From Labia minor (taxonomy: Eukaryota; Arthropoda; Insecta; Dermaptera; Spongiphoridae), in the NCBI GenBank assembly GCA_963082975.1, contig OY720344.1, positions 79,782,053 through 79,846,052 on the forward strand: 64,000 nt of DNA, written 5' to 3'. Positions 1 to 64,000 of this stretch are shown here, piece by piece. The translations under genes were made by a program, and so were the position numbers. Below the pieces are notes generated by a model. The model was not told where the DNA came from, made no database searches, and saw only the letters and a list, made by a program, of their open reading frames with translations. How positions within the stretch are numbered: position 1 is the first letter of the stretch; each line of letters begins with the position of its first letter.

Positions 1-1211
1 GATAAATAAAAATATTTAGGTGACCCTAAATATAATTAATCCGTTTTTAATTGAACCTAATTTTAATTTAATTAAAGATTATAAAAGTTAATTACAGTGT
101 TTATTTAGCGAGCTTTTTTCAATTCCAAATTCTTAATATATTAAACATAGACCTCTAATACAGTCCACTTAATTTTCAAGGTGCGATAGAAGAGAAGAGG
201 TAACTATCGCAATATTATATTAATTCCTCTTTTTAGCCTTCGAGCAAAATTAATATATATTAAGGATTCATCCCATTCCATTTCCTCCCACTTTCGATTT
301 TCAGGAACAATAGCTTTCTATTATTTTTTAGGTTTTACAAGCCTCTATAGTCGATGTATCAAGCGGATACATCTACCAAATTATTATTTTAACTTTTATC
401 ACATCCACTTTCAAATTACTTGCTCACCAAGTCTTTGGTTTATCACAGATCATTTCCCAATTGGTTTCCCGGTTTACAATCTACACTCTTAGCTTTCCTA
501 TATCCAATCGACATTACATGCCCTATCCATCCCGATTTTACCATAGTGATCTCGTCTTTTTGATATATAAATATTACAAGAAACCTTATACCTTGCAATT
601 ATATTTTTTAAAGATATAATTTAGTTTTTTATTGAATAGGAAGACTTAAATTCTATAATTTATACAGACTGATAATTAATCTGGTAATTTAAAAATAGAT
701 ATCTGAATAGGTTTCTTAACTATCATTTCAATTATCTATTCAAGGCATAATTTTCTTTAACGAATTGTAGCGTTATCTCTATTTTCCTCACTCTAATAGA
801 TTCAAACTTCCTTAAACCATTAGGCGATTAAGAGTATAGTCCGAACGAAGATGACATGGTATAAAACGATGACCTAAAAGACACTTAGTAAAACTTCGAT
901 ACTCAGGAAGATAAATACCATTGTCTTTTCTAAACTTCAATATTTAAATATGGATAGTTAAATAAGGATTGTTATAACGAAATTGAAATTGCCATCATCC
1001 AATATAATGAAAACATAATCTAGGTATCATGTTACAGGATTTTAGTCAACTTTGATAAACGTATTGTGATTCCATCTGTTGCAATTGAGATGCACGAATA
1101 AGTTTTCAAATTGAATTATTCCAGTAGAGTTGTGCGGTTTTTGAATGAACACAAAAAAAACCGGCGTTACAATGAAATTTTCTGCATGAATTATTTACAA
1201 ATAAAGTAAAA
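1..1211. other. AT-rich DNA without a recognised gene
   Basis: No open frame with recognisable protein motifs is visible on either strand. The only structure noted is a stretch at about 425-560 whose plus strand resembles the complement of the non-LTR RT 3' coding end seen better at 31570-32020 (for example CCCAATTGGTTTCCC against CCCAATCGGTCTCCC). Confidence 0.5.
425..560 (-). pseudogene. Decayed non-LTR reverse transcriptase 3' fragment
   Basis: By eye this stretch aligns in order, with many substitutions, to the complement of the RT C-terminal region found at 51838-52385 and 31570-32020: a TTTGGTTTAT block, then CCCAATTGGTTTCCC, then CATGCCCTATCCATC and GATTTTACC. No frame is open. It is probably an old copy of the same family, but the match is weak. 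Confidence 0.3.
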
Positions 1212-2038
1212 TTTATAAAAAAAAATTTTAAAAATCCACCTTTTACTAACGGACTAAAAAGGAGAAAATAATTTTTTTCTGAAAATCCATACTGACATTA
1301 CATACAAGAGATCTGATTTGAATCAAACTGTCCATAACGTAAAAGGTGGGGCGCAACAAATAATAATTTTTCTATTCAAATATGATTTCCTTTATTAATT
1401 TTTATTTAGCATCAATCGTTGTATTTTTTAAGGCCTAAGTTTTCACCAAAATTCTTGTAGAAGGGAATATTATTAGTAATACGATAGGATAAGTTTCGTG
1501 ATATAATTTTTACCGACCGACGATAGTAAGGGAGGTATTGTTATAAATATTACCTATTAAGTATTTAACAGACTTTTTGTAAAAGGGAATATTATTAGTT
1601 AATCATTAGAAAATTTATCGTATATTTAATATATTTAAAAATTGTTTAAGATACTAACTTATACTATCAAACTTTTCAAATATCAAATTTTTTATCAGAC
1701 CACTTGTAAAAGGGAATAATATTAGTAGTCCAATAGATTTTTTTTAATTTAAATTCTTTCGAGCATTAAATTTAATATTTTTGATAAAGATCAATATTCA
1801 TTCGTCAAATTATATTATGCGTGGTTTTAATGTTTATTTTGAGATTTATATATTTTCTATATTTTTATTAGAAACAGGATATTTTAGACATATTTGCGCC
1901 CCACGTTTTACGTTATGGACAGTTTGATTCAAATCAGATCTCTTGTATGTAATATCAGTATGGATTTTCAGAAAAAAATTATTTTCTCCTTTTTAGTCCG
2001 TTAGTAAAAGGTGGTTTTTTAAAATTTTTTTTTATAAA
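1212..2038. mobile_element. Foldback-type element with about 145-bp terminal inverted repeats
   Basis: The left arm (about 1212-1355) and right arm (about 1890-2038) are near-perfect inverted copies: CCACCTTTTACTAACGGACT on the left reads back from AGTCCGTTAGTAAAAGGTGG on the right, and the arms include matching AGATCTGATTTGAATCAAAC blocks. The roughly 540-bp centre carries three direct copies of a motif close to GTAAAAGGGAATATTATTAG, near 1457, 1579 and 1707. That is a regular spacing of about 125 bases. No coding frame is present, so this is a non-autonomous foldback or large MITE. Superfamily unknown; no target duplication could be fixed with certainty because the outer ends are runs of A and T. 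Confidence 0.75.
1512..1556 (+). mobile_element. Fragment of DINE-1-like family A 5' end nested in the foldback element
   Basis: TACCGACCGACGATAG followed by TAAGGGAGGTATTGTT is identical to the 5' terminus of the family A copies at 32130 and 35561. The match stops after about 40 bases. It lies between the first and second internal repeats of the foldback element. Confidence 0.65.
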
Positions 2039-2244
2039 GTATTATTTTCTACTTTTTAGTCTTCAAATTTTGCAATCGATTTTAGTTTACTCATATTAAT
2101 TAAATTTATGAAGTATAATTTAAGAAATGAATGTGTACTAAATATTTATATTTATAAAGTTGGGGATTTTATGTTTTTTTGTTTACATTTTTTTTGTTTA
2201 CATCCGACATTTTGAATTTTTATATATAGGAATAATTTTGGATT

Positions 2245-2318
2245 ATTTCACTCGGGGGTACAGGGGGCGGAGCCCCCGTCTAGATGTGAAGAGCGACGAA
2301 GGAGCTCTGAGCAGCTAG
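2245..2318 (+). mobile_element. Helitron 3' terminus (5' end not found)
   Basis: The sequence has the GGGGGCGGAGCCCCC palindrome, the hairpin region GAGCGACGAAGGAGCTC, a short spacer and the terminal tetranucleotide CTAG at 2315-2318, followed by T. That is the canonical Helitron 3' end (hairpin, then CTRR, inserted before T). The same 74 bases end the elements at 28436 and 48745 and, reversed, at 19321. A matching TC 5' end is not obvious upstream. Confidence 0.75.
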
Positions 2319-2706
2319 TAACTAAATAATAATGATTTGATGATTTTCTAAAAAGGATAACACCTGTAAAGCAGCAACAGCTTCTGCACTAAAAATGGAT
2401 AGATATATAACTGTTTAATTTAAAAAGTTTTTTTAGATTTAGTTTATCACTGTAAAATGCACAACCAACACTTTCACTATCTTTAGAACCATCTGTATAA
2501 AATATATTATGGTTTTTATATCTGTCTATTAGATGATTGAATTGAACGTTTATGCATTTGTTATTAAATGTATTGGTAATCCATTTAGGAATAATAATCT
2601 CCGGTTCAAACAAGATTGTCTCAAATTTGTAATCATAGATCAAATGACCTTCAGATTTAAATATTTTATTAATATAATTATCGACTCTCTTGAACGAGTT
2701 TGTCAC
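2319..2706 (-). pseudogene. Non-LTR RNase H domain, truncated
   Basis: The frame starting near 2706 leads into FYTDGSKDSESVGCAFYSD, the first RNase H motif with its catalytic Asp. After a frameshift near 2395 the second motif is seen as FSAEAVAALQVL with the catalytic Glu. The sequence ends at 2319 before the expected third Asp-Ser motif, at the Helitron border. RNase H after the RT supports the I/R1 group rather than jockey proper. Confidence 0.75.
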
Positions 2707-2800
2707 CTGGATATATTTAGTTCATTTATATGTGTGATTATCAATTTTATTTATTAAATACTGAATAGAATTCATAAGTAATCTATCTTTAATAGCACAC

Positions 2801-4087
2801 TTATTTATTATTTATTATGTATCTGTCAATAAGCATTGATTTCCTCAGGTAAAGAGGCATTTCGCATGATTCAACTAAAAGGGCATTTGTCGGTGTTGAT
2901 TTAATAGCACCCAAGCAACCAGGAGCCCTGTATTGCATGCTATCCAGCTTTATTAGCGTCGATTGAGGGGCATTACCGAATAGAAAGCTGCCATGATCTA
3001 GAATAGGTCTTATTAGGCTTCTATATATTAATAAAGATATATCCTGATTTAGTCTCATTTCACATTTTCTTATTACTTCATTAATCTGTAATTTCCAATT
3101 TAACTTTGGATCAAAAATAATCCCTAAGAACTTTGTATTATTAACTATTTCGATATTTATATTATTGGCTGATATAGAATATAAATTTGGAAGCTTGTAT
3201 CTTCTAGAAAATATCATAGCTTTAGATTTATTTAATTCAAATTCAAGTCCGTGATCATCCAACCATTTGTTCATCGATCCAATGGAATTAATTAAATTTT
3301 CAGAATTTTCTAAAATATTTTTGGATGAAGTAAATATACATATATCATCAGCAAATTGTAATATCTTCGTATGAGGATCTATAACTTTGCTAATGTTTGA
3401 CATAACCAAATTGAATAGTAATGGGGAAAGAACTGACCCTTGGGCTAAACCTTTATATAATAATCGTGGACCAAATAATTTATTGTTAAATTTTATGTAG
3501 ATTTTTCTAGAATAATTTAATTTAATAATACAATTAATCATTTGACTAGGGATATTAATAGATTTTAATTTTACACTGAGAGTTTATAAGACATTATCAT
3601 AAGCCGGTTTTATATCTAGGAAGATACTTGTGAGATATTCTTGTCTGGCAAAAGTATTATATATTTCATTGGATAATATTATTAAGTTATCCATAGTGCT
3701 TCTTCTAGTCCTGAATCCATACTGTTCCTCACCAAAAATATTATTTGATTCACACCACCATTCTAAACGATTTTTAATTAAAATTTCAAATATTTTAACC
3801 ATTATTGACGATAGAGCTGTCGGTCTATAAGAACTTGCTAATTGGGGATCTTTGTTTTGTTTGTGGATTGGAATTATCAATTGAGAATTCCAAGATTCAG
3901 GAAACAAATTAAAATGGAAAAACTTATATAAATTCAATAGGTGAATTTTAGCGGATTTCAGTAGATGTTTTATCATTGAGTAACTAACTTGATCGATACC
4001 AGGCGCATTATCCTTTTTAGAATCAATTGCAATTTGGAATTCCTTAAGCGAAAATGGATTGGTCAACCAATTTGAATCTATTCCCAC
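2801..4087 (-). pseudogene. Non-LTR reverse transcriptase domain (two frames)
   Basis: The first part (4087-3584) carries RT fingers and palm start: KKDNAPGIDQVSY, SSYRPTALSS, EEQYGFRTRRST and motif A as FLDIKPAYDNV. The second part (3541-2801, frame continuing from about 3583) carries KGLAQGSVLSPLLFNL and motif C as FADDICIF, followed by the thumb with KFLGIIFD and RSLIRPILDHGS. The break is a frameshift of one base with probable loss of a few codons right after motif A, around 3584. The catalytic aspartates in motifs A and C are present. In this family the enzyme copies its own RNA at the nicked target. Inactive here because of the broken frame. Confidence 0.9.
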
Positions 4088-4514
4088 AGGGTCAGAAAAA
4101 AAGACAGTTTATTCGGAACAAATGGTGGAGCTATCAGTTGAGAAAAATTTTCTATAGTTTCATCATCCAAATTAGATTTCTAATTAGGAAAGGCCACATT
4201 CTTTAAAATTTTTATTTTATTCCAAATCGTTTCTATTGAATATAAGTTTTCAAAATTAATTTCTTTAGTATATTTTTTAAATTTAGTTTTCCTTTCTTTA
4301 ATTAAGCCGGTAGCCTCTTTATCCCACCAGGGGGGCTCTTAAAAATGAATCTTTTATTAATCTTAGATTTTGTGTTACAAGCCAAATTAGCTGTCCATTT
4401 AATTGAATTTACAAAATTTTCATATGCTTTAATGGGATATTCACTATCGGTATGAACATGTATATTAGTAATTATTTTGTTCCAACAAAAGAAGATACAA
4501 ATTCCAATCGACAT
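4083..4514 (-). pseudogene. Non-LTR ORF2 linker between endonuclease and RT
   Basis: This minus-strand region continues the polyprotein. Its first part, up to a KSPP motif, is open; a +1 shift near 4325 then restores a PPWWDKEATGLIKERK block, a motif common before the RT in I/R1/jockey-type ORF2 proteins. An in-frame stop follows near 4180. There is no known catalytic role for this part; it is assigned by position and by the WWD motif. Confidence 0.65.
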
Positions 4515-4555
4515 TGTTCAAATTCAAATAACATTTATTTACTTGTTCTTTTATT

Positions 4556-5260
4556 CAGGGTCCGTTTGACCTTATACATAATTCCATATTAATGATAAAA
4601 TGGTCCGAACCTAGAGATTCATCTGAATTGTTCCAATGGATGAAAGGAGCAATATCAGGGGTAAGTAAGATCAATTGGGTAGGAGTTACGATCTAGTCTT
4701 GGAACTGTGGTCTTTTTCCCATTGTTTAGAATGACTAAACCTTCATCATTTATATGATCATTTAACATTTCGCCTGCACGATCCTGGAAGTCCGAGCCCC
4801 AAGAAGCGAAGTGCGCATTGAAATCTCCTCCGATAATAATAGAATCATAAATTTGATTTAACATAGTCTTCCAATTATTATATTTAATAAGCGTTGCAGG
4901 AGGAACATAAATGGATAGGAAAGAAAGTTTTAGTGTCTTGGATATAGATACCAGTATTCCACATATTTCAAAGTTCAGAGAATTTTTAATTAGATGTAAT
5001 TCTTTAAGTTTGAAAGACTTTTTAATTAGAATACAAACTCCGCCTTTAGAATCAGAGCGGTCACTTCTGATAATATTATAATTCTTAAATTTGTAGGTAA
5101 AGGTTGGTCTAAACCAAGTCTCTGAGATTAATATAATATCAGTTGTATTAGAATTGATTTCATATTCTAATAATTCTTTTTTGCCATGTAGTGATCTGAC
5201 GTTCCATTGTTTAAAAGATATACTTTGAAAATTATCAAATTGATTAGCATTAGTCGCCAT
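4556..5260 (-). pseudogene. Non-LTR ORF2 N-terminus: AP-like endonuclease domain
   Basis: From the ATG at 5260 the product begins with an endonuclease of the exonuclease/endonuclease/phosphatase family, which nicks target DNA to prime reverse transcription. Visible motifs are FKQWNVRSL (N), LISETW (E), the GGVCILIKKSF block and GGDFNAHFASWG (D and N). After a frameshift near 4661 the last catalytic block follows in another frame as LGSDHFII. All expected catalytic motifs can therefore be seen, but not in one frame. The first open frame stops at 4655. Downstream it leads into the linker before the reverse transcriptase. Confidence 0.85.
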
Positions 5261-5262
5261 TG

Positions 5263-6103
5263 ATATATTTGTTAAAATAAAAAATTCTAAATATTATAAT
5301 ATATATATTCTTAATTCTTAAAATTATCATTCATTTATAGTATAAACTATTTAAATGGAAGATTTTTTATTTTTTTAATCTTTATCTTTTTTTTAATCAG
5401 ATTAATAAAACATATATAAAATAGAATAAAAAATAAATATAAAAATATATGTATATTTATATCTTTTCAATTTCAATCAAATAAATTAATTTATCAAAAG
5501 ACTTTACTATTATTTTTATTCATCATTTCAATTATAAATTTTAGATTTTTAATTATATATTATCAGAATTTGATAAATCCTTTAGATTTTTTTTAATAAT
5601 TGGATTATAACATAAATTCACACACTCTCCTCTGAGATTTCCATATCATGTCCGTCCTGATTATAGACCAACTCAAAATAAATGAATTCTATGTAATTTT
5701 ATAATATATATATATATTTTTAATGATTTCTAAAAACATATATCAATTATACACTCTTTAAAATACTCGGAGATTATCCCATACGATGTGCACTGTATGA
5801 AGGTTCAAGTTAACTGAAGATTCAGTTTTACAATAATTGAAAATTATTCAGAAAAAAGAAATATTTAAATTTTAATTATAATAATTTAAATTAACAAAAT
5901 TAATTACAAAATATATATATAAATGAGCAAGATCACTGTAGTATTAAAATAATACTTAAATTTAATTATTGAACTTATTAAGATTTATAATAAGTTCAAA
6001 ATATAATTATTAATAAAATTAAATAAAATAAATTTTATAAAAATATGTAATATATAAATACTTGTTTATACTAGGTTTAACCAGTAGTTAAAGATTTATA
6101 TAC
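5263..6103. other. AT-rich spacer, nothing recognised
   Basis: Very AT-rich with short TA runs. No ORF of interest, RNA gene or repeat end is visible. Confidence 0.5.
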
Positions 6104-6105
6104 TA

Positions 6106-7981
6106 AGGTGAAGTGGGGTAAGATCGTAAACGGGGCAAGATCGTTATCGCTTTAAATCTATTCTAATATCCATTACATTAAATAGAATAAGTAGTGGAAA
6201 GTTGTATTTGATTATTATGTACTAAATAAACTAGAAGTCGCTCGTTCGCAAGTAAGTTTGCTGCTTTTATAACCTGTGTAAAGTTCCGCTCATTCTGAAC
6301 TACAAATGCAAGTTAGAGCTAACAAGAAACTGCCGTAATATTTCAATAAATCTTGTATCCTAAGCGATTATTTTAGGTAAGTATTATGAAAATTGTTTAA
6401 AATTTACTTTAAATAAATAAATTCTATTGTTTGTTTCTTATATTAAAAACCGAAAATTACTACTTCGGTCTTGCCCCGGAAAAATTCGTGTGCGGGGCAA
6501 GACCAAAGCATGTGACGGGGTAAGACCGTAGTGGTTTACGATCGTATGCGTAATTTAAATTAATATATGATTGCCACTCTACCGTCCAATTAATAGAAAA
6601 AGGTGTTGAGTCTAATGTTACAATTTTAAAGCTACCGCCTCATACAAGCCACGTGCTGCAACCCTTAGACCTGAACGTCTTTAAACCTTTGATGACTTCG
6701 TGGAGTCAGAAGTTAGTCACATGGCAAAGAAAAAATATTGGAGTAAAGTTGCCAAAACAACAATTTTACAAAATGATTGGCAAAATTGGGCTCGATTTAG
6801 ACTCACGAATAATAATCAATGGTTTCAAGAAAGCTGGTATTTATCCATTTTCTAGTAATGTCGTTCCTGACTCTATGTTTAGTGCTGCTTGCTTGAAACA
6901 ATGGAAAGATCAAAATGTTAAAAATCCTACTGAAACGGACGAGCCACTATTGATCAAAGATCCTACCTTATCGATTATTGAAAAAGCTGCTTGCCATCCG
7001 CTTATATTCATTGATTCCCCGCTCGATAACATTATGCCTGTTGACGAAACGTTTGCCTTGAGTGAAGAAAGTTCCCCCGAGATGTTGCAGCAATCTCAAA
7101 GAAACATTTCTCTGTTTGTAGTTTGTAATAATCCTCAGCCAGGCACATTTGAAAATCTCTTATTAGAAACTATAAAAACAAACTCTACACCGAATCATCA
7201 AAAGAAAAAGAGAATCGCTACAGGAGCTGAGGTAATCATCTCAGGAAAAAAAAATGGAAAAAAATCCGAAGGTATACCTGTATCAAACACAGCGAACACC
7301 TCTCGAGATGATAATTTATGTACAATCTGCAAATTCGACTTTCGGTATTATAATGATAAAAGAGAATGGATTCAATGTATAACATGTATGAACTGGGTGT
7401 TCGGAATGTGTAATAAAGGATTCAAGTTGAAGCAATACGAATGTGAAAGATGTGATGATGATGGCTAAATTAGAAAAACTGAAAAACTTTATTTTATTTA
7501 AAAAAAAAATTATTTTCTTTTATTTGCTTCATTCAAATATACTTTTTGCTTAAATAAACTTATTTTTTTCTTGCTTATGTTCTTAGTTTTTTTTACTTAC
7601 TTATAACCACAAACAAAACACTCTTTAGAAATCTATAAGTAACTTTGGAATTAATTAACCGATTTTAATCTAGTAAAAATATTTTCAATAATGGTAAATG
7701 ATGAATCCGATGATGCCCCATAACATATGAACTTTTATTTTAAGGAGCTTTAAACGGTAGCTAACGGGGCAAGTCCGGATTAGCTGCTATACATTTTTGA
7801 TTTGTTATAAAAGTTGTAAATTTTAGTGAAAGTTTGTGTTTATGTCAATGCAAATTAAAGAGTATTAGTTGAACTTTATCGATGAAACCAACAAAATGTT
7901 AAATATTTGAAACATAATTTTAAAAATAAATGGCAAAGTCGAACTTATCAAAAACCGGTCCGGACTTACCCCACTTCACCT
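6106..7981 (+). mobile_element. Pogo-like DNA transposon, internally deleted, TA target duplication
   Basis: Terminal inverted repeats AGGTGAAGTGGGGTAAG open the element at 6106 and close it, inverted, at 7981. Each is flanked by TA (6104-6105 and 7982-7983), the duplication expected of the Tc1/mariner/pogo superfamily. Copies of a GGGGCAAGA-type motif are scattered inside in both orientations (near 6131, 6470, 6494, 6520 and 7764) and may be subterminal transposase-binding sites. Only the C-terminal part of the transposase remains, so the element is non-autonomous. Confidence 0.9.
6554..7468 (+). pseudogene. Pogo-like (DDE_1) transposase, C-terminal half with PHD-like finger
   Basis: The frame is open from 6554, after a stop, to the TAA at 7468, without a convincing start codon. 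It begins within the catalytic core at DCHSTVQLIEKG, matching the LDGH-type second aspartate of DDE_1 transposases. It then continues through LPPHTSHVLQPLD and the region ending FKKAGIYPFS, typical of the pogo/Tigger/jerky-like core. The C-terminus is a basic segment plus a C-rich module with CTIC, WIQCITC, WVFGMC and CERC. This resembles the PHD-like finger attached to some insect pogo transposases, but the usual His in the WVH position is Phe. The N-terminal CENP-B-type DNA-binding domain and first catalytic Asp are missing. In family terms the protein cuts and pastes the element; this copy cannot. Confidence 0.85.
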
Positions 7982-8109
7982 TATATATATAGGACCACGT
8001 GGCTATTATTTTAATAGCGATATAAACAAAATTTTATATTTAAAATGTTAAAATTGAAATGGCAAATGAATAATAATATAAAAATTATTATTAACAAACA
8101 ATTTAAATA

Positions 8110-8324
8110 CAGTGGTGCCTCACACAACGAACTTAATTCGTTCCAGGAGCAAGTTCATTATGTGAAACACAAGGGGATGCAATACAACGGCAGCGATCGT
8201 GGAAGCTCGGGCGAGTTCGTTGTGTGAAACGAAGTTCGTTGTATGAATCATGAAATTTAGTTCATTATGGTTCGTTGTGTGCAACGTTCGCTGTGCGAGG
8301 CGTTCGTTATGCGAGGCATCACTG
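8110..8324. mobile_element. MITE with CAGTGRTGCCTC terminal inverted repeats
   Basis: CAGTGGTGCCTCACACAACG at 8110 is matched by the inverted end GCGAGGCATCACTG finishing at 8324. The interior is GC-richer than its surroundings and is made of repeated and inverted TTCGTTGTGTGAA-like words. A short open frame here is a by-product of those repeats. No clear target duplication was found, so the superfamily is left open. Confidence 0.75.
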
Positions 8325-8935
8325 TCATCTAAAGAAATAGTTCTTAAGATTAATAAATTTATTTAATCAAATCCAAAATGATCTTATTAAATAAGTGGGG
8401 TATTGAATCAAAGATTCAGTGATTTATACTCGGACATGTCCAGAAGCAAAGTGAGAAGAAGCCATACGGTCTCAGAGGGAGAGAGAGCTACCTAAGGTGT
8501 TTTACCAATTCAAGAAAATTGAAATCTCTTGATAAGAATTCAATGCTAGCAACTTATATTGATAAAGAATTATTTATTTAAATATTTAATTTTTAAAATT
8601 ACGCATACGTGCGTAAACACATGTGTGTATATTCTCTCTAACTATCTCTATTCACATCTACCTCCTTCGAATTCCTATTCTTTTCAAAACACCTTATGTC
8701 TTTATATTGACTGTCCACTGATTGTTTTCCAATTGGTTTCTACACCTTTTCAACTTCACATTGAGAATAAACATTTTCAAATTGGGATTAAACACTTTCA
8801 AATTGGGAATAATTAATTTGAAGCTGAGAAAGAACAATTATATACAAATAAAAATAAAAAAAAATATATAATCATTTTTTTATTAAATATAAAATACAAA
8901 AATAAATTATAAATTACTTAATAAAGGAAAAATAA
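8325..8935. other. Spacer, nothing firmly recognised
   Basis: AT-rich with a short G/A-rich stretch (8455-8495). A segment at 8640-8760 faintly resembles the complement of the dispersed RT fragment, but the match is too weak to call. Confidence 0.4.
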
Positions 8936-9462
8936 TTAAAATCGAACGTCCGTCATATTTAATGCATCAGGTATAAATCTTTGTATATGAGCGATATATC
9001 TGGTGCATTCCACAACTCTTAGGTTTCCCATGTTTTCAATTATTATGTTTTCTAGCTGCTGTAAACGATACTCGGTTTGGGCCATGTCGACTCTTTCATC
9101 ACCGGCTAGAATTTGTGGCATTCGATTAGCTAAATCTCTTTTGACATCATATTTTAAGCTTGACCAAGCGTGTTCGATAGCATTAAACATTGGGCTATAT
9201 GGTCCAAGTCTTAGCAGTCGATGACCAACAAATTCATTTTCTTGGAAAACTTCTTCGATTGATGCATGAGATGGTGCATTATCAGTTATTAATATAACTA
9301 TTGATTGATATATATTATGAGCATTCCTGAGGCAATTACGCACGAATTCATTAGCTTTCGGCTTCTTAAAAGCACCTCTTCTAATTTCATGATAAATCAA
9401 ACCCATTTTCCCAATACATCCAATGACATGAATATTCGCCCCTTTGCAACCAGCTGAAATAT
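8936..9462 (-). pseudogene. IS630/Tc1-type DDE transposase, C-terminal fragment (DD35E)
   Basis: The frame is open on the minus strand from about 9462 (after a stop) through an internal Met at 9406 to the stop at 8936. It contains KGANIHVIGCIG, ITDNAPSHASIEEVF with the second catalytic Asp, and LGPYSPMFNAIEHAWSSLK with the catalytic Glu. Exactly 35 residues separate that Asp and Glu. This arrangement is that of the DDE_3 superfamily (IS630-Tc1-mariner). The helix-turn-helix domain and first Asp are absent, and no terminal inverted repeats were identified. A 5' frame break, loss of the N-terminus and lack of ends make it a relic. Confidence 0.8.
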
Positions 9463-9852
9463 GTGTTCAACGGCTTCCTTTTTTATATAGATAAACAAAT
9501 TTTGCTTTATTTTTTCCTTCCAGCCTTACGCAACTTACTAAATTTTATTTGTTTATGTTTGGGGAAGTAGAGAGAAAGAACATGCAAAATTGCTTTTCAA
9601 TTTTTATCTTATAATTTGAATTAATTGAAAGTGTAAATGAATTAAGAAATACTAAGTATATCTTATACAAATGTTCATATACTGATATTATAAATACAGT
9701 TACAATTTATATATAAAAAAAAACAATACCTTTTTCACGCCGCTTAATATAAGAACAAATTTTAGGTCAGCTGATATACTATAATCCATTGCGTTTAATT
9801 GTCTCTGTAAAATTGGAAATTTTTAAAAATTAATAATGTCTGTCGATAGTAA
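9463..9852. other. AT-rich spacer, nothing recognised
   Basis: Possibly the decayed remainder of the neighbouring transposon; no ends, genes or repeats are visible. Confidence 0.4.
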
Positions 9853-10113
9853 GTGTTAGAAGAAAAAAAGAAGAAATCAAAGAAAAATATTACTTACAAA
9901 GGCCGAATTGGACATAAGTGGTCTCGTTGTGGAATTCAGAGCGGAAAAAAGGGTGACGCCACCTGCCGAGTCCCTGAAGGCCACTTCCGAGTCTGCAATC
10001 AAAGAAAATCGCCGAGTGAGCCAATCAAGAGGACAAAGTCACAAATGCATTGTCCAAAATTAAATCCTTCACCCCCAGGGGCTGAGTTTTTGAAAGTGAT
10101 ACAAGTTTTCTAG
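9853..10113 (+). CDS. Open frame of unknown nature in a GC-richer island
   Basis: An 86-codon frame occupies a 200-base patch (about 9895-10095) that is clearly richer in G and C than its flanks. The product is basic, starts with a lysine run and contains YKGRIGHKWSRCG and CRVPEGHFRVCNQRK; I do not recognise it. There is no obvious promoter, splice site or neighbour relationship. It could be the remains of a transposon protein or a captured exon. Real coding status is doubtful; the base composition is the only support. Confidence 0.2.
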   Translation: MLEEKKKKSKKNITYKGRIGHKWSRCGIQSGKKGDATCRVPEGHFRVCNQRKSPSEPIKRTKSQMHCPKLNPSPPGAEFLKVIQVF

Positions 10114-10350
10114 TTTATGATCAAAAACTTAGTAACAATAAAATTTCTGATAAAATTCATTATTATGATTATTATTATTTTTTTTAGGAAAAAAGTAGAA
10201 AAAGAATAACTAATCTAATTTGTTAAACGCACCTAGGTATTTGACTTTATTTCATTTATTTAAAATTATTAGTTCTAATTTAAAAAATGAAATTAATTTA
10301 TTTACTTAATTAAAATTAATTTTTTATATATTACTATATTATATATGATA

Positions 10351-10354
10351 CTAC
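10351..10354. repeat. Target site duplication, left copy (CTAC)
   Basis: CTAC here and at 14668-14671 immediately flanks the two LTRs. Four-base duplications are usual for Ty3/gypsy integrases. Confidence 0.85.
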
Positions 10355-10796
10355 TGTGGTATAACAAGGAAAAATGAAAATAAAATTTGATGATGAATGA
10401 AATAATTTATTTATTTGACCAGGATTCGGCCGGGATGGCAACATAATACAATGACTTATATTTATTATATGAAACTAAAATAAAGAATGAACAAATAAGT
10501 AGTAAATTAGTAATAAATTATGAATAATATAGATATATTTACAATTAGTTATTTTTTTATTCTTTTACTCACCGTGACAAAAGAAAGATTTTGAATTTGA
10601 GTAGTGATTAAATATATATATATATATATATATTAGAGATGATAAGGTATTTAAAATTTCAAAATTCAAAAGAGAGAAAAGTACAAACTTAACCGATACG
10701 TCGGCAACGCAGAAAAAAAAGAAAAGTGAGCTTGGCGACAATTGACAGTCACTCGTCACCAGAGGGAAGCTCGAGCGCGAAATTTTAAACGTTACA
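10355..10796 (-). repeat. 3' LTR of the Ty3/gypsy element
   Basis: Starts TGTGGTATAACA and ends GTTACA on the plus strand; 442 bases, apparently identical to the copy at 14226-14667. It contains a 20-base TA run and an AATAAA-type signal on the minus strand (near 10560). The polypurine tract lies just inside it. Confidence 0.95.
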
Positions 10797-10812
10797 CACC
10801 CCCTTCCAGCGG
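10797..10812 (-). promoter_or_regulatory. Polypurine tract
   Basis: The minus strand reads GGAAGGGGGTG directly before the 3' LTR. Position and purine run match the plus-strand primer of LTR retrotransposons. Confidence 0.75.
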
Positions 10813-11024
10813 AGAAGTTCCCTCTGGATGATCGAGATAGAGTTTTAGTTTGGAAGGATGCCAGAGACCAATGATTTTTCCCCGTGAGTCCTTCAACTTG
10901 CAAGATCCTCCGGGAGACACCGAGATAACATTATATTCTTGTGTTTGAGTCAGGACTGCGCCTAAGCCAGTATTACTTGCGTCTGTTTGCAGAGTGAACG
11001 GTAGCGAAAAATCGGGTCGGGCGA

Positions 11025-11625
11025 GAACAGGTGCTATGGCTGATGATGAATGATGATCACGGTGGGAATATTTGGTACGATGACGACGTGAATGGAAATC
11101 GAATTCATCATCATCATATCGTCGCCTTGAGCGATGTCGGTGACGATGATCTGATGATGACGATGATGACGTGAACGGGAACGAGAATGGTAACGGTAAC
11201 GAGAACGAGATCTTCGATGATGATGATGGTGTTGATGGTGATGATGGTGATGATGATGATGATGACGTGAACGGGAACGAGAACGGGAACGGTAACGAGA
11301 ACGGGAACGGTAACGGTAACGAGAACGAGATCTTCGATGATGATGATGGTGTTGATGATGATGATGACGTGAACGGGAACGAGAACGGTAACGAGAACGA
11401 GATCTTCGATGATGATGATGGTGATGATGATGATGATGACGTGAACGGGAACGAGATCATTCGCAAGAGAACCCGTTGATGGTGCAGAAGCTGTTGAAGG
11501 CGGCAACGAGGCCGACTGTTGCACTGGAGCCACACCACAATCACAATTATTAACTCCTTGATTGGTAAACATAATAATATATATAGCTTAATTATATATA
11601 TATAGTTGTTCAATAATAATGAAAT
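11025..11625. repeat. Foreign tandem-repeat segment replacing the RT palm
   Basis: This roughly 600-base piece sits between the broken RT and the RNase H start. It contains about three and a half tandem units (from about 11171 to 11460), each made of GGGAACGAGAACGGTAACGAG-like words, then GATCTTC, then a GAT run. All three minus-strand frames are open through it; one of them reads Arg-Ser and His repeats (RSRSRHHHHH, RRSRSRYR) and another a Pro/Ser-rich lead-in (SASLPPSTASAPSTGS). Next to the RNase H side is HRHRHRSRRRYDDDEFDF. Nothing in it resembles Ty3/gypsy pol. It may be a captured piece of a host Ser/Arg/His-rich gene, but the source is unknown. Confidence 0.6.
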
Positions 11626-12421
11626 AGGATAAGAGTCTTTCGTGGTGACTTGGTTAACTTTTCTGAAATCGATACAGAATCGGTATTTTGGTCCCTTTTT
11701 TACCATAACTACTGGGGAAGACCACGGGGATTGACAGGCTTCCACTAGTCCTTCCTTTAACATCCTGTCCAGTTCTTTCTGCATCTCCTCTAAAACCTTT
11801 GGAGAATACTGATAGGACCTCTGTTTAATCGGTCGAGCATTTCCAACTTCAATTTTATGCGAGATACAAGTAGTTGATACAGAAGACTGCTGAAGAGAAG
11901 ATAGGCCATCTTTCACGGATCGATCAAGCTCTTGTTTCTCCGAAGTAGTAAGTCTCTGGATTCCGCATAAAGTTTCAGACGGTGAAGAGGTAAATAAATG
12001 AAAATTAAAAATAATATTTGGGTTATCTTCGAACCACCATATGGCTTTTCTAGCATTGGTACACATACCGGCGAGAGAGATAAAACCTAACCCTAATAGT
12101 AATTGAAATGGCAATGTCGGTAAACAATAGAGATAAATGTTATTAAAATTACGATTTCCAAAAGCAACAGGGACTTTAAAAAGTTTAGACACAGTGCTAG
12201 TGGTATTATTAGCGGCAGAAATTTTAAATTCAGGGATAGATTCAGGAATAAATCCCATCTTCAGTAGCATTTTTTCGGTATCCAAATTTATGTAGGTTGA
12301 AACTGAACCAGGGTCATATAGAGCCATAACTGGTCTGTGACCCAGGGTTGCTTGGATGGTGATGAGTGAGAAATAAAATTGTCTTGTGGGGCTATCGGCG
12401 AAATGGGAACGAATCCGACCC

Positions 12422-13690
12422 CTAGGTTCTGTTCCCTTTGGAGTTTACCGAAACGCATTTAGGACAATTCGGGAGAGATACTCCTGGGTGTCCACATCGG
12501 TAGCAAAATAAGGTTCGTGGTTTCGGGCAAAATGAGTAAACGTGGTTTCCCCGGCAGTTCCAGCAGATCAGAGGTCTACCGGAGGATTCTTTAGTTTTCT
12601 CATCCCGGGATAGGTGTTCAGGGTGTTTAGCTGACTCCTTATTTTTAGAGGAAACTTCTGAAAGGTTTTTATCTTGATTTTGGACGGAAGAAGAACCTAC
12701 GCTATATATTCCTCCCGGTATATCATTTTTAGGAAATGGTGGAGGCTTAGAAAAATTTCCTGGCTTAGGTTTCGACGGACGTGAAAGCGTTTCGAGATTT
12801 CTACATCTTCTAGTCACAAAATGTATCAACTCGGTATAGGTAGGAATGTTGTTATTTTTAACCTCGTCCTCAAAAGCGCGACGAGTACCGTTGTCGAGGT
12901 TTTGAAAGGCAAGATGAAACTTAAGGAAATCTGCGAGATCGTTAATATTAAGAGCGTTTAACGCATTGAAGCTAGTTTCGTGAGTTGTCAAGAAATTTTG
13001 TAGATTGTTCGCTGATGAATTAGAAAGGGGAGTAAATTCAGTCACTTTATTAAGATAATTAGTAGCGAGTCGACGAGTGTTTTGGTATCGGATTTTTATA
13101 GAGTCATATGCTAATATATAATTGGGTTCTTCAAGAGCAAACCCAGATATAATAGCCAGAGCTTCCCCTTGAAGACTTCTTCTAAGATAATGAAATTTTC
13201 GAATAATAGAAAGTGACGGCTCTTTGTGAACTAAGCTGTCAAATAAAGCAATAAATTCAGGCCAATCGTCCAGTTTGCCTGAAAATGTAGGTAATTCTAA
13301 TTTAGGAAGATTATTAATTGATGAAGGATTACTATTAGTTGCCCCAGACGCTACAGAATGATTCGAAGTTGCCTCTGGAGAAATAGCTTTTCGAAATTTG
13401 AAATAATTTTCTTTTGTGGCGTCAATTAAGTTAAAGGTAGCGCAATTAGTTTGTGTGGTCTCTAAACAAAGATTTTTATCAGATGTGGTAGCATTATGCA
13501 AACGAATTTTATTCTGAACATTTCTAAATTCGACTTCTAATTCATTGAGTCTCTCATAGTAAATGCGGAATGATTCTACTGTCTCTATAGTAAGAGTTTT
13601 GGACTTTTTATATAGATCGTTAATAAGGGTAAATATATCTTCTCTTTCGGCTTGGAGAATAATATTATTTTCTTCATGCTTAATCTCCAT
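12422..13690 (-). CDS. gag: Gag protein of the LTR element, with BEL/Pao-like capsid region
   Basis: A complete 422-residue frame starts at the ATG at 13690 and ends at 12422. Residues 128-138 read LPKLELPTFSG, followed by WPEF, FHYLRRSLQGEA and an IKIRYQN block. This is the signature of the DUF1759 type of Gag best known from BEL/Pao elements. The C-terminus has two nucleocapsid zinc knuckles: residues 376-388 fit CX2CX3HX4C, while in the second (396-409, CYRCGHPGVSLPNC) the usual metal-binding His position is Val. Gag packages the element's RNA in virus-like particles. The frame is intact, so unlike pol this protein may still be made. The pol frame begins in the overlap in a different (+1) frame, so a ribosomal frameshift would be needed. 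Confidence 0.85.
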   Translation of the reverse strand: MEIKHEENNIILQAEREDIFTLINDLYKKSKTLTIETVESFRIYYERLNELEVEFRNVQNKIRLHNATTSDKNLCLETTQTNCATFNLIDATKENYFKFRKAISPEATSNHSVASGATNSNPSSINNLPKLELPTFSGKLDDWPEFIALFDSLVHKEPSLSIIRKFHYLRRSLQGEALAIISGFALEEPNYILAYDSIKIRYQNTRRLATNYLNKVTEFTPLSNSSANNLQNFLTTHETSFNALNALNINDLADFLKFHLAFQNLDNGTRRAFEDEVKNNNIPTYTELIHFVTRRCRNLETLSRPSKPKPGNFSKPPPFPKNDIPGGIYSVGSSSVQNQDKNLSEVSSKNKESAKHPEHLSRDEKTKESSGRPLICWNCRGNHVYSFCPKPRTLFCYRCGHPGVSLPNCPKCVSVNSKGNRT

Positions 13691-14201
13691 TGTGAATAAG
13701 TTTATGAGAAGGATATGTGAGCTTTCTAGAAATATAGTAAATATCTATCTATTATTTATTAGATAGAGCAAAGAAAGTTTTAAAAATTCAAAAATAAAAA
13801 TTTAAGTTAAATTTCAATGTCACGGTAAGTTTACAAAAATATGTATAATTTTTTTTTTTTATTATTAATAAATTATGTAAATTTTATACAAATATATATT
13901 AATTTTAGATTTTAGAAATAGTTTAAATTAAATTAGTTCGAATTCACTCGAAATTAGCTAAAAATAGTAATAAAATATTTGAAATGAAATTTATACTTTG
14001 AAATATTAAAGGATTATTTTTTTTTCTTTTAACATACAAAATAATTAATAATATTAATAATATAAGAAATTGTTTTTAAATAATAATAAAATATGAAATT
14101 GGAAGGAAGAAATTTATTTTCAACAAAAATTGTTAAATGTTCATTCAAGAGACGGTACCTTCTATCTTCTTCTATTCGAGAGAGTCTTGATGATTAGGCT
14201 G
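13691..14201 (-). other. 5' leader of the LTR element
   Basis: About 510 bases of very AT-rich non-coding sequence between the primer binding site and the gag start codon. Confidence 0.7.
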
Positions 14202-14223
14202 CCAGTCTCTGTTCCGGGCGCCA
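14202..14223 (-). promoter_or_regulatory. Primer binding site, tRNA-Lys-like
   Basis: Just inside the 5' LTR the minus strand reads TGGCGCCCGGAACAGAGAC. This resembles the complement of the 3' end of tRNA-Lys (TGGCGCCCGAACAG...), with one extra G. It would prime minus-strand DNA synthesis. The tRNA assignment is by resemblance only. Confidence 0.7.
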
Positions 14224-14225
14224 TT

Positions 14226-14667
14226 TGTGGTATAACAAGGAAAAATGAAAATAAAATTTGATGATGAATGAAATAATTTATTTATTTGACCAGGATTCGG
14301 CCGGGATGGCAACATAATACAATGACTTATATTTATTATATGAAACTAAAATAAAGAATGAACAAATAAGTAGTAAATTAGTAATAAATTATGAATAATA
14401 TAGATATATTTACAATTAGTTATTTTTTTATTCTTTTACTCACCGTGACAAAAGAAAGATTTTGAATTTGAGTAGTGATTAAATATATATATATATATAT
14501 ATATTAGAGATGATAAGGTATTTAAAATTTCAAAATTCAAAAGAGAGAAAAGTACAAACTTAACCGATACGTCGGCAACGCAGAAAAAAAAGAAAAGTGA
14601 GCTTGGCGACAATTGACAGTCACTCGTCACCAGAGGGAAGCTCGAGCGCGAAATTTTAAACGTTACA
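14226..14667 (-). repeat. 5' LTR of the Ty3/gypsy element
   Basis: Same 442 bases as the 3' LTR. For the minus-strand element this is the copy that would provide the promoter. The primer binding site follows directly at its inner edge. Confidence 0.95.
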
Positions 14668-14671
14668 CTAC
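14668..14671. repeat. Target site duplication, right copy (CTAC)
   Basis: Matches 10351-10354; shows that the element inserted as one unit and has not recombined with another copy. Confidence 0.85.
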
Positions 14672-14973
14672 TATAAGTACTGTATATACAATAAATTTGA
14701 TTAAATAATAAACACATTATGCACAGGCCCCTATAATTTATTAAATACTGAAATAATAAAATACATTTTCAAAATTAAAATTTAATTTTCTCAAACTTAC
14801 TTTCTAAAAATATTCTTATAGCATTATCAACATTTACTGCATTATTCATATCTTGTTTAATATAGAAATTATTTTCCAAAATAGTTGAATTATTTTTTTA
14901 AGGTAGATATAAATATATGTATATAACACCATTTCTTTAAACTTAATAGGAATATTAACCAATAATTTAAGAG
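14672..14973. other. AT-rich spacer, nothing recognised
   Basis: Short unremarkable gap between the LTR element and a mariner. Confidence 0.5.
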
Positions 14974-15131
14974 GGCTGTATGATAAGTATCCGTGTTTGG
15001 CGACTGATGTCACCCCTGACGCAAAATGTATTTGTTATTAACGCCATCTTTAAAACAATTATTGTCAAAATTTTAGACAGATTTATCAAAGTTTTGTTTT
15101 GATATCTATTCAAAGTCATCAAGTTGCAACC

Positions 15132-15697
15132 ATGGAGAAAAAACAATATCGATCAGTGATTCGATTTCTTTTTTTGGGAAGACGTGAGAGGAAATCAAAG
15201 TGAAGATGCATGCCGTTTATAAGGACCATGCACCTTCGATGACTACCATCAGATATTGGTTTAATGAATTCAAGCGTGGTCGAATATCCGTTATTAATGA
15301 AGCGCGCCCAGGCCGTCCAACGGAGGATATGGTTAAAAAAATCCATGATATCGTGTTAGCAGATCGCCGGGTGAAGATTAGAGAGATTGCTGACATTATA
15401 CACATCTCAATTGAACGCGTACAAAATATCCTACACAAAAATTTGGCATGAGTGGAACAAAAACGGATTTGCATGACAGTTTAAGCGCAAACCAAAAGAG
15501 TTTCTACGGCGTTTCGTGACTGTCGACGAAACATGGATCCATCACTACACGCCAGAAATGAAAGAACAATCAAAACAGTGAACTTCACCCGGTGAACCTG
15601 CTCCAAAGAAGGCGAAAACAAATAATATTTTTTGGATGGCTTGAAAAAGTTAGAATATCGTTTGACTAAATGTCGAGCTGAGAGGAGACTATATTGA
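15132..15697 (+). pseudogene. Mariner transposase, frameshifted and missing its catalytic core
   Basis: The ATG at 15132 gives MEKKQYRSVIRFLFL. A frameshift near 15190 leads into KMHAVYKDHAPSMTTIRYWF, EARPGRPTEDM and VKIREIADIIHIS, the paired helix-turn-helix DNA-binding region with the GRP linker. After a stop near 15450 further pieces in other frames recall RRFVTVDETWIHHYTPE, the first catalytic Asp block, and a KEGENK segment. The C-terminal GLKKLEYRLTKC block follows at once, so the region holding the second and third catalytic Asp is deleted. Dead. Confidence 0.85.
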
Positions 15698-15722
15698 GGA
15701 ATAAATAAAAAAAAGTAAACAA

Positions 15723-16304
15723 AATAAGTTGACCTGTGGCCAGGTCCGAACCGACCGACGGTTTGAAGTAAATTGATTTCGAGCTACAGAAACAATTTCA
15801 AATAATTTTAATATATCTATTAATGTAATAAAAAACATATAGGCATATAACATAAATATTTTTAATTTTATTTATAATATATAAGGAGGCCATGGCTGTG
15901 ATGTCATGAAGAGCTGGGTGTCGTCATATAATTTAAAATTAAGAAAAAACTAAATTAAAGTGCATGATTCGTGGTGATATGTAAAAATTCTCATGTGAAA
16001 TTTGGTGTGAAAATAACTCTTCCCTTCCTATCGTCGATCGCTAATACTACCACTTCCGGTTTCCGGATTAGCACCAAAAGTCAATCAATTCATCATATCG
16101 ATGCATTAAGTAAATATACCAAATTTCATCAAAATCCGTTGAACCGTTCAAGCTGTACACATCTATACGGACGGACGGACAGACATCATGCTAAAAATAC
16201 TTTTTTCTGTTAAGAAAATGCATGATTCGTGGAGATATGTAAAAATCTCCACATGTGAAATTTGGTGTGAAAACAATACCTCTCTTACTATCTTCGGTCG
16301 GTAA
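15723..16304 (-). mobile_element. DINE-1-like family A copy nested in the mariner
   Basis: On the plus strand it starts AATAAGTTGACCTGTGGCC (the family A 3' tip reversed, including the GACCTGTGGCCAGGTC hairpin) and ends ATCTTCGGTCGGTAA (5' motif reversed). The interior has the GACG microsatellite and the CAAATTTCATCAAAATCCGT block. It lies between T/A-rich flanks inside the mariner 3' region. Confidence 0.9.
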
Positions 16305-16346
16305 AAATGCGTTTTGTTGCCTAACACAGGTACTTATCATACAGCC

Positions 16347-17765
16347 ATCGTATCGTACATCGTATTAGCCAAAGGATTATCAATGGACTATTATAATTAA
16401 TTGTTATTGTTTTTTGAAGAAGAACATCCATGTTTTTGTAAATGAAAGAAGGCAATTCATTGCATTTGTTTTAATAATAAATATAAAAGAAAAGAAAAGT
16501 AAATTTTTAATCATATTTTCTTTTCTCTTTTATTTAATTTTCATAGTAAATATTCAGAAGCATATTTTGCTTCTCGACCTCACCTGCATTTCTAAGTGCT
16601 TATTATTATGGATGAAACGAGCATAACGATAACATTTCATCTCATTTATAAAATTAAACCAAACCAGAAAAGATTGAAAATAAAATGAATCGTATGCTCA
16701 AAAAATACAAAAAGACAAGCATTTTGAATGGTAAAAATACGGAGATACCTTGCATTTCCTTTCCTTTTCATTTTTCTTTATCAAAAAAGGAAGGAAATGA
16801 AAAACAATACAAGAAAGAGAAAAACATGTGACCCAGCAAGTTATAGCGTTTATCATATATAAGCCTTTTCCCAAACACCCCAAATTTAAAAAAAAAATGT
16901 CTTTGATATTGAAGTGCTTTAAATAAAGAAGGAATGACCAGACTTTTATTACATTTTTTTTACATCCCCTCTTTTAAAAGAAAGTAGTCGAATGAAAATT
17001 AAAAATAAACCAAGTTGAAGGTCATCTCCCTGTCGACGGGTTAGATGGGCTCTCTTCCCCTCCTAGACACATCGACTTGGGTTGCAAAACTTCGGTGATC
17101 TTTTCTGTATTAATCCATTTGAAAAACGAAATGTTATTAAAAAGAATAAGCAATGATTTTATATAAATAGCCAACTTAATTGATTCGAGAATAAAATTAA
17201 TAAAATGTTTTCCATTCGAGATTTAATTGGTTTAAATTGAAATTTCAAAAATTAATTAATTCTCATTTCTTATTTAAAATTTATTTTATATATTCTTTAC
17301 AATAATTTTTATTTATTGACAGTGGTAAGGATTAACTTATAAATCAACTTTTTTAAAAAACAACTAAACTAGCTTTTCAATATTCTTTGAACATTGAAAA
17401 CAATAAATAAATTATAATATGTATTACCAATATAAAGGATATAGATAAAATAATTTAAAAGATTTCATGACACTACTATACTCAAAAAAGTACCTTAACC
17501 CCAACAACCATATTCCTCTATAACCGTTCCTATCAAATTCATTCATTATATATTTCCCTAATTCCCAATCAAATTTTATATTTATTATTCTTTAATTGCA
17601 CTTTTGTTGGATCAATCATCTTTCTTTTGAGACACGAGGAACATCTTTAAATTTAAACTTAACAAAAATTATATATTCAAAATTAAAATAATTTGGAGAA
17701 TAATACAATATTTTACCAGTTAGCGTATATATAAAGTACATGTATGTATGTATTTTAAATCAAAA
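16347..17765. other. AT-rich DNA without recognised genes
   Basis: No supported gene. A GC-richer patch at 17010-17100 has weakly inverted outer words (CCAAGTTGA near 17010 and TCGACTTGG near 17072) but no identity I can assign. Confidence 0.5.
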
Positions 17766-18041
17766 AGGCGTCATAGGGTGAGAGGTTAGCGAGGCTACCT
17801 CACATTCTCGTGGTTCTGAGATCAAGCCCCGGGCCTGGCAAGAGAATTTCTCTAGCTGGGGTCTATGGGACGGAGTCAATCCAGCGTCCTGATCAAAATT
17901 GGGAAAACTATTTGATAGCACCTCCGATCAAGGTAAAAGTTTATAGGTCCCGTTCTACTGATCATAGGACACCTAATTGATACAACTGACTTGATAGGCG
18001 TTGCCTTTGCGTAGGACGTACAGTCAGAGTTTTTTTTTTAT
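17766..18041 (+). mobile_element. SINE-like element with tRNA-like head and T-run end
   Basis: The first 75 bases (GGCGTCATAGGGTGAGAGG... to ...CAAGCCCCGGG) look like a degenerate tRNA: GGTTAGCGAGG could serve as the A box region and GATCAAGCCC as a poor B box. A unique body of about 180 bases follows and the unit ends at CAGTCAGAG plus a run of ten T, a pol III-type terminator. Single copy in the window, no clear target duplication. The SINE call rests on layout, not on a database match. Confidence 0.45.
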
Positions 18042-18900
18042 ATTAAATCAAAATGAAATTTTGTTTTCTATATTTGAGTATTTTTTAAAGAATTTAAAAG
18101 CAGATCAATAATTGGATTGGGTTGTATTAAAATTCATAAACATTTAATAGATATTTTTGGTATATAGTAAATTTCAAGTTATAAATAAATAATTCCTTAA
18201 TTTTTTGGTCAATAAAACGTTTATTTCTTTTTATTCATTAATAGATCTACAAGCAAAAGTGAATTAACATTATTAATTCAATAGTTTAAATCTTATTTTA
18301 TATATGGAAATTGTAATTTCCTATAGAATGAAATATTTAATAATCATATTTATTTATTTTATTATCTCATTATTAGTAGAAACATAATTTCTGATATTTC
18401 TTAAGTGTATAAAAAGCATTAATATAATATGATTAAAATTTAATCCAATCGTATATATATGTATATTTCACTTTTTTATTTAATTTATCCTACAACATTC
18501 ATTAATAAAGCATTTATTACATATTTACATTGTTTTTAATTATACGGTATTATGAATTTTTGCTTATAATGAAATTTCAATGAGTTCAATTAATTTTTTT
18601 ATTTCACTTTATTTTAAAATTAAAAGCAAAAACAGGTTAATTAAAACTATGTAACTTGAATTAAGTTGAAATTAAATATACTTGGATATTTAATTATTCT
18701 ATTTGTTATAAAAGGTAATGACAGGAACACAGTCTGTTCTAAAAAATATCTCTAGTCCCTCTCTAGTCGCTCTAGTCGCCTTTTTATATTACTTGAATAA
18801 GGGAGGAGTAAAGGGGAAGGTGGTAGGAGAAGGGTGATTTCGGAACACATGTTGGAAAATTTGCCCTTCCAAGGGTCAACGTTTGACAGCAATTGTAAAC
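18042..18900. other. AT-rich DNA without recognised genes
   Basis: Nothing but a purine/CT-rich patch near 18740-18880. Confidence 0.45.
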
Positions 18901-19117
18901 AATAAATTACACTGTTTTCTCTTATAAAGAATATTTTTAAGTATTTACATTTAACAAGTGTACCTTTATAATTTTCAATTGAACGACCCTTGCTAGGTGT
19001 TTACCTGTTAATTGCTAAGACCCTTAATTTTAAGAAGGTTGATTGACATATTGTAAATTATGTCGAATCATAAACTTCTTCTTAATTGCAATGGACACAC
19101 GTGGGAGTGTGACATTA
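18901..19117 (+). repeat. Dispersed repeat E, copy 1
   Basis: Shares a chain of words with 37018-37291: TTTTCAATTGAA, CTTAATTTTAAGA, AGGTTGATTGA, AAATTATGTCGAATCATAAA and ATGGACACA(C/T)GTGGGAG. Non-coding. No ends or target duplication found; class unknown. Confidence 0.7.
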
Positions 19118-19539
19118 TTTATTGGTTTAATATTATAACAGATTTGTCTGGGAATATTAATAAATTCGTTAGGGCGTTTATAATGAATAACATCCTTTTC
19201 ATCAATTTTTTTTTTTTATATTTCAAAACTTATTTGATATGAGATATTTTTTAATTATCATTTTGAATGAATATCAATTAAAGAAATAAATTATGTACTT
19301 CTAAAATATATTAAATATTACTAGCTGCTCCGAGCGCCTACGGCGCTCTTCACGCCTAGACGGGGGCTCCGCCCCCTGTACCCCCGAGTGATACATTGTA
19401 TTTGGTTGAAAGTCTGTATGTAAAAGGTTTTCATCCATTTTGTTTCAATTAGTATAAGTAGATAAGACATGTATTTGTTTTCTTGTAAAAAATATTTTAA
19501 TTTAATCAGTAAATTATTTATATATTATTATTGTATATG

Positions 19540-20220
19540 TTATATTTATCTAACTCTGTGTCTCTACAGTTTTCGAAAGTTCTTAGCCGCAGCATCCACA
19601 TTTCTCTAAGCGTCCCTATCCTGAGCTACAACCAAATCCTACCCTGTCCCTTCCTTCATTGTCCAACCACCGCGTCCTTGGTCTTCTACCGGATGTTTCC
19701 CAATCGGTTTCTCCCAATTTCTAGTTTCTCCAATTCCAACCACGTCCCCTTCCCATCCCAGCCTTCTGGATTTTATAACCTTAACTATATCTGGACATTA
19801 TTTCTCGTTATGCCATCTCCGCCATCCCCCTGTGACCTCATCTTCCTTTGGCCTATAAATGCTGCGAACAATATTAATCTCACAAATACTCTAAATCTAC
19901 TCTCGTCTCCCAGAGTCATCGATAGGGTGACCAAACGTCCCGTCTTTAGGTGCTCTGTCTCAAACTTCGGGAGAGCCTAATGTCCCGTTTTTTCAATATT
20001 GAGGACATTTCGTAATTTTTTTTTCAAAATTTTTTCAATTTAGTTCTAAAAAAAAGGTATACCATTTGTCCCAGTTTGGTGTTTTCGAAATATGGTCACC
20101 CTAGTCATCGATCAACATGAAAAATAATTGTTTTATATATTTTAATTTTGATCCTCTTTGATGAGATAAGCCCCTTTACTGCATAATATCAGGCGTTACT
20201 CAATTACAACGTCGATTTAA
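19540..20220 (-). pseudogene. Non-LTR RT C-terminal fragment inside the Helitron
   Basis: The plus strand is the complement of a coding region whose better copies (31570-32020) encode the RT/thumb tail. Recognisable anchors are the stretch equivalent to GRPIGKRP (CCCAATCGG), CATCCCAGCCTTCTGGATTT, and near 20160 GATGAGATAAGCCC, the complement of the KRLISS block. The frame is destroyed and the fragment is split by the hAT MITE at 19923-20103. Confidence 0.75.
19923..20103. mobile_element. hAT-type MITE with 8-bp target duplication GTCATCGA
   Basis: Ends are TAGGGTGACCAAACG and the inverted AATATGGTCACCCTA. The 8 bases GTCATCGA flank it on both sides (19915-19922 and 20104-20111), which is the hAT signature. 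It is 181 bases with no coding capacity and is the innermost layer of a three-level nest (MITE in RT fragment in Helitron). Confidence 0.9.
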
Positions 20221-20475
20221 ATTCTTCTAAGTATTTAAATATTTATACTTTTTCAAATTCTACATTTTGTATGTTAATTTTTCCCCAATATCTCTAATCA
20301 CATGTCTCCTCTTCCAGTCCAATTCATTTACCTGGCTAGAACACTCCATTTTTTAAAATTTTAAATAGAGGGAGAGAGAGAGAGGTTCTAATTATATATA
20401 TATATATCTGTTTCTATGACAGCAAAAAAGTAAACAAATTACATACATACAAACACTCTCCTTTATATATATTTC

Positions 20476-20920
20476 TGGAAAATGGAACACCCGCAGCTCA
20501 GCTCAGGAGTTACCTAAGATTCTAATTTCTTTTTTATTTTTCATCTCATTTGAGGTACCCTTCACCTCAGAAAAATTTGGTTACCTTACTCCTTGTATTT
20601 TAGGCTCTGGAGTTTTTTGCGTACAGACGGACACTGTCGTATTAAATATATAGATGTTAAAATTTTTCAAGATCAAAAAGACAGAAAGATAATATATACT
20701 TACAATGTATACTTCTAATAAAATAAATTTTAGATTTAGATTTATTTTTTAGCCGTATTTGTACATAGAAAATGTCAATCAATTTGTTAATTCAAAACTC
20801 CAGAAATCTTTTAGTATAAAGCATTTTGTAAGAATTTATTAAAAGCTTTCCGCTGCTCATTCAATGCCTCTTTAAATAAAAGAAATAATATTTGAAGTTT
20901 CTTCATTTACAATCGTTCAT
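20476..20920. other. Spacer, nothing recognised
   Basis: AT-rich, no genes seen. Confidence 0.4.
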
Positions 20921-21935
20921 ATGTATTATTATGTTGCTAACTTCATGAATATTTCTTTGGGTGGGGGAATATATTTCAAATATTTCATAATTTGATTCTA
21001 AATTATTATTAAAATAAATAATTTTAATTTTATTTCGAAATTAAATTAAAATCAACTGAACATTTTAAAACATTTTAAATATAAAAAAATAATTAATACA
21101 ATATTAATTAAAAAAGAATAAGTTTGGAGACAACTGTGATAACTAACGCCATTTTATTTTTAAAATTATTATATTTGAATAAGAAAAAACTACAAATATG
21201 ATTTTTCTCGAGAATGATTAATTTTTACTATCTCGCCAGAGATAGTATTGCGATCACGAAAATTTTCGATGTTGAGATTTTGATGTTTTTATACGTTTTG
21301 AAGGTTCCTGAATCATTTTCACTAAGGATGAGAAAAATGTCTGTGTGTGTGTGTGTGTATGTGTGTGTGTATGTAGGCAAGATTACGCAAAAACGGTTTG
21401 AGCTAGAATGATGCAATTTGGTACATGAGCATTATTCAAAATTCATAGTTTTCTATCAACTTTTGAGAAATGTAGCTCAACCGGAAGAGGGTCATTACCT
21501 ACAACGTTTTGATTTTTTTTCCTCTAAAGTGACCGTAAAAATAAAGATATATATGATATATGATAATTTTTCACATGATTAAAAATTGTATAAAACTGCT
21601 ATATATAGAATTTCAGCTTGATTGAATCGCTGAAAGTACCGGAATTAATTTTTTAACACTGCAAATCTCAAGCGCCAACACGTGCCATGGTGCCATCAAT
21701 AAAAAACCAAACATGCGCTGGTTTAATATTTATTATTTACAATTTATAATTAATTAAATTTAATTTAAATATAATATATTATGTTATTTAATCCAATTCA
21801 AATTGCGAGATAGTCGAGTGGAGACACTCCAGCTTATTCTTTATAAAAATTACCTATTGTGTGAATTTTAAAACAATCCTTAGCATTATAAAATATTTCA
21901 AAAATATACAAATATATATATAATACAAACAAACA
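20921..21935 (+). repeat. Dispersed repeat D, copy 1, split by a family B insertion
   Basis: Left part (about 20921-21225) and right part (21836-21935) match, in order, the continuous copies at 30795-31165 and 60180-60415. Shared words include TATGTTGCTAA, AACATTTTAAAA and TTCTTTATAAAAATT, TCCTTA and AAAATATACAAATAT. The interruption is exactly the family B element. The repeat is non-coding and its 3' half resembles blocks in family A. Confidence 0.7.
21226..21835 (+). mobile_element. DINE-1-like family B, complete copy
   Basis: The 5' end is the hairpin ACTATCTC-GCCA-GAGATAGT. Next come a GT microsatellite (21340-21375), a conserved block with AAACGGTTTGAGCTAGAATG, and an AT-rich tail. The 3' end has GCGAGATAGT, which is the inverse of the 5' motif, then the hairpin GAGTG-GAGA-CACTC and CAGCTTATT. 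That is subterminal inverted repeats plus 3' terminal hairpin plus internal microsatellite, the plan of DINE-1/Helentron-associated elements. Short open frames here are artefacts. Confidence 0.85.
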
Positions 21936-23202
21936 TTATATATATCACTATTTAGCATTAGAAAAATAGCAATTCTTATATATAATACTTAAACAAATAT
22001 TAAAAAATATTATATATATATATTGTATTTCAGGCACATATAAGAGATAAAAGATATAGAATAGTAAAAAAAATATTCTTGTTTTTGTTTTTGATATTAT
22101 ATATCTACACTCTATTATTATACCATTTATATTATTATTCAATATTACTCTTTTACTAAATAGTTCTTACTTATTTCAAAAATAATATTAGCAATATGAA
22201 TTGAAACCGAAGATTTTCGAAGTTAAGTAATATCTATTCACATTCTATGAATTAATACTAAAAATTAACAAAAAAGAATCTTATGCAAATCTTGATTTTA
22301 TTTATTCACTACCAGTAGGCGCATGATAAAAAAATTCTCTAGAGTTGATCTATTTTTATTCAAAATAAAAAAAAAGAAAGAAAAAAAGATATAAGATCTC
22401 ATGGAGTATGCAAGATTTTACATGGTGTCTCTTTTTTTATAAAAGATGCTTTTGAAATTTAATAAACGAAAAAAAAATCTAAAAGTATATTTTGCCTTCG
22501 CTCACACTGTAGGAAGCCTCTAAAAGCTGATTTCCTAGAAATTCAACTGCTTTTGCGAAATAAATGGATTTCTTGCTAAAAGAGGATATGTATAAAAAGT
22601 ATAATAGATTTTAATGAATATAAAGTATAAGTTGTAATTTATTTATATTCTAAATAGACAGATAATTTGTATGTTAAATAGTATCAAGAATTATCCAAGC
22701 GTAGTGGACTTTGGAGATCTAAACTCTCTCTGAAGAGCTCTAACTCATTTATCTCTCTCCCTCTCTCTGATCAGGTAAACCCTAAATTGTCCCTTGCAGT
22801 GGTTAATTTAACACGAATCAATAATAAACTTTATTAAATTATGTGATATGAAAATTGTACATTTAACAATACAATTACATTAAATTTATATTTATTTATT
22901 TCATTTAGACCAAAGAATTTCCTAAAAGGCATTTATAAAACGCTTAAATTATTTTTATCTCTCATAAAAAATATTAATATACCACCTGGAAAAAATTGCT
23001 GACGAGTAAAAAAAAAGATGGGGGAAATTAATATAATAATATGTGTAGGATTGTAAAATGTATCTCTTTTAATAAATATGTAATAAATATTATTAATTTA
23101 AATGATGTAAATAAAATCTAATCTCATCATTGAATAAATAAATTTAGAATATAGCTATATAAAAGGAAACATTTGGAATAAACTTATTTAAAGGCCCTTT
23201 GA
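21936..23202. other. AT-rich DNA without recognised genes
   Basis: Scattered TA repeats; nothing supportable. Confidence 0.5.
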
Positions 23203-23348
23203 AATAAGCGGGAGTGTCCTCCCCTAGACTTTCCCGCATATAAATAGGTATAAAGAGTTGTGAATGAATATTTAGAATGTGTAAACTTGGTATTGATAAA
23301 GAGCCAGTTCATATTAGTTTATTGGTGTCAAATGTGATATTTGTTAAC

Positions 23349-23383
<35 letters not shown>

Positions 23384-23824
23384 AAAGTGCTACTTCCGGT
23401 TAACTGATATTTTAAATGTAAAAAAAAACAGATATGGATATAATATAAATATTTTTAATTTTATTTTATTTATAATATATAAGGGCTGGCTGTGACGTCA
23501 TGACGTGCTGGGTGACGTCATATAATTTTAAATTAAGAAAAAACTAATGAAGATGATTTTTCTCGAGGATAAAACTAATACAAAGTGCATAACACGTGGA
23601 GATATGTCCTCACGTGAAATTTGATATGAAAGTCCTAGCTTGATTAGTTTTTGAGTAAATTTGCTTACAGACATTACATACATACATACACACACACAGA
23701 CATAATTCGAAAAATGGTATTTTCCGACTCAGGGAGGTCTAAAACGTCAAGATCTATCGAAATCTCGAAGTCGAAATTTTTGACGATTCCAATACTTCCC
23801 TTATACGAAGTATGCGGGAAAGTA
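23203..23824 (-). mobile_element. DINE-1-like family C copy with a family A-like 3' half
   Basis: Read on the minus strand it opens with TACTTTCCCGCATAC-TTC-GTATAAGGGAAGTA (complement ending about 23824), a nested hairpin. A TG/TATG microsatellite and an AAAACTAATCAAGCTAGG block follow. The other end has, in plus-strand order, AATAAGC, the hairpin GGGAG-TGTC-CTCCC, CTAG and ACTTTCCCGCATA, the 5' motif inverted. Plus positions 23405-23590 are close to the 3' half of family A (GTGACGTCAT, TAAATTAAGAAAAAAC, GATGATTTTTC). It is therefore a chimera of two families. Confidence 0.8.
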
Positions 23825-24568
23825 AAAATAAGCCAAAGTATTGGAAGATAATTTCATTCAATTTCAATAAAAATTTATAAAATCTGCTTTAAAAAAAAGA
23901 AAAAGTGAGGTTAAGATAGTAAATGATTCTAAACATCCTGGTTTTTACAAGAAATGTTTGGATAAAAAATAAAAATGGAAATGTGCGTCTTTGAACGACC
24001 TCGGGGTCCTTGAAAATTCACCATCTCTTGATATTCTAGTAGATTTATATTTAATTAAAGGAAACGAATACTAATATTATTAATCATAACATAGAACAAA
24101 TAATCAAAGAGAATCTTAGGAATCTAGCGAACGTTTTTCGGTTAGTTTATTAAGGAGCAAAGTTTAAAATATATGTATATATAAAAAAAAAAGAAAAATA
24201 AAGTCAAAGGTAAACAAAGAAATTTTATTTTGATCTTGAAGAATTAAAATAAATTATTAATTCTACTGTTAGTAATGTTCTTATAGTAGATTAGTTTAGT
24301 TTGCAATAGGAATAAACAAATTGAATCGTTAAAATAAGATTAACATACTGTAAACACTTTTAACTATTTTCTTATTTGTTTATATTATTTTTTTTTTAAA
24401 TAATATATTGTGAAATTACCTCAAAATTAAACGGAAAATATAATATAAAACAATTCGAAGGTTATTTTGAGAATAATAAAGAGTTATCACATTAACTCTA
24501 ATTAAGTATTATTAACTAACATTAATTAACATGTTATAAATATTTAATTTACATAATTAAAATAAATT
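23825..24568. other. AT-rich DNA without recognised genes
   Basis: Nothing supportable apart from short runs. Confidence 0.45.
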
Positions 24569-25165
24569 TGGGGTATCTCCAATCTACTATCTCGCAAATT
24601 TGAATAGGATAATCAAGTTTTTTTCTATATTTGAAAATTAATTAAAATTTTATTCTATCCAACCATAGGATTTAAGGTTTTTAACATAATTTTCACTAAA
24701 AACATTTTATTGAAATAGAAAGGCAATTAAATAATATAAACATTGTTTGGATTCTTTTACCTTCATTTTTAAGTCAAAATTTAAAAAATTAATTCCGGTA
24801 ATTTCAGTGATTCAATCAAGCTGAAATTTTATATATAGCAGTTTTATACAATTTTTACCGATTGTTAATCATGTGCAAAATTATTAAACATATATCTTTA
24901 TTTTTACGGTCATTTTAGAGGCAAAAAAATGAAAACGTGGTAGGTAATGGTCCTCTTCCGAATGAGCTACATTTCTCCAAAATTGTTAGAAAACTACGAA
25001 TTTTGTGTAATGCCCGTATACTAAATCTCATTATTCTAACTTAAACAGTTTTTGCGTAATCTTGTCAACATACATACGCACATACACACAAACATTTTTC
25101 TTAACCTTAAATGACTCAGGGACTTTTAAAACGTATACAAACATCAAAATCTCTTTTAAAAATGA
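24569..25165 (-). mobile_element. DINE-1-like family B, decayed copy
   Basis: Minus orientation. The reversed 3' end survives as GGTATCTCCAATC followed by TACTATCTCGCAAATTTGAAT. Then come the AATTAATTCCGGTAATTTCAG block, the ATCTTTATTTTTACGGTCA block, ACATTTCTC and a CA microsatellite. The 5' hairpin is eroded. Confidence 0.75.
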
Positions 25166-25377
25166 CAAACGAATATCGATATGCGCAGACATTACTTTCC
25201 GGTCCTCCCTATTACATAACTAGACATATGTAATTTTTTTTAACATTATCGTTCTTTGGTATAATAATAAAAGTAAAATACCGTATAGCTCAAATATAAC
25301 GAATTTTTTTTAAGTATTAATGTAATATTAATATTAATTCTATAGGTTTCCGCGACTCTAGAAAGTTTAAAGACCAC

Positions 25378-25442
25378 TGTTCTAGCTCAAACCCTTTTTT
25401 CGTAATCTTGTCTACACACGCACAACCTTAGTGCGACATAGT
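25378..25442 (-). mobile_element. Short fragment of family B core
   Basis: TCTAGCTCAAACC, GTAATCTTGTCTACAC and CAACCTTAGTG occur in the order and spacing seen in family B, with the microsatellite mostly lost. Confidence 0.6.
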
Positions 25443-25599
25443 CAAAAATAGAAAACATTAATTATATAGATTCCTTTTGTTCTAAAAGTATATAATTACA
25501 ATTGGTGATAAATGATTTTGCTTTTTACATTCACTGTTCTGTCTCTACATTACTTAGTATCACTAAGAATTAATAAAACTGTTTGTAATAATGAATCTT

Positions 25600-26205
25600 G
25601 ATTAAATAGTTTCACTGAAAAGGTATTCCACCTGAAAGAATTAATAAATGTTAACTTTAGTGAAGATAGTTGATTTTTTTTTCACATCCTCTATGACTTA
25701 CAAAATGTTTATTTACATTCATAAGGCTTTACACATGTATGAGTTAACAAATGTTGATAAAAATTAATTAACTATTACAGTGTACATGTTTTTCACTTGA
25801 ATGATTTTTTAAATGATATTTAATTTAAATTTTTGATTAAATTTCTTCTGACAAAAGTTACTCTCATAAAACTTTTTACCTTTTTGAGTTATTAAAATGT
25901 CTATTTTCAATATTTTCAATATTTACATCCAGGCTTTTCAACTGTATGAATTACAAAATGTCAATTTAAATTAGATTTATGAATGTTTTCGAACAATAGT
26001 TGCACTCATAAGGCTTTACACATGAATGAGTTTTTAAATATTTATTTTAATTAACTTTAAAATTAAATTTCCTTTGAAAATATTTACACCCATTAGTTTT
26101 GTCACCTGAATAGAATAATATATGTTTATTTAAAGTATATTTATTTTTAAATTTTTTCGGACAATAGTCCCCAAAACATTCCACCTGTAAGAGTATGTAT
26201 AAATA
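25600..26205 (-). pseudogene. Decayed C2H2 zinc-finger gene fragment
   Basis: On the minus strand several relics of Cys2His2 fingers follow one another. The clearest reads THSCVKPYECNYCSKTFIN, the classic inter-finger linker plus the two zinc-binding Cys and the conserved Phe. Others are HTVEKPGCKYC and THTCVKPYECK. Linkers can be seen near 25720, 25930 and 26010, and finger pieces near 25860 and 26150. Stops and frameshifts interrupt every finger. Tandem C2H2 fingers bind DNA in transcription factors. The sequence is as AT-rich as its surroundings, which suggests long neutral decay. Source gene unknown; it may be a retrocopy or part of a transposon. Confidence 0.7.
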
Positions 26206-26683
26206 GTTTATATAAATAATAATTATCTTTGATTATTAAATTTAGAATTTAGAATTTAGAATTTTTCGAAATTTTCTTTTGTTAATTATTATATTACATT
26301 TCACCTTGTTATATATTTTTATTTTTTGTTATTTTTCCTTATGCAATGAATTTTATAATAAATTTAAAATTTGAATTCATATTGAACAAATTTCTACCGA
26401 AAAACACTTTTTTAATATTCCGGTAAAAACTCTTCATTTTAATAAATAGTAAGAAAACATATGAAGTAAATTACCTAAAAATATATTTTTTCATTAGTGT
26501 TGGATACAATTTTTTTTTATTGTTTATTTTACAGAGAGCAAAACCTAGGGTAAAACCGAGAGAAAGCTTGAAACCCCCAAGAGGGAAATATTCAAGCTCC
26601 CATTTTTGTGTAAATGTATTATTTAAGTTAAGAGTACTCTTCAATTCTTAAAACTACCTAATTAAATATCGAAATTTATATAA
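26206..26683. other. AT-rich spacer, nothing recognised
   Basis: No supported gene or repeat. Confidence 0.45.
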
Positions 26684-28436
26684 TCTATATATATAAAGGA
26701 GAGTGTTTGTATGTATGTATGTAATTTGTTTACTTTTTTGCTGTCATAGAAACAAACAAAAAAGAAATTCCCAATCAAAGAATTATTATAATATTTAACT
26801 TTTTATTTTAAATTCTAATATTCAAATATCATTTCAATTAAATAATTTATTCTAAAAAAAGTTCTCATTTTAATTAATATAATAAAATATTTAAATCATA
26901 TTTAACTTAAATTATTTTGTATTTATTCTTTCCATATTTGAATAGGTACTTCTTTTATTTTAAGGGAGGGAATTAACTATGATCTAAAAAAATTAATAAA
27001 TGAACTTAATAATAAAAAATCAAATAAATCCATTAATTTAAATTAATACTATTAATGAATGTATATATTGTTAATTTATCTTTAGTTTTATCAATACTTT
27101 TATACCGTTAATTTTTATAAATTAATTTTTATAAATTGTCTCAAGTCTCTAACTTTGCATTTTCTCAAATTGTATTTTAATTAAAAATATTCAATAAAAA
27201 TCAAGCAATGAAATTAAAATATCGAAATGAAATGATCAAGAAATATTATACTCTATTATAACATATACAATACTTATAAACTATAGGCGGAGGAAATATT
27301 AGACGATATCATTGCGGGTTCAAGCCAAATCGATCAACATTAATTAAGATATTTTCATTATGACAGATATTAAAAAAACCGCGAATTCATTAATTCTGTT
27401 CACTAATTATTTGTAGACTTTAGTAAAACCTACGCATGACTCAATAGATCCGGATAAACTTTTTCAAATTTTGATCTTAAAATTTATCTTGAAAGTAGTA
27501 AAGAAAGAGTAAGATGTGGAAATCAATTGTAAAATATTAGGTTACCCAGACGACTTAAATATAATAGGAGATTCGGCAATTGCAATTACAGATAGCGAGG
27601 AAAAATTAATCGAAGTAGGAAAAGAGATGAGGTTTGAAATTAATAATGATAAATAAATATATTTAGAAACAAACAGGAGCAGTATTAACATACAAAATGT
27701 AGAATTTGAATATGTAGAAAAATTGAATGTAATCACGAAGGATAATAATATTTGAGAAGAATTTAAATCGAAGTTGCAATCGGGAAACGCCTGTTATCAT
27801 GCAGTAAAGAGGCTTATCTCATCAAAATTATTATAAAAGGGAATGAAAATTAAAATATATAAAACAATTATTTTGTCTGTTGTATTATATGAGTGTGAGA
27901 CATGGTCTATGATCTTAGGAGATGAGAGTGGATTCAGAGTATTTGAGAATAGGATTCTCCCTAGCATTTATGGGCCAAAGAAAGATGAGGGAATGACGTA
28001 CTAGAGATGGAACAGGATAAGGACACTTGGAGAAATGTGGTTGTAGCTGCCAAGAACTTTCGAGTACCGTTGAGCCACGCATGCTCTATGACCCTGGGAG
28101 ATGAGAGTAGATTCAGATTATTCTTTCCAGCATTTATTGGCCAAAGAAAGATGAGGTCACCGGGGGAGAAATGTGGTTGTAGCTGCCAAGAACTTTCGAG
28201 TAGATAGATATAACATATTCAATAATAATATATATAATTAATTTACTAAATAAATTAAAATATATTTTAAATAATCACACAATAAGAAATGAATGTTTTA
28301 TGTTATACATTGTTTGAAACAAAATGGATGAAAACCTTTTACTACTTTCAACCAAATACTATGTACCACTCGGGGGTACAGGGGGCGGAGCCCCCGTCTA
28401 GATGTGAAGAGCGACGAAGGAGCTCTGAGCAGCTAG
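26684..28436 (+). mobile_element. Helitron, complete ends, carrying a non-LTR RT fragment
   Basis: Begins TCTATATATATAAAGGAGAG directly after an A (26683). It ends with the imperfect hairpin GAGCGACGAAGGAGCTC, a spacer and CTAG (28433-28436) directly before T. TC...CTRR ends, a 3' hairpin and insertion between A and T are diagnostic of Helitrons. No Rep/helicase coding; the cargo is the RT fragment at 27410-28207. Confidence 0.9.
27410..28207 (+). pseudogene. Non-LTR reverse transcriptase fragment captured in the Helitron
   Basis: A largely continuous frame with several stops shows motif A (FVDFSK, then after a frameshift DSIDPDKLFQIL) and motif C with the catalytic pair as YPDDLNIIGDS. It then shows VKRLISSKLL, IKIYKTIILSVVLYECETWS and RVFENRILPSIYGPKKDE. 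This is the palm-to-thumb part of a non-LTR RT that normally ends in a GRPIGKRPLGRPKTRW tail. The segment between motifs A and C is shortened. After 28010 part of the 3' region is duplicated (the GGAGAAATGTGGTTGTAGCTG block appears twice). Inactive. Confidence 0.8.
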
Positions 28437-28534
28437 TATAATATATATTTCAAATTTATTTTTTAAATTTAAATTGATTATATTACTATCTTATTTTATG
28501 TTTACATTTATAAAAGTTAATATATTTATTTTGG

Positions 28535-28612
28535 TAGTTCAGGATAGGGACGGTTGAAGGATTGTGGTTGCTGGGGTCAAGAACTTTTCAGTTCCATTCC
28601 ACAGAGATAGCT
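28535..28612 (+). pseudogene. RT fragment tail
   Basis: GGATTGTGGTTGCTGGGGTC, AAGAACTTTTCAGTTCC and CCACAGAGATAGCTA match the last codons and 3' end of the fragment at 31940-32015. Confidence 0.6.
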
Positions 28613-29095
28613 AAATACTTCTTTTAATATACATTATTATTATTTACTATTCATAGTTTCAATGTTTACCAATAAAAGATTTATTAATAGTGATATTATT
28701 TTTGTAATAACCAATTTTAAATAGTTACATAATTAGTTTCTAATTAATTTGTGGATAAAAACAATTGTCCATTTAGAACTAATGATTAATATAAAAATTC
28801 CAATAAAGAATATTATTATTGTCAATACAATGTAATGTCAATAGAGAATGTAACTTCAATGTACTTATGTATTCAATATACCTATATATAATATTTTTAA
28901 TCATGTTATTATCATTAAAGTATTATTTTCTTTCTTGAATTCATGTTGATCATTTATAATCATATCCTTTAAAATATTGGTTAAAGAATATTGTGGTATC
29001 TCAATGGATACTAATAAGTTGATGAGCCAATTTTTATGAATATCCTCCATTCTGCATATTTTAACTAATAATTATCTCAATTTTTAGATGATAAT

Positions 29096-29126
29096 CACCC
29101 CCGTCTAGGTGTGAAGACGCCGAATA
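29096..29126 (+). mobile_element. Decayed Helitron 3' end
   Basis: CACCCCCGTCTAGGTGTGAAGACGCCGAA is a worn copy of the subterminal region seen at 48700-48730; the CTAG terminus is lost. With the RT tail at 28535 it suggests an older copy of the same cargo-bearing Helitron. Confidence 0.5.
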
Positions 29127-30094
29127 ATAAATTTGCTATATAATGATTGTTTATCAACTAAAATGAATAAATAGAAACTTTTAAAATTCAAAAAATTTAA
29201 TTTAATTTAATTAAAACTTATTTACCTAGCTAATTCAATTCAACAATAGTAAACTTAGTTGTCAGAAACATCCCTAAACTTTTAAACTAATATGAAATAG
29301 CTTCTACTCGACATAATCATAAGACGCAGCTACTAGTTTATAACCTACTTAAGACAATAATACAGTTTGAGCCAAAATGAAGGGGCATATCTACTTATTG
29401 TTAGAAAAAAAAATTATTTCTATTCAATCGATTTTATAGTAGTCAGCTATCATTGATTAGTGATGTCATTATTTCATGTCATCTTACATCAAATAATGTT
29501 AACTTTTTTGATTAGAGATCTTTAATATATAAAAAGAGTTTGTATATTGACTCCCTAATTACTTTTCAAAAACAAATACATTTAAAATATGTGTTTAAGG
29601 AAAAAAGAATACATTCTCTGGCAAAATTTCGCTACTATGGGTTGCGACCCGACATGGTTAGTCACTAGAAATAGTTCTGAGGTGTGTATTTGTAGTTTTC
29701 TATCTAGCATATATATAGAACTGTATAACTCTTGCTTATTATGTGATGACAAACATCATGATCTTTCTCACTAAGGACGAAATATGTAAAACAAAGTTTC
29801 CTTCATTTACAAAAGTTTTAAATACATATAGAATATATACAATATGTAGAATATGTACAATCCATTTCCGGTATGCGTTTCACATATCTTCAAGGTTCTG
29901 ATTTCAAATAGTGGTTTTTCAAACAGTAAAACCGATCATAATCAAATTTTATATTTAAGCTTCTATTGGGATGCTAATGACCTGGCAACATTTTCGCTTA
30001 AATCAGTCATGAATGAATAAATAAATATCAAAAATTAAAATGGTCACATTTTCTATACTATAAAATCCGCTTGATCTTACAAGCTCACTCTTTT
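29127..30094. other. AT-rich DNA without recognised genes
   Basis: A 61-codon frame at 29589-29774 has no recognisable motif and is not called. Confidence 0.45.
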
Positions 30095-30668
30095 TACTAT
30101 CTCGCGAGAGATAGTATTGCGATTACGAAAATTTTCGATGTTGAGATTTTGAAGTTTTTATACGTTTTGAAGGTTCCTGAATCATTTTCACTAAGGCTTA
30201 GATGTCTGTGTGTGTGTGTGTGTGTATGTATTCAAGATTACGCAAAAACGGTTTGAGCTAGAATGATGAAATTTGGTACATGAGCATTATTCAAAATTCG
30301 TAGTTTTCTATCAACTTTTGAAAAATGTAGCTCAACCGGAAGAGGGTCATTACCTACAACGTTTTGATTTTTTTTCCTCTAAAGTGATCGTAAAAATAAA
30401 GATATATATGATATATGATAATTTTTCACATGATTAAAAATTGTATAAAACTGCTATATATAGAGTTTCAGCTTGATTGATCGCTGAAAGTACCAGAATT
30501 AATTTTTTAACACTGCAAATCTCACGCGCCAACACGTGACGTGGTGCCAACAACAAAGAGCCAAACATGCGCTGGTTTAATAAATATTATTTATTAATTT
30601 TAATTTATAATTTATAATTAATTCAATTTAATTTAAATATAATATATGTTATTTAATCCAATTAAAAT
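30095..30668 (+). mobile_element. DINE-1-like family B copy, 3' end lost
   Basis: 5' hairpin ACTATCTC-GCGA-GAGATAGT, GT microsatellite near 30205, the AAACGGTTTGAGCTAGAATG block and the CACGTGACGTGGTGCC block are all present. The copy stops after AATCCAATTAAAATT, before the expected inverted motif and terminal hairpin. Confidence 0.85.
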
Positions 30669-30794
30669 TTCTAAAAAATAATAAATCATTTTGTAAATTA
30701 ATGTTTTTATTTTTATAAGATATGTCGCGAAAAATTTTAATTTCTCGTAGCGTGCAAGTGTTAAAAGTTTTGGAAACCCTGCGTTAGTATATTG

Positions 30795-31165
30795 ATGATT
30801 ATGTTGCTAAAATCATGAATAATTTTTTTGGGTGAGAGGAATGAGATAAATGTTATTTGTGTCTCTAAAGTATTATTAAAATAAATGTTTTTAAATTTAT
30901 TTCGTTTTAAACGAAATAAACATTTTAAAATATTTTAAATATAAAAAATGATTAATACAATACTAAGGCAATTGTTAAAGTGAAGACTGGATGTCACTAC
31001 TGACACTATTTTATCTTTAAAATTACTCTTTACTAATAAAGATGATTTTTCCCGATGTTGAAACCAATTCAGATCGAATTTTCTTTATAAAAATTTTCTA
31101 TTGAGTAAATTTTAAATAAATCCTTAAAAGAATAAAATATGTCAAAAATATACAAATATTATATG
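30795..31165 (+). repeat. Dispersed repeat D, copy 2 (empty site)
   Basis: Continuous where copy 1 is interrupted: GATTTTTCCCGATG... and TTTTCTTTATAAAAATTTTC are joined by only a short stretch, without family B. Confidence 0.7.
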
Positions 31166-31569
31166 AGAAAATATATTATACGATAAAATATATAATTTAT
31201 ATAATTAGGTGAGTTGCATATGAAAATAAAATAAAGTTTACTACAATTTTAGCAATTTAAAATATATCACAGTCCACATTGCCACATATTGTAAAGATGG
31301 TTGCAATATAAACTTTGAATTTTCTAGTACAGTACTTTCCCCACTTTAACTCGGAAATCTCTTGTCTCATACAATTAAATTACATGCCCTGGTTTAGAGT
31401 AATGGCCGTCAAAACTTCTTTCTCGCAGAAAAGAAATTGACCAAACGACATAACATATTTAATGAATATTTTATAGGTTAATTAATATCAACGAATACTT
31501 TTTTATTATTTCTTCAATGATCATTTTAAAATTTGTAATTGATTGTTGGTTTATTATTAATTTATTTTA

Positions 31570-32020
31570 TATTATAATGATCAGAGGCATGATCTATAAC
31601 CTTAGGTGACGTGAGTAGATTTAGAGTATTTGAGAATAGGTTTTTCGTAGTATTTATGGATCAAAGAAAGTTGAGGTCATCGGGGAATGGCGGAGACTGC
31701 ATAAAGAGAAATTGCATGACCTCTATGCATCTCCAGACATAGTTAGGTTTAGGGTTATAAATTCGAGAAGGCTGTGTGGCTAGAATGAGAGAGGAAAGAA
31801 TGGCGAAAAATATATTGGTGGGGAGACCGATTGGGAAACGTCCGCTTGGAAGACCAAAGACGCGGTGGGTAAACAAAGTAAGAAGGAACGTGAGAGAGAT
31901 GGGAGAAGGTAGGGAGGTAGGGGTGGATGGTCGTGGCTCAGATAGGGGCACTTGGAGAAATGTGGTTGCTGCGGCCAAGAACTTTTGAGTTCCGTAGTGC
32001 AACAGAGATCGATAGATTTT
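31570..32020 (+). pseudogene. Non-LTR RT C-terminal end, best-preserved tail copy
   Basis: The 3' part is an open frame reading ARMREERMAKNILVGRPIG, KRPLGRPKTRWVNKVRRNVR and, at the end, TWRNVVAAAKNF followed by a stop. This is the conserved C-terminus of a widespread insect non-LTR ORF2, with the GRP-rich stretch and final WR..VAAAK. The 5' part, out of frame, preserves the complement of GDVSRFRVFE-like sequence and the EWRRLH region. After the stop there is a very short 3' end (GTTCCGTAGTGCAACAGAGATCGATAGA), so this family may end in GATA-type repeats. Compare the CTAT repeats at 51838. Confidence 0.8.
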
Positions 32021-32129
32021 ATATTATTTGTTTCATATTAATTGATACATCAGATAATTATAATATTATATTAAAATACATAAAATGCAAATAAAAATAA
32101 TATTAAATAACTAATAATTTACACTTTTT

Positions 32130-32784
32130 TACCGACCGACGATAGTAAGGGAGGTATTGTTTTCACACCAAATTTCACATGTGGAGATTTTTACATATCT
32201 CCACGAATCATGCATTTTCTTAATAGAAAAAAGTATTTTTAGCATGATGTCTGTCCGTCCGTCCGTCTGTCCGTCTGTCCGTCCGTATAGATGTGTACAG
32301 CCTGAACGGCTGAACCGATTTTGATGAAATTTAGTATATTTACTTAATGCATAAGTGGGATGAATTGATCAACTTTTGGTGCAAATCCGGAAACCAGAAG
32401 TGGTAGTATTAGCGATCGACGATAGGAAGGGAAGGGTTATTTTCACACCAAATTTCACATGAGGAGATTTTTTTATATATCACCACCATTGGTTTTGTCC
32501 TCGGGAAAAATCATCTTCATTATATTTTTCTTAATTTAAAATTATAAGACGTCACCCAGCCCTTCATGACGTCACAGCCTCCTTATTATGATCACGGGCA
32601 ACGCCGGCTACTTCAGCTATATATTATAACTAAAATAAAATTAAAAAAATATTTATGTTCTATCCATATCTGTTTGTTATTACATTAATAGATATATTAA
32701 AATTATTTGAAATTGTTTCTGTGGCTGGATATTAATTTATTTCAAACTGTCGGTCGGTTCGGACCTGGCCACAGGTCAACTTAT
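32130..32784 (+). mobile_element. DINE-1-like family A, complete copy
   Basis: 5' motif TACCGACCGACGATAG, a GTCC/GTCT microsatellite near 32250, the AACGGCTGAACCGATTTTG block, and a second copy of the TTTTCACACCAAATTTCACA block. The AT-rich 3' half has GACGTCA palindromes. The 3' end carries CGTCGGTCGGT (inverse of the start), hairpin GACCTG-GCCA-CAGGTC and AACTTAT before T. The core microsatellite block resembles the CCGTCTGTCCGT region of Drosophila DINE-1/INE-1. Non-coding. Confidence 0.9.
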
Positions 32785-32810
32785 TAAAAATGTAATTTAA
32801 ATTATAATTA

Positions 32811-33414
32811 GCTGGAGTGTCTCCACTCGACTATCTCGCAATTTGAATTGGATTAAATAACATAATATATTATATTTAAATTAAATTTAATTAATTATAA
32901 ATTATAAATAATAAATATTAAACCAGCGCATGTTTGGCTTTTTGTTGATGGCACCATGTCACGTGTTGGCGCGTGAGATTTGCAGTGTTAAAAAATTAAT
33001 TCTGGTAATTTCAGCGAATCAATCAAGCTGAAATTTTATAAATAGCAGTTTTATACAATCTTTAATCATGTGAAAAATTATCATATATCATATATATCTT
33101 TATTTTTACGGTCACTTTAGAGGAAAAAAAATCAAAACGTTGTAGGTAATGACCCTCTTCCGGTTGAGCTACATTTCTCAAAAGTTGATAGAAAACTACG
33201 AATTTTGAATAATGCTCATGTACCAAATTTCATCATTCTAGCTCAAACCGTAATCTTGTCTACATACACACACACACACACACACACGCACACACACAGA
33301 CATTTTTCTCAACCTTAGTGAAAATGATTCAGGAACCTTCAAAACTTATAAAAACATCAAAATCTCAACATCGAAAATTTTCGTGATCGCAATACTATCT
33401 CTGGCGAGATAGTA
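32811..33414 (-). mobile_element. DINE-1-like family B, complete copy, adjacent to family A
   Basis: Plus strand starts GCTGGAGTGTCTCCACTCGA (3' hairpin reversed) and CTATCTCGCAA, and ends with ACTATCTCTGGCGAGATAGT. A CA microsatellite lies at 33265-33300. It sits 26 bases after the family A copy, in opposite orientation. Confidence 0.9.
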
Positions 33415-34250
33415 AAAATTAGTCAAATTTTAATTTAATTTAAATATATAAAATTATTCCAGTTCTTTAGTTACAACAAAGGATAACAAGAAAGTTATAA
33501 TAAAAGAATTGAAATATTTCTTTTAGTTTGAATCAATTTTCTAAATTTTCGTTAATCTCGTTGGGAATAAAGTAATTTTTTTTCCCATTGAGAGTGATTA
33601 AAATATTTACATTTATCTTAATTACAAATTGGCAACTTACCAGATGCTTTGATATAGAGAAAAAAATAGCATTTGCTCGTTTGGGGGGATTATTAGAAAA
33701 AATGGAACATTTGGGGCACCTTTGATATAAATCAAATTAAAAAAGTGTAAAATATGACCCGATGAAATATCGATTGTTAAATGGGTTTTCATTTTATTAA
33801 TGATATAAAAATGCTTCTATTTAAGAAGTAAATTAAAAGAAAATGATCATATTGTCATTAAACATTTATTTTATGAATTATTAAAGCATTAGATTTAATT
33901 ATTATAACAATATAAAACAAATATAATAAATTTTTAATTTTAAACTTTTAAAACTTTCATATATTTCAGACGTTTTTCTTTTTCATTTTAACTTTAGGAG
34001 AATCCATCTCTCACACTAAACTTTTATAGATCAGAACTGTACCTATTAATTACCATTATATTTTTAATTAATCACCTATAATTGTAAATATATTTTTTTG
34101 AAATATTTAAAGGGCAATCTATAATGATCATGATAAATTGAATAATTAATAATAATAATAGTGATAAAAATTTTTAAAAGAAAAAGTTTAAAATATCTAA
34201 TTATATTATAAAATAAAAAAATATAGATTATTATATGTTTAAATTATATA
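33415..34250. other. AT-rich DNA without recognised genes
   Basis: Nothing supportable. Confidence 0.5.
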
Positions 34251-35277
34251 TGTTACGGTAAAAGTAGATATTGTGGCAAATGTACACATTTTCCGGTAAA
34301 TGTGCACATTAGCCTCCTCATTTGGGCAATGTGCATTCAACTAACATTTACAATTTCAAATAAGGGAAATGTACATTGAATTCACAATGACCATGTCGTT
34401 TTGGTAAATGTGAGCATACAAAATACGAAATCGAGTAGAGCACTTGTACTGACTTGTACGATCTAGAGATGACGATAAAAATTTATATAAATTAGGAACT
34501 ACACAGGGAATTTTAAAACAATCTTATTCTAGGCATGAATTCGCCAACAAACAAACAAACAAAAGTTTATATCATACGAAGTTGTTCCTCAAGATGTTGA
34601 GAAATCGGTAAGAGAAATTATAGGAATGCAGTCCCTTACTGGTGGCCAAGGTTTTAAAAGATGCATCTGTAAAGGAACATCTTCCTCAAAAAAATGCAGT
34701 TGTAAAAATGCTGGAATATTATGTAATTCCAAGTGCCACAATAGCAATTCTTGCTCAAATAAATAGCACTTTTTTCATTATGAAATTTCTATATGTTCCT
34801 TTATAATTTTATAAAATTTAACTGTTATAATAAAAAAAAGTATTTTAATATTATAATTATTTGTTTGATTCCCATCGTATTGGTCCTAAAAAATTAGGAC
34901 GAAAATAGTATTTATGAATATTAGGATCATAAGCTACGACATATTATATGTAATAAGTATGTTTTGTTTCTCATTCACATTTTTGAATTAAAATAATTTT
35001 CGTTATTAAAGCTTTTTGTATTATGTTTATTTAAATAAAATTTTTTTTACTGCAACAACATTTTTAATTTACTTGTATTCCACCTTTCCTTAAAATACGA
35101 AGGTAAGAGTATACATTTACCAAAACGTAAAGGCAGGTGTACACATTTGTCGGGAAATGTACATATACATTATATTCAGTTTACTTATACCTAACTTTTG
35201 TCACGGTAAATGTACACTCTTGGGAAATGTACACATTTTCCGGTAAATGTGTACATTTCCCAAGATTGTACATAACA
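34251..35277 (+). mobile_element. Ginger-like DNA transposon, deletion derivative
   Basis: Ends begin TGTTA in both directions (TGTTACGGTAAAAG at 34251; CATAACA closing at 35277). Each is followed by tandem-like copies of AAATGTACACATTTTCCGGT and GTAAATGTGCACATT, forming long imperfect subterminal repeats. TGT-type ends together with the Cys-rich C-terminal fragment inside suggest a Ginger-type (integrase-bearing) element. The expected 4-base target duplication is not exact, so the superfamily is tentative. Confidence 0.6.
34539..34766 (+). pseudogene. C-terminal Cys-rich (CXC-like) fragment of an integrase-type transposase
   Basis: A 75-codon frame without start codon ends at the TAG at 34766. 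It reads EVVPQDVEKSVREIIGMQSL then TGGQGFKRCICKG, KKCSCKNAGILCNSKCH and NSCSNK. The GGQGF motif followed by a CXC/tesmin-like cysteine module is found at the C-terminus of integrase-type transposases and their domesticated relatives such as KRBA2-like proteins. The integrase core is gone. The role of the Cys module is presumably metal and DNA binding; that is inference. Confidence 0.65.
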
Positions 35278-35560
35278 TAACTTTCATAATTTAATAATTC
35301 ATGAAAAAAATTCAGAATATAAATTTTTTTTATATATTAATAATGTTTATAAATGGTTAAATCAATTTCGACAGTAAAAAGGAATAATCCAAATAGGTTA
35401 TTATAATCATCACATTCACAAAAAAATAATACAATTTACCATATAATAATAAATTTTCTACAGAAATCCATGGATTATTATAAATTGTTATTATTCTTCC
35501 TGTATTATTGCATCATTAGTTATTGCATTAGGAGATATAACCTTAAGGCCCATCATTTGT

Positions 35561-36215
35561 TACCGACCGACGATAGTAAGGGAGGTATTGTTTTCACACC
35601 AAATTTCACATGTGGAGATTTTCATATATCTCCACGAATCATACATTTTGTTAACCTAAAATAGTATTTTTAGAATGATATCTGTTCGTCTATCCGTTCG
35701 TCCATCCGACCGTATAGACGTATACAGCTTGAACGGCTCATCGGATTTTGATGAAATTTGGTATATTTACTTAATGCATCAGTATGATGAATTGATCAAC
35801 TTTTGTGTTTATCCGGAAACCGGAAGTGATAGAATTAGCTATCGACGATATGAAGGGAAGGTTTATTTTCACACCAAATTTCACATGAGGAGATTTTTTA
35901 CATATCCCCACGAATCAAGCATGCATCTTACTTTTTTCTGTTAAGAAAATGCATGATTCGTGGAGATATGTAAAAATCTCCACATGTGAAATTTGGTGTG
36001 AAAACAATACCTCCCTTACTATCGTCGGTCGGTAAGAAGTATTTTTATGATATCTGTCAGTCCGTCCGTCTGTTCATTGTGTGTCCGTATAGTCGTGTAT
36101 AGTTTGAACGGCTCAACCGATTTTGATAAAATTTGGTATGTTTAGTTAATGCATCAGTTCCACGAATTCATAAACTTTTAGTGTATATCTGCAAACAGGA
36201 AGTGGTAGTTTACAA
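35561..36215 (+). mobile_element. DINE-1-like family A palindromic composite
   Basis: 35561-35925 is the 5' half of family A in plus orientation. 35928-36034 is the family A 5' end inverted (TTAAGAAAATGCATGATTCG... to ...CGTCGGTCGGTAA). 36036-36215 is the family A core again in plus orientation (GTCCGTCCGTCTG, AACGGCTCAACCGATTTTG). The first two parts form a unit with about 100-base inverted ends, both of which are the 5' terminus. Confidence 0.85.
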
Positions 36216-37017
36216 AGTATTAATTTTATATTCATTGAACCAAAATATTTCACTTAATATATAGTATTAATATATAGCATGTATTAAAAATTTAATATAG
36301 GTATATAATTTAAATTTAAATTGATTTATTTATATGTTCATTATACATTTTGATAAATGTAAGATTCAAATTTCTGATGGTGTCACCAATTAATTCGAAT
36401 TAAAAGTTAAAATAAGTATAATTTGACTAGAGTGATTAATGAATGTTTTTGTTATTTGTATAGATTTTATTATCAAATTTAAAAATAATGTTCTTAACTT
36501 CTATATTTTTTAATTCATCAAAGATACAATTGAATCAGCCCACCCAGATATTTCCAAGAGACATACCCCCTCAAAAGCTCAAAATGTTAATCAAGATTGT
36601 AAAATATCAATAAAATAAAATTTGTTTAGTTATATTGAATCAATCGTTATGTAACGTTGTTAGTAAAATTATAGTAATAACAATAATAGCTTATCCACTG
36701 GATTATCTCCTAATGGGAAAGTAAATTTCATTAATTCAACAAGATTAATAGTGAATATTGTCCAATTCAATAAAATCACTTAAAAAAATAAAATCTTTTT
36801 ATTTTAAGTCAATGGATTATGCAATTTAAATCCCGATAGTAATCAATTTTTAACTTAAAAGATAAAAAAGAAAGAGAACTAATAAAAACAATATATATAT
36901 AACAAAAGCAAAATGTGCAGCATCGTACACGTGGCGGAAGTGAAACTTCTTACAATCTAGAGAATAAGATAAATTTTAGTTGAGAGTGTGAGTGAGAGAG
37001 AAATAGAGAAAAATAAA
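36216..37017. other. AT-rich DNA without recognised genes
   Basis: Contains a palindrome-like GGAAGTGAAACTTCTT near 36939 that recalls the module at 38520 and 57950, but nothing more. Confidence 0.45.
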
Positions 37018-37291
37018 CCACACTGCCCTCTCCTACAAAGAATATTTCCAAGCACATACAATTAACAAGTCCACCCTTGCAATTTTCAATTGAATGACTC
37101 TCGCCAAGTGTTTTACCTGCTAAATGCTAAGAACCTTAATTTTAAGAGGTTGATTGATACATTGCAAATTATGTCGAATCATAAACTTACTATTTCAATT
37201 GTAATGTTCACATGTGGAAGTGTGAACGTGACAAACATAACTTACTTATTCTTAATTGTAATGGACACATGTGGGAGCTTGACATTATAAG
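37018..37291 (+). repeat. Dispersed repeat E, copy 2
   Basis: Matches 18901-19117; here the TTAATTGTAATGGACACATG and ATTGTAATGTTCACATGTGG stretches form a short internal duplication. Confidence 0.7.
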
Positions 37292-38215
37292 CCTTTCTGG
37301 GAAATTGCAAAATGTGTTTATTTTTTTATATAAATAATGATCATGCAAATTACACTAAAAATTAAAAAATTATTAGCTATAATAAACTATTATTGGCTAT
37401 AAATTAATTAAAATTAATTAAATTAATAAAAATAATTTAAAGATACAACTCGTTGAGAAATGAACTTATAATTAACATTTCCTTTAAAACTGTTTAAAAC
37501 CCCAGAGTGGACGCTGACAATTTGGGTTTTTCCTGGTAAGACTGTCCCCCCCCCTGGTTTTTCCCAATAACAAAGTGAAAGAAAATTCCCTTATGTTGCC
37601 TCCCCTTCCGACCCCCTAAGAGGGGTTATTTTAAAGGAACAATCGGAAAATAATTTTAAATGAATGAATAAATGAAAATTCAAATTTTATATATAGTTTT
37701 TTATATATGTTTATTTATTCACAAAAAAATAATTAAATTGTAATTTAAATTCTTATAGTTTTATTAAATAAATCATTTTTAGTTATAATTTTATATAAGC
37801 ATTTTTTAATTGAACCTATTCAATCTTGTCATTCCCTAATCAGCATACGCGGTTTCAATAACCCTTTTAATTATTCTAAATTCAATCTTTAATTAAATCT
37901 AATTTAACACACAACAATTCCGTCTCATTATTGTAATAAAAGTTAGAAATATTAAGTTAATATAATTAATATTATTTATTTATTAATACCAATTAATAAT
38001 ATTAATTACTTATAAATAATTCATAATAATAATAAATTGTGATACCAACTTATAGGAATATTAAAATAATATAATTATTATTTTACATATATATGAATAT
38101 AATATAAATATTTTTAATTTTATTTTAAGAATAGATATATATCTAAAAGGCGGTAACTGTGAGGTCACATACTAATTTTTATTCTTTGACCCAGCAGAGG
38201 CTGAGAAATATTATT
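37292..38215. other. AT-rich DNA without recognised genes
   Basis: A C-rich patch at 37500-37630 is unlike its surroundings but not identifiable. Confidence 0.45.
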
Positions 38216-38565
38216 CCGCGTCAACGTACTAGCGCGCATGCGCGCCGTGGACTTTGGACCTAGCGAGAGGGTATTAGAACGAAAGACAGCACAAAACGAA
38301 GACGCAGATAGCCTCTTTCTCAAAGACGAAAGACCGGACAAAAGAAAGACGCAGATAGCCTCTTTCTCAAGAACGAAACACCGCACAAAAGAGAGACGGA
38401 GATAGAGGCTATCTCATTCTCACTCGTTATATCTATATCTTTTTTCTCTCTTGCGTTACGAATGCGTTACGAAATTTCAATTTTTCAATTCACTCTCCAT
38501 TCTCAACCAAATGTCAGGACGCCGCTAAAGAAGTTTCACTTCAAAAATAATTTTAATTATCTTTT
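38216..38565 (+). repeat. Dispersed module F, copy 1, with short tandem repeat
   Basis: Starts near the alternating GCGCGCATGCGCGC palindrome. It contains about three tandem units of AGACGCAGATAGCCTCTTTC-like sequence (38275-38405) and ends in GACGCCGCTAAAGAAGTTTC followed by ACTTCAAAAATAATTTTAA. The last block recurs, inverted, at 57935-57975, where a GCATGCGCAATGCG block also lies about 130 bases away. Non-coding, class unknown. Confidence 0.6.
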
Positions 38566-38673
38566 TTGTTTAATTATAAACTTTTTAATTTAAATAAAGT
38601 TAAAATTGTTTAAATTGTTGAAAAATTAAAATTAATTTAATTAAAAATTAAAAAATTATACTAGACATATATA

Positions 38674-39466
38674 AAGGGTGTTTTTTTCGAGGTATAGAAC
38701 TTTAAGTTGGCATTACTGTTAAAGTTGACGACCGATTTAACAGCTGTGATTTATTCTCAGTTTGGTTTGGCAATTCATCATGAATAGACTCACGCCTGAA
38801 TAACGCTTGCAAATAGTGCAATTTTATTTCGAAAATAATGGTTCTGTGCGGAATACCTATCGTGCACTACGTCCCAGAGACGGTGCGTACAGAAGAAGCT
38901 ATTGCTACTGTAGAGCGTAGCATTGAGAAAGACCCGAATAGTCAACGGTGATCGGTATAGAGCCATGATTACTAACTTTTTCAATCCTGAATTGAACAAC
39001 CATGATGTCCAGGAGCTGTGGTTCCAACAAGACGGCGCAACATGTCACACAGCTCGTGCCACAATCGATTTATTGAAAGACACGTTTGGTGACCGCCTAA
39101 TTTCACGTTTTGGACCTGTGAATTGGTCTCCAAGATCTTGTGATTTAACACCGCTAGATACTTTCTGTGGGGCTATGTAAAGTCATTGGTCTATGCGGAT
39201 AAGCCAAAAACGCTTGACCATTTGGAAGACAACATTCGCCGTGTTATTGCCGATATACGGCCACAAATGTTGGAAAAAGTTATCGAAAATTAGACGTCCA
39301 GATTGGACTACGTCCAAGTCAGCCGTGGCGGTCATATGCCAGAAATCATATATAAAATGTAATGCCACAAGATTATCTTTCGTATAAATAAAATTCATGT
39401 TAATCGAATAATCCATCGTTGTTTTATTGCAATTTAAAGTTCTATACCTCTAAAAGAAACACCCTT
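38674..39466 (+). mobile_element. Mariner-type transposon, internally deleted, TA target duplication
   Basis: Ends AAGGGTGTTTTTTTCGAGG and the inverted counterpart CCTCTAAAAGAAACACCCTT are flanked by TA on both sides. Inner terminal sequence (GTATAGAACTTT and AAAGTTCTATAC) extends the match. The 793-base element keeps both ends of a transposase gene but lacks the middle. Confidence 0.9.
38780..39387 (+). pseudogene. Mariner-type transposase relic (second and third catalytic Asp kept)
   Basis: ATG at 38780 starts MNRLTPE, then a stop and RLQIVQFYFENNGSV, the N-terminal helix-turn-helix of a widespread insect mariner group. Most of the DNA-binding region and the block with the first catalytic Asp are deleted. 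A frame from 38923 continues with NGDRYRAMITNFF, WFQQDGATCHTA (second Asp) and FGPVNWSPRSCDLTPLD (third Asp), then shifts frame at GAM. The remaining C-terminal part lies in other frames. Inactive. Confidence 0.85.
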
Positions 39467-40426
39467 TACTTTTGAAAAACATTTTCAGTAAAACAGTCAA
39501 AATAATGCAGATAATTTTGAAGAACAAATCAGATAATAAAGTGTAAATCAAAAGTTAAAGAATATCGTTTTCTGGTATAAATTATATTATTGAATCTTTT
39601 TTTAAACATGATTTAAGAATTAGACAGAACAAAATTATTTTTTGTGTGCAGTGACGTCTTTAGAGCCCCGTCTCTCGGGTCCGGTCATTTGAGGAGTGAT
39701 ATTAAAATGAACAAAGTATAAAGATGAATGTAAACATCAGACGAACTAAATTCGTCTTTTTATAACTAAAATGTATTTAAATTTAAAACCTGGGGGGACA
39801 CAACCGCAATTTTAGATATGGGTTTGAGTGAATGAAATTAAACGATCAAAATTATAAAGTCAATTTAATTTTTCTGAAATATTCCAATCAATATATTTAA
39901 AATCCTAATTTCGATTTTGGTGGCATGAACTCCGTTAAAACAGCTTATATATAACGGATTTAAACCATTCGATAACATTTAATTCCCTACAAAAAATTGA
40001 TAGCTTTAACTATACCACATCGCATAAAAGGAAATAGGACCATGGAACTAGGAACGTTTATGACTTCATCCAACTGTTATATCCTAAGCCATCTTCAGTC
40101 AAATATTATTTTTATTTAATGTTATTATTTATTTAATTAAATTTTTTTCATTTTTTTCGGATAAAAGAAAAAGAAAAAGTTTTTTTTTTAAATAATTGAT
40201 TTTATATAAGATTCAATAACAATTTATAAAATAATTATATAATTATATAATAATTAATAATCATAACGTAATAATCTATAAAAAATTTTCTTAAAATTCT
40301 GATTAAATTTGCATTTATTTATTTGGAAGATTTTCCAAAATGAATTTGCAATGAAGTACCTTTTATTTTGAGTAATTAAAAATGACACCCCGGTAGATTA
40401 AGAAAAAAGATATATATCTAGAGGCT
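39467..40426. other. AT-rich DNA without recognised genes
   Basis: CAGTGACGTCTTTAGAGCCC at 39650 looks like a transposon end, but I could not find its partner. Confidence 0.4.
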
Positions 40427-40860
40427 GTGGAGGGAGTCGGTAAATTTTATCGAGAGAGCAACAGGAAGACTACTTTGGACTTTTCAATAAAAGCTTATAG
40501 ATTATAGATATAGAAAAAACGGTTTGTTTACAATAAATATACAAATAACTTCAACAATCAAACACTCTCAATACCTCCTGTCACAGTGATCTCTCGACAA
40601 AGCAATCTCTTACCTCATATCACTTTGTCCGTTGGTGTCCGTGTCCCGATTTATATATCTATCTCACCCTTATCGAGCATTAATTGTGGTGGAAGATGGG
40701 TCGGGAGACTTTCCCTTCACCAAAGGCTTGGTGTCAAGTATTGGCCTGGGGAAACCCAATTTTACAACCTAGGGTGTCGACAATGGCCTTTCCCAGAGTG
40801 AGAAGGTCGCGACACCCCCGTCACCGATGGTCCTTCGGCCACAACTTTCTCTTCCCTCAA
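40427..40860 (+). other. Unassigned GC-richer block with LTR-like features
   Basis: A TGTGGAGGGAGTCGG start, an AATAAA signal in TTTTCAATAAAAGCTTATAG (40483) and a CACA near 40589 could be the outline of a solo or partial LTR. It is followed by a GC-rich stretch (40680-40850) with open frames on the plus strand that I do not recognise. No second copy in the window. Confidence 0.25.
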
Positions 40861-40974
40861 ATATATATATATATAATTATCATTTTATAGATATAATTAG
40901 ATTATTCAAAATATGTGTCAAATAGAATTGGGATAAGATTCTATAAAATATTTTTATTCTAAAATATAAAAGGT

Positions 40975-41190
40975 TATCATGGACGGAAAACGTGGCCAGA
41001 ATGAGAGAGAAAAGATTATTTTTAAATTAGATTTAATTTTTTTATGGTGTGACAAAGTAGATTAAGAACATGGTTGGAAGGAGGTATAATGGATTTGAGA
41101 ATAAAAATAAGAATTGAATGTAGGTAGCTCAGGATAAGAAGGAATGGAGGAATGTGGTTGGTGCTCAGTAAAAAGTAATGCTACAAAGTT
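40975..41190 (+). pseudogene. Very decayed non-LTR RT tail
   Basis: GGAAAACGTGGCCAGAATGA, GAATGGAGGAATGTGGTTGG and the closing stretch follow the order of the tail at 31780-32010 with insertions and deletions. Confidence 0.5.
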
Positions 41191-42025
41191 AAATAGATAA
41201 TTTATATTAATTTTTTAAAGTGAATTTATAATTATAAAAAAATCTATATATATCGACAATTCCCTGGTTATTTAGTTATATTTATTTTTGTCCCCATTGA
41301 TTTCAATATTGTAATAAAACTATGAATTTACAATGGAAAAAAACAACCATTGAATTTTATTGATTATGAATAATATAAAATATATGAGAGAAATTTTCAA
41401 TATGACCCGGATACGCCGTGATCCCTGCTCTCCTTTCCTCACATATGCATATGAATTCAATAGAAGTGTTAATTTTCGCTTCAATTCCCGAATGCAATTC
41501 AATCTAATAACCATTCATCACACATCCTTCTAATAATATTCTTCGAGTTGGTTTATCTATCTATTCGGTCAAGTAGAATTGTAGATGAGGCTGCCTCATC
41601 TACACGCACTTCCGAATGGGCCATTTCAAAAGGAACTTATTAAAAAGTAATCATCCGTGAATCACTTTATAACATAGACAGAAGAATATTTTTATTCTCA
41701 TTTCCATTTCATAGCACGAGATTTTTTTTATTTAACTACAAATCATCGATAAATAATTTATTGTAAATTTTAGTAAAGTTTCTATAATAAGTTTATAAAT
41801 GAATAAAAGGTGTTATTATATTCGAAATAAAATGTATGTATTAATAATCTATTTATGGTTCTTAGAGAAAATAAACGATATGAATTTTTTTAATAACTAC
41901 TTTATCTAACCAATTTGATCAATTAAATGTATTCCATATAATACATCTAATATATATATATTAATTTTTAAAAATCAGTTTATTATTTCTAGTGAGTTCA
42001 TTATTTACAAACCTTTCCTTATAAA
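41191..42025. other. AT-rich DNA without recognised genes
   Basis: Nothing supportable. Confidence 0.45.
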
Positions 42026-42033
42026 CCACTATC

Positions 42034-42293
42034 CAGTGGTGTATTGGGAAAGAACGCGGGGGAACGACGTTCCCTTACCTTTTTTAGAACCGGAACGCGT
42101 TCCAGTACTTTTTCATGTTCCAACAACCCCTACTTAAATCTACTGTTAGAATTTCTTTTTTTGTGTTCGTTAATAGTATAGAAAAAATAAGAAAAAATAA
42201 AAACTTATATGGAAAAAAATAGTTTGCTGAAAATAGGTCTTTTTTGCTCCCACTATGCGTTCCCTTACTTCTTATGTTACTAATACATCACTG
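42034..42293. mobile_element. hAT-type MITE, 8-bp target duplication with one mismatch
   Basis: CAGTGGTGTATTGGGAA at the left and the inverted TTACTAATACATCACTG at the right; flanks CCACTATC (42026-42033) and CAACTATC (42294-42301) differ at one base. 260 bases, no coding capacity. Internal GGAACG words are repeated. Confidence 0.85.
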
Positions 42294-42301
42294 CAACTAT
42301 C

Positions 42302-43189
42302 CCAAAACTTTATTCTTAAGAAGTTGTTGACATATTTATAAACCTATTTAAATTTAACTAATAATGAAAATAATATTAGGACCCCTGGCCTAAAATGTAA
42401 CTGGTACCACTTTATCAATTTAATCTAGAACTTCTAACATTTAAACGTCAAAATTTAAATTGGCATTTAGTTTTTAAGTTACGTTCGCTTTAGTATGGAT
42501 ACTATTATTGGTTTAAATATAAAACATTGTATTACAAGTCGATAATAACGATGGTCACATGGAACGAATATGCTTCAAATGTGTGTTTAATCAACCCTCA
42601 CTTGATGCTTGCGTATCTTAGAAGAAATCTTCAGAGAAAGGAATATGGATCAAATTGATAGAAAAATAAAAAACAAAAACCTAAATATTTTCGTCAAATT
42701 TCAAATATCACGAGGAAATATTAAATAATCATTGAAATATGTATAAAATTAAAGATCATAATTCATAATCATATCAAAATAATTCTAATTAAGAAATATT
42801 CAATTGCAATGTAATGAATATTTAAACTATTAAATTTTTAATAAATTAATAAAAAAACTTTTTCATATGCACGCTTTTTAATCAAAAAAGCCTTAAAAAA
42901 TAGGATAAATTTATTTTTTTAAAGTACATATATATTGTAAGAAAATATTTTTTTTCTTCTTTCTTCTTTTATCTTCTTTAAAGGTAGATCTTCATAAATA
43001 ATAATTCAATAAATTGGATGCATAGATCCTTTTTAATAAAATATTACATAAATGTAGCAAATTCATAAAAACATAAAATACTTCTTTAACATAAACGTGA
43101 GCATAACCAATAGCATAAGTGGTCATAACATAATCAAGGCTTGGTCATAACTGATTGAATATTGGTACATGTCAGTTTTTAAATAGTAG
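42302..43189. other. AT-rich DNA without recognised genes
   Basis: Nothing supportable. Confidence 0.45.
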
Positions 43190-43204
43190 CTAGGCATATT
43201 CAAT

Positions 43205-43520
43205 CTTGTCGCTCATTGGCTGGTTTTACCGCCAAGCATAGCTTTTACATTTTCTATTATACTAATTAATACATAAGTGGTATTGCAATATGGTTTATTT
43301 ATAAATATATATTATAATATCAGCTAACCTAATATAATAATCTTAATCTAAATATAAGTTCAACTAATTAAATATTTAACATAAATGCGTTCTCGTCTGT
43401 GATTGGGTCAAGTCTGTTTTTAAACTATTGGTCTGAGCAAGTTTATAAAAACCTCCGCAAGGGACTTGTTTCGTTCTTTTGACAATAGGACACAATGCTG
43501 CTCGGATGTGAGCGCCATCT
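43205..43520 (+). promoter_or_regulatory. Candidate pol II promoter-like cluster
   Basis: Inverted CCAAT words (ATTGG) occur in CGCTCATTGGCTGG (43210), GTGATTGGGTC (43400) and CTATTGGTC (43426), with a TATA-like TTTATAAAAAC at 43442. GC-richer sequence follows (CCTCCGCAAGGGACTTG). No long coding frame lies downstream, so it could equally be a transposon or LTR promoter. Confidence 0.25.
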
Positions 43521-45386
43521 TTTCAACACAACTGTTCTTTTCAGAACAAACCTTTTTATTTAATATCAACAAAAACATGCATTTTTATTAAAATTTCCTA
43601 CAATATATATAATAAATATAAATATAAATTAAATGGTTTTATGAAATGAAAAAATTAATGCATATTTCTATACATATTTTGTCATTAATTCTATCTTTCA
43701 TCTTATATGCTATATATGTGTTTTAATAAGTAAAAATGATAAAGATTTAAATAAGAATAAAATAATACATAAAGCATACGATTTGTTTGTTTTTTTATTT
43801 TAAATCAATATATGAAAGTTTATTTTTTGTATTTACAAACGAGAATATTTTTAAAAAAAATTGAAGAGGTAAAATGATTCAGTTAGGAAATATTTCAGCT
43901 CAAATAAGAATTCACATTAATATCTAGTTGTAATGTGATAGTCATAAGTATTCTGTAGAATGAAGGGCGATAAATCTTTCGTAATTCAGGAATTCAGTGC
44001 ACCAAATTATACCCAGGAGGTTGTTAGATCAACTATTGAAAGCTATTTATCGTAGAGTTATTTATCGTATTTATTTGAAAACCTTGAAAGAGGAAAATAA
44101 AAATTCATGATTCAAATATAGTACCTTTTATCTATTATTTTCTGTGAATTTTCTGTGAATGATTAATGGATATATTTTTTATAATTAATTATAATGAATT
44201 AAATCAATATTAATCGAGAAATGTATCATTTGTACTAGTAAATTAAAACATAATTTTTCTGGGGGTTGAAGAGTCGGTGGGGGCAAGAATTAACAATAAA
44301 TAGAAAACAAAATCTATATTATAAATTGTGTACATCTATCATGTATATATACATATATTAAGTATTTTGGATTCTGTTTTTAAACTATTTTTAACTGAGT
44401 GTCAAAACAAGTGTTTTTCTATGTTCATGTGAGTTTTCGCTCAGTTGGTCAGAAATATTACACACAGTATTATGGTTTCATTCAATGCAAATGACCTGCC
44501 AGTAGTCACCAGAATAAAAATAGAAAAATATTTTATTTAATTATTTTTTTTTAATGTTACATTGTGAAGGATATCAGGTATTTTGGATTTTGGCTTATGA
44601 ATTGATTTTATATGAGTAAAAAAATTGTTTTATTAGTTCAAAAAATAATTCTACAGATTTTCATTAATAATTTAAAGCGATTTTTCGACATTTTGAATAT
44701 AACTATAATTGAAAAAATGATTCTACCTCATATAATATTTATACTTTCATATATTTTTTTTTTAATTTTTGATTTATATTTATATCCAGGGAGATAGAAA
44801 TTATCCGGGGATTTGTGTATCAACTAAAATTGAATTTTAAAATTGATTATTTATCGTTATTTTAATATTTTAATTTTTAATCAATTAATTAATTAATTAA
44901 AAAACTTACGAATAATTTTTAATTTAAATTAGATATATATATTTATATATATTCTGTTTTTATATTATACTTTAGATTGAGAATAAATAATATATTTATA
45001 ATAATAATATTTATAATAATTAATATAATTTAATATAAAGAATAAGGATAATACTGGAAGGATTTTTCCCGTATATTATTATTCGTTATTTTTAAAAACA
45101 ACAAATATTAGTTAATATTAATATTAAAGGAATATACATATATATTTATAATTTTACTTGTAATAAAAAATTTGATTTCTATAGTTATTTTCCAAATCTT
45201 GACAATATTTTAATAAAAAATAATAATCAAATATAATATTTAACTTATATCAACTAAATTAAAAATTAAAATATGCCCTGACACTATTAATGGGGGTTTC
45301 CTATGATCAGAGTTCTATATATATATTTATTCCTTGGTCACACACAGCAACCACTTGTACAAACACTCAGTCCCACACCAAGACTT
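43521..45386. other. AT-rich DNA; one small unrecognised frame
   Basis: The only item of note is an ATG-started 31-codon frame at 43960-44055 (MKGDKSFVIQEFSAPNYTQE and on) with protein-like composition but no known match. The rest is AT-rich without features. Confidence 0.35.
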
Positions 45387-45802
45387 CCGCCTCCTGCATC
45401 CAGGCACACTACACGCCACTTTATTCACGTCAACGGTTCATCTGGTCGAAAAATTCACTTTACCATATACCCAACTTAAAATATGGTATAGTTGTTAAAA
45501 TACGTAGGTACTTGGTTTAAAATATCTACAATTTTAATACTTAGAATTAGCAGGTTAATTTATATATTTAAATAATAAATATAATTATACAATTAATCTA
45601 CTGTTACGTACAGTACGAAAACCTGCCAAGTTCAAATTTCTAAGTATTATAATTTTAGATATTTTAAACCATGTACCTACGTATTTTAACAACTATACCA
45701 TATTTTAAGTTGGGTGTATGGTAAAGTGAATTTCGGCCAGATGGACCGTTGACGTGAATAAAGTGGCGTGCCTGATTGCATGAGGCGGAGGACTCGGTGT
45801 GG
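45387..45802. mobile_element. Foldback element with about 180-base arms
   Basis: The left arm (about 45387-45565) and right arm (about 45619-45802) are inverted copies: CACTTTATTCACGTCAACGG against CCGTTGACGTGAATAAAGTG, and AACTTAAAATATGGTATAG against its inverse. Differences are few. The loop is about 50 bases of AT-rich DNA. No coding sequence, and the short frame over the left arm is incidental. Confidence 0.8.
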
Positions 45803-45894
45803 TGGCGATTCTTTGGAATGCCAAATGTTTACCAGTGGATCAGGCTTTTTTAGGCAAACAAATAGCCGATAGGAACTTGGCCCCCTTTTTAACA
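45803..45894 (+). CDS. Candidate host exon, upstream piece, ending at a splice-donor-like site
   Basis: Directly after the foldback arm an open frame reads ILWNAKCLPVDQAFLGKQIA then DRNLAPFLTG and runs into ACAG|GTATGT, a good 5' splice site. The composition is more protein-like than the surrounding DNA. The donor phase does not fit directly with the acceptor at 46640, so at least one exon would be missing, or this is chance. Not recognised. Confidence 0.25.
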
Positions 45895-46640
45895 GGTATG
45901 TTTTTGATTAGATATAAACATTACTCCTCCATTGTTAATTTATGTACATATTTCATAAATAGATTTTATTATTTTTTTATAAATATTTAATTTTTATTTT
46001 ACAAAATTATGTAATTTTGCTGTTCATTACTTCTAATAATAATTGTATTTAAAATATATGTCCACAATGTCAATTGAAACGATTTATAGTGTTTTTTTTT
46101 CAACCAATTAAAAAATAGATATATGATTTTGATTTTATCTTTTTTTTTAATTGAAATTCTGAAAAATGAATCACGACAGGGTCAGAGACCAATTGGTGAA
46201 CAGATCCGTCTCTTGATTTTCAAGTAAACTAAACCATCATTCAAAAAACATTTTGGTAAATGAATGATTATAAACTAAAGCCAATCACATCGATCAATCA
46301 TTTTTATTATTTTTTTCTATCCCAGACCTGTACTGTGTTTTTCTCGACTTTTGTTTGATTAATAAATTTTATTCGTTTGAAGTTATGTATTTATTCTTTT
46401 TGTAGAATATTTTTAAATGAAAGATTTCTAGATTTTGACAAGATAAGGAAAAGAAAATGGAAAGTTGGAACTGGGTGGTTAGGGAGTGGAGATGTGAATT
46501 GCGTTTAATTTAAATGAAAGGAGCAATTTCAAATTGAAATACTTTCAAAAACTTAAATGAAAATAATATAATAATTTAATTTGTTAATTCAAAAATCTTC
46601 TCAAAACGGTTTAATTTAATTAATTAATATTTTACTTTAG

Positions 46641-46877
46641 GAAGATTTTAGCAAATCTAGAAACATTAAAGAAATTATTTTGTTGTAAATATTCACGAGA
46701 CTGGTTTGAAAAGTGCATGCAAAGACAAAGAGAAGCCACTACTGATGCCTACCGAAGTTATTTTCAGTTAGTAGCATCTTTTCAACAAAGTTTCAACCAG
46801 ATCGATTTATTTCTTCATGTTTGGCGCTCATTACCTCTCCCTGATTTTGCACTAACTTTTCAAACCATTCTCGTATA
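46641..46877 (+). CDS. Candidate host exon interrupted by a hAT MITE
   Basis: A pyrimidine-rich tract and TTTACTTTAG (46631-46640) form a plausible 3' splice site. The frame that follows is open for 79 codons: KILANLETLKKLFCCKYSRD, then WFEKCMQRQREATTDAYRSY, FQLVASFQQSFNQIDLFLHV and WRSLPLPDFALTFQT. This is balanced, protein-like sequence with amphipathic stretches, unlike the low-complexity frames elsewhere. It matches no family I know. It is cut off by the hAT MITE at 46878, whose target duplication gives CTCGTATA on both sides; the GTATAT there could once have been the exon's donor. Intron-exon structure is inference. Confidence 0.4.
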
Positions 46878-47085
46878 CAGTGGCGTACCTAGGGGTTGGC
46901 GGTGGGTGCGGTCCGCACCGGGCGGCACTTATCTTGGGCGGTCTGCTAGATTTAAAATTTACTCTGTGTATTAATTAATATTGATTAAATAACTTAATAA
47001 TTTATTTATGTGTATTAATTTATAAAAACCACTATTTGATTGACTTATAATAGAAAGGGCGGCAAAAGTTCTAGGTACGCCACTG
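46878..47085. mobile_element. hAT-type MITE with perfect 8-bp target duplication CTCGTATA
   Basis: Ends CAGTGGCGTACCTAGG and the inverted CTAGGTACGCCACTG are flanked by CTCGTATA at 46870-46877 and 47086-47093. The 208-base element has no coding capacity; a GGGCGG-rich block sits inside each end. Confidence 0.95.
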
Positions 47086-47105
47086 CTCGTATATATATTT
47101 AATAA

Positions 47106-48745
47106 TCTTATATATAAAATTCTCGTGTCACAAAACTTTGAAATCATACTTCTCCGAAACGGCTGGACCGATTCTTATGAAATTTTTTATGCATATTCAG
47201 TAGGTCTCAGGGCATGTCAGACTTCTTTTAGAAACCGCTAATGCTAAGGTGTGTCCAGGGGGTGCTAATTAAGTAAAAATAGTTTAGTTACAATGCTAGA
47301 TCATAGAGGCGCTGGTGGCGATAATATGACATCTATATAAATTCTAATAGGGAACTTGCCAACAGGAATTGTTCATAGGTGGGCGGGCTAGGGCGTTATC
47401 TTATGACTTTGCACCCTCAGTTCGAAACTCGCAAAGGCACATTTTTTTTTTAAGTATTATATATTTTTTTTACAAATTTATTAATTTTTATTATTTTAAT
47501 ATTTTATTAAATTATTTTATTTTATTAAATTATTAATTATGTCAATTAATTTTTTGTGCATAAATAAACATATATAAAAAACTATATAATTAATTGAAAT
47601 ATTGTAAATATTAGAAAAATAAAAATAAAAATATAAATATTAAAAACATCTTTTTTATTGTATTCTTTGCGCTGCTAAATGACATGTTTATATCAAATTT
47701 TTAAAAATTTAATTTCTGCGGTTATTGATTAGATATTACTAAAATTTATAGTCTATGAACAGAAATGAAAAATTCTAAAGTCACTTTTGGATTCTAGAGG
47801 ACATGAAACGCGAATATACGCAAAAAATTTAAATTCTTAGCAATGTGCAGATAAAAATATTTTTATATATATATTGATATTTACAATATCTTAATTGATC
47901 TTATTGGCCTTTTAAACTTTGAAAACATTCACATTACGGCTATAATTTAATACTATTAATTTTTAAGATTATGTGAGTAAATCATTTAATTAAGAAAATT
48001 TGATCTCATAATTGGATTTTCACGTAAGGTTTTAATATATATTTTTTAATATTATTTATTTTATAGTAGTTTACTGTTATGCTAATTTCTTTATATTTAA
48101 TTTTTATTTTGTTTACTTTGTTTTTTTTTTAAATAAATTAATAACATTTAAAGTACCATAAAAAAAATTAATCGAGGCAGGAAAAGTGATGGGGTTTGAA
48201 ATTAATTAATTTGATAATTAGTATCAGAGAGAATAATATTTGCAAAGAATTTAAATCGAGGTTGCAATCGGGAAATTATTATCAAAGGGGATCAAAATTA
48301 TTAAATTATTAATTGTATTATATGGGTGGGAGGCATGGTCTATAACCCTGGGAGATGAGAGTAGATTCAGAGTATTTGAGAATAGGATTCTTCCCCGCAT
48401 TTATTGGCCAAAGAAAGATGAGGACACCGGAGAATGGCGGAGACTGCATAACAAGGAATTGTATGACCTCTATGCATCTCTAGATATAGGTAATAAAATA
48501 GAGAAGGCTGGGATCGGCAGGGCACATGGCTAGAATGGGAGAGGAAAAATATATTGGTGGGGAGTTCGATTGGAAAACGTCCGTTTGGAAGACCAATTGT
48601 GAACAGGGTGGACAATGTAGGAAGGAACGTGAGAGAGATGGGACAGGATAGGAGTTATAGCTCAGAATAGGGACACTCGGGGGGGTACAGGGGGCGGAGC
48701 CCCCGTCTAGGTGTGGAGAGCGCCGAAGGCGCTCGGAGCAGCTAG
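47106..48745 (+). mobile_element. Helitron with alternative 5' end and the shared RT-bearing 3' half
   Basis: Starts TCTTATATATAAAATTCTCG after A (47105). It ends with the perfect hairpin GAGCGCC-GAA-GGCGCTC, GGAGCAG and CTAG (48742-48745) before T. The 5' region, with AACGGCTGGACCGATTCTTA, differs from the element at 26684, while the 3' end and the RT cargo are the same. A tRNA-like B box word (AGTTCGAAACT) lies near 47418. No replicase gene. Confidence 0.9.
48165..48672 (+). pseudogene. Non-LTR RT fragment in the Helitron at 47106
   Basis: Shares with 27600-28200 and 31570-32020 the stretches CATGGTCTATAACCCTGGGA, GATTCAGAGTATTTGAGAAT, GCATTTATTGGCCAAAGAAA, GGTGGGGAGTTCGATTGG and AACGTGAGAGAGATGGGACA. 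Frames are broken. The fragment is joined directly to the Helitron terminal 75 bases at 48672, without the spacer present in the other two Helitrons. Confidence 0.8.
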
Positions 48746-49541
48746 TATATATATAAGATTAATATATAATAATTAATTAGTATATAATAAATTATATATG
48801 TATATATATTTAGATATTGAGTAAAAATTACTAATAAATCAATTTTGTATTTGTGTGACTAGTTATTGTAGGTGTCGTTTGTTGACTAATTCACAGGGGC
48901 TATTGTAATTATTATTTTACCAAAATCAGAGCTTTGCATTTATTATTTTTTGAAATTAACTTAAAAAATTTGATTTATTTGAATTATTTCAAAGGAAAAT
49001 AAATCTATAGATTTATCAGTAAGAACACTGGTAATAGTAGGATATAAGATTTATTTTTACAACTTGGAAAAAGACATAAAAGTATTCGTTACTGATAAAA
49101 AATAAAATCCATTTCGATTCAAAGAAAAATCTTTAAAAGATTTTAAAATAAAAGCATTTCTTTCGTATTTTTCTTTATTTCTAACTGATAATGGAAAGAT
49201 TTTATTTTTATTGAAGGTAATAAGAAAATGATGAAAGTATTTTTAGGTGTGAGATAAGTAATAATATTTTATTCACGTAATTGAAAATCATTATATCAAT
49301 TCCTTTCCTCTGATATAAATGACTTGAATATCCTTGATTAAATATTAAAAAAATTAAACAGAAATAATAGAATATTGTACATTGATATTGAAATTCTTGA
49401 GATTTTTAAAATTTTATTTTGAAGATTTTACAATACTTTATTTTGGATTATTCACGATTATTCCATATTTTCGGGTTGAAGCCTTACTTACTAAGATTTT
49501 TATTTTATTATAGAAATTTTTGATTTATTACATTCAATTTT
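48746..49541. other. AT-rich DNA without recognised genes
   Basis: Nothing supportable. Confidence 0.45.
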
Positions 49542-50109
49542 TACTATTTTGATGTTTTCATACGTTTTGAAAGTTCCTGAATCATTTTCACTAAGGTTGA
49601 GAAAAATGTCTGTGTGTGTGTGTATGTGTGTGTGCGTGTGTGTATGTATGTAACCAAGATTACGCAAAAACGGTTTGAACTAGAATGATGAAATTTGGTA
49701 CATGGGCATTATTCAAAATTCATAGTTTTCTATCAACTTTTGAGTAAATGTAGCTCAACCGGAAGAGGGTCATTAAACGTTTTGATTTTTTTTCTTCTAA
49801 AGTGACCGTAAAAATAAAGATATATGTTTGATAATTTTTCACATGATTAATATTTGTATAAAACTGCTATATATAGAATTTCAGCTTGATTGAATAGCTG
49901 AAAGTACCAGAATTAATTTTTTAACACTGCAAATCTCACGCGCCAACACGTGACGTGGTGCCAACAACAAAGAGACAAATATGCGCTGGCTTAATAAATA
50001 TCATTTATTAATTTTAATTTATAATTTAATTAATTTAATTTAATTTAAATTAATATATGTTATTTAATCCAATTCAAATTGCGAGATAGTCGAGTGGAGA
50101 CACTCCAGA
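49542..50109 (+). mobile_element. DINE-1-like family B copy lacking the 5' hairpin
   Basis: Begins TTACTATTTTGATG, which jumps from the first bases of the 5' motif into the core, so about 45 bases with the hairpin are deleted. GT microsatellite, AAACGGTTTGAACTAGAATG block, GCGAGATAGT and the 3' hairpin GAGTG-GAGA-CACTC are intact. Confidence 0.85.
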
Positions 50110-51837
50110 TTTTTTTCTTAATAATCGTTCAAACCACGACATGAAATTCCGTTACTCATAACTTTACTATTGAGTTGATATCATTTCATATCTCAATTAA
50201 AAAAATTTAAGAAATAAAGTTTTATACATAAATGCATGACGGTATTTCATGGTTAAAAATCTCCAAAATATTTTTAGCCTTATTTATGTTTAATGTAATC
50301 TGCTCAATGATATAATTATGTATGCAGAGTGTAGAGATCATATGTTTCTTCATCCGCTTGGAATAATTTAAAAACTAATTTTATTTTTACATACAGGTTC
50401 TTTAATATCATTGAGACCGCCTCATCCACATTTACAATCAATATAATAGTTTTATATATAATAATATAAATAAAAAAAAATTGAATCTACCATTTTAAAA
50501 AACTACACTTTATGTATATTTTCAAAATTAATTTAATTTTTTTATTCTCTTAGTGTAAAGATTTGTCTCATTTCTAGACCAAACCAATAAATCTCTTCCA
50601 GACACTTCCCTTGCGATAATTTATCACTCTTTAGTGTCCGTATTTTCACTGACCTTGCATGGAATGACCATATTTCCTTCTGTTACTCTCTCAAAGAAAC
50701 ACGGCTTTATATATAAATCCCAGTAATAATTCATTCACCAGAGTCAAGGTGGTAATTTGATTTCTCTATTGGTTGATTTTTTTAAATAACTGGTTGATTT
50801 TTTTAAATAACTGGTTGATTTTTTTAAATAACTGGTTGATTTTCATTTAATACCAAGATTTTGATGATCGTTTTATTTTATAATAATAATTAACTTTTAT
50901 TTATTATAATAATATTAATCAATACAAAAAATGGAAATAGAATAACATTTAGGTTAATCTCTCAATTTACCATATATTTTTTTTCATTTATAGATTAAAT
51001 TATTATTTTTATTTAAAATAATAATAAATATAAAAAAGTGATGATCATTAATTTAATACATTTCTTTGAAACAAAGTTATTACATTTATGTAGATATATG
51101 GATCCATACATGTAAATAAATAATTTTTACATTAAAAATAAATACTTAATAAGTATGTAACTTTTACAGAAAATATGAGTTTAGTTGTCCCTTTTATGAG
51201 CATTAACAAAAAATAATATTTTTAAATAAATATTGAGGTATTGTGGTTGACAATGCTTAAAAAATGTAGGACATTGATGGAGCAGTGAATGTTTTAAGCT
51301 TCCGGGGGTCCATTGATTGGAAAGTAGAAAGCGATGGAGCTGTCTTGAATACGAAAAAGATTTTTTATTTTTTTGGGTCCTAAAAACGATTTTTCTCTTC
51401 TTGGAACAATCAAAAGATTGTATATCTAACAAAAGGCAAGTGAGAGAGATTGGACATTTGAGAGTTTTATTCAAAGAATCTCATATGGCGTATGCGACCA
51501 CCTCCTCCTATCCTTTCCAATTCCCCTCCTCATCACTTTTCTCTTTTATCATCTCTTCATTTTATGTTTAACAATTCTAGGAAAAAAAAGGAATGTTCCT
51601 ACTTTTTATTACAATTGCAATGACGAATATTTGTTTTTAATTTGCACTCTTTAAAAAAAGAATGATAAATATAGTTTTTATGAATGTTGAAAAGTGCTTA
51701 CTATATATGTATTTTTGCCATTTGTACAATATTTAAATACATTAACACTGATATAAATAATAATAATAAAGAGAAAGATTCATATTTATAATATTTGTCA
51801 CATTTTAATATTATTATTATTTTTAATCTATTTAATA
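50110..51837. other. Mostly AT-rich DNA; no supported gene
   Basis: The stretch 50560-50760 is somewhat GC-richer with a TATATATAAATCCCAGT motif. The stretch 51181-51571 holds overlapping frames on both strands without recognisable motifs. Neither is called. Confidence 0.4.
50771..50843. repeat. Tandem repeat, 21-base unit, about 3.5 copies
   Basis: Unit GGTTGATTTTTTTAAATAAC plus T repeats exactly at 50771, 50792 and 50813 and in part at 50834. Confidence 0.9.
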
Positions 51838-52385
51838 CTATCTATCTATCTATCTATCTTTGTGGCTCTAAGTAACTCGAAAGTTCTTGGCCGTAGCAAC
51901 CGCACTTCTCCGAGTATCCTTATCCTGAGCAACAACCCTCCAATTCCTTCCCTCTCCCATCTTTCTCACTTCCTTTCCTACATTGTCCTCACAGCGTCCT
52001 TGGTCTTCCAAGCGAACGTTTTCCAATCGGTCTCCCCACCATTCTAGCCACGTGCCCTGCCCATCGCAGCCTTCTCGATTTTATAACACTATGTCTGGAG
52101 ATGCATAGAGATCATGCAATTCCACTTTATACAGTCTCCACCATTCCCCGGTGTCCTTATCTTTCTTTGGCCCATAAATGCTGCGAAGAAACCTATTCTT
52201 AAATACTCTAAATCAACTCTCGTCTCCTAAGGTCATTGACCATGCCTCACACCCATACAATACAACCGGCAAAATAATTCTTTTATATATTTTAATTTTT
52301 ATTCCCTTTAATAATAATTTTGACGCGATAAGCCCATTTACTGCATGATAACAGGCTTTTCCCGATTGCAACCTCGCTTTAAATT
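51838..52385 (-). pseudogene. Non-LTR RT C-terminal fragment with microsatellite tail
   Basis: Minus strand. A CTAT tetranucleotide run (51838-51860, TAGA-type on the coding strand) precedes the complement of the tail, then come blocks for GRPIGKR, the EWRR region, RVFEN and, near 52330, the KRLISS block. It resembles 27600-28207 and 31570-32020 in order. The microsatellite at the coding 3' end suggests that the parent element terminates in TAGA/GATA repeats. Frame broken by several indels. Confidence 0.8.
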
Positions 52386-54239
52386 ACAGAGAACCTAAGT
52401 ATTAAAATTTTTCTATATTATTTAACAATATATATATATTAAAGATTTATATACAAATATACAAGAAAATAAACTCATTTTGAAGTGTGATTTTGGTTTT
52501 TTGGTACAGTATATATATGTATATATACAGTTATATGTAGTTATTATTTCTCCTTTTACACCAAATTGCTACTATATACAAAAGTATAGATAAAACCTTC
52601 ATAATATTCCTAGAAGAAGTTATATCTCTATATTTATAGAATATAATAGCGTATAATTAACTATGATTATTAATATCATTTTTAATATATATAAATAAAT
52701 GTTATTTATTAATATTTAATAAAATTTAATTTTAGTTTTTCTATTTATACAAAGTAATAAATAATAATTAGAAATTAAATTTTTAAAATAAGGAATAAGA
52801 GTTTTCCTATAAAATATTATGAGATCACTTATTTATTATATGTTTCTATTTTCTTTTCAAAATTGGCAATTAAGAGGTTTGGTAAACCACTAAGTACCAA
52901 TGTGGCTTTTATCTCCTTTTTCAATGGGCATTATCTTGCTCCTGTATAAAATGGAATTTCTATTTTTTTTTTTTTGAATGGATAATCTTGTTCGATATCC
53001 CATGGTGATCGTCATTATTATTACCTATATTGTTACTGATCTTAATAATCAATAACATCTTCAAATTTTATTAATATATACTTATCTCATATTTTTCTTT
53101 AAATTTATCATTAAATGTTTTCTTCCATTTGTTATTATTATTAATATTCGAGTTGATTTGCATTTAATCAGCACCGAGCTCTGGTTACCTTTCACCTATC
53201 CCGGTCTGTTCTTATTGTATATGGAATTATTATTATTCTTATTCTTATTAATAAGATTTATTATAATTATTTACTTATATTTTTGATGAATTATGCAATT
53301 AATGACGTCATTCCTTTCTGATAATAAAGTCATTAATAGAAAATACTTATTACTTATTAGGTTTAATAATAACATATTGTATGCATACTCGTAAATATTA
53401 TTTTTCAGATTTAAAAAAAAAAGCTTTTGAATAATTGCCAAGTTTAAATATTCCAATTTATTTTTCAATGAAAAAAAGGATAATTATTTTATTTGCATAA
53501 TAATAATTTCCTTGTGCAAATATGCCTACATACCAGATAACTTTTTTGTTTATTAAAAAAACAAAAAATAAAAAGTTTTAATATATTATTTTTTTCTATT
53601 AACTTTAAAATATTATAAAAAAGAGACCAATTTATTTGTGAAAGTGTAAATATGAATAGATATGTGAGAAAAAAAGATCAATCAATCAATCATGACATAT
53701 AATTAGCAAAAAAACTTGGGGAATTTTTATGAAAATTAAAAGTTTGAGTAAAAAAAAAATCACCAAAGTTTAACTTTAGTGACATTATTTTGTACGCAGT
53801 ATGAAACTGATTAATTAGATTAAAAGTAGAGTAGGTATTTTTATATTTAATTATTCACATTGTGTCTAATTTCCATTTCTGGTATAAAACTATCACGTAT
53901 TTCTTTTCTATTAATTAAATTATTCTTAAAGTTTGTTTTATTATTTTTTATTATATTTTTTATTTATTTATTTTTGTTACATTTGTATAAAATGAACATT
54001 TGATTGGTTAACAAACATTAATCCTCTTGTGTAAACAAATGTCAGCAGCAAGAAACACGTACAAAAAAAAAAAATTCCTCAACAAATTTATCTCTTAAGA
54101 AAATTTACCAATTCAAGAAAGTCAAAGAACTTGCCCCTAATGGATTTTTCCATTCCATTTAACAGGAATATTGCATATTGATCTTTATTGATTAAAACTT
54201 TTCTGAATGTTAACCGTCAATGAATTAATATTATGATAT

Positions 54240-54276
<37 letters not shown>

Positions 54277-54484
54277 TATATCAAAAATATAAATTTACTT
54301 TTTACTTTTTTAACTGCCTAAAGCCAAAGCTAATAAGTTAATTATGTTTACCAAACTTTGATGAAAATTATTTAATAAATACTTTTAAAGAACTTTCTTA
54401 GAATTTTTTTATCTGACATACCTTTAAATATCCTAACTGTTCAACCACTTGAAATCGTGCTAATCATATAAGTAACAACATTTA
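52386..54484. other. AT-rich DNA without recognised genes
   Basis: Includes a 30-base TA run near 54245. Nothing supportable. Confidence 0.5.
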
Positions 54485-54730
54485 AATATGTGGCCAGTCA
54501 CATTCATTGATGGATTAAGTAAATATACCAAATTTTATCAAAATCCGTTGAGCCGTTTAAGCTATACAAGTCTATACGGACACACAATGGACAGACGGCC
54601 GCACAGACATCACATGCTAAAAATACTTTTTCTGTTAACAAATCGAATGATTCGTGGAGATATTTAAAAATCTCCGCTATGTGAAATTGGGTGTGAAAAC
54701 AATCCTTCCCTTCCTATTGTCGGTCGGTAA
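54485..54730 (-). mobile_element. DINE-1-like family A, 5' half only
   Basis: Plus strand shows the reversed core (CAAATTTTATCAAAATCCGT), a GACGG/GACACAC microsatellite and the 5' terminus reversed (ATTGTCGGTCGGTAA). The 3' half is missing. Confidence 0.8.
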
Positions 54731-54845
54731 AAATGATGTAAAATTGATATGGATATTGTTAAATTTGTATATTCATATAATATTTAGGCAATTTATATAT
54801 CTGTATTTTATTTGGATTGAATTGAAATTAAAATAGAAGATATAG

Positions 54846-54930
54846 AAGAGCCAGGCATGCGTTCTGGAAGATCATGTACTGATAATGTATTTGTATTACA
54901 ACAAATCACTAATATTTGCCAATCTTGTTA
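54846..54930 (+). pseudogene. Short RT finger fragment of a non-LTR element
   Basis: The frame reads EEPGMRSGRSCTDNVFVLQQ followed by ITNIC. It resembles the E-Q-x-G-F-R-x-G-R-S-T/C-T-D-x-I-F-x-L-x-Q-I block of non-LTR RTs. Downstream frames break at once. It may belong to the same family as the other RT fragments. Confidence 0.5.
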
Positions 54931-55530
54931 TAAACAACTTAAATAGGATAAAATTTTAAATTTATTTGTTAAAGAGATTATAATTATCTGAAATATTCTC
55001 TGATCACAATTAAAAGGAAATTGTTTTTACATATAATTCAAAAGAACTAAATGAACATTTTGAAAGCCTTTAGGGTGAATTTGGAGAGCAATTTAAACTA
55101 GAAGAAGCCATGTAATCATTTGACAGGATCAGTTTATAGGGATAAGGGCGGTCTTAAGTAAGCGCCAAACAAACTTCACAAACAAGCATTTTAAAAATGA
55201 GTGTGATTATGAATTAAGTTAGTTTTCGGATATTTAAGAAAGGAGTTGAGAAGGAAGAGAGCAGATATAATAGAAGGATAAATAATTTTTTTGTTTAAAA
55301 AATATTATATAGTCTATATTAGAAATGGATTTTTTGAGAGATAGGTGCTCGTATATGGAGCGTGGTAACATTTTAAGGCCAAAGCTTTCTCATTAGAGGA
55401 AGAAGACAAGAGGAGCATTACTAACTTGTAGAGTCTGAATTTGAATTTTAAGAATTAGATAAAGTCTGAAAAAGTGATTCATAATTGAAAAGGTGCCAGA
55501 TAATTGATTTTCACAAAGCTTATATTAATC

Positions 55531-55764
55531 TTATTTTTTTGGAATTACTATTCCTTCGATTTTATTTAATTGCGGAAAACTGAAGGAAAGTTCGGTTATG
55601 GTGAAACGACGGTTTTCTCTAATTTTTTCATTGATCTTTTCCACCAGTATGCACCATTGGCGAACGTCACCTTCACTGATCACGTTGTTCCCGTAAACTT
55701 CACACAATTGCCAATAAATTTCTATGGGTTTAAGTTTTTTTGCCCACAAAATCTGGCACAACAC
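55531..55764 (-). pseudogene. Mariner transposase N-terminal fragment
   Basis: The minus-strand frame starts MLCQILWAKKLKPIEIYWQL and continues CEVYGNNVISEGDVRQWC, the first helix-turn-helix of a mariner/SETMAR-type transposase. IRENRRFTITELSFSFPQLN, the second helix-turn-helix, follows. The intervening GRP linker is partly lost. It faces away from a C-terminal fragment on the other strand starting 20 bases further right. Confidence 0.65.
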
Positions 55765-55784
55765 TCAGGCGGCGGATTACTGTA

Positions 55785-55863
55785 AGGAAGGAATTTCGAA
55801 GCTCGCTACGATAAATGTCTCAACTTTTTGGTGATTATGTAAAAAAATAGTATTTCAGTATTT
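55785..55863 (+). pseudogene. Mariner transposase C-terminal fragment, opposite strand
   Basis: Plus-strand pieces GISKL, RYDKCLN and GDYVKK with a stop recall the conserved mariner C-terminus (G-I-x-K-L ... R-Y-x-K-C ... G-D-Y-V) over three frames. With the preceding feature it forms an inverted chimera. Confidence 0.5.
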
Positions 55864-55870
55864 TTCAAAT

Positions 55871-57934
55871 GTATATAATAAAAAGCATTTTCCTGTACTA
55901 GTTTTGTCTTAATTCCAAAACGTAACCTACTTTGTGAATTGCCCTCATATATAAATTTATAAATGAATATTGTAAATTTGTTAACACTGTTTTCATTTAT
56001 AGATAAGTTTATAATTATTTATTTCACACTTATTTATATTTTTCAAACATTTTAAGTATTAGGACATGCTAAAATTAATGGTATATATAAATAATAATAA
56101 ATAATATATTATTATTTTTTACATACAGTAAGAATTTCCAAATTTTCGAGTTTATTATCGCAACTATAAAGTTAGTTTTTATTTTTATTTATAAGTACCT
56201 ATAAATTATATACAATTATATATTTATAAATATTTTCAGACAAAAAACTTATGACTTATATCTCCCTTCAATTCCCCCAAACAATCACCTTCCAATTCAT
56301 TCATTGTACGTGTGCGCCTGGCAGTTTTGAATGAGACGCCTGTCACCCATTTTGACGAATAATCTTAATGTGTTATGTTTGTACTATAAACTCTTCTTTT
56401 ATTTTCAATTACCATTTATTTTGCTTTTAAATATTAAGAAAGCTATACATTCTGAATTCATACTATAAAAAATTTTATTAATAAAAATTCAACCATCAAC
56501 AGGTGGATTACGATCAAAAAATAAATTAGTAATTTTTTTAATTCATATTAATTTTTTTTATATATAAGATCTATATATTTCTATTTATAATATATAGGTG
56601 ATAAAAATTTAAAATAATAAATAATATAATAAATAAAATATAATAAATAAAAAAATTATTATATTAAAGATCGATTATATTATTTATATATGAATATTAA
56701 TATATTTTTTAAATTGTAATTAATTAAAAGAAGTACTTAAATCCACAACAATTTATTAAATTTAACTCATTTTTTTAGTTATATTTAAATAAATAAATTT
56801 CAAAAAATTAAAATTAAAACTGAAAATATTCGTTTTTATTTGAAAAGAAATATTTTTATTTTTTCTTATTTTATTTATTTTAATATTGTCTGCCTAGTTA
56901 TCAGTTATTGATTTTAATAAAAATAATTTTTTATATTACTTTTACGAAAAGCCACTTCAATAATTGTAAATTCATGATTTGAATACTATTTGACATCTAT
57001 TGCCTCTTGAATAGTTTATTACTTTAATTGATATAGAAACAGATATAATTTATTTAAATATTAGTAGTACATCAAATTTTTAACTCACTATACTCTATTA
57101 TGTGATTAGTAAAATAAAATCTTGTAGTCTTTTATCAAAATTAATTTATACTATAAATATCGTATATATATATCATATTATATTATGCAATTATTACTCA
57201 TATAATAAAATTTAAAAAGATTAGATAGATAATCGAATTTTATTAAATTTTTTTTAAATATGAAAAAATAATTTTTGATTTTTAAATTTTTTACATTTAT
57301 CTATTTACATCTCTTTGATGCTAAGTTAATTACAATTTAGTTAAGAAAAATTATATTACTCCTACATAACCTGACTTGAGCTATATCTTTATCTTGAAAG
57401 AGTAATTCATCTACTCCATGTCGCCTGAAAGTTTGATTACCAGCACAGCGTGATATAGACAGCAATTTCGTTTCAAGTTAATGTATTTTAAATCAATAAT
57501 TCTTTCTCTTCAGTTGAAAATTCTTAATCATAATTTTCATTTAAAAAATCAAATTGGTAATCCTTTTTCTTTTTCTTTTAAAACATTGTAATATATATTT
57601 ACTCAATTATATACAATATAATACAACTATGCCGTTTTTTTCAATTGCTATTATAACTAAATCTACCCTTGTACCAATACTTAACATTTTTCTCTCTTTT
57701 TAAAATTCCTTAAAATTTTCTGTTCCTATTTATTTTTCATTTACATTCTGATCGTTTTTCAAATTTTTTCTTTATTTGAAATAACCTTTTTTTACAATAC
57801 TTTAGTACAAAATAGAGAACTTATATTTTAAATATAGTTTTATTTTTATCTAATTTTAAAGGTTTCCCTGGTTTAATTATTACTAAATTTTTATATTAAC
57901 CTCTCTCCTGCCACTTTTGATTATTAAAATTTTT
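55871..57934. other. AT-rich DNA without recognised genes
   Basis: A GC-richer patch at 56300-56350 is unassigned. Nothing else seen. Confidence 0.45.
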
Positions 57935-58090
57935 TTGAAGTGAAAACTTCTTTAGCGGCGTTGAGCACTTTTGCGAGATGGGGAAAAAGTATAGAACTCG
58001 CGTGAGATTCCAGAACGACTCGACCCGTGAGATCGACCCGACCGTTCGAAAACGACCCGACCCGATAGATATACGCATGCGCAATGCGCC
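57935..58090 (-). repeat. Dispersed module F, copy 2
   Basis: Reversed TTGAAGTGAAAACTTCTTTA GCGGCGTTG block as at 38520-38560, with a run of GACCCGACC-type words (58015-58070) and the ACGCATGCGCAATGCG palindrome at its other end. Confidence 0.6.
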
Positions 58091-58379
58091 AGAATGTTAG
58101 ACACTAAACTTCTGATACATTCTTTACAAAATTTTACATATTTGCCATATTAAATATTATTATTTATATTTACATTAATAATCAGTATTACTAAATTATG
58201 TATATATAAAATAATATATTTTAATATATTATTATATGTTAAATTATATTAAATTAATTTCTAATATATTTATATAATTTAAAATTAATTTCAGAATATA
58301 TATATATATTAAATTATATACTATATATAATATATTATATAATATATATTTTAATAAATTAATTTTTAAATATGTGTGT

Positions 58380-58918
58380 GTGTGTGTGTGTGTGACCGTA
58401 AAAATAAAGATATATGTTTGATAATTTTTCACATGATTAATAATTGTATAAAACTGCTATATATAGAATTTCAGCTTGATAGAATAGCTGAAAGTACCAG
58501 AAAAAATTTTTTAACACTGGAAATCTCACGCGCCAACACGTGACGTGGTGCCATCAACAAAGAGCCAAACACTCCACTATCCACTCGACTATCTCGCAAA
58601 TTTGAATTTGATTAAATAATATTTATTAATTTAAATTAAATTAAATTAATTAAATTATAATTTAATAAATATTATTTATAACATCAAAAACATCAAAATC
58701 TCAACATCGAAAATTGAATTGCTGAAAGTACCAGAATTAATTTTTTAACATTGCAAATCCCACGAGCCAACACGTGACGTGGTGCCATCAACAAAAAGCC
58801 AAACTTTCGCTGGTTTAATAAATATTATTTATTAATTTTAATTTATAATTGAATTAATTTAATTTAATTTAAATTAATATATGTTATTTTATCCAATTCA
58901 AATTTGCGAGATATGCTG
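58380..58918. mobile_element. DINE-1-like family B, rearranged into +/-/+ segments
   Basis: 58380-58569 is the GT microsatellite and core in plus orientation. 58575-58712 is minus: the ACTCGACTATCTCGCAAATTT 3' motif reversed and the AAAACATCAAAATCTCAACA 5' block reversed. 58713-58918 is plus again (CTGAAAGTACCAGAATTAAT to AATTTGCGAGATA). Confidence 0.8.
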
Positions 58919-59339
58919 AATATGCTTTTAAATAAAAAAAAATTTCAAGAAAGTAATTGGAATTATTAATATTAAGAATCAATAAATAAATTTATTAAAT
59001 ATACATTTAAACATGTAAATTAATCTATATATAAATTTAATAAATATTCAAACAATAATTGAAACAATATAAATAAAACGATTCAATATTTTACTTACAT
59101 TGTGATTTATATTTTTATTTTTATTACAACTATTATTATGGGTATGTTATTTTTGGCAGTTTAAAAAAAATTAAAAATATTAATAAAATTTATCAAAATA
59201 ATAAGTTGAAAAGATTTCCAATTATTTTTCTTTATTTATTGTAAATTTTTCAATGTAACCATGGTAACCATAAATAGACTTTTACCAAAATATTACTAAT
59301 TAAATTAATTTTGGATAAATTAATTTTGGATTTAACTAC

Positions 59340-59464
59340 ACTAAAACCTTCCCTGGGACGGCCACAACAATCCCTGAAAGTTTCATCGCAATCGGACGGG
59401 TAGTTTTTGAGTATTTGACAGACACACACACAGACAGACAGACATTCCCTTTTATATATATAGA
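59340..59464 (-). mobile_element. Helitron 5' end (3' end not found)
   Basis: On the minus strand the terminus reads TCTATATATATAAAAGGGAA directly after A, followed by TGTCTGTCTGTCTGTGTG and ATTGCGATGAAACTTTCAGG. This is the usual Helitron 5' layout. No CTRR-plus-hairpin end could be located to the left. Confidence 0.65.
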
Positions 59465-60179
59465 TATATATATATATTCATACACATCGTATTTTTAATA
59501 TTTTTGTAATAATAATCAGTTTGCTGAAAAAAATAATTATTAATTTTATATATATATATATATACGTATATAAATTTCATTTTTCTCGTGAAGCTGGTGC
59601 GCATTCCGTCTGCTTTCAAATTTCTTACGCACAAGTTTTCACTTCTGTCGGCCAGTCCCACGACTGCCAATTCGACTTTTTTATTTAATTAATGTTTAAA
59701 CACGTTTGAATTAATTTAAGTATTAAAATTTGAATTTAATTATCTCTGTCTCTGAAGGGAGACAACAATTGATACAACTGTCAGAAAGCACACCTCTTTA
59801 CTAACTCAAATTATTCGAATTAAAACTTTTTTACTTTATTCTAAATTCAATCTAAATTCTTAATTTCTAAATTTTATCTTAGGAACTTTTATACAAATCT
59901 TTATTTCTGAATAAATTAAAATTATAAATTATTTAATTAATTAAGCTCGGAAATGCTGATAACTATATAAACCATGGTTGGCCCGGGACAGATTCTAAAT
60001 TGGCCGCCTTCTCATTCAATTCATGCATTGAATTTTCAATAAAATTTCATTTTATTCTAAACCTAATAATTTTAAAAGAACATAAATTAGAATAAAATAG
60101 TAATAAAACATACAGCCCTTAAACTACGTATTAATGCACTGAAAGTCAGAAAAGTATGACCTGTACCATAATATATATT
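59465..60179. other. Spacer with one GC-richer patch
   Basis: 59580-59690 is richer in G and C; its minus-strand frame begins MAVVGLADRSENLCVRNLKA but leads into AT repeats. Not recognised. Confidence 0.35.
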
Positions 60180-60415
60180 TCGAAATTTGATTACAAATTA
60201 TTATTAAAATAAATATTTTTAATTTCATTTTATTTATAATAGTTTGTATTTAAGGAAGCGCTGTCAGATATTTCTCGGCGCCATTTTTTTATTATTAAAA
60301 TTCTTATTTTAAATTAAGAAAACCATTACAGATCCATTTTTCTTTATAAAATTATCTGTTGTGAATTTCAAAATAATCCTTACAGCAGTATTCAAAAATA
60401 CAAATATATATACAA
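60180..60415 (+). repeat. Dispersed repeat D, copy 3 (empty site)
   Basis: Shares TTTCTTTATAAAATTATCTG, TGTGAATTTCAAAATAATCC and TTACAG with the copies at 21836 and 31079 and again lacks the family B insertion. Confidence 0.6.
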
Positions 60416-60611
60416 TTTTTGCTAGTATAATAAGATAAGATAAATTAAAAGAATACAATATTTATTATAAATGAATAAATTTTTGTTTCGCAGCCATCAG
60501 GATTCAATATTACTTAAGTCATTAATTAAGATTACTTTTTATCAATAAATCAATAAATTAATTATATTTTTTTTAAATTTATTTTTCAATGTTTATAAAA
60601 TTACATTAATT

Positions 60612-60690
60612 TTTTTGAACAGGGTGAGGTTTGAACCCTGAACTTCAACTTAAGTTTATTAGGTCAGGACTAACCTACTGGGATTGGATA
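60612..60690 (-). other. tRNA-like sequence, probably SINE-derived
   Basis: The minus strand has CAGTAGGTTAGTCCTGACC, a spacer and a good B box-like GGTTCAAACCTCACCC. No acceptor stem pairs, so it is not a tRNA gene; a decayed tRNA-derived repeat is more likely. Confidence 0.35.
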
Positions 60691-61139
60691 TCAAAATAAA
60701 ATTGAAGAGATTCCAGTTAATCAAATTTAAATTATAATATAATTATATTCCATAAATTGTTTATAATTAATAAGATTATTTTCTTTATTATTCGATTCCA
60801 TACAATTCTGTGATACAGATTTAATTTTAATTTTTTAATAAATAGAAAAAAATTGCCTATTAACTTCACATCATGAGTAAATTCAATATTATTGATATCC
60901 AATAAGAACGTAGATAAATTAACTAATAGATCTATCTAAAAAAAAGAACGACACCAAAATTCAATTTATTTCAATATTAGAGTTTATTTCAGTAAGAGCG
61001 AAACTCAATAGATGTGCAATGTTGTTTCGGCATTAATATCATCCCCCAGGAGACAGATAAAAATAATTAAGGGTTGTTGGTGGTGATTGCCAGAAAATGG
61101 AACTTGTAGATTAGAATAAACGAATCTGGGAAAAACACT

Positions 61140-61325
61140 GACCGAGTGTAATTGAAGAGAGTAGCCTAGCTATCCTTGGAAATCTCCCATCGGGAGAAGA
61201 GAGGGGGAATAACCAGGAGGTTCCCGGAGGACGCCAGCTGGTTACCAGGACGACGGTCGCCGCCTCGGCGCCTGCTGCCTTCGAGAGAATTTCAGGCTGA
61301 TCATTCGGCCCAGATAAATCTTGTA
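61140..61325. other. GC-rich island of unknown nature
   Basis: A 180-base patch is far richer in G and C than anything nearby (GACGGTCGCCGCCTCGGCGCC). One plus frame is open for 44 codons (SLAILGNLPSGEERGNNQEV and on) and the opposite strand is also partly open. No start, splice signals or family motif are clear. Confidence 0.3.
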
Positions 61326-61985
61326 TATAATGGCAAGATGACTATTGATTAACTAGTGGAGTCTAATTAATTAGTACTCATTCTAATTTGTAGTACATTC
61401 AGTGACAATGTCCTGAATAAAGTAACAAATGGAATTCTTTTTAAATATCCAAATATATTTTATAAACAATTGAATTCCACAAAAATCTCTATTCATTAAA
61501 TTTAAGTAAAATAATTATGAACAAATAAGAAAATATTTTGTTATTTTCCTCTACATTTTATTATTTTAATATATTAACTATAATAAAGAATTAGTTAATA
61601 TAATACCTAATACTCTTTATATATTTTCCTATACATACATACATACAATGCTTATATTCATTTTTATAAAATTTGAATATAAAACAGATTACTAGTTTTA
61701 ATTAAGATTTATTATGGATTTTAAAATAGTGTTTTAAATATATACATTTAAATCATATTCAAAATAAATTACATATTTCATTCAATCATATAATGTGCTA
61801 GATAAGCTAAGGTAGCTTTCGGAAATAGATGGACTAGGTCTTTCTTTATATATAGCCTTTTCCTAGTCAGTAAATCAAATAAAAATTATTTTAAAATATG
61901 TATAATGTAAATAATGTAAAACAATCTAGAAATAAAAATGTAAATGGATACTAATTACAACGATGCGTCACCAATTGAATATAAA
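61326..61985. other. AT-rich DNA without recognised genes
   Basis: Nothing supportable. Confidence 0.45.
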
Positions 61986-62614
61986 AATAAGTTGACCTGT
62001 GGCCAGGTCCGAACCGACCGACGATTTGAAGTAAATTAATTTCCAGCTACAAAAACAATTTCAAATAATTTTAATATATCTATTAATGTAATAAAAAACA
62101 GATAGAACATAAATATTTTTAATTTTATTTTATTTATAATATAAAGCTGAAGTAGCCGGCGTTACCCGGCGTTACCCGAGGCTGTGACGTCATGAAGGGC
62201 TGGGTGACGTCATATAATTTTAAATTAAGAAAAACATAATGAAGATGATTTTTCCCGTGGATAAAACCAATACATTCGTGGTGATATGTAAAAAAATCTC
62301 CTCATATGAAATTTGGTGTGAAAATAACCCTTCCCTTCCTATCGTCGATCGCTAATACTACCACTTCCGGTTTCCGGATTTGCACCAGAAGTTGATCAAT
62401 TCATCCCACTGTTGCATTAAGTAAATATACCAAATTTCATCAAAATCGGTTGAGCCGTTCAGGCTGTACATATCTATACGGACGGACGGACAGACATCAT
62501 GCTAAAAATACTTTTTTCTGTTAAGAAAATGCATGATTCGTGGAGATATGTAAAAATCTCCACATGTGAAATTTGGTGTGAAAACAATACCTCCCTTACT
62601 ATCGTCGGTCGGTA
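61986..62614 (-). mobile_element. DINE-1-like family A, complete copy (tandem pair, left)
   Basis: Reversed 3' tip AATAAGTTGACCTGTGGCC, GACGG microsatellite, reversed 5' motif TCGTCGGTCGGTAA. A duplicated GGCGTTACCC word marks its 3' half. Nearly identical to the next copy. Confidence 0.95.
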
Positions 62615-62794
62615 ATTATTGTAAACTCTTATTTGTTATCTTATGGGATAAAATATTTTATGTATCACAAATTGGCTAATAAACATACACTTGTTTTAAA
62701 TTAAACTTATCGGTTATAGTTCTGTTCCGCCGTATTTAAGGTCATTGGATTGATTCTTGCTAAGTGTATTCAGCTCCAAAATAATACATAAAAT

Positions 62795-63427
62795 AATAAG
62801 TTGACCTGTGGCCAGGTCCGAACCGACCGACGGTTTGAAGTAAATTAATTTCCAGCTACAGAAACAATTTCAAATAATTTTAATATATCTATTAATGTAA
62901 TAAAAAACAGATAGAACATAAATATTTTTAATTTTATTTTATTTATAATATATAGCTGAAGTAGCCGGCGTTACCCGGCGTTACCCGAGGCTGTGACGTC
63001 ATGAAGGGCTGGGTGACGTCATATAATTTTAAATTAAGAAAAACATAATGAAGATGATTTTTCCCGTGGATAAAACCAATACATTCGTGGTGATATGTAA
63101 AAAAATCTCCTCATATGAAATTTGGTGTGAAAATAACCCTTCCCTTCCTATCGTCGATCGCTAATACTACCACTTCCGGTTTCCGGATTTGTACCAAAAG
63201 TTGATCAATTTATCCCACTGATGCATTAAGTAAATATACCAAATTTCATCAAAATCGGTTGAGCCGTTCAGGCTGTACACATCTATACGGACGGACGGAC
63301 GGACAGACATCATGCTAAAAATACTTTTTTCTGTTAAGAAAATGCATGATTCGTGGAGATATGTAAAAGTCTCCACATGTGAAATTTGGTGTGAAAACAA
63401 TACCTCCCTTACTATCGTCGGTCGGTA
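62795..63427 (-). mobile_element. DINE-1-like family A, complete copy (tandem pair, right)
   Basis: Same orientation and almost the same sequence as 61986-62614, including the duplicated GGCGTTACCC word; differences are a handful of substitutions and one GACG unit. Open frames here are incidental. Confidence 0.95.
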
Positions 63428-63514
63428 ATAATATAAATGTGAGTACTATATATATAGCTAGAACATAAACAAAATATATAGCTAGAACATAAACAAAAAA
63501 CCAATCATCTAACA

Positions 63515-63800
63515 AGGAGAGGTCACGACGTGACGATTTTGATGAAACTCATTATATCGATAGGGTTTCACGTCAAGTTTAGGTAAAAGGATAAGACACA
63601 CTACTCAAGCCTTAAGGTAGAGACCAGTTCAGCGAGAAGCGCCTCTACCTTAAGGCTCATACGACGCTCGCAATTTTCAATTACCATTTTCTCGCGTGCA
63701 TCTTATCCTTTTACCCAGAAAGTCTTGACGTGATACCCTATCGATACAGTGAGTTTCATCAAAATCGATTGGTATCACTTCGTGACCTCCCCATATAAGT
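63515..63800. mobile_element. Foldback element with a second hairpin at its centre
   Basis: Outer arms (63518-63597 and 63695-63793) are inverted copies with words such as GATTTTGATGAAACTCA, TATCGATAGGGT and GTAAAAGGATAAGA. The centre holds a perfect 14-base stem, GCCTTAAGGTAGAG (63609-63622) with CTCTACCTTAAGGC (63643-63656). No coding sequence. Confidence 0.75.
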
Positions 63801-63802
63801 AT

Positions 63803-64000
63803 TGTGGTGCCTAGTACCATAGAGAACGCGAGATGGCGCTGCACCAACCGGCAGCAATCGGAGCGATAACAACATATATAAATAGAAGAATGTATAGATA
63901 TATGTCAATAGAAACATCCAAATATCAGTTCGATCCAGTAAGAATCTCCTGTATAGATAGACGAATTAATAAACAATATTATATATATCACATCTCTATA
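63803..64000 (+). repeat. Probable LTR start, cut off by the window end
   Basis: Begins TGTGGTGCCTAG, contains GAGAACGCGAGATGGCGCTG, a TATA box TATATAAATA (63875-63884), a TCAGTT initiator-like word (63925) and an AATAAA signal (63968). This order fits U3-R-U5 of an arthropod LTR retrotransposon. The closing CA and the internal region lie outside the window. Confidence 0.45.

Follow-up and report, generated by a model that had tools for sequence, protein, structure and literature searches.

The locus studied here raises the question of what kind of mobile element carries terminal motifs that differ from family to family and match each other at the two ends of each family. The window, a 64,000-nucleotide stretch of the Labia minor genome (G000:C1:79782053-79846052; the assembly comprises 604 Mb in 71 contigs), contains three such families, here called A, B and C. 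An initial annotation had given positions 32130..33414 for these families. The range consists of two elements facing each other tail to tail, A on the forward and B on the reverse strand; C lies elsewhere in the window. We consider it very probable that all three are non-autonomous Helentron-associated elements (HINE/DINE-1 type, Helitron2 group) that were moved by rolling-circle copying with the Rep/helicase of larger relatives.

The A element of this range is complete, non-coding and 655 bp long (32131..32785, +); among 20 fetched A copies, 18 align over positions 1-655, L010 aligns over 1-654 and L015 from 17 on. A run of T precedes its 5′ subterminal inverted repeat (subTIR) ACCGACCGACG at 32131..32141, and an inner repeat, GGGAGGT, followed by ATTG, stands at 32149..32155 and can pair with the subTIR only in part (ACC/GGT and CC/GG around a GA/GA mismatch). 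Further inside are a GTCC/GTCT microsatellite (32248..32286) and a degenerate second copy of the 5′ end (32411..32481). The 3′ subTIR at 32748..32758 reads TGTCGGTCGGT in this copy, with one mismatch, and is followed by the hairpin GACCTG-GCCA-CAGGTC (32762..32777), supported by complementarity and by folding, and by the tip AACTTATT (32778..32785).

The neighboring B element is likewise complete and non-coding, with a length of 608 bp (32806..33413, -). Its 5′ subTIR ACTATCTCGC starts at 33413 and, together with the inner repeat, forms the predicted hairpin ACTATCTC-GCCA-GAGATAGT at 33394..33413 (fold z -3.45). The 3′ subTIR GCGAGATAGT occupies 32830..32839, and a hairpin region GAGTGGAGACACTC, for which two alternative stems can be drawn, ends with the tip CAGCTAATT at 32806..32828. 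The B 3′ sequence quoted in the initial annotation, GGAGACACTCCAGCTTATT, is real and belongs to a copy at 21820, whereas the B copy within the range ends in CTAATT. The C element (23203..23823, -; 621 bp) includes part of an A-like body, and its 5′ subTIR ACTTTCCCGCATA starts at 23823 with the inverse at 23228. Additional complete elements are a B at 21227..21838 (+) and A copies at 15723..16302 (-), 61986..62613 (-) and 62795..63426 (-), and several partial copies are also present. The two A copies within 61986-63426 (-) have the same orientation, are 181 bp apart and have different flanks.

Other mobile sequences share the window. Pieces of a non-LTR retrotransposon, with an endonuclease (4658-5293) and a reverse transcriptase in two open reading frames, lie at 2804-5293 (-), and pieces of an LTR retroelement at 10795-13744 (-) include one frame with a DUF1759 gag-like match and a second with an RNase H stretch, interrupted by low-complexity sequence. 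DDE transposase pieces (DDE_1 and DDE_3) are found at 6554-7465 (+) and 8939-9466 (-). At locus L031 (-), a hAT-type element with a Dimer_Tnp_hAT match sits inside a B copy (4105-2748), flanked on both sides by CTCTAAAG. At L060 another B tail (469-612) starts 11 bp beyond a complete B, an arrangement that looks like double copying of the 3′ end.

The end codes that define the families follow the T run at the 5′ end (ACCGACCGACG in A, ACTATCTCGC in B and ACTTTCCCGCATA in C), and a full inverse of each stands before the 3′ hairpin (CGTCGGTCGGT, GCGAGATAGT and TATGCGGGAAAGT, respectively), as the initial annotation had stated and as the window coordinates confirm. The 5′ copy is terminal and the matching 3′ copy is internal, with a hairpin drawn by complementarity between the 3′ subTIR and the 3′ end in every family. 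We also found a second inverse copy beside the 5′ code that the initial annotation does not list. This inner copy is clear in B (ACTATCTC-GCCA-GAGATAGT), is gapped by one base in C (ACTTTCCC..GGGAAGT) and is partial in A (GGGAGGT); in B and C, as in A, it is followed by ATTG.

By complementarity the 3′ hairpins are GACCTG-GCCA-CAGGTC in A, GAGTG-GAGA-CACTC in B and GGGAG-GACA-CTCCC in C, and the tips that follow are AACTTATT, CAGCTTATT and GCTTATT. The three stems differ, those of B and C resembling each other and A having another stem, so the earlier description of a hairpin and CTTATT-like tip similar in all families applies to the tip throughout and to the hairpin in part for B and C, but not to the stem of A. 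A minor class of B tips, GATTTTT, accounts for 3 of 34 ends. A GNNA loop is present in all 76 hairpins counted with the drawn stems, a number that represents three families rather than 76 independent events.

Folding predictions agree with these drawings to varying degrees. The program returned the A 3′ stem as drawn, but it preferred TGGAG-ACA-CTCCA at the B 3′ end, and at the C 3′ end it paired the right arm with the 3′ subTIR; the best predicted fold of the C 5′ end also differs from the one drawn from the alignment. Relative to shuffled sequences, z values for the 5′ folds are 0.42 (A), -3.45 (B) and -1.98 (C), the A 5′ fold being no better than shuffled sequence, and those for the 3′ folds are -1.88, -1.46 and -3.44, respectively.

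Families B and C align over their first 115-125 bp and last 60 bp and thereby permit a direct comparison of codes. Two positions distinguish their subTIRs, and the 3′ subTIR mirrors both; the inner repeat shows the corresponding changes save for one missing base.

The recurrence of this plan was assessed by scanning the window and 20 random 10-kb genome stretches (264 kb in total). A pattern consisting of T plus a 10-mer, the inverse 10-mer and a hairpin gave 21 matches, of which 15 are A, B or C (one being a cross-pair of two neighboring A copies) and six are others; five Markov-shuffled controls of 264 kb gave 0, 1, 0, 0 and 1 matches. A second scan, starting from the hairpin and tip, recovered 25 tips. 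Twenty of these belong to A, B or C, and 16 of the 20 have a matching 5′ word, whereas the controls produced 1, 1 and 4 tips, none of them paired. The five remaining tips comprise one paired and four unpaired cases. Neither scan of the 264-kb sample revealed a fourth repeated family, the extras being single matches only. Genome-wide, 29 bases taken from the C 3′ end have 2,669 exact matches, compared with 0 for their reversed control, and a search of viral contigs with two exact patterns gave 0 matches.

Exact probes for the 5′ subTIR plus inner repeat, applied to 96 sequences (363,811 bases in all; many of the sequences are chosen copies), gave 48 A-A, 25 B-B and 22 C-C modules, and probes for the 3′ subTIR plus hairpin stem gave 25 A, 30 B and 21 C modules. 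All 12 mixed classes, six for each end, have counts of 0. Complete elements in the window and the 20 random stretches comprise 15 A-A, 7 B-B, 1 C-C and 1 A-C pair. The A-C pair, at L030, arises from an A piece (1-556) lying inside a C element whose own 5′ end is upstream, and hence all 24 complete elements of this unbiased sample have concordant ends when one nested insertion is allowed.

Pairing over a larger set of fetched loci yielded 35 A-A, 7 B-B, 1 C-C and 1 A-C, with 12 A 5′, 4 B 5′, 1 B 3′ and 1 C 5′ ends left unpaired, the last being that of L030. One of the 35 A-A loci, L015, is without a true 5′ end, so that 34 A copies were kept. Further fetched copies carry the ends of their own family in 20 of 20 cases for B and 20 of 20 for C; the C loci were picked by the 5′ part (14) or the 3′ part (6), and the 20 B copies, like the 20 A copies, are best matches of a full-length query and are biased toward complete copies. 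The C ends are nearly constant even though element length spans 597-1468 bp. Two apparent B-to-C pairs in a probe listing proved to be cross-matches of probes with seven errors each and were discarded.

Within families the picture is different. Among 62 copies scored (34 A, 27 B and 1 C) there are 0 compensated changes, with 7 changed positions at the 5′ end and 15 at the 3′ end of A, 6 and 1 in B and none in C. The proposed covariation of end motifs therefore stands between families and fails within them, and the lack of compensation implies that pairing is not preserved after insertion. Combined with the mirrored B and C changes, this pattern suggests that the codes change together in a source element, while single copies decay freely. 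The ends are linked in the sample and the codes are family-specific; three families represent few independent events.

A natural experiment on how rolling-circle elements choose their own ends is provided by composite C elements, which bypass an A start. A sequence is present in 17 of the 20 fetched C copies, 15 of which carry A 1-556 from its first base; the other three (L064-L066) are about 600 bp long. Copies with A sequence have the tip GCTTATT (GCTTTTT in L076), and those without it have GATTTTT or GAATTTT. Seven composites were found regardless of their 5′ end (L075-L080 and L030), and all seven start at the C 5′ end. In each, the A 5′ end lies nearer to the C 3′ end, yet it is not used. 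This outcome is what pairing of matched codes predicts, although the seven composites may descend from a single ancestral composite.

The insertion sites also bear on the mode of transposition. At least five T residues precede the 5′ end in 72 of 82 complete copies (A 31/34, B 22/27, C 19/21; flanks read by eye, the nested C of L030 omitted), and the left flank is at least TT in 81 of the 82. Paralogous empty sites were recognized for A copies inserted in A (L020 and L005), for L013 (against window positions 27432-27313), for L022 (against L017), for two window elements compared with L026 (the A starting at 62613, 82% identity, and the B starting at 21227, 74%), for a B copy (L056 against L029) and for a B inserted in B (L051); many weaker alignments were excluded as AT-rich noise. 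By eye, L022 and L035 (both A) and L045 (B) occupy the same T run, at the same point of one repeat family.

No target duplication longer than 2 bp is present at the paralogous empty sites examined, in agreement with the initial annotation, which had named cut-and-paste duplications as the observation that would speak against its reading. Since the tips end in TT and the left flank is TT, insertion without duplication and duplication of TT are indistinguishable here. The families might for this reason be taken for cut-and-paste MITEs with a TT duplication and subterminal repeats, much as DINE-1 itself was once read, according to passages of PMC2374699. However, MITEs of that kind have terminal repeats at both ends and a duplication characteristic of the superfamily, whereas in A, B and C the 3′ repeat is internal and a hairpin follows it, and a linked larger element encodes Rep and PIF1 (see below). 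A cut-and-paste origin is accordingly extremely improbable. The Helentron-associated plan put forward in the initial annotation is upheld by the terminal 5′ and internal 3′ subTIRs and the hairpin, and the empty sites are compatible with it.

The Helitron_like_N profile has 104 matches in the genome, representing several lineages. One of these loci, termed copy 1, contains a 2181-aa frame (C1:47870436-47863894, -, stop to stop) that includes both Helitron_like_N (PF14214) and PIF1, and thus Rep and helicase in one protein as expected of an autonomous Helentron. An Exo_endo_phos_2 match follows the helicase (E 3.3e-4; 20.9 bits, below the Pfam cut-off of 27.4), and the frame ends in a weak Ulp1-like (C48) match that is also below cut-off. 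N-terminally, the frame also has a TnsA_C match, which was treated as chance, as no stretch passes alone.

The end of a B element (570-612) stands 1.25 kb past the stop of this frame. A second copy (C1:44693913-44694113) shares an identical 201 bp (identity printed as 100) that includes the B tip, and upstream of it PF14214 and PIF1 matches are present in shorter frames with a spacing of 1414 bp, compared with 1417 bp in the other copy. Directly after the B tip the flanks of the two copies diverge, with 53 of 155 positions equal. Shared sequence up to the tip followed by divergence indicates that a mobile unit containing the Rep/helicase region had its boundary at the B tip. The search suggested by the initial annotation for a replicase element with the same 3′ end thus succeeded for the B 3′ end, in two copies; no enzyme partner for C was found among the enzyme loci examined.

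The 5′ side of copy 1 is more complex. The leader of the frame is joined to an A 5′ end that continues with A 1-548, and the same leader occurs at four other loci (L088, L089, L090 and L091) among the 40 of 2126 candidates scored. At L088 and L090 this A start again precedes the leader, with other flanks, whereas L089 and L091 are without it; the L088 locus also shows, farther along, matches to PF14214 and PIF1 whose frames are broken. In L091 an inverted A-like 3′ end replaces the A start, and a weaker version of this arrangement is seen in L089. Still further out, 1.9 kb upstream of its A start, copy 1 carries a B 5′ end together with B 1-525, and the intervening sequence includes a piece of another Helitron.

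These features invite the explanation that the locus is a nest, in which a B copy received a large Helitron along with other pieces and the B 3′ end would not be the Helitron's own. The outlying B 5′ end and the intervening Helitron piece fit this account, as does the presence of A 1-548 before the leader in L088 and L090 and its absence from L089 and L091, which indicates that the 5′ side has been rearranged; copy 2, moreover, is not among the leader matches listed (40 of 2126 candidates scored). A nest is nevertheless rather unlikely, because the second copy shares its sequence through the B tip and then diverges, with PF14214 and PIF1 similarly spaced, and because no B body precedes the tail of copy 1 apart from weak AT-rich matches. 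Judged from its sequence, the enzyme element of copy 1 could be mixed-ended, beginning as A and finishing as B, could run from B to B with insertions, or could be nested. Its A start and B end are one point that could speak against strict linkage.

Other enzyme loci gave no comparable association. L081, whose 1652-aa frame contains Rep and PIF1, has no match to the A, B or C end probes among the matches listed and no endonuclease match at E 0.001. No A, B or C ends are present in the 6.1 kb of flanking sequence read at the C9:34.49 Mb frame, and the guessed 3′ ends at C1:55.799 and C2:66.555 Mb, which may be misplaced, correspond to none of the three 3′ ends. A third copy of the 3′ region, L093, continues into B-like sequence with a B 5′ end and is uninformative. 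A Helitron lineage with a 1652-aa frame (G000:C9:43356411-43367939 and others) has seven places of equal score, two of which are arranged head to head, and it looks recently active.

The anatomy of A, B and C fits rolling-circle copying, and the likeliest function for the code is in a pairing switch, as proposed in passages of Bao & Jurka 2013 (PMC3627910). Applied to these elements, the displaced single strand would first fold its 5′ code onto the inner repeat. When copying reaches the far end, the 3′ code would pair with the 5′ code instead and undo the 5′ fold, and the paired codes, the hairpin and the CTTATT-like tip would together mark where Rep cuts and joins. A code would then be free to change if its copies within one element change together. 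The order of these events, the pairing itself and the part played by the enzyme are inferred.

A shared protein-binding motif would also covary. The matching copies could be binding sites of a family-specific transposase, their changes following changes in the protein, with base pairing playing no part. We regard this as a possibility that deserves weight, although at less than even probability. The sites do carry the same motif, the several Rep lineages in the genome make one enzyme per family possible, pairing is not kept in copies after insertion, and several predicted folds are weak or unlike those drawn. Against this, A and B insert into T-rich sites of one kind and, by eye, at the same point of a repeat, they have the tip in common, and the inner repeat of A deviates from the motif; the A-type start and B-type end around one frame add to these points if they are not due to nesting. 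These objections are not decisive.

Rolling-circle copying with paired codes also admits a more specific and quite doubtful proposal, that A, B and C depend on a single Rep/helicase lineage and that the subTIR acts as an address which the element chooses for itself, the enzyme reading the T run, the hairpin and the CTTATT tip while pairing matches start to end. If so, the locus that starts as A and ends as B would be an element caught while switching addresses, and the GATTTTT and GCTTATT tips found in parallel in B and C would reflect a change of the shared enzyme. In C, 20 of 20 fetched copies have the tip class that goes with their having or lacking A sequence. Three abundant families residing together with an enzyme-coding relative would allow the pairing hypothesis to be tested directly with one enzyme.

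Much of this biology has precedents, and the suggestion that the covariation might be undescribed does not hold, as it already appears in portions of PMC2374699, PMC3627910 and PMC4067079. Passages of Yang & Barbash 2008 (PMC2374699) describe for DINE-1 a subTIR, a partial inner repeat, a GTCY microsatellite, a 3′ stem-loop with compensatory change in the hairpin and insertion at TT, with subTIRs that differ between lineages. Excerpts of Bao & Jurka 2013 (PMC3627910) report a 5′ hairpin and compensatory changes between the related Helitron-1N1_CQu and -1N2_CQu, for which a pairing role was proposed. In parts of Thomas 2014 (PMC4067079), families are defined by subTIR and DINE-1-type features are tied to Helentrons, and base pairing between subterminal repeats of insect elements is mentioned in a section of Coates et al. 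2015 (PMC4344730). No earlier report of these three families appeared among the matches listed from the open-licence literature, and a text search for five end motifs gave, among the titles listed, none on transposons.

Compared with individual systems, the Labia minor families do not resemble canonical Helitrons (Helitron1), which begin with 5′ TC, end with 3′ CTRR and insert between A and T, whereas the elements here run from T|ACC or ACT to CTTATT within T runs. As far as portions of PMC5148889 describe it, FoHeli of Fusarium oxysporum has asymmetric terminal inverted repeats (ATIRs) and hairpins, as here (the 5′ ones with a GAA loop), and experimental evidence for joined ends; unlike A, B and C, it is fungal and autonomous and has other tips. 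DINE-1/INE-1 of Drosophila, in the passages of PMC2374699 cited above, shares with our families the subTIR, the partial inverted repeat at the 5′ subTIR, the 3′ stem-loop with compensatory change and TT insertion, and with A the GTCY microsatellite; it differs in subTIR sequence, and B and C carry a GT/CA-type microsatellite.

Helentrons and HINEs, as sections of PMC4067079 present them, have subTIRs common to autonomous and non-autonomous partners, a 3′ palindrome, a T-rich target, several subTIR-defined families per genome and a Rep/helicase with endonuclease. The features seen here correspond to these, the endonuclease by a match below cut-off and the sharing of ends with an enzyme-coding partner at the B 3′ end. 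The mite families described there differ in having palindromic subTIRs, and the frame found here ends in a weak Ulp1-like (C48) match. Helitron2 elements, in the relevant parts of PMC3627910, resemble our families in a 5′ ATIR that folds as a hairpin, in a 3′ ATIR placed ahead of the 3′ hairpin and in compensatory changes that distinguish related elements, with a proposed pairing switch. Helitron-1N1_CRe inserts between TTTT and T/C with no duplication, comparable to the T-rich sites here, where a TT duplication would look the same. The Helitron2 elements described there come from other species, whereas three families occur here in one genome. A, B and C are therefore three abundant families of an already described class, whose plan, 5′ hairpin and compensatory change are in print.
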